The notes beneath the pieces were generated by a model. That model was not told the DNA's origin and did no database searches. It saw nothing but the letters and a program-made list of their open reading frames with translations. A stretch of DNA of 41,935 nt, taken from assembly GCA_002070045.1 (NCBI GenBank), contig MWCN01000036.1, positions 1 through 41,935 on the forward strand. Direction: 5' to 3'. The position numbers and the translations under genes were made by a program. Below, piece after piece: positions 1 through 41,935 of this stretch (positions within the stretch are counted from its first letter, which is position 1; every line of letters starts with the position of its first letter). This DNA is from Candidatus Cloacimonetes bacterium ADurb.Bin211 (GTDB lineage Bacteria; Cloacimonadota; Cloacimonadia; Cloacimonadales; Cloacimonadaceae).

Positions 1-9
1 CTTATGTCC

Positions 10-37
10 AGCTTATGTCCGAAATTGGACATAAGCT
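10..37. repeat. 11-bp perfect inverted repeat with 6-base loop
   Basis: AGCTTATGTCC (10-20) and GGACATAAGCT (27-37) are exact reverse complements around GAAATT. The core word CTTATGTCC is also present directly at 1-9, and a degenerate copy (CTTATGTTG) is at 41-49. The right arm is not followed by a T-run, so a rho-independent terminator is unlikely. It may be a regulator site, a small interspersed repeat, or the edge of a larger repeat cut off by the window. Confidence 0.6.
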
Positions 38-216
38 ACTCTTATGTTGGATGTAATCTTGATATCTACTTTAAAACAAAGGAGATTAGAATTTTAAAAA
101 TCAGCACAGAGAAATAAATCTTGATATCGCATTATGATGTAAATACTTTACAAAAAGTGATGAAATTACAGGTTGTAAAAACAATGTAAAATATAATCGA
201 TGTTTAAGAGCCAAAA

Positions 217-270
217 TTGTCTTGACAAATTAACAAGGTATAAGGGTTTTAATCTAAAATAAGGTATAAT
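217..270 (+). promoter_or_regulatory. Candidate promoter region for gene at 327
   Basis: Two overlapping possibilities are visible: TTGTCT (217-222), 16 bases, TATAAG (239-244); or a perfect TATAAT (265-270) without a good -35. A perfect TTGACA at 222-227 has no -10 box at 16-18 bases. The exact start site cannot be decided. Confidence 0.3.
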
Positions 271-326
271 ATAATATTAAGATTTAAAATAAGATATAGC
301 TCTCATAAAGCAAAGAGACCGAAAAT

Positions 327-1580
327 ATGCCAGTAAAGAAATTCATAATTCTGTTTATAATCCTGATTCCTGCTCTTTTAGGTGCAGAAATATTGGTGCC
401 GATGGATTTTACTCAGAGTAATCATCTCAAAGCTTATGGTGTTGCTTTTGAAGCTTTAAAAGAGCAGTATACAGTCAAATGGCTGCTCAATTATAGAGGT
501 GGAAGTTTTCTTATGCCAGAATCGGAATCTCTTGCTGCTCTATGTAATATTCGTGGAGTTCGGTTTGAACTGGTCTCTTCTGCGCAGGTAGCTTCAATTA
601 TGCAAGAGATTCAGGAATCTAATATGGAAACAGTAGTTCTGGAAAAAGAGCCAAAAATTGCAGTTTATATACCGCCCAATGCTCTCCCCTGGGATGATGC
701 TGTCACTCTCGCTCTGGATTACGCAGAAATAGATTATGACCGCGTCTGGGATGATGAAGTTTTAGCAGGAAAACTATCAGATTACGATTGGTTACATCTT
801 CATCACGAAGATTTCACTGGTCAATATGGAAAATTTTATGGTGCTTATAGAAATACTGCCTGGTATCAAAATGATATTCGGGTGAATGAAGCAATGGCAG
901 CAAAACATAATTACGCAAAAGTGTGGCAGTTAAAACATACAGTAGCAGAAAAGATACGCGAGTTTGTTTTAAATGGAGGTTTTTTATTTGCAATGTGTGC
1001 GGCAACCGACACTTTTGATATAGCTTTATCTGCCCAAAATGTGGATATAGTTGATGCTCTAATTGATGGAGATGGAATTGACCCTCAATATCAAGATAAG
1101 TTGGATTATAGTCGTTGCTTTGCTTTTGAGAATTTTAAATTGAAAACCAATCCTTATGAATATGAGTTCTCAGATATTGATGCCAGTGATTATTCTCGCC
1201 TGAGAGGTCCAGAAGCAGATTATTTTCAACTTTTTGATTTTTCTGCCAAGTATGATCCAGTTCCCACGATGCTCACTCAATGCCATACTAATATCATTCC
1301 TGGTTTCTTAGGTCAGACCACTTCTTTTTTCAAAGATAAGGTAAAAAAGAGTGTTATTATTCTGGCTGAAGTACCTGGGCAGAATGAAGTTAAATACATT
1401 CATGGCAATATCGGTAAAGGGACCTTCACTTTTTATGGAGGTCACGACCCTGAGGATTATGAACATAAGATAGGAGACCCTCCCACTATTATAGATTTAT
1501 ATAAAAATTCACCTGGTTACAGATTAATACTGAATAATATCCTTTTCCCGGCAGCAGAAAAAAAACAATTAAAGACATAA
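327..1580 (+). CDS. Secreted glutamine-amidotransferase-like protein (family often labelled asparagine synthetase B)
   Basis: The 417-residue product starts with a signal peptide (hydrophobic residues 6-18, likely cleavage after LLGA). Its body contains the strongly patterned segment DWLHLHHEDFTGQYGKF near residue 153 and a GGFLFAMCAATDTFD segment near residue 218. From memory, this pattern belongs to a conserved Bacteroidetes/Chlorobi family usually deposited as asparagine synthetase B. No N-terminal catalytic Cys and no ATP-pyrophosphatase domain is present, so that label is probably wrong. The nucleophile-elbow-like AMCAATD and the GGHDPED segment near the C-terminus suggest a class-I amidotransferase or ThuA-like fold, which is inference. 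It is predicted to be periplasmic or secreted. It lies 3 bases before the MCE gene, suggesting an envelope role. The Shine-Dalgarno sequence is weak (AAGAGA). Substrate unknown. Confidence 0.75.
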   Translation: MPVKKFIILFIILIPALLGAEILVPMDFTQSNHLKAYGVAFEALKEQYTVKWLLNYRGGSFLMPESESLAALCNIRGVRFELVSSAQVASIMQEIQESNMETVVLEKEPKIAVYIPPNALPWDDAVTLALDYAEIDYDRVWDDEVLAGKLSDYDWLHLHHEDFTGQYGKFYGAYRNTAWYQNDIRVNEAMAAKHNYAKVWQLKHTVAEKIREFVLNGGFLFAMCAATDTFDIALSAQNVDIVDALIDGDGIDPQYQDKLDYSRCFAFENFKLKTNPYEYEFSDIDASDYSRLRGPEADYFQLFDFSAKYDPVPTMLTQCHTNIIPGFLGQTTSFFKDKVKKSVIILAEVPGQNEVKYIHGNIGKGTFTFYGGHDPEDYEHKIGDPPTIIDLYKNSPGYRLILNNILFPAAEKKQLKT

Positions 1581-1583
1581 ATT

Positions 1584-2486
1584 ATGAAAAGATTCTATCC
1601 AAATTTCCACAAAACTCAAGTAAAAGTTGGCCTTTTTACCATTATTATCCTGGCTATCTTTATTTTTGGTTATTTATGGTTAAGTAGTAAAATTACGAAT
1701 AGGTCCCAACAACAATTAAAAGTTAGTTTTGAAGATGTTATGGGATTGGAATTAGGTGACCCCGTATACTATAGAGGAATGGAAGTTGGAAGGGTAAAAT
1801 ATATAGAACTAAAGGCTGATTACATCCTGGTAACTTCAAATATAGACAATGATATCAAGTTAAAAGAAGGAACGAGATTCCAGATCTCTGATACCAGCGT
1901 TATGGGAGGAACAGCTTTAAACATTATTCCAGGAAATGGGGCAACCTATATCAACCTTCATCATATTCTGAAAGGAGAAAAACCTCTTGGGATTATGAAT
2001 GCTTTTAGTGAAGCCAGTGTTGCTCTTGATAAAGTTAATGAAGCCTTAATTGAATTGCAAGGTGGAAAAACTTTTATAGACAAAACTACTACCCTTCTGG
2101 ATGATGCTGATACTGCAGTCCGTTCTGCAGATATAATGATAAATGAAACCAAAACAAATCTAAATAATACCTTAGCCAACATAGAATATTTGAGTAAAAA
2201 GCTACAAAATATTTTAGATAAAAATGCTACTAAACTGGATTCTACCTTGACCCTTGCTCCTGAAGCTATTGCCAACATAAATAGTACCTTAGATAGTTTG
2301 CAGGTGCTTTCCACTCAATTACATAATACCCTGGACGATTTGAATCAAGGTAAAGGCTCCGCAGGAAAATTCCTTAAAGATGAAACTCTGTATAAAAGAT
2401 TGTTAGAGACCACTGCCAGTCTGGATTCACTGTTTCAAGATATACATACTAATCCTAAGAAATACATCAATATAAAGATATTTTAA
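1584..2486 (+). CDS. MlaD/MCE-family lipid transport substrate-binding protein
   Basis: The 300-residue product has one N-terminal membrane anchor (about residues 15-34) followed by an MCE domain (about 43-118) with the typical GLELGDPVYYRGMEVGRV and SVMGGTALNI segments. The remainder is a helical, Thr/Asn/Leu-rich coiled-coil-like region with repeated STL and NTL words, as in many MCE proteins that form a periplasmic tunnel. MCE proteins carry phospholipids or other hydrophobic molecules between inner and outer membranes with an MlaE permease and MlaF ATPase, neither of which is in this window. It starts 3 bases after the upstream stop and ends 10 bases before a large outer-membrane protein, so the cluster is envelope-directed. 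The family call is secure; cargo and direction are unknown. Confidence 0.88.
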   Translation: MKRFYPNFHKTQVKVGLFTIIILAIFIFGYLWLSSKITNRSQQQLKVSFEDVMGLELGDPVYYRGMEVGRVKYIELKADYILVTSNIDNDIKLKEGTRFQISDTSVMGGTALNIIPGNGATYINLHHILKGEKPLGIMNAFSEASVALDKVNEALIELQGGKTFIDKTTTLLDDADTAVRSADIMINETKTNLNNTLANIEYLSKKLQNILDKNATKLDSTLTLAPEAIANINSTLDSLQVLSTQLHNTLDDLNQGKGSAGKFLKDETLYKRLLETTASLDSLFQDIHTNPKKYINIKIF

Positions 2487-2496
2487 GGTCAAAAGA

Positions 2497-5400
2497 TTGA
2501 AGCTTAAATATTACCTCACTCTATTCCTTCTCATTCTGATAACCTTCGTTCAAGCATACTATTTTGGACAGAATAAGGTTAATGCTGATATTGAAGAATG
2601 GTCTACTATCCAGACAATGCATTTTGATATATATTTTCCGCAAGGAGAAGATGAATTTGGCAAACTTGTCGCTTTAATGTCAGAAGAAACTTACTATAAT
2701 CTGAAAGAACAGCTCAAATTTCCAATCACTTCAAGAATTCCGATCATCTTCTATCGTAGTAAATCTGCTTTCCAGAATACCAATATCATTTATCCTCTTC
2801 TTACCGAGGAAGTTAGCGGTTTTACTGAAAGTTTGCACAACCGCGTAGTTATACCTTTTGATGGTAGTTATGCCAATTTAGAAGAATTGTTGATTCATGA
2901 ACTGACTCATGCCTATCTAAATGCACTGGAAAGAACTAAAGAGGAAGCTCTGGCTTCACTTTATTCCTCCTATATTCCTTTCTGGTTCTCAGAAGGATTA
3001 CCTGAGTATTTTTCTACTCAAGGTAAGAAAGACTATAATAATATGTTCATTCTGGATATGGTGATAAATGACCAATTACCCTATATAGAAAACACAAGTG
3101 GTTATTATGCTTATCGTCTGGGAGAAAGTTTTCTTACTTTTATTGCGGATACCTATGGTTCCGATAAATTGATGGAATATTTCTTTGCTTTGCGCTCTAC
3201 CAGTGGAATTGATTTTGCTACAAAAAAGGTCTTTGGATTGGACTTTAAAGAATTGGAATCCCGCTGGCGTTTTCAGTTGAAACGAGAATATTTGTCTTTA
3301 ATTGATACCTATGACCTGCCCTCTATATCTCTGGAACAACGCACAGATAGCAAAAAAGATGGATCCTATTTTAATTTTATGCCCCGTTTTTCTCCTCAAG
3401 GTGATAAATATGTGTATTTTAGTTCTGCTGGAGCTCGTTATAGCGTCTGGATGGGAGGATTACACGGATTAAGTGCTCCCGAAAGAATCATAAAGGGAGA
3501 AGTTTCTGGCAAGATGGAAGAATTCTATTACTTCCGTTCCAGTCTGAGCTGGTTTCCTGATAATACCAGGATAGCTTTTTCTGCTAAGAGCAGTGATGGC
3601 GATTGTATCTATATAGTGAATACCAGTAACAAGAAAATTGTCCAGACCATCAAACTTAAGGACTTTGATGCTATCTATGAACTGGATGTTGCTCCCGATG
3701 GTAAAAACATTGTCTTTGCTGGACAAGACGATATGCAATGTGACCTTTATCTTTATAACCTGGAAACAAAGGAACTAAGACAGCTAACTGATGATTATTA
3801 TAATGACCTGCAACCGCGTTTTTCTCCTGATGGTAAAAGCATAATCTTTGCTTCAGACAGAAGCCTAAAAGAACCGGAATTCCCAAAACGCCTCTTTTCC
3901 CATTTAAATCAGAATGTCTTTCAGCTGAATTTAAATGATAAAATCTGCACTCAGCTAACCTTTGAAACAAATGACTGCAATTATCCCTTTCTGGATGCCA
4001 GTGGCACAAAACTATATTTTGTGAATTCAGTTGATGGAGTAAGTAATTTATTTATGCTTAATCTTGACCCTGCTCAAAAAGCAAAAGTTACCAATGTTCT
4101 GGCTGGAGTTTATTCTGCAGATATATCTCCTAATGGTAAACAAATTGTCTTATCAAACTATTTTCAAGGTGCCTGGAATATTTATTACACAGAATTGCTG
4201 CCTGAGACCCAGAATTTTATTTCCTATACTCCACCTCAGCTGTTTGAGTTAAAAAACGACTTAATGGAAACCGTTGACCTCTCCAGACTCAATTACTATG
4301 GGAAACGGCCTCGGCGTCCCTCTATGCAAAAAGACCCCTTAGCAGAATTTATCCGCCAAAACGAAGAGATGGATTCACCGCTTCATATAGAATACAATCC
4401 CTCTGATTCATTGGGATTATATCGTAATATTAGCTATGATGACAAACCAACTACGATAGCGACTATTCCAGAAATCAAACCTTATAAAACTAAATTTTCC
4501 TTAGATACTTTATGGGGTGGACTTGCTTATTCATCTTATGCAGGAACTGTAGGTTATCTGGAATTAAGTTTAAGCGATATTATGGGTAATCATGGAATAG
4601 GGATTAACTTAAGTGCTGCAGGAAAACTTAAAGATTCAAATCTCCTTATAAGCTATCTCTATTTAAAACAAAGAATGGATTATGGAATTGGTCTTTTCAA
4701 CCTCAATGATGAAATCTACATTCAGGAAAGTTTTCCCGGTCCACAAAATGACCTTTACATTCGTTATAAACAAAGACAGACAGGTTTATATCTTCTCTTA
4801 CGTTATCCCTTCAGTCGCTTTACTCGTATTGAACTGGAAAATATGTTCTATCAGCAAGGAGATTATCTTTCCTACTGGGATTGGAATGACGGTGACTGGT
4901 CAGCTGAAGAACATCTGGGAAATGATATGGTCCTCAGCCCAGCAGTCAATCTCGTTCATGATAATGCATTATATGGTTCTACTGGACCTCTTTCAGGATG
5001 GCGTTTTTACTATTCTATCGGTACTTCTTTACGAGATGGCAATTTAGACTATTTAACTAATTACTTAGATTGGCGAAATTATATCCTATTTAGTAAACGC
5101 TATTCTTTAGCTATGCGTTGCATCACCGGAATCAGTGTGGGAGATTATCCTCAAAGATTTACTCTCGGTGGTTATTATGGCATTCGTGCATATGATGGAA
5201 ACCTTAGTGGTGAAAAGAAAGCAGTTTTCTGCACTGAATTGAGATTTCCTTTCTTTGAAAACATCAATATTGCCTTTCCACTTCCCCTGAATATACCAAA
5301 TGTTAGGGGTAGTCTCTTTGCTGAAATAGGAACTGTCTTTGATGATTTTGACAAATTTCAGGCTACTTATGATGGGAAACTTAAAGACCTCTATCTCGGT

Positions 5401-5523
5401 TATGGATTTGGACCACGGATAAATTTGGGAATTTTTATCCTTAGCCTGGACATTACCTGGTTAACTGACCTCTCGTATATTTCTAAACCGACCTATTTTT
5501 TAAGCTTGAGTGAAGATTTTTAA
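2497..5523 (+). CDS. Metalloprotease / TolB-like propeller / Omp85-like beta-barrel fusion
   Basis: The 1008-residue protein has a signal peptide (residues 1-20) and then three parts. Residues 35-270 resemble the peptidase-MA gluzincin domain, with HELTH at 134-138 and the downstream FSEGLPE (Glu166) as likely third zinc ligand. Residues 285-590 carry PD40/TolB-like propeller repeats such as PRFSPQGDKYVYFSS and PRFSPDGKSIIFASD. Residues 665-1008 form an Omp85/BamA-like barrel, with the GGYYGIRAYDGNL and ELRFPFF signatures and a terminal Phe. It is predicted to sit in the outer membrane with protease and propeller in the periplasm. The start is TTG, ten bases after the MCE gene, with AAGG just upstream. 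Such fusions are known in Bacteroidetes-like genomes but their substrates are not. The key catalytic residues appear intact, so an active protease is likely. Confidence 0.85.
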   Translation: MKLKYYLTLFLLILITFVQAYYFGQNKVNADIEEWSTIQTMHFDIYFPQGEDEFGKLVALMSEETYYNLKEQLKFPITSRIPIIFYRSKSAFQNTNIIYPLLTEEVSGFTESLHNRVVIPFDGSYANLEELLIHELTHAYLNALERTKEEALASLYSSYIPFWFSEGLPEYFSTQGKKDYNNMFILDMVINDQLPYIENTSGYYAYRLGESFLTFIADTYGSDKLMEYFFALRSTSGIDFATKKVFGLDFKELESRWRFQLKREYLSLIDTYDLPSISLEQRTDSKKDGSYFNFMPRFSPQGDKYVYFSSAGARYSVWMGGLHGLSAPERIIKGEVSGKMEEFYYFRSSLSWFPDNTRIAFSAKSSDGDCIYIVNTSNKKIVQTIKLKDFDAIYELDVAPDGKNIVFAGQDDMQCDLYLYNLETKELRQLTDDYYNDLQPRFSPDGKSIIFASDRSLKEPEFPKRLFSHLNQNVFQLNLNDKICTQLTFETNDCNYPFLDASGTKLYFVNSVDGVSNLFMLNLDPAQKAKVTNVLAGVYSADISPNGKQIVLSNYFQGAWNIYYTELLPETQNFISYTPPQLFELKNDLMETVDLSRLNYYGKRPRRPSMQKDPLAEFIRQNEEMDSPLHIEYNPSDSLGLYRNISYDDKPTTIATIPEIKPYKTKFSLDTLWGGLAYSSYAGTVGYLELSLSDIMGNHGIGINLSAAGKLKDSNLLISYLYLKQRMDYGIGLFNLNDEIYIQESFPGPQNDLYIRYKQRQTGLYLLLRYPFSRFTRIELENMFYQQGDYLSYWDWNDGDWSAEEHLGNDMVLSPAVNLVHDNALYGSTGPLSGWRFYYSIGTSLRDGNLDYLTNYLDWRNYILFSKRYSLAMRCITGISVGDYPQRFTLGGYYGIRAYDGNLSGEKKAVFCTELRFPFFENINIAFPLPLNIPNVRGSLFAEIGTVFDDFDKFQATYDGKLKDLYLGYGFGPRINLGIFILSLDITWLTDLSYISKPTYFLSLSEDF

Positions 5524-5549
5524 TATTACAACATAAATAGGAGACCTAA

Positions 5550-7028
5550 ATGAAAATAGACTTGTTGCACAAGCCAACTGAATATATGGAAACAGTGATT
5601 ATCCTCCAGGAAGAAAATGGAGATATAGATAAGCTGGAATATCTTCCTGAATACCTTCAGAATGCCATCAATATAGTAGTAAAGCAAGATGATTTCCATT
5701 TCAAATATGGCAGCCTCAAGAGTTTTCCCTTTATTCGTTCCCGAAAACGAACAAATATTATCCTTTGCGGAATAGGCAATCCTAAGGAACTGGATAATGA
5801 TCGTTTCCGTAATCTCATTGCTATCTCAGTTCGTGAAGCCATCAAAATAGAAGCAAAAGAAGCTTATCTTTTCACCGGTTTTAAAAATCCCCTAAGTGAA
5901 CTCCATTTTGGCCATATGCTTGCCGAAGCTGCTTTGCTTACTGAGTACCGTTTTAATAAATATCTTAGTGAACCAAAATCTTCTTCTCTGCAAGCTATTC
6001 ATTTAGCTATGGACTTTAAGAATCCACATATGTTCAATCGTGGTGTTCTGGAAGGAAGAATCTTTGCTGAAGCAACAAATCTTGCTCGTGACCTGGTTAA
6101 TGAACCTGCTAATGTCATCTATCCTGAATCTTTAGCTGAAGTAGCTAAAAAAGTCGCTCTTAAATATGGCTTTTCCATTGAAGTTTTTGGATTAGATAAA
6201 ATTAAAAGGCTCAAAATGGAAGCCTTTCTGGCAGTAGGGAAGGGTTCTAAAAAAGAACCTCGTCTGATTCTGATGTCCTATCGTGGAAATCCCGATCCTA
6301 AAGCTAATACTATCGGTCTCATTGGTAAAGGTTTAACCTATGATAGCGGTGGTTATTGCCTAAAAAATTGTCAGGGTATGGTTAATATGAAAAATGATAT
6401 GAGTGGAGCTGCTGCAGTTATCGGTACTATGGCTGCTATCACCAATTTAAAACTCAAAGTTAATGTGCTTGGAATTGTTGCCGCCTGTGAAAATATGATT
6501 TCTGGCTCTGCTTATCATGCTGGAGATATCATTCGCAGTATGTCTGGAAAAACTATTGAAGTAGTTAATACTGATGCCGAAGGTCGGCTAACTCTCATTG
6601 ACGCAATCCATTATGCTATCAGTAGAGAACATATAGATGAAGTTATAGATATCGCCACTTTAACTGGCGCTGCGGCTTCTACTTTCGGAAATCAAATTTC
6701 TGCTGTCCTAACAAATAATGGAGCTTTACTCAATAAAATACAATCAGCTTCTGAATTTTCTGGTGAAAAAATCTGGCAACTCCCACTTTATGAACCTTAT
6801 AAGGAACTCATAACATCTGAAATTGCAGACCTTAAGAATACTGGTGGTCCTTTTGCAGGAACTATAACCTCTGCTCTTTTCTTACAGGAATTTGTAGCAG
6901 GTAAACCCTGGATTCATCTTGATATTGCCGGCACTGCTTTAAGAGATAAAGAGCAGGGCATTTATAGTTATGGTGCAACCGGTGTGGGTGTGAGACTACT
7001 CACTCAATTGCTTCGAGAACTGGAATGA
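5550..7028 (+). CDS. pepA: Leucyl aminopeptidase, M17 family
   Basis: This cytoplasmic two-metal aminopeptidase removes N-terminal residues from peptides. The 492-residue length is typical of the family. The catalytic C-terminal half is complete: GKGLTYDSGG (Lys260, Asp265), Lys272, MKNDMSGAA (Asp283), and the signature NTDAEGRL (Asp342, Glu344, Arg346). The N-terminal third is diverged, as usual in M17. The start is set by a strong TAGGAGA Shine-Dalgarno sequence 6 bases before the ATG. Its stop overlaps the znuA start by ATGA, so the metal importer and this metal-dependent peptidase are translationally coupled, perhaps supplying the Zn or Mn the enzyme needs (inference). The family is certain; the preferred residue specificity is not. 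Confidence 0.95.
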   Translation: MKIDLLHKPTEYMETVIILQEENGDIDKLEYLPEYLQNAINIVVKQDDFHFKYGSLKSFPFIRSRKRTNIILCGIGNPKELDNDRFRNLIAISVREAIKIEAKEAYLFTGFKNPLSELHFGHMLAEAALLTEYRFNKYLSEPKSSSLQAIHLAMDFKNPHMFNRGVLEGRIFAEATNLARDLVNEPANVIYPESLAEVAKKVALKYGFSIEVFGLDKIKRLKMEAFLAVGKGSKKEPRLILMSYRGNPDPKANTIGLIGKGLTYDSGGYCLKNCQGMVNMKNDMSGAAAVIGTMAAITNLKLKVNVLGIVAACENMISGSAYHAGDIIRSMSGKTIEVVNTDAEGRLTLIDAIHYAISREHIDEVIDIATLTGAAASTFGNQISAVLTNNGALLNKIQSASEFSGEKIWQLPLYEPYKELITSEIADLKNTGGPFAGTITSALFLQEFVAGKPWIHLDIAGTALRDKEQGIYSYGATGVGVRLLTQLLRELE

Positions 7029-7882
7029 AATTAAAGGTTCTCACTTCTATTCTGATTATAACCTGTCTGTTAGCGCTTTGTTCTTGCAAAAAGGTGGTAG
7101 AATCACCATCTAATCTCATCGTTGTCTCTATCTATCCTTATGAATTGCTTTTCAAACAGATAGTGGGACCTGAGATAGAAGTGAGAACCCTTATTCCTCC
7201 CAATTTTTCTCCTCATACCTATAATCCCAGTCCAGCAGAATTAAAATCCTTATATGATGCAGACTTAGTATTTAGTAATGGCTATGGTTTAGAAACCAAT
7301 ATCCAGACAGCCTTAAATTCGCTTGGTGAAAAACATCTATCTGCAGAAAAATTACTCCAACTTCCTCAAACAGTGGAAAATCCTAATCCTCATATATGGC
7401 TTTCACCAAGATTAATGCAAAAATTGGTTTCTCAACTGGAAGAACCATTAAAAAAAACTTTCCCGAGCTATAAAGATAGCATATCTTTCCATTGTAAAGA
7501 GCTTATATCGCAGTTCAACACTCTGGATAGTTTCATTATTCAAGAAAGAACAAAGTTTTCTCACACCCCAATTATCACCTATCATGATAGTTTTCATTAC
7601 TTCATCCAGGATTATCATCTGGACTATTTAGGAAGTATCCAGAGCTCTCCCGGACAAGAACCAACTCCAAAAGAACTGGTACATTTAGGAGACCTTATAA
7701 AAGCTAATCAGGTTAAAGCAATCTTTGTAGAACCTCAAATGAACCGAAAATCCGCTAATGTCCTGGCTAAAGAATTTCAGTTGAAGGTGATAGAGCTTGA
7801 CCCTTTAGGACAGACTCTTAATGCTCAATCCCTTCCTGAAGTTATTCTTATAAACTGGGATAGAATGAAGCAAGCCTGGTAA
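7025..7882 (+). CDS. znuA: Zinc/manganese ABC transporter substrate-binding lipoprotein
   Basis: This is a cluster A-I metal-binding protein of 285 residues. The signal peptide ends in a lipobox-like LALCSCKK, with Cys19 or Cys21 as the lipidated residue. Metal ligands expected for the family are visible at His64 (FSPHTYNPS), His123 (NPHIWLSP), His187 (TYHDSFHYF) and Asp259 (ELDPLG). There is no His-rich loop, which is long in many ZnuA proteins, so zinc versus manganese cannot be decided. The gene overlaps pepA by 4 bases and is followed after 19 bases by the ATPase gene. It captures the metal outside the inner membrane and passes it to the permease. The function call is firm; the metal is inferred. 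Confidence 0.9.
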   Translation: MKLKVLTSILIITCLLALCSCKKVVESPSNLIVVSIYPYELLFKQIVGPEIEVRTLIPPNFSPHTYNPSPAELKSLYDADLVFSNGYGLETNIQTALNSLGEKHLSAEKLLQLPQTVENPNPHIWLSPRLMQKLVSQLEEPLKKTFPSYKDSISFHCKELISQFNTLDSFIIQERTKFSHTPIITYHDSFHYFIQDYHLDYLGSIQSSPGQEPTPKELVHLGDLIKANQVKAIFVEPQMNRKSANVLAKEFQLKVIELDPLGQTLNAQSLPEVILINWDRMKQAW

Positions 7883-7901
7883 GAATAAGAACTGTAATTA
7901 G

Positions 7902-8630
7902 ATGATAGAAATTTGCAGTCTTTCCTATAACATTAATAGAAATATTATCTTAGAAGACATAAACTTAACCTTAACTGACGGTGAATTTGCTGCTTTAATT
8001 GGTCCCAATGGTGCAGGCAAATCAACTCTCATAAAATTGATTCTAGGATTTTTACCCCTTCAAACAGGTGCTATATATATTGAGGGAATCCCGCATCTGG
8101 AATGGCTAAAAGAACATTCTATTGGATATCTTCCTCAGCATGAAGAATTTAATCGTAATTTCCCTGCCACTGCTATGGAGATAGTGCTTATGGGATTAGT
8201 TAGAGAATTACATCCTGGCTCAAGATTTAAATCCATTCATCGTCAAAGAGCTATGCAAGCTTTAACTCTTACCGGAATTGCCCATCTGGCTAATCATCAG
8301 TTAGGTTCACTGTCTGGAGGTGAATTGCAACGTGTGTTTCTGGCAAGAGCTCTGGTCTCTGATAGTAAATATTTAATTCTGGATGAACCAGAAGCATCAC
8401 TGGATCAACCTGGTGTTAAAAGTCTGTTTATCCTTTTGAAAGACTTGAATAAAGCAGGAAAGACAATTTTAACTATCTCTCATGACCTCAATATCCTTTC
8501 CGAATATTGCAGCTTTCTCATTTGCCTGAACAGAAGATTGCATTGCCACACCAGTGCTGAACTGGTTAATGCCGAAATCATTCATAAAACCTTTGGAGAC
8601 ACTGTACGCCTGATTGAAAAGGACTATTGA
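7902..8630 (+). CDS. znuC: Zinc/manganese ABC transporter ATP-binding protein
   Basis: The 242-residue ATPase has all core motifs: Walker A GPNGAGKST (about residues 35-43), Q-loop LPQHEEFNR, signature LSGGELQRVFLARAL, Walker B YLILDEPEASLD, and switch His in TISHDLN. It powers the import of metal delivered by the upstream lipoprotein. No good Shine-Dalgarno sequence precedes the ATG; translation may rely on coupling with znuA 19 bases upstream. It overlaps the permease gene by one base (TGATG). Confidence 0.93.
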   Translation: MIEICSLSYNINRNIILEDINLTLTDGEFAALIGPNGAGKSTLIKLILGFLPLQTGAIYIEGIPHLEWLKEHSIGYLPQHEEFNRNFPATAMEIVLMGLVRELHPGSRFKSIHRQRAMQALTLTGIAHLANHQLGSLSGGELQRVFLARALVSDSKYLILDEPEASLDQPGVKSLFILLKDLNKAGKTILTISHDLNILSEYCSFLICLNRRLHCHTSAELVNAEIIHKTFGDTVRLIEKDY

Positions 8631-9424
8631 TGTATAATTTTATCTATCAAGCAATTTTAGCTGCGCTCCTATCATCATTTTCTCTGGCACTTTTTTCTCC
8701 ACTGGTAACTTTGCGTCAGGTGTCTTATATGGGAGAAGCTCTTTCACATATAGCTTTTGCTGGAATTGCACTGGCTTTACTACTGGAACTGAATCTTCAG
8801 TTGACCACTCTAATTTTTGTAGTTATCGTTGCTCTGGCAATTAGCTGGCTTTCCCAAAAGCATAAGTTACAGGAAGCTAATACGATAACTATCTTTCTCA
8901 GTGTTTCTATGGCTCTAGGTATTATTCTTATCTCTTTAAAAAAAGGGTATAGTTTTGACCTGGAAAGTTATCTCTTTGGCAATGTGCTGATGGTTTCACC
9001 CTCGGAAATATATCAGCTGATTGTTCTGGCGTTACTGGATATTTTTTTCATATCTTTCTTTTATAAAGAGCTTTTCTATCTTTCCTATAATGCGGAAATG
9101 GCAAAATTTTATGGCGTACCCGTGAAATTGGTTAATACTATATTTATGATTCTGTTAGCCGCCAATATTGTTATCACTTTAAGAGCTGCAGGTATAATAT
9201 TGGTTAGCGCCCAATTGATTCTGCCAGCGGTTACTGCCTTTAACCTGGTAAAAAGATTAGACTATTCCATACTCTGTAGTGCTTTTATTGCTATATTAGC
9301 AGCAAGTGGTGGTTTTGCACTTTCCTGGTGGCTTGACCTTCCAACAGGAGCAAATATTGTTTTACTGGAGTTCGTATTTTATCTTATCAGCCTGTTATTT
9401 ATGACACGACCCAAAACAGCTTAA
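8630..9424 (+). CDS. znuB: Zinc/manganese ABC transporter permease
   Basis: This is an ABC-3 family permease of about 264 residues with roughly eight hydrophobic segments spread over the whole length. The N-terminal region (FSPLVTLRQVSYMGEALSH, IAFAGIALA) and the AAGIILVSAQLILPAVTA segment are characteristic of ZnuB/MntB-type permeases. It forms the inner-membrane channel of the znuACB importer. I prefer the ATG at 8630, which overlaps the znuC stop as TGATG and has AAAGGA 6 bases upstream, over an in-frame TTG at 8627. The gene ends only 6 bases before the stop of the convergent minus-strand gene, leaving no room for a terminator. No Zur or MntR gene or obvious operator was found. Confidence 0.92.
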   Translation: MYNFIYQAILAALLSSFSLALFSPLVTLRQVSYMGEALSHIAFAGIALALLLELNLQLTTLIFVVIVALAISWLSQKHKLQEANTITIFLSVSMALGIILISLKKGYSFDLESYLFGNVLMVSPSEIYQLIVLALLDIFFISFFYKELFYLSYNAEMAKFYGVPVKLVNTIFMILLAANIVITLRAAGIILVSAQLILPAVTAFNLVKRLDYSILCSAFIAILAASGGFALSWWLDLPTGANIVLLEFVFYLISLLFMTRPKTA

Positions 9425-9430
9425 TCTATT

Positions 9431-10312
9431 TCAATCCAGTGGTCTCCCAAAAATAAATTTCACCAGATAGGATGGCATATAACTACTTTTAGCTTGTCTG
9501 AGTCCAGGTAATCCCATATCCTGTTCTCTATTTAACCAAATATAACGATGCTGTAAATATTTTGCGGTCTCCCAATTTATAACTTGAGCACTACCTTTCA
9601 TCTCCGGATCAAATTTTTCAAAGTGCTCTGTTGCCATATCATTCGTCTGTTCGCTGAAGATAGAAAAAGCAGAAATGCGGTTTTTATAGCAAATTATTAT
9701 CCCTTCCACCGGGATCTGGTCCCACATTTCCATCGTATTTTTTATCGCTTGAAATTCTGCATTTAAATAAATACCTTCCATATTGCGTTCTCTTCTCCAC
9801 TTTTCACTGAAACGAATAATGACATCTTTTTTTTCAGAGGTTATGGGCATAACCTGATATTCTGGATAAGTGCGAATAAATTGGGAAACTAAATTTTTCT
9901 TTTTGGCTAATTTTTTTCCACTAAGCTTAACCAGATTTTCAATTAAATAAACATAATCAGCCCAGTCTCTATCTTCTCTAAGCTGAAAATATTGTGTTAT
10001 ATCAGGCGTTTTTATCTGCCAATCCTCTGGGATGAGCACCAGTTGAGTGTGATGGTTACCTTCCCGATAAATATCTACTAGTTCTCTCAATTCTTTAGCA
10101 CTCAATCCAGGACCCACAGGATACATAACATAGTCATACTTAGGATTAACGATTACGAGATGCTCTTTCCAGATAGTGAAGCTATTCTTATAAATCTTGC
10201 CCCAGGTCATAAGATTACATATAGCATAGTCACAAGATTGCCGAGGATAGGATCTTAAGTATTTCTGTAATAGCGGAATATGCTCAGTGGTTAAGGGAGT
10301 TAAATCCAGCAT
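9431..10312 (-). CDS. DUF2156 protein, phosphatidylglycerol lysyltransferase C-terminal-like
   Basis: The 293-residue product matches the pattern of the DUF2156 family: N-terminal LDLTPLTTEHIPLLQKYL, the central YVYLIENLVKLSGKKLAKKKNL segment and a YLQHRYIWLNREQDMGLPGLRQAK segment near the C-terminus. The family has a tandem GNAT-like fold and includes the catalytic part of MprF-type enzymes that transfer aminoacyl groups from tRNA. No membrane segment is present, so it is probably soluble; real substrates of stand-alone members are largely unknown. It starts 5 bases after the upstream GNAT gene on the same strand, probably co-transcribed and translationally coupled, as no clear Shine-Dalgarno sequence is visible. 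Confidence 0.82.
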   Translation of the reverse strand: MLDLTPLTTEHIPLLQKYLRSYPRQSCDYAICNLMTWGKIYKNSFTIWKEHLVIVNPKYDYVMYPVGPGLSAKELRELVDIYREGNHHTQLVLIPEDWQIKTPDITQYFQLREDRDWADYVYLIENLVKLSGKKLAKKKNLVSQFIRTYPEYQVMPITSEKKDVIIRFSEKWRRERNMEGIYLNAEFQAIKNTMEMWDQIPVEGIIICYKNRISAFSIFSEQTNDMATEHFEKFDPEMKGSAQVINWETAKYLQHRYIWLNREQDMGLPGLRQAKSSYMPSYLVKFIFGRPLD

Positions 10313-10317
10313 AAAAG

Positions 10318-10977
10318 TTATTCTTTATCCTCAAAAGGGAAGATAAATGGAGTGTAGCCAATCATTTCCCTAAATCCAAGTTGTTGGTAGAACTCTTCAG
10401 AACCCGGTTCAGATATCAATGCTATCCATTTTATATTATGTTCCAGAAGAAATTGAACTATACGATGAATGATGGCTTCACCAATACCCTGCCTCCTGAA
10501 ATCCTTATCTACCACTACATCCTGAATATATGCATCACTAACTCCATCCGATATAGATCTTCCCATACCCACAATTCTATCCTGATAAAGTGCAATCACA
10601 AAACAAAAAGTCTCTGATATAATCCTTCTCGCTCGCTCATATGCTTTTTCATCAATGGGTTCATTCCACCAACCAGCCTGTTTGTATAAAGTTAATATCT
10701 GCTCTAAATCTGCTTCTTTAACCACTTCTATTTCCACAGAAGCCAATAAAGGATGAGGATTATCAGGATTATTGGACTCCTGTTTTAGATAATCAAAATA
10801 AAAAGAAGACCACCATCTGAGATTAGAATTATCAGGATATTTTCCCGTATTTTCTTCGTTCTTTTCCTTTGCCTCTACCTTATTATTGTTCTCTTTCCGC
10901 GAATTTGAAACATTACGCTCTATTTTTTTCCTACTACTAAAGCTCATTGGAGGATTAATTAATGTTTTTGAACTCAT
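10318..10977 (-). CDS. GNAT family N-acetyltransferase with basic N-terminal extension
   Basis: Residues about 80-219 form a GNAT domain: VEIEVVKEADLEQILTLYKQ at its start, the acetyl-CoA-binding segment VVVDKDFRRQGIGEAII (motif A, R/QxxGxG/A type), and the terminal EPGSEEFYQQLGFREM motif B. The first 50 or so residues are low-complexity, rich in Lys, Asn, Ser and Glu, and look disordered; they are unusual for the family. The ATG at 10977 is supported by AGGAGA a few bases upstream, so the extension appears to be translated. The acceptor substrate is unknown. It is followed after 5 bases by the DUF2156 gene, giving a pair of GNAT-fold proteins. Confidence 0.88.
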   Translation of the reverse strand: MSSKTLINPPMSFSSRKKIERNVSNSRKENNNKVEAKEKNEENTGKYPDNSNLRWWSSFYFDYLKQESNNPDNPHPLLASVEIEVVKEADLEQILTLYKQAGWWNEPIDEKAYERARRIISETFCFVIALYQDRIVGMGRSISDGVSDAYIQDVVVDKDFRRQGIGEAIIHRIVQFLLEHNIKWIALISEPGSEEFYQQLGFREMIGYTPFIFPFEDKE

Positions 10978-10994
10978 TGGATTTTCTCCTGAAG

Positions 10995-11035
10995 ATTATA
11001 GTAGAATTAGTAATAGTTTCCCCTTCAACTGTCAA
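10995..11035 (-). promoter_or_regulatory. Candidate promoter for the GNAT gene
   Basis: On the minus strand a perfect TTGACA (11035 to 11030) is followed after 17 bases by TACTAA, and a perfect TATAAT lies at 11000 to 10995. The two perfect boxes are too far apart (29 bases) to form one promoter, so either the first pair or the TATAAT alone is used. Confidence 0.4.
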
Positions 11036-11547
11036 TCTTTTTTTTCTGAAAATAAACCAGCAGGAACGATATTGACCATTCATAACCTCATTAAAAAGAG
11101 TGCATTATATTTCTTAAACTTTTTCTTTCTCTTTAAGCTTACACAGTGTCAAGCGTTAATCATAAACCTCACTTTAAATTTCAAATGTAACTCACTTGGA
11201 CAAATTTGGATAACGCATTATGTAATAGGAAAATATAATGGACTATATTTGGTTTTTGGAAATTTGAAGTTTGGATAATAAACTTGAAGTTTTCAATGAG
11301 TATTTTAATTAATCCAGTGTAATATATTAACGTTTGACAAAGGGGTAATTAATGCTGGACAGCAGGAGAAAGATAAGAGAGAGATAGTTATCTGATTGAA
11401 TATCAGCTAAATATAGAATCATAAAATAACCCCCACAGTTATCCTTCTGTCTGGTAAAAGTAAACAAAGAATGGACTCAAAATTGAATAATTATCTTGAC
11501 ATTTAAGCAATTAAAGCTATTTTTGTATTTTATTTAAAGAAAGAATT
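11036..11547. other. Intergenic region between divergent gene groups
   Basis: No convincing gene is seen. The region is AT-rich and holds the words GGATAAC or GTTATCC near 11210 and 11435, a purine-rich GATAAGAGAGAG (11372-11383) that recurs near 33351, small inverted repeats (GATAA/TTATC at 11372-11392 and CTGAT/ATCAG just after it), and the promoter of the first glycosyltransferase at its right end. A plus-strand open frame at 10886-11278 runs antisense to the GNAT gene and has no family features. Confidence 0.5.
11496..11523 (+). promoter_or_regulatory. Sigma-70-like promoter for glycosyltransferase pair
   Basis: TTGACA (11496-11501), a 16-base spacer, and TATTTT (11518-11523). It lies 24 bases before the ATG at 11548. 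The -35 box is perfect and the -10 box matches four of six. Confidence 0.5.
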
Positions 11548-12681
11548 ATGAAAATATGTATCTTATCTAATTCCCATCCCACATGTGAAGTAAGACTTTA
11601 TTACAAGCTGGGAAAAAGCCTGGCTAAAATTGGTGAAGTCCATCTAATTTGTGCCTGCGGAGTTTGCAATTCTCTGGTCAATCCCTATCAAGATGTTACT
11701 GAAGCGGATTCTAAATGGGGAATTCTTTTTCAATTGTATAAAAAGGCTAAAAAAATTCATCCCGATATCGTTATATGCGTTGAACCTTTAACTCTACTGG
11801 TAGGGCTGGCATTAAAGAAAAAAATAAAGTGCAAAGTGATTTTTGATATACATGAATTTTACCCTGATGCCTTTGCGGAAAAATTTCCTCACCCCTTTAA
11901 GTGGCTAATGAAAAATATTTATTTAGGTTTAGAACGCAGTCTCCAACGCAAAGTTGATGGAACTATTGCGGTCAATGAACAGATTTTACAACAGTTGGGC
12001 ACAGAACCTAAAAGAGGGGAAATAGCCGTAATACCTAACTATCCCGTCAAAAATATTTGGGACGATAATTGTGAAATTCCGATGGAATTGAGCAATATTT
12101 GTGCGATGAATTTTGATTTGATATATATTGGTGGATTGACACCTGACCGTGGTATTTATAAGATGCTGAAGTGCATAAATATTCTCAAAGATGAATTCCC
12201 CCAATTAAAAGTCCTAATTGTAGGAAAGTTTAAAAAAGCAGTAGTAGAAAAAAAATTTAATGCTATGCTAACTGATTATAATTTAACGGCTTTTGTATAT
12301 TACCACGACTGGATTTCTCCGGAAAAAATAGGATTACTATTAAAGAGAAGTAAGATTGGGCTCTGGTTATTCAATCCGCAAAATCATAGATTGAGCCAGG
12401 CTATTCCTTTAAAGGTTCTGGAATATTTTGCCGCTGGATTACCCGTAGTTTCCACCAGAACACCACTGATGTTTGATTTGATAGAAAAAAATCATCTCGG
12501 ATATTGCTGTGAATACCGCTCTTCTTCTATAGCTGAAGCTATTTCACGTCTATTGAAATTAGATGAGGAAAAATATCAAGAAATGAGTAAAAGTTGTATG
12601 GATTTTGTTGAAAATAAATACAATTGGGAATCTGTTGAACCAGAATTACTGGATTTGATCCAGCATATTTCATCTAAATAA
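11548..12681 (+). CDS. Glycosyltransferase, GT4-like (GT-B fold)
   Basis: The 377-residue product has the GT-B architecture: an N-terminal Rossmann half (MKICILSNSHP, IHPDIVICVEPLT, VIFDIHEFYPDAF) and a C-terminal nucleotide-sugar half with IYIGGLTPDRGIYKML, LKVLIVGKF, and VLEYFAAGLPVVSTRTP, the last being the EX7E-region pattern of GT4 enzymes. It probably transfers a sugar from an activated donor in cell-surface polysaccharide or glycolipid synthesis; donor and acceptor are not predictable here. It has its own promoter and is followed after one base by a second glycosyltransferase, so the two likely act in sequence. No polysaccharide polymerase or flippase is nearby. Confidence 0.88.
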   Translation: MKICILSNSHPTCEVRLYYKLGKSLAKIGEVHLICACGVCNSLVNPYQDVTEADSKWGILFQLYKKAKKIHPDIVICVEPLTLLVGLALKKKIKCKVIFDIHEFYPDAFAEKFPHPFKWLMKNIYLGLERSLQRKVDGTIAVNEQILQQLGTEPKRGEIAVIPNYPVKNIWDDNCEIPMELSNICAMNFDLIYIGGLTPDRGIYKMLKCINILKDEFPQLKVLIVGKFKKAVVEKKFNAMLTDYNLTAFVYYHDWISPEKIGLLLKRSKIGLWLFNPQNHRLSQAIPLKVLEYFAAGLPVVSTRTPLMFDLIEKNHLGYCCEYRSSSIAEAISRLLKLDEEKYQEMSKSCMDFVENKYNWESVEPELLDLIQHISSK

Positions 12682-12682
12682 T

Positions 12683-13942
12683 ATGCACATACTTTACATC
12701 AGCTATTTTTATCCTCCGCTGGGAGGACCTGCTTCTTTACGAAATGTTAAAATGATTAAATACTTAGCTCAAGAAGGAATCAGCTGTGATGTTATAACGG
12801 TTAGCGATATAGAATATATTCAGCGTGACTTTTCTTTACTTTCAGAATGCAGAGAAAAAAGACTGATTCGTACTGATTCTCTTGATCCTATGGCATTATT
12901 TCGTAAGTTTGGTTTCAGCAAAGGTAATCAGGCAACGGGACTATATATGAACACTCCAGAGCAGATAAAACTCTGGATTAGAAGGCTTTATCCTTTAGAT
13001 GAAAAAATTGGTTGGAACCCTTTTCTCATTAAAGTAGGTAGAAAAGCCATCTCTGAAACACATTATGACCTGATTTACATCTCTCTGGGACCTTTTTCTT
13101 CCGGAGTTGGTGCTTATAAACTTTTTAAAGAAAGTGGTATCCCCCTGGTATTAGATATACGAGATTACTGGAATCTACTCTCGGACTATAATTTAGAAGC
13201 GACTATATTCCACCGCAAATACTCCTGGCACTGGGAAAAAACTCTCTATGATTATGCTTCTTTAATTGAAACCGCTACCAGAGGAATAGAACGAGACATT
13301 ATCCAAATTTTTGGTTCTCACTTAAAAGATAAAACAATGACTGTCTTTAGTGGCTGGGATGAAATGGATTTCATTGATTTACCAGAAGTTACAAAACCTG
13401 ATGCCTATACTATTTCCTATTTTGGTAATATCAACGCTCGTCGTACTTTGAAATTCTTTTTTCAGGCACTTAAACGTTTATTACAAGAAGGAAATGCTCC
13501 TCAAAACCTAAAAATTCAACTTTTTGGTAATTATTTTAAAGAAATCAGAGATGAAATTAAACAAAGTTGTATAGCAAATCTCATAGAGATTATCCCTCCT
13601 TTGGAACATAAAGAAGCTATAGCTAATATGATGGTGACAGATGCTTTAATGCTTCTCGTCAATAGCAGTAGTCCCTATGGTAGTCTAACTTCTAAGGTAA
13701 GTGAATATCTTAGAACACAAAAACCTATCCTGGCAATGGTCCCTTATCACGGAGAAGCGGCAGAACTTCTTCGTAGATGTGGACACAATTATATATGTGC
13801 AATGGAATCTGCAGATAGCATATATCACAGTTTGAAAAGACTATTTTCGGAAAAAGAGCATAACTATCAAATACCCTGGGAAATGGAAAAGAGTAAGCAA
13901 GTTCATAATTTAGCGGAAAGATTAAAAGAAATGTTTGGCTAA
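12683..13942 (+). CDS. Glycosyltransferase, GT4-like
   Basis: This 419-residue protein begins MHILYISYFYPPLGGPASLR, a typical GT4 N-terminus with a glycine-rich loop that binds the acceptor side. Further marks are LVLDIRDYWNL near residue 155, TISYFGNINARRTLKFFFQA near 250 (start of the donor-binding half), and SLTSKVSEYLRTQKPILAMVPYHG near 335, equivalent to the E-x7-E region. It starts one base after the stop of the first glycosyltransferase without its own Shine-Dalgarno sequence, so translation is probably coupled. Role: surface glycan assembly (inference). It shares little recognisable identity with its neighbour beyond the fold, so this is not a recent tandem duplication. Confidence 0.87.
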   Translation: MHILYISYFYPPLGGPASLRNVKMIKYLAQEGISCDVITVSDIEYIQRDFSLLSECREKRLIRTDSLDPMALFRKFGFSKGNQATGLYMNTPEQIKLWIRRLYPLDEKIGWNPFLIKVGRKAISETHYDLIYISLGPFSSGVGAYKLFKESGIPLVLDIRDYWNLLSDYNLEATIFHRKYSWHWEKTLYDYASLIETATRGIERDIIQIFGSHLKDKTMTVFSGWDEMDFIDLPEVTKPDAYTISYFGNINARRTLKFFFQALKRLLQEGNAPQNLKIQLFGNYFKEIRDEIKQSCIANLIEIIPPLEHKEAIANMMVTDALMLLVNSSSPYGSLTSKVSEYLRTQKPILAMVPYHGEAAELLRRCGHNYICAMESADSIYHSLKRLFSEKEHNYQIPWEMEKSKQVHNLAERLKEMFG

Positions 13943-14054
13943 AACTAAATCGTTTTTCTTAATCAAAAAATAAATCTTAAAATATAATTACTTGCCCCGG
14001 ATAATCCAGGTTTTATATTTCTGCGCATTTTAAAAAAGAATAAAGTAATTGGCT

Positions 14055-14060
14055 TATAAT
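14055..14060 (+). promoter_or_regulatory. Candidate -10 box for M14 peptidase gene
   Basis: A perfect TATAAT 32 bases before the ATG at 14093. The -35 position holds only an A-run, so the promoter is uncertain. AAAGGA serves as Shine-Dalgarno sequence. Confidence 0.35.
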
Positions 14061-14092
14061 TTGCTTGATTAAAAGAACAAAAGGATATAAAA

Positions 14093-16393
14093 ATGCAGAA
14101 AAGATATTTCCTTTTAATGTTATTATTTTGCACTGCTCTGACTATAAAGATTCAGGCTTTACCTTCTTGTTATTACACTTACGATCAAATATCTCAACTA
14201 CTTTCTAATTATGAAAGTCAATACCCAGATATAGCGAAAAAAATACTCATTGGTTATTCTGAGGAAGATCATATCCCTATCTACGCTATGCGGATTACAG
14301 ATAATGTTAATCAGGATGAAGAAGAGCCAGCATTGCTCTTTGTCGGACAGGTTCACGCCGAAGAAGTGCTGGGAGTTCAGACTACGATGAGCAATATTCT
14401 GGAAATTTTAACTAATAGAAATCAACTTCCCTATATGCAATGGATAAATCAGCTGGACTTATGGTTTGTCCCTACTCTTAATCCTGAAGGACATAATGTA
14501 GTGACCTCCAATCTTGACTCATCCTATCGTAAGAATAAGAGAGACAATAATATGAATGGAACCTTTGATTTCAGTCCCCTGGTAGGATATGATATAGATG
14601 GAGTCGATATAAATAGGAATTTTGGTTTTAACTGGGTGCATGGTGACACTTTACTCCAACCTGGAGGGTTAGAAGTCTGGGATTATTATAGAGGTCCCGC
14701 TCCTATGAGTGAAAGTGAAAATCAAGCAATAAAAGAGTTAGCAGACCACTATAAATTTATATATTCTATCTGCTGGCATTCTTCTCGTACTGGCAACTTA
14801 AGTGAAAAATGTTATTACTCATTTAATTGGAAGAATGTAAGACCTTCACCTGATTTAGCCTTTTCTGCATCTATAAGCAGTGGAATAGCTTCCCACATAA
14901 TTAAAGAAACAGGAACTGGGACTTATGATGCTTTCCCCAATCTAAGTCGTCAGGGTGCATTTCATGATTGGATGTATCAACAATATGGAACCTTTCAAGC
15001 TTTAATAGAATGTGGAACCAGTAATATCCAGCCTGATTCCACTTTGATGGTAAATACGGTTCAAAGATGTAGCAATGGCGTTCGCTGGCTAATCAATAGA
15101 GCTTTACCCTCTTCTCAAGCAGTATCAAGCAGTTCTATGTTAACGGGAAAAATTAGAGATGCAATCACTAATGAACCTCTGGAAGCAGAAATAATCATTC
15201 AACAACATAATGCTCCCTGGTTCAAACCTCGTACTTCCAACCCGACGACAGGAAGATTTTATCGTCCCTTAGCTTCAGGAGTATATACGGTTCAGGTTAG
15301 AAAAAAAGGCTACTGGGATAACCTTATCCCTAATCAAATGGTACAGAATAGTAACTGGACACAAATACAAGTATATTTACAGCCACGAGAACCTGCTATT
15401 TTAAATGGAATCATCAATGCCAGCGAAAAAAATGTAAATGCTCGCATTATTATCGGGGATGTTTTCCCTGATACTCTGATGGTTAATGGCAATTTTATCT
15501 ATCATGGTTATGAAGGAGAATATCCAGTAGAAATCTATGCTGAAGGTTATTTCCCCTGGAAAGGCTCAGTTACTTTAAACCCAGGAGAAAATTATTTGAC
15601 TGTAGAACTCAGTCCTGTAAATATACTTTTCAGTGAAGACTGGGAATCTGGAATTGATAGATGGGTAATTAACGGACCCTGGGTGCAAGAAAATACTCTC
15701 TCGGTTTCAGGTTATGCCATAACAGATAGCTGGGGAGGAACTGGATTTTATGCTATGAATTGTGATGTCTGGATTAAAACTGCTCAATCTATCTATATTC
15801 CAACAGATGCTTCCACTATGCTACTCTTTGACTCTCATCTATATACGGAATACCTGTATGATCCAGCACGAGTAGAAATCTCAACGGATAATCTGAACTG
15901 GGAATCTATCTGGGAAAAATCGGGACAACTGGATTATTTCCAGAAAGAAATGGTCTTGTTAGATAGCTTTAAAGGACAGAATATTTATCTCCGATTCCAT
16001 TTAACCGATAATTCCACTGATATAGATTTAACTGACCCGGGCTGGACTATTGATAATATCCAGATTATTCAAGGAACTGCCACTCCTAACTATGACCCCA
16101 GTTTACCGTCTATCCCTCACCTAGTCCTCTATCCTTCCTATCCCAATCCCTTTAATCCTAAAACCACTATTCGCTATAGCTTAGCGGAGCTTTCAGATAT
16201 AAACTTAGCTATTTACAATGCAAAAGGACAACTGGTCCGTCAATTGGAAAAAGGCACCAAAAATGCTGGAGATTATCAGATAATCTGGGATGGACAAGAT
16301 AATAATGGTAAAGATGTTAGTAGTGGAATCTATCTCTGTGTTCTCTTGAGTGGAAAAGAAAAACAGCTTCAGAAAATGGCGTTATGCAAATAA
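14093..16393 (+). CDS. Secreted M14 zinc carboxypeptidase with FlgD-like sorting tail
   Basis: The 766-residue protein has a signal peptide (1-22), an M14 peptidase domain (about 27-337), a carboxypeptidase-regulatory-like beta domain (about 349-430), a further beta domain, an Asp/Trp-rich beta-sandwich (about 512-665) resembling MAM or immune-inhibitor modules, and a C-terminal FlgD-like Ig domain (677-766) with YPNPFNP at 683-689. Zinc ligands HAEE (His88, Glu91) and His229, substrate-binding Asn174/Arg175 and the catalytic Glu306 (ALIECGTSN) are all present, so it should be active. The tail type is common on exported proteins of Cloacimonadota and relatives and resembles type IX sorting domains. 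It likely degrades extracellular peptides. The gene ends 2 bases before a convergent stop. Confidence 0.93.
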   Translation: MQKRYFLLMLLFCTALTIKIQALPSCYYTYDQISQLLSNYESQYPDIAKKILIGYSEEDHIPIYAMRITDNVNQDEEEPALLFVGQVHAEEVLGVQTTMSNILEILTNRNQLPYMQWINQLDLWFVPTLNPEGHNVVTSNLDSSYRKNKRDNNMNGTFDFSPLVGYDIDGVDINRNFGFNWVHGDTLLQPGGLEVWDYYRGPAPMSESENQAIKELADHYKFIYSICWHSSRTGNLSEKCYYSFNWKNVRPSPDLAFSASISSGIASHIIKETGTGTYDAFPNLSRQGAFHDWMYQQYGTFQALIECGTSNIQPDSTLMVNTVQRCSNGVRWLINRALPSSQAVSSSSMLTGKIRDAITNEPLEAEIIIQQHNAPWFKPRTSNPTTGRFYRPLASGVYTVQVRKKGYWDNLIPNQMVQNSNWTQIQVYLQPREPAILNGIINASEKNVNARIIIGDVFPDTLMVNGNFIYHGYEGEYPVEIYAEGYFPWKGSVTLNPGENYLTVELSPVNILFSEDWESGIDRWVINGPWVQENTLSVSGYAITDSWGGTGFYAMNCDVWIKTAQSIYIPTDASTMLLFDSHLYTEYLYDPARVEISTDNLNWESIWEKSGQLDYFQKEMVLLDSFKGQNIYLRFHLTDNSTDIDLTDPGWTIDNIQIIQGTATPNYDPSLPSIPHLVLYPSYPNPFNPKTTIRYSLAELSDINLAIYNAKGQLVRQLEKGTKNAGDYQIIWDGQDNNGKDVSSGIYLCVLLSGKEKQLQKMALCK

Positions 16394-16395
16394 AA

Positions 16396-18429
16396 TTAAT
16401 AGGTGCGAACTAAACGAAATCCTACAAATGGATAACCTTTAGCAGGATTACCTTTAGTGCGATAAACTACACTCAAATTAGTGCCCAATCCATTATTTAC
16501 ACTGCCTCCCCGAATAACTTTTAAAGTTCCAGTTGCAGGGCCCCTGGGATTAATGAACTCGGTTAGAGAAGTGGGATATTCTTCTGAATACCAATCCCAA
16601 CACCATTCTGCCACATTTCCGGTCATATCGTAAATCCCATAAGCATTAGGTTTTTTCTGATAGCCCACCGTTCTGTATCTTCTTCCGCTGTTTTCTCTAT
16701 ACCAGGCTACTTCATCTGCATCATCGGAACCGCTATAAGTATATAATTGCCCACCTTTAGCTGCCATTTCCCATTCTGCTTCGGTGGGTAAACGATAACC
16801 ATTTGCCTTAAAATTACAGGTAACTGAACTGGCAGTGTTTCCTAAAATAGTATAAGCAGCCGTTAGACCTTCCGCTTCACTACGAGCATTGCAATAGCGA
16901 ACAATATTCATCCAGCTAACATTATCAACTGGTAAGTTATCACCTACAAAACTTACATTAGCTGGTTTCATATATTGATTCCACTCTTTTTGAGTGACCT
17001 CGTATTTCCCCATATAAAAACCATTTTGCACAACATTATGATTGGGATTCTCCTTTAATCGGGTAAAACCAAAAGTGCCATCAGAAATATGTACAAAAAG
17101 GGTCCTATCGGGTGAAGTATCAATTTTAACCGAACCAGAAGAACCTGAATATGAAGATTGATTTTGAGATAACATAGCCTTACGTGGGTCTACTCGTGTA
17201 TCAACTGAACTATCTTTTCGGCTTTTCAGGCTATCTCTATGATTAAAAATAGAATTATCCTGATACTCGCCATTGATGGTATCTTCTTCATCAATAGAAG
17301 AAACCCAGGTGCTGGGAGTACCATTATCTTTCGTTATATTAGACCAGTTTAAAACAAAGAAGATAATTATTGCTGCTACTGCTATACCTACGACAGTAAA
17401 GATAATCCAATCTTTACTTATCTTTGGTTCAGGTACCTGAGTAGGTGAAATATCTTCTGCTTGCATCTTAGCGCCTGCAAGATCATATACCTCATCTTTT
17501 TCTATAGCAGGTAAGGCATTCAGTCCCTTCAGCAAATCATGCAAAGTTTTATATCTCTGCAAGATATTACGATGTAAACATTCTCCCAGGACTTTATTCA
17601 TACTTAAAGTAATGCCTGGAATGTAAGTAAACTTATGTTCCCTGAGGTTCTCATCATTATAGACAGTTTCCGCCAGTTGATTAGCAGAAAGCATCTGAGC
17701 CAGCAAAACTCCCAGATGAAATACTTCATCTCGCTCATCTGTCGCCTCATAGCTAATTCCAGAAGTCAAAATGGTGATTTTATTAGTTTCTGGATTCAGT
17801 ACTATGCTATTAAGTGTAAGGTCTTTGATACTTAATCCCAGCAGACGAATATCTATTGCAGCAGAAACAAGTTGTTTAGCGATCTCCCTCACCAGAGATT
17901 CAGTTAGCAGCGTAGGATTATAAGTTTTAATCTTTGCCAGGGACATTCCTTCCACAAATTCTGTAATAATATAGACCGGGTCATTATTGTAATTGATTTC
18001 TTCTATATTAACTATATGTGGATGCTGGAGTTTTTGCACTCTATCCAGCCAGTTTTGAAGGGTAATGATATTTTCTAAATTGGAGTATTTATAAGGGAAA
18101 AAAAGTTTCAGGACATAATATTTCCCTTCTTTTTCCACCAGATAGCGTATCCCATCGGTATCCTTTCCTTGAAGTTTGATGACCTTGTAATTATTGAAAG
18201 ATGCTCCAGGTTCCATAGTCTGATAAGCAACAAAAGACATATCATCACTTTCTGATTCGCGTTTAATAACCTTTTTCTGTTCATGAATCTTAGGTTCCGA
18301 TGAAGGATGTTCTTTCCAATCTTCAATTTTTTGCCCACAGTAAATACAGAACTTAGCATTAATCGGAATTTGCTTTCCGCAATTGCTACAAAAGAGTTTA
18401 TTCATCCCACCGTTTTGCCCTTCATTCAT
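16396..18429 (-). CDS. Zinc-ribbon / pseudokinase / transmembrane / FGE-sulfatase-like fusion
   Basis: The 677-residue protein reads as four parts. A zinc ribbon has CxxC pairs at 14/17 and 28/31. A protein-kinase-like domain (about 80-305) keeps Lys108 and the catalytic-loop Asp203 (IKDLTLNSIVL), but the metal-binding Asn is Ser208 and DFG is TSG (222-224), so it is probably a pseudokinase. One membrane helix spans 341-360, followed by a Ser/Asp-rich linker. Residues about 450-677 form a formylglycine-generating-enzyme-like domain (YRLPTEAEWEMAAKGG, MTGNVAEWCWDWY, VIRGGSVNN) that lacks the C-terminal catalytic Cys pair, suggesting a binding module. The start overlaps the ileS stop by ATGA; GGTGG supports it, with Met9 as alternative. 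Likely a cytoplasm-to-periplasm sensor or scaffold (inference). Confidence 0.85.
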   Translation of the reverse strand: MNEGQNGGMNKLFCSNCGKQIPINAKFCIYCGQKIEDWKEHPSSEPKIHEQKKVIKRESESDDMSFVAYQTMEPGASFNNYKVIKLQGKDTDGIRYLVEKEGKYYVLKLFFPYKYSNLENIITLQNWLDRVQKLQHPHIVNIEEINYNNDPVYIITEFVEGMSLAKIKTYNPTLLTESLVREIAKQLVSAAIDIRLLGLSIKDLTLNSIVLNPETNKITILTSGISYEATDERDEVFHLGVLLAQMLSANQLAETVYNDENLREHKFTYIPGITLSMNKVLGECLHRNILQRYKTLHDLLKGLNALPAIEKDEVYDLAGAKMQAEDISPTQVPEPKISKDWIIFTVVGIAVAAIIIFFVLNWSNITKDNGTPSTWVSSIDEEDTINGEYQDNSIFNHRDSLKSRKDSSVDTRVDPRKAMLSQNQSSYSGSSGSVKIDTSPDRTLFVHISDGTFGFTRLKENPNHNVVQNGFYMGKYEVTQKEWNQYMKPANVSFVGDNLPVDNVSWMNIVRYCNARSEAEGLTAAYTILGNTASSVTCNFKANGYRLPTEAEWEMAAKGGQLYTYSGSDDADEVAWYRENSGRRYRTVGYQKKPNAYGIYDMTGNVAEWCWDWYSEEYPTSLTEFINPRGPATGTLKVIRGGSVNNGLGTNLSVVYRTKGNPAKGYPFVGFRLVRTY

Positions 18430-21400
18430 TTATTATCCACCTTATATATCTTTATATAAACTTCTTTCCCGTTTATATCATAAACTGGCATATCCTGATG
18501 GGAATTAACCCTTCTTAATTCATCAGATAGAGTTTCCCTCATAATGTAGTCTTTATATTTATCTATAGCAGCTTGAATATCATCATCACCATACCATTCT
18601 ATAACAATTCTATCCAGGATATCAAAATTCTGCTCTTTTCTGGTATATTGAATCTTATTAACCAATTCCCTGGCATATCCTTCCTGCAGCAAATTAGGAG
18701 TTAAAGTAGTATCCAGAGCTACAAATTTATCATTCATACTTTCAAAGACAAAGCCTTCCCTGGGGATAATTTGCACTACCACATCCTCAGGAACAAGGTC
18801 AATTCCCAAATCGCTAAGATGAAATACTCCAGAAGAATGAAAGGCAGAAAGCACTTCCTTACCTTTGAGTTTACTGAGAACCTCCGTTATCGCTTTCATT
18901 TGCTTTCCATATTTAGGACCCATAATCTTGAATTGAGGTTTAACCTCATATTGCACAAAGTCATCCTCTTCAGATACATAGACTAGACTATGAATATTAA
19001 CTTCTTCCAGAATAAGGTCCCGCATAGTTTCTATTATATCTTTATATTTAGCAGGGACATACATCTTTTCAAGAGGCTGACGAATTTTTATCTGGCAAGC
19101 ATTCCTTGCTGCTCTGCCTAAGGAAACCAGATCAATCACTACCTGCATTCTATTTTCCAGCTCCGAATCAATAAGCTTCGGATTAGAAAGAGGATAATCT
19201 GTTAGATGAACACTTTCCTTTCCTGTTAGATTAATATAAAGTTCATCAGAAAGATAAGGTGCAAAGGGAGCAACTAATTGAGCAACAGTTATTAATACCT
19301 GATAAAGAGTGTTATAAGCATCAATTTTATCTGAAGTCATACCTTTTGCCCAGAATCTTCTCCTGCTCCTGCGAACATACCAATTGGAAAGTTCATCTAT
19401 AACATAATCCTGGAGAGCACGAACTGCTCTGGTCAATTCATATTCTTCCATCCAGTCACTTACTTTCTTAATAAGGCTATGCAGACGAGAAATAATCCAT
19501 CGATCCAGTTCAGCTGTTTTTTGCCAATCAAGAGAGTATAATGATGCATCATATCCATCAATATTGGCATAGGTAGCAAAGAAGGAATAGGTGTTCTTCA
19601 AAGTACCGATGAACTTACCAACAATCTCTCTAACTCCATCTACATCAAAACGTGTGGGAACCCAGGGAGGACTAACTTCCAGAAGATACCAGCGAATAGC
19701 ATCAGCTCCATACTCTTGCATCAATTCAATAGGGTCAACTGCATTTCCTTTGGACTTGCTCATTTTTTGTCCATTTTTATCCAAAATCATCTCATTCACC
19801 AGACAACTTTTATAACTGGAAACCCCTTTAAATAAGGTTGAGATGGCAAGCAGAGAATAAAACCATCCACGAGTCTGATCTATTCCTTCCGAGATAAAAT
19901 CTGCTGGAAATAGCTCTTTATCAAAGAGGTCAGCATTTTCAAAGGGATAATGCCATTGAGCAAAAGGCATAGAACCACTATCAAACCAGCAATCTATCAC
20001 TTCAGGAGTGCGAATCATTATTCCACCACAATCTTCACATTTTAGCACTACTTCATCAATATAAGGACGATGTAGCTCCAGGTTTTCTGGCACAGGTAAG
20101 CCAGTTTTTAAATTTCCCTTATCTCTCAGTTCTTGAATAGAGCCTATAGATGTCCTTGCTCCACAATCATTACAAATCCATATATTTAAAGGAGTGCCCC
20201 AAAATCTATCCCGGGAAAGAGCCCAATCAACATTATTTTCCAGCCATTCACCAAAGCGTTTTTCTCCTACAAAAGGTGGATACCAGCTAATTTGTCTGTT
20301 ATTTTCTAATAACTGTTCCTTGAAATCTGAGGTGCGAATATACCAGGTGTCTCTTGCATAATAGATGAGAGGACTTTGACAACGCCAGCAATGAGGATAA
20401 CTATGCTTAACCTGTTCTCTTTTATAGAGATGTCCCCCTTCTTTCAGAAAACGAATGATATCCTTATCGGCAGTTTTAACAAATATTCCTGCCCAGGGCT
20501 CTACCTGAGCAGTAAATTTCCCTTCCGCATCAACTGGTTGAACAAAAGGAAGGTCATATTTTTTTCCTAATTGATAGTCATCCTGTCCAAATGCTGGTGC
20601 TGTGTGAACAATTCCTGTTCCTTCTTCCATTGAAACATAATCCGCTAACCCTATATACCAGGCAGGTTTATCTACTGGAACAAAGTTAAACAAGGGCTGA
20701 TATTTTTTATATTCTAACTCTCGTCCGAAAAACTCATTTATAATTTCATATTCTCCATCCAGTACATCTAAACGCTCTTTTGCCAGGATATAATATTCAC
20801 CCTTATGAAACACTTTAACATAAATAAAATCGGGATGAACAGCCAGAGCCACATTAGAAATCAAAGTCCAGGGTGTAGTAGTCCAGGCAAGATACCAGGT
20901 ATTCTCTTCTTCCAGAGCTTTAAATTTGATATAGATGGAGGGGTCTTCCACATCTTTATAGCCCTGAGCTACTTCGTGAGAAGAAAGAGGAGTGCCACAA
21001 CTTGGACAATAAGGGACAATTTTATGAGCTTTATAGAGTAAATCCCTTTTAAAAAAATCGTTCAAAATATACCAAACAGATTCTATATATTCATTATGCA
21101 TAGTGACATAGGGATGTTCCAGGTCAATCCAATAACCCATCAATTCTGTCATTTGAGTCCAGAGGTCTAAATAATTCCATACAGACTCTTTACAAGCCTG
21201 ACAGAACTTTTCTATGCCATAATCTTCAATAGCTTTCTTGCTTTCCAATCCGAGTTGTTTTTCCACTTCAATCTCTACTGGTAAACCATGAGTGTCCCAT
21301 CCTGCTTTTCTCTTTACTTGAAAACCAGTCATAGTTTTGTAACGGCAGACCACATCCTTTAAGGTTCTTGCCATCACATGATGGATTCCAGGAGTTCCAT

Positions 21401-21551
21401 TAGCAGTGGGTGGTCCTTCATAGAAGATGAAATTAGGAGCACCTTCCCGGAAAGCTACACTTTTATGTAATAAATTATGCTGTTTCCAGTATTGACGGAT
21501 GCTTTCCTCTAAGTCCTGAGGAGTTGCTTTTAAATCTATATTTTTATACAT
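18426..21551 (-). CDS. ileS: Isoleucyl-tRNA synthetase, type 2 (eukaryote-like)
   Basis: This enzyme charges tRNA-Ile with isoleucine. The 1041-residue length and segments PPTANGTPGIHHVMART (HIGH-motif region, near residue 50), GWDTHGLPVEIEVEKQLG, the editing-domain TTTPWTL and KMSKSKGN (596-603) mark the IleS2 subclass, which is often naturally mupirocin-resistant. Two zinc-binding Cys clusters are visible (CPSCG near 182, CNDCG and CEDCGG near 460-510). A TATAAT lies six bases before the ATG and no normally spaced Shine-Dalgarno sequence is present, so the mRNA may be leaderless. The gene is followed, with a 4-base overlap, by the pseudokinase fusion. Confidence 0.97.
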   Translation of the reverse strand: MYKNIDLKATPQDLEESIRQYWKQHNLLHKSVAFREGAPNFIFYEGPPTANGTPGIHHVMARTLKDVVCRYKTMTGFQVKRKAGWDTHGLPVEIEVEKQLGLESKKAIEDYGIEKFCQACKESVWNYLDLWTQMTELMGYWIDLEHPYVTMHNEYIESVWYILNDFFKRDLLYKAHKIVPYCPSCGTPLSSHEVAQGYKDVEDPSIYIKFKALEEENTWYLAWTTTPWTLISNVALAVHPDFIYVKVFHKGEYYILAKERLDVLDGEYEIINEFFGRELEYKKYQPLFNFVPVDKPAWYIGLADYVSMEEGTGIVHTAPAFGQDDYQLGKKYDLPFVQPVDAEGKFTAQVEPWAGIFVKTADKDIIRFLKEGGHLYKREQVKHSYPHCWRCQSPLIYYARDTWYIRTSDFKEQLLENNRQISWYPPFVGEKRFGEWLENNVDWALSRDRFWGTPLNIWICNDCGARTSIGSIQELRDKGNLKTGLPVPENLELHRPYIDEVVLKCEDCGGIMIRTPEVIDCWFDSGSMPFAQWHYPFENADLFDKELFPADFISEGIDQTRGWFYSLLAISTLFKGVSSYKSCLVNEMILDKNGQKMSKSKGNAVDPIELMQEYGADAIRWYLLEVSPPWVPTRFDVDGVREIVGKFIGTLKNTYSFFATYANIDGYDASLYSLDWQKTAELDRWIISRLHSLIKKVSDWMEEYELTRAVRALQDYVIDELSNWYVRRSRRRFWAKGMTSDKIDAYNTLYQVLITVAQLVAPFAPYLSDELYINLTGKESVHLTDYPLSNPKLIDSELENRMQVVIDLVSLGRAARNACQIKIRQPLEKMYVPAKYKDIIETMRDLILEEVNIHSLVYVSEEDDFVQYEVKPQFKIMGPKYGKQMKAITEVLSKLKGKEVLSAFHSSGVFHLSDLGIDLVPEDVVVQIIPREGFVFESMNDKFVALDTTLTPNLLQEGYARELVNKIQYTRKEQNFDILDRIVIEWYGDDDIQAAIDKYKDYIMRETLSDELRRVNSHQDMPVYDINGKEVYIKIYKVDNK

Positions 21552-21557
21552 ATCACC

Positions 21558-21586
21558 ATTATAATCTAAAATTTAATTGCTGTAAC
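21558..21586 (-). promoter_or_regulatory. Promoter immediately upstream of ileS
   Basis: On the minus strand GTTACA (21586 to 21581), a 17-base spacer and a perfect TATAAT (21563 to 21558). The ileS ATG begins six bases after the -10 box, at about the expected transcription start, which implies a leaderless or near-leaderless mRNA. Confidence 0.5.
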
Positions 21587-21595
21587 TAAGCCTTT

Positions 21596-21961
21596 TTAAC
21601 CAATCTTTTTAGTCCGTCCAAACTTTTTCTGCCCTGGAACAAAGGTTTTCTTAACCTGAGATTGAGCAGGTTTCTTGGTATGCACAACAGGAATAGTAGA
21701 TTCAGGTTCTTCCTCTTCCACGGGTTTTTCTTCAAATAATTCGCTAAAATGCTCTTTTAAATCTTCATGTTCAGAAACATAGGTTTTCCATTCTTCCAGA
21801 GCAGCATCGCGGTCCACACAATGAGGACAGAGCACTAACAGATTTTGCTCATTTATGCCAATCCATCCACGACCATAGCAATGGTCACAATTTTTTTTGC
21901 GACGATGTTTTTGAGCAATCTCCTGTGCCACTTCTAAATGTTCATCTGCAAGCTTAAACAT
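21596..21961 (-). CDS. Small protein with DnaJ-type CxxCxGxG zinc motif
   Basis: I do not recognise a named family. The 121-residue product has four cysteines in two pairs, CDHCYGRGW (Cys25, Cys28) and CPHC (Cys45, Cys48), a spacing like half of the DnaJ central zinc finger, so one zinc site is likely. The N-terminal 20 residues are helical and charged. The second half is disordered, with a run of Glu/Pro (EEKPVEEEEPES) followed by a basic tail (VKKTFVPGQKKFGRTKK). A good Shine-Dalgarno sequence (AAGGAGAG) precedes the ATG. It lies between another small Cys-containing gene and ileS on the same strand. The acidic-then-basic tail could bind nucleic acid or ribosomes (inference only). Confidence 0.7.
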   Translation of the reverse strand: MFKLADEHLEVAQEIAQKHRRKKNCDHCYGRGWIGINEQNLLVLCPHCVDRDAALEEWKTYVSEHEDLKEHFSELFEEKPVEEEEPESTIPVVHTKKPAQSQVKKTFVPGQKKFGRTKKIG

Positions 21962-22096
21962 AAGCTCTCCTTTTTAGTTTTTAAAGGTTCTGGAGCATCT
22001 AGTAGCTCTAAAAATTAACTATATTTCTCATAATTAAGCCACTATTTAGAATATTGCTTTTCTGAAAAGGATTTTTTTCAACTATTATATTATGGT

Positions 22097-22591
22097 CTAT
22101 TTTTTCTTCCTGGTTTTAGCGGCAGAAATGGGCTCCGATACAGACTCCAATCCTTCTTGCTGCTTTTCTTCAGTTTTGCCACCAAATTGCATAGGCTCTT
22201 CAATGACAGTTTTCTTCATTTCAACTCGCACAATTGGTACAATGCGATGTGTAACGATAAAGAGATTCTTATTACGGGCAAGTTCCAATTTCTCTTCCGG
22301 GGTTAAAGCTTCAATTTCCTTCAAGTTCACAATCTTCTCAATCCTGCCCGTTGATACATCAACTATCTGGACAAAGGTTTGCTTTTCAGCCATTAGGATT
22401 ACCTCCAGGGTATATTTTTCCGGGAATTTATTACAAATATTAATTACAAAATCCAGATACTCATCCCGATATATGTCAAACCAGTTTCGGAAAGAACGAC
22501 ATTTTGCCACACGAGGACAAACCGAACATAGCGGAGCTGCCACTTGACGATGGTGTTTCAATTCACAGGTATAGAGTATGGATTTATTCAT
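22097..22591 (-). CDS. Hypothetical protein with N-terminal Cys cluster
   Basis: The 164-residue product is not recognised. The N-terminus has four cysteines, Cys9, Cys22, Cys25 and Cys31 (CELKHH ... CSVCPRVAKC), a possible zinc or iron-sulfur site. Residues 40-115 look like a compact alpha/beta domain, and the C-terminal 45 residues are low-complexity and end in a basic KTRKKK. GGAAGG lies about ten bases before the ATG, which supports this strand over the long antisense frame at 22092-22547. Its tail resembles that of the neighbouring 121-residue protein in ending Lys-rich, so the two may act together. It is divergent from the M20 peptidase gene across a 326-base gap. Confidence 0.65.
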   Translation of the reverse strand: MNKSILYTCELKHHRQVAAPLCSVCPRVAKCRSFRNWFDIYRDEYLDFVINICNKFPEKYTLEVILMAEKQTFVQIVDVSTGRIEKIVNLKEIEALTPEEKLELARNKNLFIVTHRIVPIVRVEMKKTVIEEPMQFGGKTEEKQQEGLESVSEPISAAKTRKKK

Positions 22592-22659
22592 AACTTACAA
22601 TTTCCTTCCTATCTATGCTAATGTCAAGAAATATCTGAAGCTGTAATTGTTATGCTAGA

Positions 22660-22676
22660 TTCTTAATCATTAAGAA
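22660..22676. promoter_or_regulatory. 17-base perfect palindrome, candidate operator
   Basis: TTCTTAAT and ATTAAGAA flank one central C. The perfect symmetry and the position between divergent genes are typical of a dimeric regulator site. No T-run follows, so it is not a terminator. Confidence 0.4.
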
Positions 22677-22752
22677 CATTATCTTTTTTATCTGTTTTTC
22701 ACTACAAAATCACATTTAAAAAAATTAATTCTGGAAAAGTCTGACCATACCT

Positions 22753-22790
22753 CATTTTTGGATACCTAGGACAAAAACATCCAAAAAATG
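22753..22790. repeat. Inverted repeat CATTTTTGGAT / ATCCAAAAAATG
   Basis: Arms at 22753-22763 and 22779-22790 are reverse complements apart from one extra A, with a 15-base loop containing CCTAGG. It could be an operator or a hairpin upstream of the M20 promoter. Confidence 0.4.
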
Positions 22791-22857
22791 GATAACTAAA
22801 AGTTGAGCAGCCATATTTTTCTGATTCTATCTTATTGTAAATCTTCCACTAAAAGCT

Positions 22858-22886
22858 TTGACAAAAAAACGAATGGTAAATATATG
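22858..22886 (+). promoter_or_regulatory. Sigma-70-like promoter for the M20-dap operon
   Basis: TTGACA (22858-22863), a 17-base spacer, and TATATG (22881-22886). It lies 31 bases before the ATG, which also has an AAGGAGAAG Shine-Dalgarno sequence. Confidence 0.65.
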
Positions 22887-22917
22887 TATTATAAAAGAAG
22901 CAGAATAAGGAGAAGAA

Positions 22918-24042
22918 ATGCAAGATGATGTAGTTAATTATTTCCTGGAACTTATCTCGATTGACAGTGAATCGGGAGATGAAAGAGCTATAATAGATCA
23001 TCTTAAAGAGGATTTAAAAGCCTTAGGAGCAATAGTTGATGAAGATGATGCCTATATTTTGACAGGTGGTAACGCTGGCAATCTCTACGCTCAAATTCCG
23101 GGTACTATTGATAAAAAACCTATCTTATTTTGCGCTCATTCCGATACTGTCAAACCTGGAAAGGGTATTAAACCTGTAATAAAAGATGGCATTATCTATT
23201 CTGATGGAACTACTATACTTGGCTCAGATGACAAATCCGGAATTGCGGAACTCATTACTGCTATTAAAGATATAATTGAAAGTGGAGAAAGACATCCTCC
23301 TATTGAAATTTTAATTACCGTTTCCGAAGAAGTAGGTTTATTGGGTGCTAAACATTTTAATAAATCTCGATTAATTTCTGCCTTTGGTTACGCTTTGGAT
23401 TCTCATCAAGTGGAAGAATTGGTCATTGGAGCTCCCGCTCAAAATTCTATCCAAATAACTTTTTGGGGAAAAGAATCTCACGCAGGAGTGGAACCAGAAA
23501 AAGGAATTAATGCCATCCGGGTTGCAGCAGAAGCCATTTCAACTATGCCTCTTGGACGAATTGACCACGAAACTACCAGTAATATAGGTCTCATCAATGG
23601 TGGTATTGCCACAAATATTGTCCCCAATAAAGTTGAAGTTAAAGGTGAAGCACGAAGCCATAATAGCTCTAAACTGGAACAGGTTACTTCTGATATGCGT
23701 CATAGCGTAGAACAAGCAGTACAACATTTTCAATATGACTTTGGAGGTGCTTCCTTTGATTGGAAAGTAAATCTGGAATATGAAGCATTTCATATACCAG
23801 AAAGTGAACTGGTAGTTCAAATAGCTATAGATGCAATGCAGATTACAGGATTGACTCCTAAGGTTACAATTAGTGGGGGCGGTAGTGATGCTAATATTAT
23901 CAATGCCAGTGGATTACCTATGATTATCTTAGGCACTGGAATGAATAAAGTGCACACACTAAACGAAGAAATTGAAATTGAACAGCTGCAAAAGGGAAAA
24001 GAATTCCTAAAAGCGTTAATCCGTCGTTATGCTGAATTATAG
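22918..24042 (+). CDS. M20 family metallopeptidase, PepT-like
   Basis: The 374-residue enzyme has the complete M20 metal and catalytic set: FCAHSDTVKPG (His and Asp), ILGSDDKSG (bridging Asp), TVSEEVGLLG (catalytic and ligand Glu), ALDSHQ (Asp), and the final GMNKVHTLNEEI (His). The lid-domain segment SHAGVEPEKGINAIRVAAEA is typical. Length and order fit the PepT-like branch (tripeptidase-like) rather than classic DapE, but it leads an operon with dapB and dapF, so a role in diaminopimelate synthesis or in recycling murein peptides is possible. It has its own strong promoter and Shine-Dalgarno sequence. The enzyme family is secure; the substrate is not. Confidence 0.9.
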   Translation: MQDDVVNYFLELISIDSESGDERAIIDHLKEDLKALGAIVDEDDAYILTGGNAGNLYAQIPGTIDKKPILFCAHSDTVKPGKGIKPVIKDGIIYSDGTTILGSDDKSGIAELITAIKDIIESGERHPPIEILITVSEEVGLLGAKHFNKSRLISAFGYALDSHQVEELVIGAPAQNSIQITFWGKESHAGVEPEKGINAIRVAAEAISTMPLGRIDHETTSNIGLINGGIATNIVPNKVEVKGEARSHNSSKLEQVTSDMRHSVEQAVQHFQYDFGGASFDWKVNLEYEAFHIPESELVVQIAIDAMQITGLTPKVTISGGGSDANIINASGLPMIILGTGMNKVHTLNEEIEIEQLQKGKEFLKALIRRYAEL

Positions 24043-24051
24043 GAAAATATT

Positions 24052-24792
24052 ATGTTAAATATCACTTTAATTGGTTATGGTAAGATGGGAAAGATGATTG
24101 CTAATTTAGCTGAAGAATACGGATGCAAGATTAAAGCTATCATTGATCCCCTTCAAGAAGGTTGCGAAAAAGAAATCAGAGATGAACTACTCGGTGAAGT
24201 TTGTATTGATTTCACTCAACCTCAATCAGTTCTGGATAATATCAAAAAAGTTGCTACTGCAGGAAAACATATGGTAATAGGAACGACAGGTTGGAATAAA
24301 TATGAGGACGAAGTGCGAGAAATAGTTGAAAAATACAATATTGGTTTAGTCTATGGAGCAAATTTTTCTATTGGAATGAATATCTTCAATCGGATTGTGC
24401 GCTATGCAACATCTCTTTGTGATAAATTTCCCATATACGATGTCTGTGGGTGGGAAATGCATCATAATCATAAAGCAGATAGCCCTTCTGGAACTGCTAT
24501 TCAGCTTGCTGAAACTATTATTTCTCAAAGCAGCACTAAAGAAACTGCGGTATATGACCGCTTGAATAGACGCATTAATAAGAATGAACTGCATTTCGCC
24601 AGTCTTAGAGGCGGTTCAGAGCCGGGATGGCACAACATTATTTTTGATTCGGAAAATGACAGTATAGAACTTTCTCACCATGTTCGTTCCAGAGCTTGTT
24701 TTGCAACTGGTGCCTTAAGAGCTGCTCAATGGATTTCTATTCATAAAGGAATGTATAGTTTTAATCAAATGATGGAAGACCTTTTATGTTAA
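24052..24792 (+). CDS. dapB: 4-hydroxy-tetrahydrodipicolinate reductase
   Basis: DapB reduces 4-hydroxy-tetrahydrodipicolinate with NAD(P)H in the lysine/diaminopimelate pathway. The 246-residue product has the Rossmann start ITLIGYGKMGKMIANLA, VIGTTGWNKY, GANFSIGMNIF, and the catalytic HHNHKADSPSGTA (the family signature with His and Lys). The C-terminal HHVRSRACFATGALRAA matches the oligomerisation region. It starts 9 bases after the M20 gene and overlaps dapF by 7 bases. It is a little shorter than the E. coli enzyme (about 270) but appears complete. Confidence 0.96.
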   Translation: MLNITLIGYGKMGKMIANLAEEYGCKIKAIIDPLQEGCEKEIRDELLGEVCIDFTQPQSVLDNIKKVATAGKHMVIGTTGWNKYEDEVREIVEKYNIGLVYGANFSIGMNIFNRIVRYATSLCDKFPIYDVCGWEMHHNHKADSPSGTAIQLAETIISQSSTKETAVYDRLNRRINKNELHFASLRGGSEPGWHNIIFDSENDSIELSHHVRSRACFATGALRAAQWISIHKGMYSFNQMMEDLLC

Positions 24793-25562
24793 TACCTTTC
24801 TGTAAAATGGAAGCTCAGGGCAATGACTTTGTTATCCTGGAATTAATCCCTGCTTTAAACACCAATCTACCGTCAAATCTTCTTGCGGTAGATATTTGCA
24901 AAAATCACACCGGTATTGGTGCTGATGGATTGGTGATACTTTTAGCCTCTGAGGTTGCTGATGGAAAAATGATTATCTACAATAAAGATGGTAGTCGTGC
25001 TGAAATGTGCGGTTCTGCTCTTCGTTGTTGTGCCTCTCTTCTTTCTGGATATACAGGTAAAAAGGAATTAAAGATTGAGACTGATAATGGCATTAAGATG
25101 GCATATATCAAAACCGATGGTATTCAAGTAATTCTGGGGCAACCTACCTTAATAAAAGATAATGTTATGGTAGAAGGGATAAATGGTAATTTAATAGAGA
25201 TAGGCAACCTGCATTTTGTCTCCTATCAGGATGTTTTAAATGGAGAGGAACAGCGTTTAGGTCCTATTCTGGAAAGACATCCTGCTTTCCCAGGACCAGT
25301 AAATGTAGAATTTGTCCACCCCTTTTCTACTACAGAGATAGAAATGAAAGTCTGGGAAAAGGGAGTTGGACTCACTCAAGCTTGCGGAACAGGAGCAGTA
25401 GCTAGTGTTTTTACCGGCATAATTCACGGTATCTTATCTAATGAGGTTAAAGTTAATATGCCTGGTGGACAAGTTCTTATACGAAAAATGGATACTGGAG
25501 ATTTCCTGTTAGAAGGAAATGTGAATAAAGTATTCAATGGAGTTTATAAATGGAAGATTTAG
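24786..25562 (+). CDS. dapF: Diaminopimelate epimerase
   Basis: DapF converts LL- to meso-diaminopimelate, used for lysine and for peptidoglycan. The 258-residue product carries PFCKMEAQGNDFVIL at the start and both catalytic cysteines: AEMCGSALRC (first) and TQACGTGAVA (second). The first motif reads CGSALRC where most family members have CGNGxRC, a small variation next to the active site. The gene overlaps dapB by 7 bases at its start and the RodZ-like gene by 13 bases at its end, so all three are translationally coupled. The identification is firm. Confidence 0.95.
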   Translation: MLIPFCKMEAQGNDFVILELIPALNTNLPSNLLAVDICKNHTGIGADGLVILLASEVADGKMIIYNKDGSRAEMCGSALRCCASLLSGYTGKKELKIETDNGIKMAYIKTDGIQVILGQPTLIKDNVMVEGINGNLIEIGNLHFVSYQDVLNGEEQRLGPILERHPAFPGPVNVEFVHPFSTTEIEMKVWEKGVGLTQACGTGAVASVFTGIIHGILSNEVKVNMPGGQVLIRKMDTGDFLLEGNVNKVFNGVYKWKI

Positions 25563-26176
25563 GTGCCTACCTAAAAGAGCTGAGAGAAGAAAAGAATATC
25601 TCTTTTGACCAAATTTACGAAGACCTGCATTTGAGAGAAGAACAGATCCAACTTATGGAAGAAAACCGCTTTTCAGAACTTGGTTATCTGGGTTTTGCCC
25701 GAGCTATGGTCTATAATTATGCACGCTATCTGGAAGCTGATTTAGATGAAGTAATGCAGAAATTTAACCTCTTAATGCCTAATAACATCAAAAAAATAGA
25801 ACCTGAAAATAAGGAAAACGGTAAAAAGATTTTACTCTCTCCCAATCTTTTCTGGATTATAGGTATAATTTTAATAGTTATTGTGTTGGGTACTATACTC
25901 TGGCACGCTTATACTTCTGGCTGGTTGCAAATGCCTGATCTTTTTAAAAGTAACTCTTCCGATACAACCTCAGTAGAGAAATTAACCCAGCAGGAAGAAC
26001 CTATTCCTCAAAAAGACCCTATCCGGGAAAGACAAAAAGCTTTGATGGACTCCATTACAAAAACTCAAACTATCCAGAAGGATACTGTTCAGAAAAATCA
26101 GCCCTCTCATATAGATACAATGGATATTATAGGAGAGATTATGGGTCCTTCAGCAATGGATATATCAGATAGATGA
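25550..26176 (+). CDS. RodZ-like helix-turn-helix membrane protein
   Basis: The 208-residue product has an N-terminal HTH domain of the RodZ type (residues 3-68: LGAYLKELREEKNISFDQIY, GFARAMVYNYARYLEAD), a charged linker, one membrane helix (about 100-122) and a short Ser/Thr/Gln-rich periplasmic tail. RodZ links the MreB cytoskeleton to the elongasome through this architecture. Here the periplasmic part is short and lacks the usual DUF4115 beta domain, so it is a minimal form. It overlaps dapF by 13 bases, which ties it to production of the murein precursor meso-diaminopimelate. The architecture is clear; a true RodZ function is inferred. Confidence 0.75.
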   Translation: MEDLGAYLKELREEKNISFDQIYEDLHLREEQIQLMEENRFSELGYLGFARAMVYNYARYLEADLDEVMQKFNLLMPNNIKKIEPENKENGKKILLSPNLFWIIGIILIVIVLGTILWHAYTSGWLQMPDLFKSNSSDTTSVEKLTQQEEPIPQKDPIRERQKALMDSITKTQTIQKDTVQKNQPSHIDTMDIIGEIMGPSAMDISDR

Positions 26177-26186
26177 TATTTAATAC

Positions 26187-26214
26187 TTGACGAATGAAGA
26201 TTTTGTATTATTCT
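26187..26214 (+). promoter_or_regulatory. Candidate promoter for the ferritin-like gene
   Basis: TTGACG (26187-26192), a 16-base spacer and TATTCT (26209-26214), in the 66-base gap before the gene at 26243, which has a strong AAGGAGG Shine-Dalgarno sequence. Confidence 0.5.
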
Positions 26215-26242
26215 GATTATTAAGATATTATAAGGAGGAAAA

Positions 26243-26809
26243 ATGCCAGTATATTCTATCAACGAAATTATTGAGATGGCTGTCCAAATTGAACGGAGTG
26301 GTTATGCTTTCTATAATGAAGCTACTAAACGAAAAGACCTGGATGACAAAAGTCGTGAGTTAATAACAAGAAAATGGTTTAGAGATAAAGAATTGTATCC
26401 AGGTTTACCTGAGCTATCAGAAGTAAAACCAGCAACAGAGTTAATAACCTGGCTTAGAGATCAGGAATTGGAACATGAAAAGAAATTCTTAAACCTGAGA
26501 GATGATAGCGAACTGAAGAGCTTAGAATTATCTCAGGATTGGGAATTGGTGGCATTATATCTAAAAACTATTGTGGAAGGAAGAATTTTCAACAGTGAAG
26601 ATTCTGCTATTCGTCGTGTCATTGAAGCAAAAAATTTAGCTGAGATAATAGACTATGCTATCAGTTTTGAGAAAGACACCTTACTCTATTTCCAAGCTAT
26701 TAGTAATAATATCTCCCATCCTAAGGCAATAGATGTCTTACATAAGATAATCAACGAAGAAATATCCCACATCATTATATTAGATGCTTTTAAAAAGAAT
26801 CTTATCTGA
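26243..26809 (+). CDS. Ferritin-like / rubrerythrin-related diiron protein
   Basis: The 188-residue all-helical protein has the four-helix ferritin-like pattern with two ExxH pairs: Glu17 in helix 1 (QIERSGYAFY), Glu75/His78 (QELEHEKKF) in helix 2, Glu112 and Glu143 (ISFEKDTLLYFQ) in helix 3, and Glu173/His176 (NEEISHI) in helix 4. It probably binds two irons and may act in peroxide or oxygen defence or iron handling, which fits an anaerobe. It lacks the rubredoxin-like CxxC tail of true rubrerythrin. About 20 residues (around 45-65) are inserted between helices 1 and 2 compared with short family members. The exact reaction is unknown. Confidence 0.82.
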   Translation: MPVYSINEIIEMAVQIERSGYAFYNEATKRKDLDDKSRELITRKWFRDKELYPGLPELSEVKPATELITWLRDQELEHEKKFLNLRDDSELKSLELSQDWELVALYLKTIVEGRIFNSEDSAIRRVIEAKNLAEIIDYAISFEKDTLLYFQAISNNISHPKAIDVLHKIINEEISHIIILDAFKKNLI

Positions 26810-26817
26810 TTCAATAA

Positions 26818-27339
26818 ATGTCACTTAAAAAATCAAATAGCAGGATAAAGAAATATTGCTTAAACTTCTTTATCCTGCTTTTGTCTTTTTTTATTCTACT
26901 TTATAATCCCATAACTCTGAGATTAATGACGCTCGGAGTTGCTATATATTACAAAATAGACCCTAAAATTTTCTATCAATTAATCTATACTGAGAGTAAA
27001 TTCTACAATTTTGCCCTATCTCCTGCTAAAGCTAAGGGTTTGGGTCAAATAAAAGAATCTACGGCCCAATATATTCACCCCAAACATAAATCGGGTAAGC
27101 TCTATTTTCCACTGTATAATTTAAAACTATCTGCCAGGTATATACTCTATTTACAGGAAACTTTTCAGGGAAACTGGACACTGGTACTGGCTGCATATAA
27201 CTGGGGCGAATATAATGTTGCTCAAAGGATAAAAGGCATTCCTATAGAACCTCAAACGGATTATCGTTATAAATTTAAAGATGTCCGAGAAACCTATGAT
27301 TATATCAATAAGATAATTCCTCCAGCAAAAAAGGCTTGA
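26818..27339 (+). CDS. Membrane-anchored lytic transglycosylase, SLT domain
   Basis: The 173-residue protein has one N-terminal hydrophobic segment (about 15-40, signal anchor) and a single SLT domain. The catalytic Glu59 is in YTESKFYNFALSPAKAKGLGQI, and the downstream LAAYNWGEYNV matches the family's AYNxG motif. Such enzymes cleave the MurNAc-GlcNAc bond of peptidoglycan, forming a 1,6-anhydro end. It is small, close to a bare catalytic domain. No Shine-Dalgarno sequence is visible; it starts 8 bases after the ferritin-like gene and is probably co-transcribed. With RodZ-like and dap genes just upstream, the region is rich in cell-wall functions. Confidence 0.9.
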   Translation: MSLKKSNSRIKKYCLNFFILLLSFFILLYNPITLRLMTLGVAIYYKIDPKIFYQLIYTESKFYNFALSPAKAKGLGQIKESTAQYIHPKHKSGKLYFPLYNLKLSARYILYLQETFQGNWTLVLAAYNWGEYNVAQRIKGIPIEPQTDYRYKFKDVRETYDYINKIIPPAKKA

Positions 27340-27395
27340 CGATAATCAATAAAAAAAAAAGATAACTTTAACTTTAAACTTTTCAGGAGTTTGAA

Positions 27396-28085
27396 ATGTT
27401 GAAACAAGAGAAAGGAAATGCAGTTTTCTGGATTGTAAGTGCTATTTTAGCCGTAGCTCTGGTATTTATTCTGGCTCTTCCAGGAAGCTTTAATCTTGAT
27501 CCACAAAAAAATACAGATGAATGTACTACCAATATGAAAAATATCTGGGTTGCCACCAACGATTATATGCTGGATAAAAATCAGGACTTTCAGGGTGACC
27601 TAAATATCCTTAGAACTACCAAAAAGCCAGGAAGTAAATATTTCTACCTTAATGAAGAAAAATATTGCCCCGAATGTCAGGGAAATAATGTGGAATACAT
27701 CGTCTTTGGCAAACATGTGACCGAAGATTTTGAGGGAGTTACCAGACACTATAACGGCATCATTATCATTTGCCCTAATCTAGCTCGTTTTCCCAAACAT
27801 ATTTTAGAAAAATCCTTCTACGATAATGTGAGTATAACCAAATTGCAAAATGTTATGGCAAACGATATAGACAAGATTAACACCTATACTAAATCTAATG
27901 GTAAACTCAAATATGAATCTCTTATGCGTTATATGAATTACTGGAAAAATACTAAACATACAGAATTTAACGAGTGTGTAAACGACCCTGAATATATCGC
28001 ATTAAGAAGTGAACTTACTGGCGAATCTTCTCCTATTCCTGGTACTCAAACTACTTCAGAAACAGAAGAAGAAACTACTCCCTGA
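27396..28085 (+). CDS. Membrane-anchored pseudopilin-like hypothetical protein
   Basis: The 229-residue product has a short basic N-terminus and one membrane helix (about 10-31), then ECTTNMKNIWVATNDYM, which resembles the CxxNLKxIxxAxxxY helix of type II secretion pseudopilins and H-X9-DG proteins. The prepilin cleavage site (Gly-Phe-Thr-Leu-Glu type) is not obvious: KGNAVFW stands in its place. A CPECQG pair near residue 93 could bind metal or form a disulfide. The tail is Ser/Thr/Glu-rich. An AGGAG Shine-Dalgarno sequence supports the ATG. A hairpin follows. The specific role is unknown; an envelope location is likely. Confidence 0.6.
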   Translation: MLKQEKGNAVFWIVSAILAVALVFILALPGSFNLDPQKNTDECTTNMKNIWVATNDYMLDKNQDFQGDLNILRTTKKPGSKYFYLNEEKYCPECQGNNVEYIVFGKHVTEDFEGVTRHYNGIIIICPNLARFPKHILEKSFYDNVSITKLQNVMANDIDKINTYTKSNGKLKYESLMRYMNYWKNTKHTEFNECVNDPEYIALRSELTGESSPIPGTQTTSETEEETTP

Positions 28086-28120
28086 TTAGAAACAGAAATT
28101 TATTCTCTTAAACTTTTAAA

Positions 28121-28156
28121 ACCCTTCTCTCTAATATCTATGGGAGAAGGGTAATT
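28121..28156 (+). terminator. Candidate hairpin terminator
   Basis: ACCCTTCTC (28121-28129) pairs with GAGAAGGGT (28144-28152), extendable by a T-G and a C-G pair, with a 10-base loop. The T-rich tail (AATTTGTT) is weak, so termination may be partial. Confidence 0.55.
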
Positions 28157-28183
28157 TGTTAGCTTAGGATTTTATATCTCCCA

Positions 28184-29485
28184 ATGTTGTATCAAGAATT
28201 TCTCAATCACATCTTTAAAAAATACTCAGGCAATGTAAAGCTTGAACTGACCCGGATGCAAAACTTACTTGAAGCTATGGGTAATCCACAGAATAGCTTA
28301 AGAGGTCTGCATATAGCTGGAACAAATGGCAAAGGAAGTGTGTGTGCAACTCTGGAAGCACTTGCTCTGGCTCATAACTTAACGGTCGGTTTAAATACTT
28401 CTCCACATCTTATTAATTACACAGAACGCTTCCGTATAAATGGAAAAGAACTCCCCTTTGAAACAATTCTGAATATTTATCTACGCTATGAGGACCTCTT
28501 TGAAAAGTTTGAAGCCTCTTTTTTTGAAATCACTACTGCCATCGCTTTTCAGGCTTTTAAAGAAGCAAATTTGAATACTGCTATTATGGAAGTTGGATTG
28601 GGCGGAAGATTGGACGCTACCAACCTATTTACACCTGATATTGCGGCAATTACTACTATCGGTTTAGACCATATTAAAACTTTAGGTGGAACTCTGGAAC
28701 AAATTGCCACGGAAAAAGCTGGTATCATAAAGGAAAAAGTGCCTCTCGTTTTAGGTGAAATTGCCGAAAGCCCATTGAATATTATTTTAGAGAAAGCTAA
28801 ACAATTAAATGCTCCGGTCTATCTACCTCAAAAAGATTATTTCTATCAGCTTAATAATATGGACCTAAATGGCATCCATTTTAATTATAGCTTTGGACCC
28901 TATACTTTCCAAAATCTTAATGCTAACCTTATCGGAGAACATCAAGCAACTAATGTAGCTCAGGCTCTCACTGCCTTTATTCTTTATTCAGAAAAACGAG
29001 GATTCCCTATTTCATCTACTAAGATACATTCAGCACTCCAAAACATCCATTGGCAAGGTAGAATGCAGGTTTTAGATACTTCTCCCGTTATTATAACTGA
29101 CGGTGCTCACAATGTGCAAGGAGTTCAAGCCTTGCTTAATTCTTTGCATATGCTATTCCCTGATCGTAGGTTCCGTTTCCTGGTCTCTATCTTAGCGGAT
29201 AAAAACTACAAAGAAATGCTGGCTATGATTTGTGCTAATGCTGAAAAAATCTATATTGCTAAAAACGAATCAGATAGAGCAGCCAGCGTGGAAATGCAAA
29301 GTGCTGAAGTTAGTAAATATAAAGTACCATTTGAAACTGCACCAACGGTTCAGGAAGCTTTTATAAAAGCAATCAATGAGCTGAGCAAAGATAATATTTT
29401 GATTTGCTGTGGCTCACTTTATACGGTTGGTGAAGTTCTTAATTATTATCCTCTGACAGATAAATTGATCAAACAAGCGGGATAG
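28184..29485 (+). CDS. folC: Bifunctional folylpolyglutamate synthase / dihydrofolate synthase
   Basis: FolC adds glutamate to dihydropteroate and to folates. The 433-residue product has the Mur-ligase-type ATP loop GTNGKGSV (about 44-51), the SPHL segment that contacts substrate, MEVGLGGRLDATN, TTIGLDHIKTLGGTLEQIA with the metal-binding His, and the C-terminal ITDGAHNVQGVQALL. These cover both the central and glutamate-ligase domains. No Shine-Dalgarno sequence precedes the ATG. It lies 100 bases after the pseudopilin-like gene and its hairpin, so it may have its own promoter, though none is clear. Confidence 0.95.
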   Translation: MLYQEFLNHIFKKYSGNVKLELTRMQNLLEAMGNPQNSLRGLHIAGTNGKGSVCATLEALALAHNLTVGLNTSPHLINYTERFRINGKELPFETILNIYLRYEDLFEKFEASFFEITTAIAFQAFKEANLNTAIMEVGLGGRLDATNLFTPDIAAITTIGLDHIKTLGGTLEQIATEKAGIIKEKVPLVLGEIAESPLNIILEKAKQLNAPVYLPQKDYFYQLNNMDLNGIHFNYSFGPYTFQNLNANLIGEHQATNVAQALTAFILYSEKRGFPISSTKIHSALQNIHWQGRMQVLDTSPVIITDGAHNVQGVQALLNSLHMLFPDRRFRFLVSILADKNYKEMLAMICANAEKIYIAKNESDRAASVEMQSAEVSKYKVPFETAPTVQEAFIKAINELSKDNILICCGSLYTVGEVLNYYPLTDKLIKQAG

Positions 29486-29549
29486 CTCTTAAAACCTGAT
29501 CTCCTCATATTTTTTTTCCTTATAATCTTAGCGGATTTTCATTTTATTT

Positions 29550-29578
29550 TTGCTTTTTAATTTTATGCCATCTATTAT
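29550..29578 (+). promoter_or_regulatory. Sigma-70-like promoter for DUF975 gene
   Basis: TTGCTT (29550-29555), a 17-base spacer, TATTAT (29573-29578). The gene at 29614 has a strong GGTGAGGAG Shine-Dalgarno sequence. Confidence 0.55.
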
Positions 29579-29613
29579 ATCTTTAAATATCATACTTTTG
29601 GTGAGGAGATATA

Positions 29614-30294
29614 ATGGATAATAAAGCTATTCGCATGGAAGCCAGAAGATTACTGGTAGGTAAATGGGGAAAACTTGCTTTAGTCTGGCTCATTTTATAT
29701 GCAATTTATATCGTCAGTTCTTCCTTTTCCCAATGGTCATTTATTCTAACTCTTATCATTGCTGGACCTTTCACTCTTGGTATCTATAACATATTTTTGA
29801 AGATTTGGCGAGAAGAAGATTTTAAAATTGAAGAGATGTTTAGCGGTTTTAAAGATTTTGGAAGAGCATTAGGAACCTATCTTCTTATGACCCTCTATAT
29901 CTTACTCTGGTCTATTTTGTTAATTGTTCCGGGTATTATAGCAGCTATAAGTTATTCTATGACCTTTTTTATCCTGGCGGAAAAACCTTATCTTAAACCT
30001 GCTGAAGCTTTAAGACTAAGTAAGAAAATGATGTATGGACACAAAACTCAATACTTTATGCTAATGTTATCATTCATTGGATGGTGTTTATTATCTATCT
30101 TAACTTTCGGGATTGGCTTCTTGTTTTTATATTCTTATATGACTATGGCTTCTACTATCTTCTATCAACAGATAAAAGGTGAAGTATCATATGAAGAAAT
30201 TATTATAGAAAATATAGACCAATCTTCAGGACCTTCAACTGAAGAATCTGAAAAATCTACCGAGGAAGATTCTCCTAATCAGGATTTATATTAA
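29614..30294 (+). CDS. DUF975 family membrane protein
   Basis: The 226-residue product starts with NKAIRMEARRLLVGKWGKLA, the amphipathic opening typical of DUF975, and has about four to five membrane segments, with the conserved GPFTLGIYNIFLKIWREEDFKIEEMFSGF stretch between the first two. The last 35 residues are acidic and disordered. DUF975 proteins are small integral membrane proteins of unknown function found in many Firmicutes and other bacteria. It has its own promoter and is followed by two hairpins, so it seems to be a single-gene unit. Confidence 0.82.
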   Translation: MDNKAIRMEARRLLVGKWGKLALVWLILYAIYIVSSSFSQWSFILTLIIAGPFTLGIYNIFLKIWREEDFKIEEMFSGFKDFGRALGTYLLMTLYILLWSILLIVPGIIAAISYSMTFFILAEKPYLKPAEALRLSKKMMYGHKTQYFMLMLSFIGWCLLSILTFGIGFLFLYSYMTMASTIFYQQIKGEVSYEEIIIENIDQSSGPSTEESEKSTEEDSPNQDLY

Positions 30295-30317
30295 ATAATT
30301 TTAACTTAACTAATTAT

Positions 30318-30373
30318 CTTAGACCGGCAAAGGTTCTAAGTTGATATTAGCAGATTCATTATTTAACTGCTAA
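30318..30373 (+). terminator. Two tandem hairpins after DUF975 gene
   Basis: CTTAGACC (30318-30325) pairs with GGTTCTAAG (30332-30340) with one bulge, and TTAGCAG (30347-30353) pairs with CTGCTAA (30367-30373). Neither has a clean T-run, so they may be a weak terminator or leader structure. Confidence 0.35.
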
Positions 30374-30432
30374 GAAGATGGAGAGTTATTTCTTTTATCT
30401 CTAATTATACTTAGGCAGAAGAGGTTTAAGAA

Positions 30433-30462
30433 TTGACAAAATAAGCCATTCTAAAAGATAGT
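30433..30462 (+). promoter_or_regulatory. Promoter for pyruvate phosphate dikinase
   Basis: A perfect TTGACA (30433-30438), an 18-base spacer and GATAGT (30457-30462). ATGGAGGATAA supplies the Shine-Dalgarno sequence before the ATG at 30499. Confidence 0.5.
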
Positions 30463-30498
30463 AATAATAACAAGAAAATAATGTATTATGGAGGATAA

Positions 30499-31440
30499 AT
30501 GTCTGCAACTAAATATGTTTACCTATTCGGCAATGGCAAAGCCGAAGGTAATGCAGAGATGAAAGATTTGCTTGGTGGAAAAGGTGCTAATCTGGCAGAA
30601 ATGGACCTTATTGGCATTCCTGTACCTCCTGGTTTTACAATCACTACAGAAGCTTGTATTGCTTATACGAAATATGGAACAGCTAAGATAAAAGAGCTTC
30701 TGGAAGATGATGTAAAATCAGCGATGAAACATATAGAAAATATTATGCAGATGCAATTTGGTTCCAATGAAAATCCCCTTCTGGTTTCGGTACGGAGTGG
30801 TGCACGAGCCTCAATGCCTGGTATGATGGATACTATCTTAAATCTCGGTTTGAATGATAATTCCATCCAGGGATTAATCAAAAAGACGCAAAATGAACGT
30901 TTTGCCTGGGATAGTTACCGCCGTTTTGTCCAGATGTATGGTGATGTGGTAATGGGTTTAAAGCCTGAAAATAAAGAGGACCTGGACCCCTTTGAAGTCA
31001 TAATGGATTCCTTAAAAAAGGAAAGGGGGGTCACCAGTGATTTAGAGCTAACCGCAAGCGACCTTAAAGAACTGGTCTATCTTTTCAAGAAAGCCATAAA
31101 AGAGCGCACGGGAAAAAATTTCCCGGATGACCCCTGGGAACAACTCTGGGGAGCTATATTTGCGGTTTTTGATAGCTGGAATAATCCTCGTGCTATTTTC
31201 TATCGTAAATTACATAACATTCCAGATGATTGGGGAACTGCAGTAAATGTCCAGGCAATGGTCTTTGGTAATATGGGAAATAACAGTGCAACTGGAGTGG
31301 CTTTCACTCGTGATGCTGCAACGGGCGAGCATCTTTTCAACGGAGAATATCTTATCAATGCTCAAGGAGAGGATGTCGTTGCAGGTATCCGCACTCCTTT
31401 ACAGATTACGAAAATTGGTTCTCAGCGTTGGCTGCTTTAG
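30499..31440 (+). CDS. ppdK: Pyruvate phosphate dikinase, N-terminal part (frameshifted gene)
   Basis: This is the nucleotide-binding part of pyruvate phosphate dikinase, which interconverts pyruvate, ATP and phosphate with PEP, AMP and pyrophosphate. Visible family marks are [50 protein letters not shown], and [22 protein letters not shown]. After [16 protein letters not shown] the frame meets TAG at 31438. The rest of the enzyme continues in the -1 frame from about 31428. Together the two parts give about 910 residues, normal for the family. One missing G in TTGGCTG would explain it: restoring it gives [13 protein letters not shown] sequencing or assembly error, or a real recent mutation, are both possible. 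The Shine-Dalgarno sequence and promoter are good. Confidence 0.93.
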
Positions 31441-33221
31441 CTGGTATATCTGAAGAAGAAAGAGTGGCAAAATATCCTTCTCTGGAAGAAGCAATGCCTG
31501 AAGTATATAAACAACTATTTGAAATTCAGAAAAAACTGGAAGAGCATGCTAAGGATATGCAGGATCTTGAATTCACTATCCAGGAAGGAAGATTGTGGCT
31601 GCTTCAAACTCGCACGGGAAAACGTACCGGATTTGCTATGGTTAAGATAGCAATGGATATGGTGCGAGAAGGCTTGATTGATGAAAAAACTGCCCTGCTA
31701 AGAATGGAACCAAATAAACTGGATGAGCTTTTACATCCTGTTTTCTCTCAAGAAGGACTGGCAAAAGCAAAAGAAATAGCTAAAGGTTTACCTGCTTCTC
31801 CTGGAGCAGCAACAGGTCAGATTGTCTTTTTTGCAGAAGATGCTGAAGCCTGGGCAGCTCAAGGTAAAAAGGTCATTTTGTGCCGATTAGAAACCTCTCC
31901 TGAAGACCTACGTGGTATGGCTGTAGCTCAGGGAATTCTTACTGCCCGCGGAGGAATGACTTCTCATGCTGCCGTCGTTGCAAGGGGTATGGGAAAATGC
32001 TGTGTCACTGGTGCTGGCTCTATCGTAATTGATTATAAAAATCGTACTATGACTACCAGAGGGAAAACTTATCACGAAGGTGATTGGATTTCACTTAATG
32101 GAAGCACCGGTCAGGTCTTTGAAGGTAAAATTGAAACAGTAGCACCAGAACTTAGTGGCGATTTTGCTGAACTTATGCAGCTGGCTGATAAATACACTCG
32201 TATGTATGTCCGCACTAATGCTGATACACCTCAAGATGCGACTGTAGCTCGTAAATTTGGTGCTCGTGGTATAGGATTATGCAGAACTGAGCATATGTTT
32301 TTTACTGGGGTCCGCATTAATGCTATGCGAGAAATGATTTTAGCTGATAATGAAGAAGGACGTAGAAAAGCCCTGGATAAGCTTTTACCTATGCAACGCT
32401 CCGATTTTGAGGGTATCTTTACCGCTATGGATGGATTTCCAGTTACCATCCGTTTATTAGATCCCCCTTTGCATGAATTCCTTCCCCAAGAAGAAAACCA
32501 ACAAAAAGAGATTGCTAACGCACTGGGAATTACTCTGGAAAAAGTGAAAGAAAGAGTTAATGCTCTACATGAACTCAATCCTATGCTTGGTCATAGGGGT
32601 TGTCGGGTTGGAAATACTTATCCAGAAATCACTGAAATGCAAACTCGTGCTATCATAGAAGCAGCACTGAATGTTAAGGCTAAGGGCATAAAGGTTATCC
32701 CCGAAATAATGGTTCCCCTGGTGGGAATAGAAACTGAGTTCAAAATGCAGGAAGATATTATCCGCAATACAGCAGAAAAAATCTTTGAAGAAAAAGGTGA
32801 CCGAGTAGAATTTCTCGTGGGAACAATGATTGAAGTTCCCCGGGCTACACTGGTGGCAGATAAGATTGCCGAAAGGGCTGAATTCTTTAGTTTTGGGACT
32901 AATGACTTAACCCAGATGACTTTTGGATATTCTCGTGATGATGTCGGTGTGTTCTTACCTATCTATCTGGAAAAAAATATACTTAAGAATGACCCCTTCC
33001 AGATTTTAGACCAGGAAGGCGTTGGTCAATTAGTTCAGATAGGAACAGAACGCGGAAGAAAAACCCGTCCTAATCTGAAAGTTGGTATCTGCGGTGAACA
33101 TGGTGGCGAACCCAGCTCCGTGGAATTTTGCCATAGAGTTGGAATGGATTATGTTAGCTGTTCCCCTTATCGGGTTCCAATTGCCAGAGTCGCTGCAGCT
33201 ATGGCTGCCATTAGAAAATAA
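31428..33221 (+). CDS. ppdK: Pyruvate phosphate dikinase, C-terminal part (frameshifted gene)
   Basis: This 597-codon frame, in the -1 frame relative to the part upstream, holds the rest of the enzyme: the end of the ATP-binding domain ([24 protein letters not shown]), the phosphohistidine domain with [15 protein letters not shown] (His180 here), and the PEP/pyruvate barrel ([36 protein letters not shown], and the catalytic Cys in [10 protein letters not shown]). All catalytic residues seem intact. The nominal TTG start at 31428 has no Shine-Dalgarno sequence and lies inside a conserved domain, so this is not an independent gene. It ends before a strong terminator. Confidence 0.93.
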
Positions 33222-33232
33222 ACGAACTATTG

Positions 33233-33268
33233 AACACCGGAGCTTAAAAACTCCGGTGTTTTTTATTT
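33233..33268 (+). terminator. Rho-independent terminator of ppdK
   Basis: AACACCGGAG (33233-33242) and CTCCGGTGTT (33251-33260) form a perfect 10-base stem with an 8-base loop, followed by TTTTATTTTA. It is a textbook terminator 11 bases after the stop codon. Confidence 0.93.
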
Positions 33269-33604
33269 TACTATTTTCAACTTAAAAAATTTTTCTCCCT
33301 AAGTTCATAATTCTCTCTTATCTCTCTCCTGTCTCTTTCGTATGTAAATTGATAAGAGAGAGTCAAGTAAGAGATTGTATGGAGCTAACATTTTCATTTT
33401 CAATGAGATGGAAAATATGTTGTTCTGCTATAATTTATATATGAGAAATTTTAATCCTTAAAGTAATTAATAATTCTCCCGTTTTATTATGATTGAACTT
33501 GCTATTTATTTAGCACATTATACGCTGAATAGTTAAAAGAGATTGACTAAATTAATGTTTTAGATTATAATAGCTTATAAGAGAAACATTAAAGAGAGGA
33601 CTCA
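33269..33604. other. Intergenic region with long-loop inverted repeat
   Basis: No gene is seen. TCTCTCTTATC (33312-33322) and GATAAGAGAGA (33351-33361) form an 11-base inverted repeat with a 28-base loop; the right arm repeats a word found at 11372. The right end carries the promoter for the DUF1232 gene. Confidence 0.5.
33543..33571 (+). promoter_or_regulatory. Strong sigma-70-like promoter for DUF1232 gene
   Basis: TTGACT (33543-33548), a 17-base spacer, and a perfect TATAAT (33566-33571), 33 bases before the ATG at 33605, which has AGAGAGGA as Shine-Dalgarno sequence. This is the best-matched promoter in the window and probably serves the three-gene run to 36075. Confidence 0.75.
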
Positions 33605-34108
33605 ATGGATAACAATAAGAAACCTAATAATGAAGAACAGAGTTATGCAGAAAATCAAGGTAAGATTGATGCTAAAAAACTGCAATTTTATGAAAATTTA
33701 CGGCAAAAAGCCAAAGAATGGACTAAGGAAAAGACAGGAACTGCGGGTAATAAATTAGCAGAATATCTATTTTTGCTTCCTGATTTCTTCATTCTGGTCT
33801 GTCGTATAGCTGTAGATAAAAGAGTTCCTGCGCATATAAAATTTAAATTAGCAGGTATCATTGCCTATGTAATGATGCCTTTAGACTTGATTCCAGACTT
33901 TATCCCTATTATAGGTTCTATTGATGATTTAGTGCTTATCGTATTGGGTTTAAATATGATACTCAATGAAATAGACCAGCAGGTTCTGGAAGATAACTGG
34001 AGTGGAGAAGGTGAAGTTTTACACTGGATGCAGAGGATTACTGCAGAAGCAGAAAATTTCTTAGACCGGAATATCCTTCAGAAAATAAAGAACTTATTGA
34101 AACTATAG
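33605..34108 (+). CDS. DUF1232 (YkvA-like) membrane-associated protein
   Basis: The 167-residue product has a charged, Asn/Lys-rich N-terminus (about 45 residues) and a central DUF1232 domain: VPAHIKFKLAGIIAYVMMPLDLIPDFIPIIGSIDDLVLIVLGLNMIL (described here, roughly residues 78-122), with the conserved PLDLIPDFIP motif. DUF1232 proteins have one or two hydrophobic hairpins, and their function is unknown. The C-terminus is amphipathic. It begins a tight operon with RdgB and a phosphohexomutase, the next start following within 6 bases. Confidence 0.85.
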   Translation: MDNNKKPNNEEQSYAENQGKIDAKKLQFYENLRQKAKEWTKEKTGTAGNKLAEYLFLLPDFFILVCRIAVDKRVPAHIKFKLAGIIAYVMMPLDLIPDFIPIIGSIDDLVLIVLGLNMILNEIDQQVLEDNWSGEGEVLHWMQRITAEAENFLDRNILQKIKNLLKL

Positions 34109-34114
34109 GTGATT

Positions 34115-34723
34115 ATGTTTACTCTTCTTCTTGCTTCGCATAATCAAAACAAAGCTAAAGAGTTAAAAGCTTTATTAAGTGCAATGAATGTACGACTTTT
34201 AACTCTTAATGATTTCCCTGATATTGTTCCTACTAAGGAAGATCAGGATACTATTTGCGCTAATGCTATGAAGAAGGCATTTGAAGCTTCACTTCAGACT
34301 GGTTTATTAAGTTTGGCGGATGATACTGGCTTATTTATTCAAGCATTAGATGGTAAACCAGGAGTATATTCTGCTCGATTTGCTGGTGAACACTGTTCTT
34401 ATAAAGATAACAGGATGAAAGTATTGGAGTTGATGACTGGTATAACTAATCGTTATGCAGAATTCCGCACCTGTGTTGCCCTTTCTGCTCCTGATGGCAT
34501 TATCAGCTATAAAGAAGGAATCCTGGAAGGTTTTATAACTACAGAAGAAAGAGGGACTAATGGTTTCGGTTATGATTCTATCTTTATGCCTATTTCTTCC
34601 CCTAAGACTTATGCGGAAATGACTGATACTGAAAAGAATTCTATCTCTCACCGAGCGAAAGCAATAGAGACAATCTTGCCTATTATTAAAGATATAATTG
34701 CATTATCAAAAGGAGGTTTGTAA
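34115..34723 (+). CDS. rdgB: RdgB/HAM1 non-canonical purine NTP pyrophosphatase
   Basis: This house-cleaning enzyme hydrolyses ITP, dITP and XTP to monophosphates, keeping deaminated purines out of nucleic acids. The roughly 200-residue product has LLLASHNQNKAKEL at its start (nucleotide-binding), SLADDTGLFIQALDGKPGVYSARFAG in the centre (catalytic Asp), and GTNGFGYDSIF plus SHRAKA near the end. I choose the ATG at 34115, preceded by AGGTGA, rather than the in-frame GTG at 34109, which directly abuts the upstream stop and would add two residues. Its stop overlaps the next start by one base (TAATG). Confidence 0.94.
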   Translation: MFTLLLASHNQNKAKELKALLSAMNVRLLTLNDFPDIVPTKEDQDTICANAMKKAFEASLQTGLLSLADDTGLFIQALDGKPGVYSARFAGEHCSYKDNRMKVLELMTGITNRYAEFRTCVALSAPDGIISYKEGILEGFITTEERGTNGFGYDSIFMPISSPKTYAEMTDTEKNSISHRAKAIETILPIIKDIIALSKGGL

Positions 34724-36075
34724 TGATAAAACCAGAAGTTTTCCGCCAGTATGACATTCGTGGAATAGTTGGAGAAGAAATTGATGAAGAATCTTTTTAC
34801 CTAATTGGGAAAGGTTTTGGCACCTATCTCCGTGAGAAAGGCCTATCTTCTTTAGTTTTAGGAGGAGATGCCCGTTTAACTACTCCTGTTCTCAAAGAAG
34901 CCTTTACCAGAGGAGCTCTGGAAACAGGCTGCACAGTTATTGATTTAGGTATGGTGGCAACCCCCGTACTTTATTTCTCCATCTGGAAATTGAAGACAGA
35001 TGGTGGAGCAATGATTACTGCCAGTCACAATCCTCCACACTACAACGGATGTAAATTAAATCTGGGATTGGATTCAGTCTATGCAGATGAACTTCAGGAG
35101 GTATTACATATCATTCAGAAAGGTAAATTTGCCTCTGGAACGGGCACTTATACTAAAAACACCTCTGTTAACGATGATTATAAAGATTATATAGTCTCAG
35201 GGATAAAACTGGAACGACCGGTTAAAGTAGTAATTGATGCAGGAAATGGAGTGGGAGGATTATATCTTCCGGAAATTCTGGAACGCTTAGGCTGTCAGGT
35301 AATTAAAATGTATTGCGAACCTGATGGTTCTTTCCCTAATCATCATCCTGATCCAACCATTGAAAAAAATATGCAAGACCTTTCTAAAAATGTAGTCTCA
35401 GAAGGTTACGAACTGGGCATAGGTCTGGATGGTGACGCTGATAGAATTGGGGTAGTAGATGAAAAAGGTAAATTACTATTTGGCGACCAGATTCTTAATA
35501 TCCTTGCAAGAGATTACCTCAAGAGCAATCCTGGAAAATCTATCATCGTAGATGTCAAATGCTCAAAAAACCTATATGACGATATTATAAAATATGGTGG
35601 TGTTCCTATTATGTATAAAACGGGACATGCCAATATCAAAATGAAGATGAAAGAACTGGGAGTGGAATTTGCTGGTGAAATGAGTGGTCATATTTTTCTC
35701 GCAGATAGATATCTCGGTTATGATGATGCTATCTATGTAAGCTGCCGATTTATTGAAGTAGTATCCAAAACTGAGAAACCAGTTAGCACTTTTCTGGCAG
35801 ACCAACCTAAGATGTACAACACCCCTGAATTGCATATTGATTGTCCGGATGACAGGAAATTTGAAGTGGTAGCAAAAGTCTGTGATGAATTAAAAGCTGA
35901 AGGTTATGATGTCCTTGATATAGATGGTGCACGAGTCAATTTTCCTGATGGCTGGGGATTAGTTCGTGCTTCTAATACTACTCCAGTTCTGGTAACACGT
36001 TTTGAAGCAGTAACTGAAGAAAGGATGAAGGAAATTCAGCAACTGATAGAAAGTAAAATCTATAAATATCTATAA
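34723..36075 (+). CDS. Phosphomannomutase / phosphoglucomutase
   Basis: The 450-residue alpha-D-phosphohexomutase moves phosphate between C1 and C6 of mannose or glucose, giving sugar-1-phosphates for nucleotide sugars. Marks are FRQYDIRGIVGEEIDEES at the N-terminus, the phosphoserine loop MITASHNPPHYNG, the metal-binding GLDGDADRIGVVDEKG, the sugar-binding GEMSGHIFL, and the phosphate-binding RASNTTPVLVTRFEA in domain 4. All four domains are complete. The family includes AlgC/ManB-type bifunctional enzymes; glucose versus mannose preference cannot be decided. It could supply the sugar donors used by the two glycosyltransferases at 11548-13942 (inference). Confidence 0.93.
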   Translation: MIKPEVFRQYDIRGIVGEEIDEESFYLIGKGFGTYLREKGLSSLVLGGDARLTTPVLKEAFTRGALETGCTVIDLGMVATPVLYFSIWKLKTDGGAMITASHNPPHYNGCKLNLGLDSVYADELQEVLHIIQKGKFASGTGTYTKNTSVNDDYKDYIVSGIKLERPVKVVIDAGNGVGGLYLPEILERLGCQVIKMYCEPDGSFPNHHPDPTIEKNMQDLSKNVVSEGYELGIGLDGDADRIGVVDEKGKLLFGDQILNILARDYLKSNPGKSIIVDVKCSKNLYDDIIKYGGVPIMYKTGHANIKMKMKELGVEFAGEMSGHIFLADRYLGYDDAIYVSCRFIEVVSKTEKPVSTFLADQPKMYNTPELHIDCPDDRKFEVVAKVCDELKAEGYDVLDIDGARVNFPDGWGLVRASNTTPVLVTRFEAVTEERMKEIQQLIESKIYKYL

Positions 36076-36083
36076 AAGATAAA

Positions 36084-36132
36084 AAGGCAGATTTTGGTTA
36101 AATTGTAAAAGTAGAAATCTGCCTTATTATTT
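36084..36132. terminator. Bidirectional rho-independent terminator
   Basis: AAGGCAGATTT (36084-36094) pairs with AAATCTGCCTT (36115-36125), a perfect 11-base stem with a 20-base loop. On the plus strand it is followed by T-rich sequence, and on the minus strand the A-run at 36080-36085 gives a T-run. It lies between the convergent phosphohexomutase and hisS genes. Confidence 0.88.
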
Positions 36133-36136
36133 CTTT

Positions 36137-37408
36137 TTATAACTCTTTGTTTTGAATGGTTTTAATTAAATCTGAGATTGGTTCCAGAGAGTAAAGTTTT
36201 TGTTCGCCAGATTCCAGATTTTTGAGTAGAGCACTTTTCTGCTTAATCTCTTCTTCTCCAATGAGTAAAGCATAATATGCTTTACTATTATTCGCCGCTT
36301 TCAATTGAGCTTTAAGTGAAGCACGATCAGGTTCATACTCAGCATAGATTCCCTTTACTCTTATTATATTAAGATAGGGGATAATTAGTTCCTGTGCTTC
36401 TCTACCAATAGTTATAATAAAAACTTCAGGAAATGGAGGACCTGGCAAAGTTATTTTTTCTTCATTTAGCGATAAAAACAATCGTTCAAATCCTCCAGCA
36501 AAGCCAACTGCCGGAATGTTTTTCCCTCCTATCTGATTCAATAAGCCATTGTATCTTCCTCCACCAGCTAAAGCATTCTGAGCTCCGATTCCTTCATAAA
36601 TTACCTCAAAAGCTGTATTAGTGTAATAATCCAATCCTCTAACGATGCGTGGATTGATGATAAATGGAATTTTCATCAGGTCTAGATAGTGCTGCACTTC
36701 AGAAAAATGTTCCCTACAGGGTTCATCCAGATAATCTAACTGGATGGGTGCTTTTTTTGCAATGTCCCCACATTCTTTCACTTTACAATCAAGAATCCTA
36801 CGAGGTTTTCGTTCAAAGCGTTCCTGACAATCGGGACAAAGCTGATTTAGATAGGGCTGAAAATAATCTCTAAGAGCTTTATCATATTCTTTAGCACAGA
36901 CGGAGCATCCCACACTATTTAATTCCAGATGAAGTTTTTTCAAACCCAGACCGGTTAGATAATTCCATAATATGGCAATAATTTCTGCATCATAATAGGG
37001 ATTATTGCTGCCAATAAATTCCACTCCATACTGGTAAAACTGACGATATCTTCCAGCTTGAGGGCGATCATAACGAAACATAGGCCCAAGATAATAAAGT
37101 TTGGTGTAAGAAGAACCAATATCCATCCGATTTTCAATGTAGCTACGTGCTACAGGAGCTGTCCCTTCGGGACGAAGAGCAAATTCTCTTCCCTTACGAT
37201 CAGTAAAACGATACATTTCTTTCTTTACTACATCCGAACTTTCACCAGAACTTCTTTCAAAAAGAGCTGCCTGTTCAAAGATGGGAGTAACAATTTCGGC
37301 ATAACCATAAGCTTCTACCAGCTTACGAAATTCCGCTATCACCCTGTGCCATTTAGGACTGTCTTCTGGTAAAATATCATAAGTGCCACGAGGTATACTA
37401 TATTGCAT
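36137..37408 (-). CDS. hisS: Histidyl-tRNA synthetase
   Basis: This class II synthetase charges tRNA-His. The 423-residue product has the typical start YSIPRGTYDILPEDSPKW, motif 2 (REFALRPEGTAPVARSYIE, FRYDRPQAGRYRQFYQYGVE), the histidine-specific segments RGLDYYTNTAFEV and ALAGGGRYNGL, and motif 3 (AVGFAGGFERL), followed by an anticodon-binding domain (about 325-423). A GAGGAG Shine-Dalgarno sequence supports the ATG. It follows truA by 9 bases and ends at the bidirectional terminator, so it is the last gene of the leftward group. Confidence 0.97.
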   Translation of the reverse strand: MQYSIPRGTYDILPEDSPKWHRVIAEFRKLVEAYGYAEIVTPIFEQAALFERSSGESSDVVKKEMYRFTDRKGREFALRPEGTAPVARSYIENRMDIGSSYTKLYYLGPMFRYDRPQAGRYRQFYQYGVEFIGSNNPYYDAEIIAILWNYLTGLGLKKLHLELNSVGCSVCAKEYDKALRDYFQPYLNQLCPDCQERFERKPRRILDCKVKECGDIAKKAPIQLDYLDEPCREHFSEVQHYLDLMKIPFIINPRIVRGLDYYTNTAFEVIYEGIGAQNALAGGGRYNGLLNQIGGKNIPAVGFAGGFERLFLSLNEEKITLPGPPFPEVFIITIGREAQELIIPYLNIIRVKGIYAEYEPDRASLKAQLKAANNSKAYYALLIGEEEIKQKSALLKNLESGEQKLYSLEPISDLIKTIQNKEL

Positions 37409-37417
37409 AAAAACTCC

Positions 37418-38200
37418 TCAATCAGTTAAAAAATTGTTATAAGGATAATCTTCAAGTTTAAGGTCAGGATATTGAACATTATAAAGATATAGACCCTGAG
37501 GGGGAGCAGTAAAAACGAGTTTTTGCCGTGCATTCTGCTCTTCCAGTATTTGCTTCAAAGTTTCTACTCCCAAACTTCTTTGCGATAAATTAACCATTGT
37601 GCCTACAATTCTACGAACCATATGATGGAGAAAACGGTCTGCTGTAATCTGAAAAAAGATTTTCCCCTTTATCTCTTCAATTATGAAAGAGGAGATATTA
37701 CAGATATGATTGGGAATGGCAGGATTATTTTTACTCAGTGAAGTAAAGTTATGACTTCCCTTCAGGACTTCAGACATAGCCCGTAAATCTTCAATGGCAA
37801 TTTCTTTCCCTGAAATATAACCAGTATACAATCGGTTCAAGGGAGTTCTTTTTCTTGCTAAAAGATATATATAAGTTCGGGAAATAGCAGAATAACGAGC
37901 ATTAAAAGAATCTGGCACCTGCCAGATTCCTGTAATCATAATATCTGAATCCAGCTTACTATTCATTGCCATCACTAACTGTTGAGTAGTCATCTTACCA
38001 TTATAATCAAAATGTGCATAATTAGCTAGAGAATGAACACCGGCATCAGTACGACCCGAACCAGTTAGATTTGGATGAGCTATCCCTAAATCCTTTAAAG
38101 CAGCAATCAATTCACCTTGCACACTTCTCCCAGTTGTTTGAGTCTGCCATCCTCTCAAGTTTGTTCCATCATACATTACTCTCACTAAAAATCTGGACAT
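37418..38200 (-). CDS. truA: tRNA pseudouridine synthase A
   Basis: TruA converts uridines 38-40 in the tRNA anticodon stem-loop to pseudouridine. The 260-residue product has the catalytic-Asp motif GSGRTDAGVHSLAN (Asp52), the N-terminal RVMYDGTNLRGWQTQ and the C-terminal FLHHMVRRIVGTMV, all typical. Length is standard. It starts 6 bases after the membrane-protein gene and is followed after 9 bases by hisS, a pairing of two tRNA functions in one transcript. Confidence 0.96.
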   Translation of the reverse strand: MSRFLVRVMYDGTNLRGWQTQTTGRSVQGELIAALKDLGIAHPNLTGSGRTDAGVHSLANYAHFDYNGKMTTQQLVMAMNSKLDSDIMITGIWQVPDSFNARYSAISRTYIYLLARKRTPLNRLYTGYISGKEIAIEDLRAMSEVLKGSHNFTSLSKNNPAIPNHICNISSFIIEEIKGKIFFQITADRFLHHMVRRIVGTMVNLSQRSLGVETLKQILEEQNARQKLVFTAPPQGLYLYNVQYPDLKLEDYPYNNFLTD

Positions 38201-38206
38201 AATCCA

Positions 38207-38848
38207 CTACCAAATCATAATTAAAATCATAATACCTGAAAGTAGAATAGCTATCAGATTGGAAACAAAAGAAGATGAATGCGGCGGAATTGAATCTATG
38301 GATAAATTGAGCTTATCTTCAATTTCCTGGGATTTCTGCAGGACACTGGACCCTGCTTCAAACATATTATCAATCACTTCTCCGATTGTGTTCTTCCCTT
38401 CTGGTTTATGATTAGTAAAATAGGAAGTGTAAGCATGAATATAAAAAGAGGTAGCTAATCCAAAATGTACCAGCCATCTTCCCCAATGAAATTTACGTAT
38501 AAAGCGAGTATCATCCAGCACTTTCTCCAGGGAAAGATTCCCCAGTGCATAAACACCTGCAATGATAAAGAATATAACTTTTAAAGTAAAGAGTGCCATA
38601 AGGGGAAATTGAACTTTAAAGATGGTCCCAAAAATCCAATAAGCTGTAAAAAAAGGAAGAGTTACTCTTAGACCCTTTAATACCTGTTTATAAAGAGAAC
38701 CATCCAGAAGCATAAAGATTAAAAAAATCCCAATTAATAATAATATCTTTTGCCAGGAAGCAGTGATTGCACCTATCAGAGATAAAACTATTATTAATAA
38801 ACGAAAACCAAGATGCTGTTCACTTAAAACTGATAGCCTTTTTTCCAC
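38207..38848 (-). CDS. Uncharacterised polytopic membrane protein
   Basis: The 213-residue protein is not assigned to a family. It has about five hydrophobic segments (around residues 16-50, 63-80, 83-101, 125-142 and 195-213) with a soluble, charged loop near 145-190. The layout recalls the CbiQ/EcfT transmembrane component of ECF transporters, but the diagnostic Ala-Arg-Gly motifs are absent, so this is not claimed. The start is GTG, overlapping the TAG stop of the upstream TPR lipoprotein gene by one base (TAGTG), meaning coupled translation. Its role may be linked to that lipoprotein at the cell envelope. Confidence 0.7.
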   Translation of the reverse strand: MEKRLSVLSEQHLGFRLLIIVLSLIGAITASWQKILLLIGIFLIFMLLDGSLYKQVLKGLRVTLPFFTAYWIFGTIFKVQFPLMALFTLKVIFFIIAGVYALGNLSLEKVLDDTRFIRKFHWGRWLVHFGLATSFYIHAYTSYFTNHKPEGKNTIGEVIDNMFEAGSSVLQKSQEIEDKLNLSIDSIPPHSSSFVSNLIAILLSGIMILIMIW

Positions 38849-41091
38849 TAAGGCTTCTTATGCGGAATGAAAAATTGGTTTTCCTTGCCCTGCTCCCCTG
38901 GAGATTCAGGTTGAGGAAAGAAGTAATTTTCCGGAGTACCACTCATATTTATAGTTTCCTGTTCCTCCTTTTTTTCTGAAATAGGAAGATTGGACTCTTC
39001 TTCTAAAACTTTAGTTGAGTCCTTAATTTCTGTTTCCTGGAGTAGATTTTCCTTTAGACTATCCGATTCGGCAAAGGATAGAAGTAACTGGTCAAATCTA
39101 TTAAGCTGGAACTGCTTTCCATCAAAGAACTTAGATATAACGGTGATATAATCGCTATCTGCTCCATATTCCAGAACCTTTGCCAGATATGGTTTTGCCG
39201 CAGTAGTATCACTTGCTTCAAAGGTATAGTACCACCCTAAACGGAAATTAGCTTTAAGTTTAATCTCGGGGTAGTCAGAATTCACTAGTTCATTCAATAT
39301 GACCAGCATAGAATCTGGATAGGTATCCGCATATCCAAAAGCTTTATCCAGTAATAAATATTGCTCCTCTTCCCTAGGGTCTATTAACCGAATAGGTTTC
39401 CCCGCAAGCATATTTTCCAGAGCTCTGGTATATTTATTATTGGGATATTCTTCGCACATCCTATTATAAAGAACTTGTATCTTTTCATTACCATCAGGGA
39501 TTTTCTGGTAAACACAGGCTTGAGAAAATAGCGCCAGTGGAATAATCTCGCGTTCATACCTATTTATTATCTCATCTAAAGCAGCTATTCTTTCCTGATT
39601 AACTATCAGTTCAGCTTGCAGAGCCGCCAAAGATTGTTCCAGTTTTTTCCTTTGTTCTGCAGGATTAACTATCTCTTCTTCAATCTTTAAACTATCCGAG
39701 TCTGTAAAATGATTCGTATTTTCTGCTATAGTCAAACTATCTGGAGTCATAAGAGAGTCCTGAGCAATAATTTCTGTTTGAGAAAAAGATAAGCTATCCT
39801 CCTCAGAGATAGCAGGTAAAGTTTCTATCAATGCCGAAAGGGAATCTATGGCACTTTGTTGATAAGAAATGACATTTAAAAGGGAATCCTTTCTGGTAGT
39901 TATTATATTTCTGGAATCAATGAGCTTTTGATACATTAATATGGCAGAATCAGGAAGAGCAAATTGATTCAGATAATATTCTGCTGCAGTCATATAATAA
40001 TCTATCACTTCCTGCAGTTTTTGTTCCGGGTCAAGTTTATCTTTATTTTTCAGAAAATCAATAGCACTGGCTTTCTTCTGTGCAATATCTGCAAACTCGG
40101 AATTAGGATATTCAGTTCGCACTTTGTTGTAAGCGGTAACAGCTTGCGTCAAATCACCAGCCTGGTAAAAATAATATTCGCCCAGATAGTAATTTGCTTC
40201 AGCTGAACTTTGAGTACGAGGATAGGATTTTGTGATATCTGCTACCTCAGCAATGCCCTCTTCAGCATCGCCACGAGCTATTAATAAACGAGCTTTCAGA
40301 GCTCTTGCTTGAGCAATTTTATCAGGACGATTTTCATCTTTAAGTAGCTTCTGTAAAGTCTTCCAGCTGGCATCATAATTGCCAAGATAGAACTGATTTA
40401 AAGCTATATAATACCGAGCTTCCAGTTTAAGTGATTGTGGAATACGGCGGTCTCTGGTTATTTTTTCAAATTGTTCTAATGATTTAGTATAGTCTTTTTG
40501 GATAAAATAGTTTTTACCAAAAGTGAAAAAAGCTTCACGATATTCTTTAGATTTAGGATACTCAGTTATTAGTTTTTCAAGCCAATATTGTGCTTTGATA
40601 TAATTTTTGTCTTCAATTTCAAACTCTGCCAAAGTCAATAGAGCACGAGGATGTAATTTTTTCTGACTGGGATCAAGGATAAATTCTTCCAGTATTTTAG
40701 TAGCCTCTTCTTTCTGATTTATCTCACGATATACCTTTGCCAGATAAATATGTGCTTCTCCCCAGAAGGGACTGTCAGGAAAGTTCGTTATCAAAGCTTC
40801 AAATTGGTCTTTTGCTTGAAAAGCACTATTTCCTTTATAATAAAGAGCACAAGCCATAATAAAAAGAGCATCATCAGCTTCTTTCCCAGGATTGGGACGA
40901 CTGAGAATAATGCCACATTTCTTGATAGCTTTAGTGTATTCTTCTACTGCCTGGTTGGTTGGTCTACCATTAGCATTAAGAGGTCTTGATTGAGCTGATT
41001 TATAATATTTACGAGCATTATAAAGAGTGTTGGTCTCCATACACCCGCTTAGTATCACTAAAAGAATCAGTAAAGGGAAAAATCTTTTCAT
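38848..41091 (-). CDS. TPR-repeat outer-membrane lipoprotein
   Basis: The 747-residue protein begins with a lipoprotein signal (hydrophobic stretch, lipobox LSGC, Cys17). Residues 40-360 are tandem TPR-like helical pairs of the BamD/YbgF type, with recurring words such as EAHIYLAKVYREINQKEEA, YPKSKEYREAFFTFGKNYF and SAEANYYLGEYYF. A coiled-coil region rich in Glu and Leu (about 455-515) follows, then more TPR-like helices and a Pro/Glu/Ser tail. It probably sits in the outer membrane facing the periplasm and scaffolds an assembly or secretion machine (inference). The -10 box lies six bases before the ATG and no Shine-Dalgarno sequence is present, suggesting a leaderless transcript. Confidence 0.83.
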   Translation of the reverse strand: MKRFFPLLILLVILSGCMETNTLYNARKYYKSAQSRPLNANGRPTNQAVEEYTKAIKKCGIILSRPNPGKEADDALFIMACALYYKGNSAFQAKDQFEALITNFPDSPFWGEAHIYLAKVYREINQKEEATKILEEFILDPSQKKLHPRALLTLAEFEIEDKNYIKAQYWLEKLITEYPKSKEYREAFFTFGKNYFIQKDYTKSLEQFEKITRDRRIPQSLKLEARYYIALNQFYLGNYDASWKTLQKLLKDENRPDKIAQARALKARLLIARGDAEEGIAEVADITKSYPRTQSSAEANYYLGEYYFYQAGDLTQAVTAYNKVRTEYPNSEFADIAQKKASAIDFLKNKDKLDPEQKLQEVIDYYMTAAEYYLNQFALPDSAILMYQKLIDSRNIITTRKDSLLNVISYQQSAIDSLSALIETLPAISEEDSLSFSQTEIIAQDSLMTPDSLTIAENTNHFTDSDSLKIEEEIVNPAEQRKKLEQSLAALQAELIVNQERIAALDEIINRYEREIIPLALFSQACVYQKIPDGNEKIQVLYNRMCEEYPNNKYTRALENMLAGKPIRLIDPREEEQYLLLDKAFGYADTYPDSMLVILNELVNSDYPEIKLKANFRLGWYYTFEASDTTAAKPYLAKVLEYGADSDYITVISKFFDGKQFQLNRFDQLLLSFAESDSLKENLLQETEIKDSTKVLEEESNLPISEKKEEQETINMSGTPENYFFPQPESPGEQGKENQFFIPHKKP

Positions 41092-41097
41092 ATTATC

Positions 41098-41126
41098 TGA
41101 TTATGGCTGAATCTACTATTTGTCAA
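41098..41126 (-). promoter_or_regulatory. Promoter for TPR lipoprotein gene, leaderless arrangement
   Basis: On the minus strand a perfect TTGACA (41126 to 41121), a 17-base spacer and TAATCA (41103 to 41098). The -35 box overlaps the hutH stop codon. The ATG begins six bases after the -10 box. Confidence 0.5.
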
Positions 41127-41935
41127 TATAAATTTATTCCCTCTGCTTGCACCAGTTCCAGAAGGGTTGGTTTTTTTAAAAAATTTACCGCTGAATTTAA
41201 ATCTGGATAGGCTATACGGTCTTCTTGAAGAGTGGGAACAATTTGACGAAAGCTGGATTTAACTTTTTCCAGCACAGAAGAAGAAGGAATATTCCGCTGG
41301 TCTAATGCTTGAGCTGCAACCATCAATTCTATTGCCAGAACTGTTCGCACATTTTCCACTACCTGAATTACTTTATTTGCTGAGATAGAACCCATACTCA
41401 CAAAATCTTCTTGGTTAGCCGAAGTTGGAATATTATCTACACAAGCAGGATGAGACAGCACTCTATCTTCCGAAACCAGAGATGCAGCAGTAAGTTGTAC
41501 AATCATATAGCCAGAATTAATACCAGGATTATTTGCTAGAAAAGGCGGTAAACCCCTATTTAACGCTGGATTCAACATCTGTTCTATTCTTCTTTCCGAT
41601 ATAGATGCCAGCTCTGATATTGCCATAGCTAAGGTATCTAAACAAATTGCCAGAGGTTCACCATGAAAGTTTCCACCAGAAATAACCTTCCCCTCATCAG
41701 GAAAAATGAGAGGATTATCCGTCGCTGAATTTATTTCCACTTCCAGCACTCCTCTTACATAATCTATAGCATCACGCACTGCTCCATGAACTTGAGGTGT
41801 GCATCTCAAGCTATAGGGATCTTGCACATTTTCACAATTTAAGTGCGATTCCCGTAATGGACTATTATTCATCAAGTTACTGATGTTGGAGGCACTGGCT
41901 ATTTGACCCTTATGCGGACGTAATTTATGAACTAA
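41123..41935 (-). CDS. hutH: Histidine ammonia-lyase, C-terminal part (cut by window edge)
   Basis: This enzyme removes ammonia from histidine to give urocanate, the first step of histidine breakdown. About 270 residues are visible, reading in frame to the window edge. They begin LVHKLRPHKGQIASASN and continue with SPLRESH, DPYSLRCTPQVHGAVRDAIDYV, SATDNPLIFPDE, GGNFHGEPLAICLD and NQEDFVSMGSISA, all characteristic of the family. The Ala-Ser-Gly that forms the MIO cofactor lies upstream, outside the window. The nominal TTG at 41875 is internal, not a true start. It fits an amino-acid-fermenting lifestyle. It is followed after 31 bases by the TPR lipoprotein gene. Confidence 0.95.
   Translation of the reverse strand, partial: LVHKLRPHKGQIASASNISNLMNNSPLRESHLNCENVQDPYSLRCTPQVHGAVRDAIDYVRGVLEVEINSATDNPLIFPDEGKVISGGNFHGEPLAICLDTLAMAISELASISERRIEQMLNPALNRGLPPFLANNPGINSGYMIVQLTAASLVSEDRVLSHPACVDNIPTSANQEDFVSMGSISANKVIQVVENVRTVLAIELMVAAQALDQRNIPSSSVLEKVKSSFRQIVPTLQEDRIAYPDLNSAVNFLKKPTLLELVQAEGINLY

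Follow-up and report, generated by a model that had tools for sequence, protein, structure and literature searches.

The open reading frame at 16396-18429 on the reverse strand of the window (the whole 41,935-nucleotide stretch of DNA analysed here) encodes a bacterial Ser/Thr pseudokinase, here called PK1, that has a kinase fold, has lost its catalytic motifs and is conserved within its clade, making it a fixed trait of the window's GTDB family. The protein, which is 677 aa long with an ATG start in the ORF list of the window, is laid out from N to C terminus as a zinc ribbon, a kinase fold, one membrane helix and a cysteine-free domain resembling formylglycine-generating enzyme (FGE). With the kinase machinery lost and the outer domain without active cysteines, PK1 therefore probably works by binding and not by chemistry. 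We regard it as fairly probable that PK1 derives from a receptor-type Ser/Thr kinase and now serves as a scaffold, which would bind its partners without phosphorylating them. The features are, all on the reverse strand:

16396..18429, reverse: whole PK1 gene (zinc ribbon, pseudokinase, TM helix and FGE-like domain, 677 aa), from the ORF and Pfam
18437..18443, reverse: Shine-Dalgarno-like AAGGTGG, 7 nt before the PK1 ATG and within the end of ileS, from reading of the sequence
18426..18429, reverse: ATGA overlap of the PK1 start and the ileS stop, from the sequence
18328..18393, reverse: zinc ribbon, residues 13-34, with Cys 14, 17, 28 and 31, from Pfam and the alignment
17500..18219, reverse: pseudokinase domain, residues about 71-310, from Pfam, the AlphaFold model and the PknB-type match
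18106..18108, reverse: beta3 Lys108, from the alignment
17821..17823, reverse: HRD-site residue Asp203, from the alignment
17758..17766, reverse: TSG (222-224) at the DFG site, with the activation segment and APE missing beyond it, from the alignment
17350..17406, reverse: single membrane helix, residues about 342-360, from hydrophobicity and the model
16399..17109, reverse: FGE-like domain (C-type-lectin fold), residues about 441-677, lacking the cysteine pair of FGE, from Pfam and solved relatives
18426..21551, reverse: ileS, co-directional neighbour upstream of PK1, from the ORF, Pfam and synteny

Pfam places Zn_Ribbon_1 at residues 13-34 (33.5 bits), in line with the initial annotation, which had a zinc ribbon leading the protein, and the four cysteines are kept in all 43 aligned rows reaching that far. 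Pkinase is matched at residues 99-229 (38.9 bits versus a cut-off of 31.7) and FGE-sulfatase (PF03781) at residues 451-675 (132 bits).

The window contig belongs to a 1.40 Mb genome that is 72% complete. Searching 124 Cloacimonadota genomes with a profile that spans the zinc ribbon and the kinase, we observe PK1 in 45 of the 49 genomes of the window's GTDB family, 44 of them with strong matches (E <= about 1e-40) and the 45th (G045) with a fragment at a contig start. The family genomes without PK1 are G007, G010, G012 (ileS also not found) and G038 (contig ends inside ileS). Beyond the family, the same search yields only weaker kinase matches, and no PK1 relative was found in the viral contigs searched. 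Named PK1 relatives in the genome collection are Cloacimonadota at 27 of 27 confirmed loci. The nearest relative, at 84% over the N-terminal part, is that of Candidatus Syntrophosphaera thermopropionivorans, a member of a Cloacimonadota genus. PK1 adds a clade-wide, single-locus family of membrane pseudokinases with an FGE-like outer domain to the few bacterial pseudokinases that have been studied, and does so from a group of little-studied anaerobic bacteria. In the parts available to us of the literature on pseudokinases and kinases with FGE, IleS or Cloacimonadota, we found no account of this family.

Kinase fold and loss of catalysis

The kinase part of PK1 has the bilobal protein-kinase fold, supported by its AlphaFold model (pLDDT about 68-96 as 10-residue means across residues 71-310) and by PknB-type matches, with Staphylococcus aureus PknB matching structurally over 237 aligned residues (Z 22.8, rmsd 2.9). 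Profile matches to solved kinases stop near the DFG site. The residues first read from the window protein are confirmed, namely Lys108, Asp203, Ser208 at the metal-binding Asn site and T222-S223-G224 at the DFG site.

Across an alignment of 45 rows from 44 genomes, the beta3 Lys (VAIK) is kept in 41/45 rows, and the claim that PK1 keeps Lys108 therefore holds. The same claim for Asp203 does not extend beyond the window protein, since an HRD Asp is present in only 5 of 44 rows. Ser for Asn and TSG for DFG turn out to reflect a family-wide degeneration, with the catalytic-loop Asn present in 5/44 rows (31 have Gly there) and the DFG-site Asp in 0/44. The initial list of losses was correct and incomplete, having missed those of the alphaC Glu and the activation segment. 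No Glu is found at positions 125-128 in the 45 rows (site placed by eye), and the activation segment is about 28 residues short and lacks APE; the DFG-site Gly is separated from the alphaF acidic residue by 11 residues in PK1, and by 39 in a kinase-FGE protein from the same family that looks active (counts made by eye). The glycine loop is also degenerate in the alignment.

Purifying selection maintains the kinase domain of PK1. Pairwise omega values for three genes, that of the window and the two closest to it, are 0.12-0.15 for the kinase part and 0.05-0.07 for the FGE-like part (overall about 0.14), and mean pairwise identity among the relatives is 47% and 64% for these parts, respectively. 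The family-wide motif loss, taken together with the omega of the kinase part, indicates that PK1 is an old, maintained pseudokinase. In the alignment, where E232, R233 and R292 are invariant (44/44 rows), PK1 conserves surfaces other than the catalytic sites.

Given the conservation of Lys108, PK1 may still bind ATP, so that some atypical catalysis is conceivable, and a kinase fold with an atypical ATP-dependent activity, as in SelO or SidJ, would also be compatible with the strong purifying selection. However, neither the DFG site nor the catalytic loop has a conserved metal-binding residue, and both the glycine loop and the activation segment have degenerated, so that we consider such an activity unlikely. 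If PK1 is a scaffold, it probably keeps the beta3 Lys for a structural role or for non-catalytic binding.

A role in defence was rejected, as the PADLOC matches are to generic models of kinases (at most 52 bits for the window protein) and NCBIfam MAD6 gives 47 bits against a cut-off of 460.

The ileS neighbourhood and a second family behind hutI

We observe ileS directly upstream of PK1 and on the same strand in 43/43 genomes with sequence upstream of PK1, with 8 to 132 bases between its stop and the codon of the first zinc-ribbon Cys. Two further rows, G033 and a second copy in G050, begin at the edge of a contig and are uninformative on the upstream gene. The neighbourhood survey that had been suggested to examine the ileS link thus finds it conserved. 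Neither of the two contrary outcomes named by the initial annotation, a normal Asn and DFG placed elsewhere or the lack of a conserved ileS neighbourhood, was found, since the catalytic loss is family-wide and ileS is kept in place throughout. In the window, ileS ends at 18426 and therefore overlaps PK1 by the 4 bases already reported (ATGA). This overlap had been described as odd and is in fact ordinary, with two further 4-base overlaps in the window (7025-7028 and 8627-8630). From this position, ileS would supply PK1 with co-expression and translational coupling.

As controls, other adjacent genes of the window were followed in 20 family genomes from beyond the genus. The dapB-dapF pair is adjacent at 20/20 loci, M20 peptidase-dapB in 18/18 testable, ZnuA-ABC in 19/19 and M17 peptidase-ZnuA in 16/19. 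These pairs are about as conserved as the PK1 pair, indicating that operon order is well kept in this family and that the ileS link is not exceptional. Among 13 genomes of other families, the region downstream of ileS is visible in 11, with different genes there; G019 and G025 end too soon to show it.

A second family with a pseudokinase, a membrane helix and an FGE-like domain (PK2) occurs in the window's own genome (G000:C61:3597-5387(-), L110) and also at L202:7789-10965. In the 23 genomes examined, Gly replaces the DFG Asp (GFG) in all and the HRD Asp is present in none, with the beta3 Lys kept in 22/22 that have a readable start (all rows read by eye). Directly upstream of PK2 is hutI, in 22/22 genomes with upstream sequence (TIGR01224, 462 bits versus a cut-off of 298 at the one locus tested).

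These neighbourhoods bear on the idea that PK1 senses an envelope or nutrient cue and is coupled to ileS because it acts on IleS or on amino-acid supply. The invariable position behind ileS would fit such a regulator, as would the placement of PK2 behind hutI, another amino-acid gene, and the ileS overlap and the good ribosome-binding site point to coupled translation. On the other hand, the control pairs are kept about as strictly, and in the 11 genomes of other families ileS has different neighbours. The link with translation or amino-acid status first proposed for PK1 is accordingly unsupported beyond co-expression, and PK2, which has the same layout, adjoins hutI and not a tRNA synthetase gene. 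The ileS link is weak evidence for a role in translation; a role of PK1 with IleS is possible but does not follow from the synteny, and the full sensing-and-regulation explanation seems improbable to us.

The well-kept gene order of the family could also be read as favouring a mere operon passenger, a decaying kinase gene retained through its linkage to ileS. This is disfavoured by selection, given the low overall omega, the presence of PK1 in nearly all family genomes and the identity kept in both of its parts, and we hold it to be highly improbable.

We further observe that the IleS protein (18426-21551) obtains better scores with the MupA/MupB models (1029.6 and 1025.6 bits, below their cut-off of 1900) than with TIGR00392 (976) and bears a DUF5915 C-terminus. 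Upstream of ileS, a gene at 21596-21961 encodes a small protein that has two CxxC pairs and matches no Pfam family. It adjoins ileS in only 20 of the PK1-bearing genomes, some contigs being too short to show it, and it also adjoins ileS elsewhere in the order, in families other than that of the window (G087, G094, G023 and G025).

Topology, the FGE-like domain and secretion-system profiles

PK1 has one hydrophobic helix, starting at about residue 342. Lys and Arg are commoner on its N-terminal side in 33/41 rows and the reverse holds in 3, with 3 of 44 rows excluded from this count for want of a clear helix. This charge bias favours a cytoplasmic kinase and an outside FGE-like domain. The zinc ribbon and pseudokinase would then lie in the cytoplasm, with the helix crossing the inner membrane and the cysteine-free domain placed in the periplasm. 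There, the FGE-like domain may bind an envelope ligand or protein, and the pseudokinase and zinc ribbon could dock cytoplasmic partners without phosphorylation.

The C-terminal domain has no Cys beyond the RGG motif, the site of the copper-binding and catalytic pair of FGE, in any of the 36 full-length relatives (36/36), which bears out the initial reading of an FGE-like domain lacking its catalytic Cys pair. With catalytic residues lost family-wide in the kinase as well, the picture of two linked domains on either side of a membrane, both probably non-catalytic, is supported. Among solved structures, the best relative of the domain is Treponema denticola TvpA (2y3c; 4.5e-45), and further ones are 5aoh (named CotH/CarF), FGE and PorK. 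TvpA is a target of a diversity-generating retroelement. Such a role was rejected for PK1, whose C-terminal region, in contrast, is conserved between species and not hypervariable. Modelled alone, the FGE-like domain folded poorly (pLDDT 53), so that its Foldseek matches are only a hint and its surface cannot be judged.

The gene convergent with PK1 (14093-16393) encodes an M14 carboxypeptidase with a FlgD_ig/Por_Secre_tail C-terminus and is kept adjacent within the genus.

The type IX secretion system (T9SS) is described as confined to Bacteroidota in published abstracts. The T9SS translocon SprA (TIGR04189) is over its cut-off in 8/8 family genomes (in the window's own genome at G000:C4:2512-7449). 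GldK is over its cut-off in 0/8, with a best score of 95.6 bits versus 350; PK2 is the best GldK match in 7/8, and in two of these eight genomes (G009 and G058) the PK1 and PK2 families are the sole finds of the GldK profile. PK1 itself scores 79.9 bits on the GldK model TIGR03525, below the cut-off of 350. GldM was found in 0/8 and 0/124 genomes, in a search that came without a positive-control match.

One explanation of this pattern would make PK1 the scaffold, in the inner membrane, of a divergent secretion machine resembling type IX, much as EssB/YukC is for type VII secretion, with its FGE-like domain replacing PorK/GldK. The universal SprA, the sub-threshold GldK with PK2 as its usual best match, the presence of PorK among solved relatives and the Por_Secre_tail match in the convergent neighbour would all agree with it. 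Against this, the GldK scores are far below the cut-off and of a size that FGE-like domains generally reach, several of these genomes are rich in such domains, no linkage with sprA is seen in the genomes, and the absence of GldM lacks its positive control. We therefore judge this explanation quite unlikely. A broader version, in which PK1 and PK2 would together anchor a divergent type IX-like machine of Cloacimonadota that keeps SprA and has unrecognisable GldK/GldM, so that pseudokinase scaffolds would have entered a second type of secretion system, strikes us as very doubtful.

Origin and comparison with known systems

Intact-looking kinases of nearly the same layout occur in the same order. 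In another family of the order (G087, G091 and G094), zinc-ribbon kinases have intact H[KE]D..N, DFG and SPE motifs; two of those in G087 end in an FGE domain, one of them with a helix and PASTA domains between. The window's own family also contains kinase-FGE proteins with intact motifs (G003 and G040). The loss of catalysis in PK1 is traceable because the order retains these versions, and active-looking relatives such as the arrangement of zinc ribbon, kinase, PASTA and FGE lend support, as far as sequence motifs go, to the scaffold reading. In the kinase tree, PK1 forms one clade (100/100) whose placement is unsupported (65/33, with a long-branch warning), and PK2 forms a separate clade (100/99); the kinase and FGE trees used 12 chosen rows per family, the FGE tree being a quick tree only. 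PK1 most likely originated from a receptor kinase whose outer domain was an FGE domain. If it is indeed a scaffold, PK1 is a receptor kinase that has become a pure binding protein and is kept as such under selection.

Two other groups of kinase-like proteins were observed. A zinc-ribbon kinase-like protein of G087 (L106:5062-6510), located beside an intact-looking kinase, has EFG at the DFG site and no SPE and is probably a separate loss of catalysis. In several family genomes, giant proteins of ~1,820 aa (L144, L145, L146 and L167) carry an intact-looking kinase (H[RK]DLKLEN, DYG and APE).

PK2 shares with PK1 a dead kinase, the same GTDB family of bacteria and the same layout minus the zinc ribbon; it differs from PK1 in keeping APE and having GFG at the DFG site, besides forming its own clade. 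The PK1 outer domain is homologous to FGE/SUMF1, as its PF03781 match indicates, and departs from it in lacking the Cys pair and in being membrane-tethered. With PorK/GldK, PK1 has an FGE-like fold in common; PK1 is below the GldK cut-off and is not a lipoprotein. In fold and in sequence, the kinase part comes closest to PASTA receptor kinases of the PknB/StkP type, which share the layout of a cytoplasmic kinase, a helix and an outer sensor. In contrast to these, PK1 has lost all catalytic motifs but the Lys and has no PASTA domains. The same order also holds the zinc-ribbon kinase with PASTA and FGE domains.

A further comparison is offered by EssB/YukC of type VIIb secretion, described in the available text of PMC12599244 as a membrane pseudokinase with a degraded glycine loop and a shortened activation loop; YukC showed no ATP binding in vitro according to the part seen of PMC9600267. 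The available text of PMC12599244, which covers the pseudokinase families ActPs1-3, GLW, CP1, DYD and DLHK, mentions neither FGE nor Cloacimonadota. EssB/YukC is not among the sequence or structure matches listed for PK1, and it differs in that the PK1 outer domain is FGE-like and not helical, a zinc ribbon leads the protein and the phylum is another. As far as these two sources go, EssB/YukC resembles PK1 in having a cytoplasmic pseudokinase with degraded motifs followed by one helix and an outer domain, and its role as a non-catalytic scaffold can be likened to that proposed for PK1 (PMC12599244; PMC9600267). On this likeness in layout, which does not imply family membership, EssB/YukC would be the nearest functional analogue of PK1.
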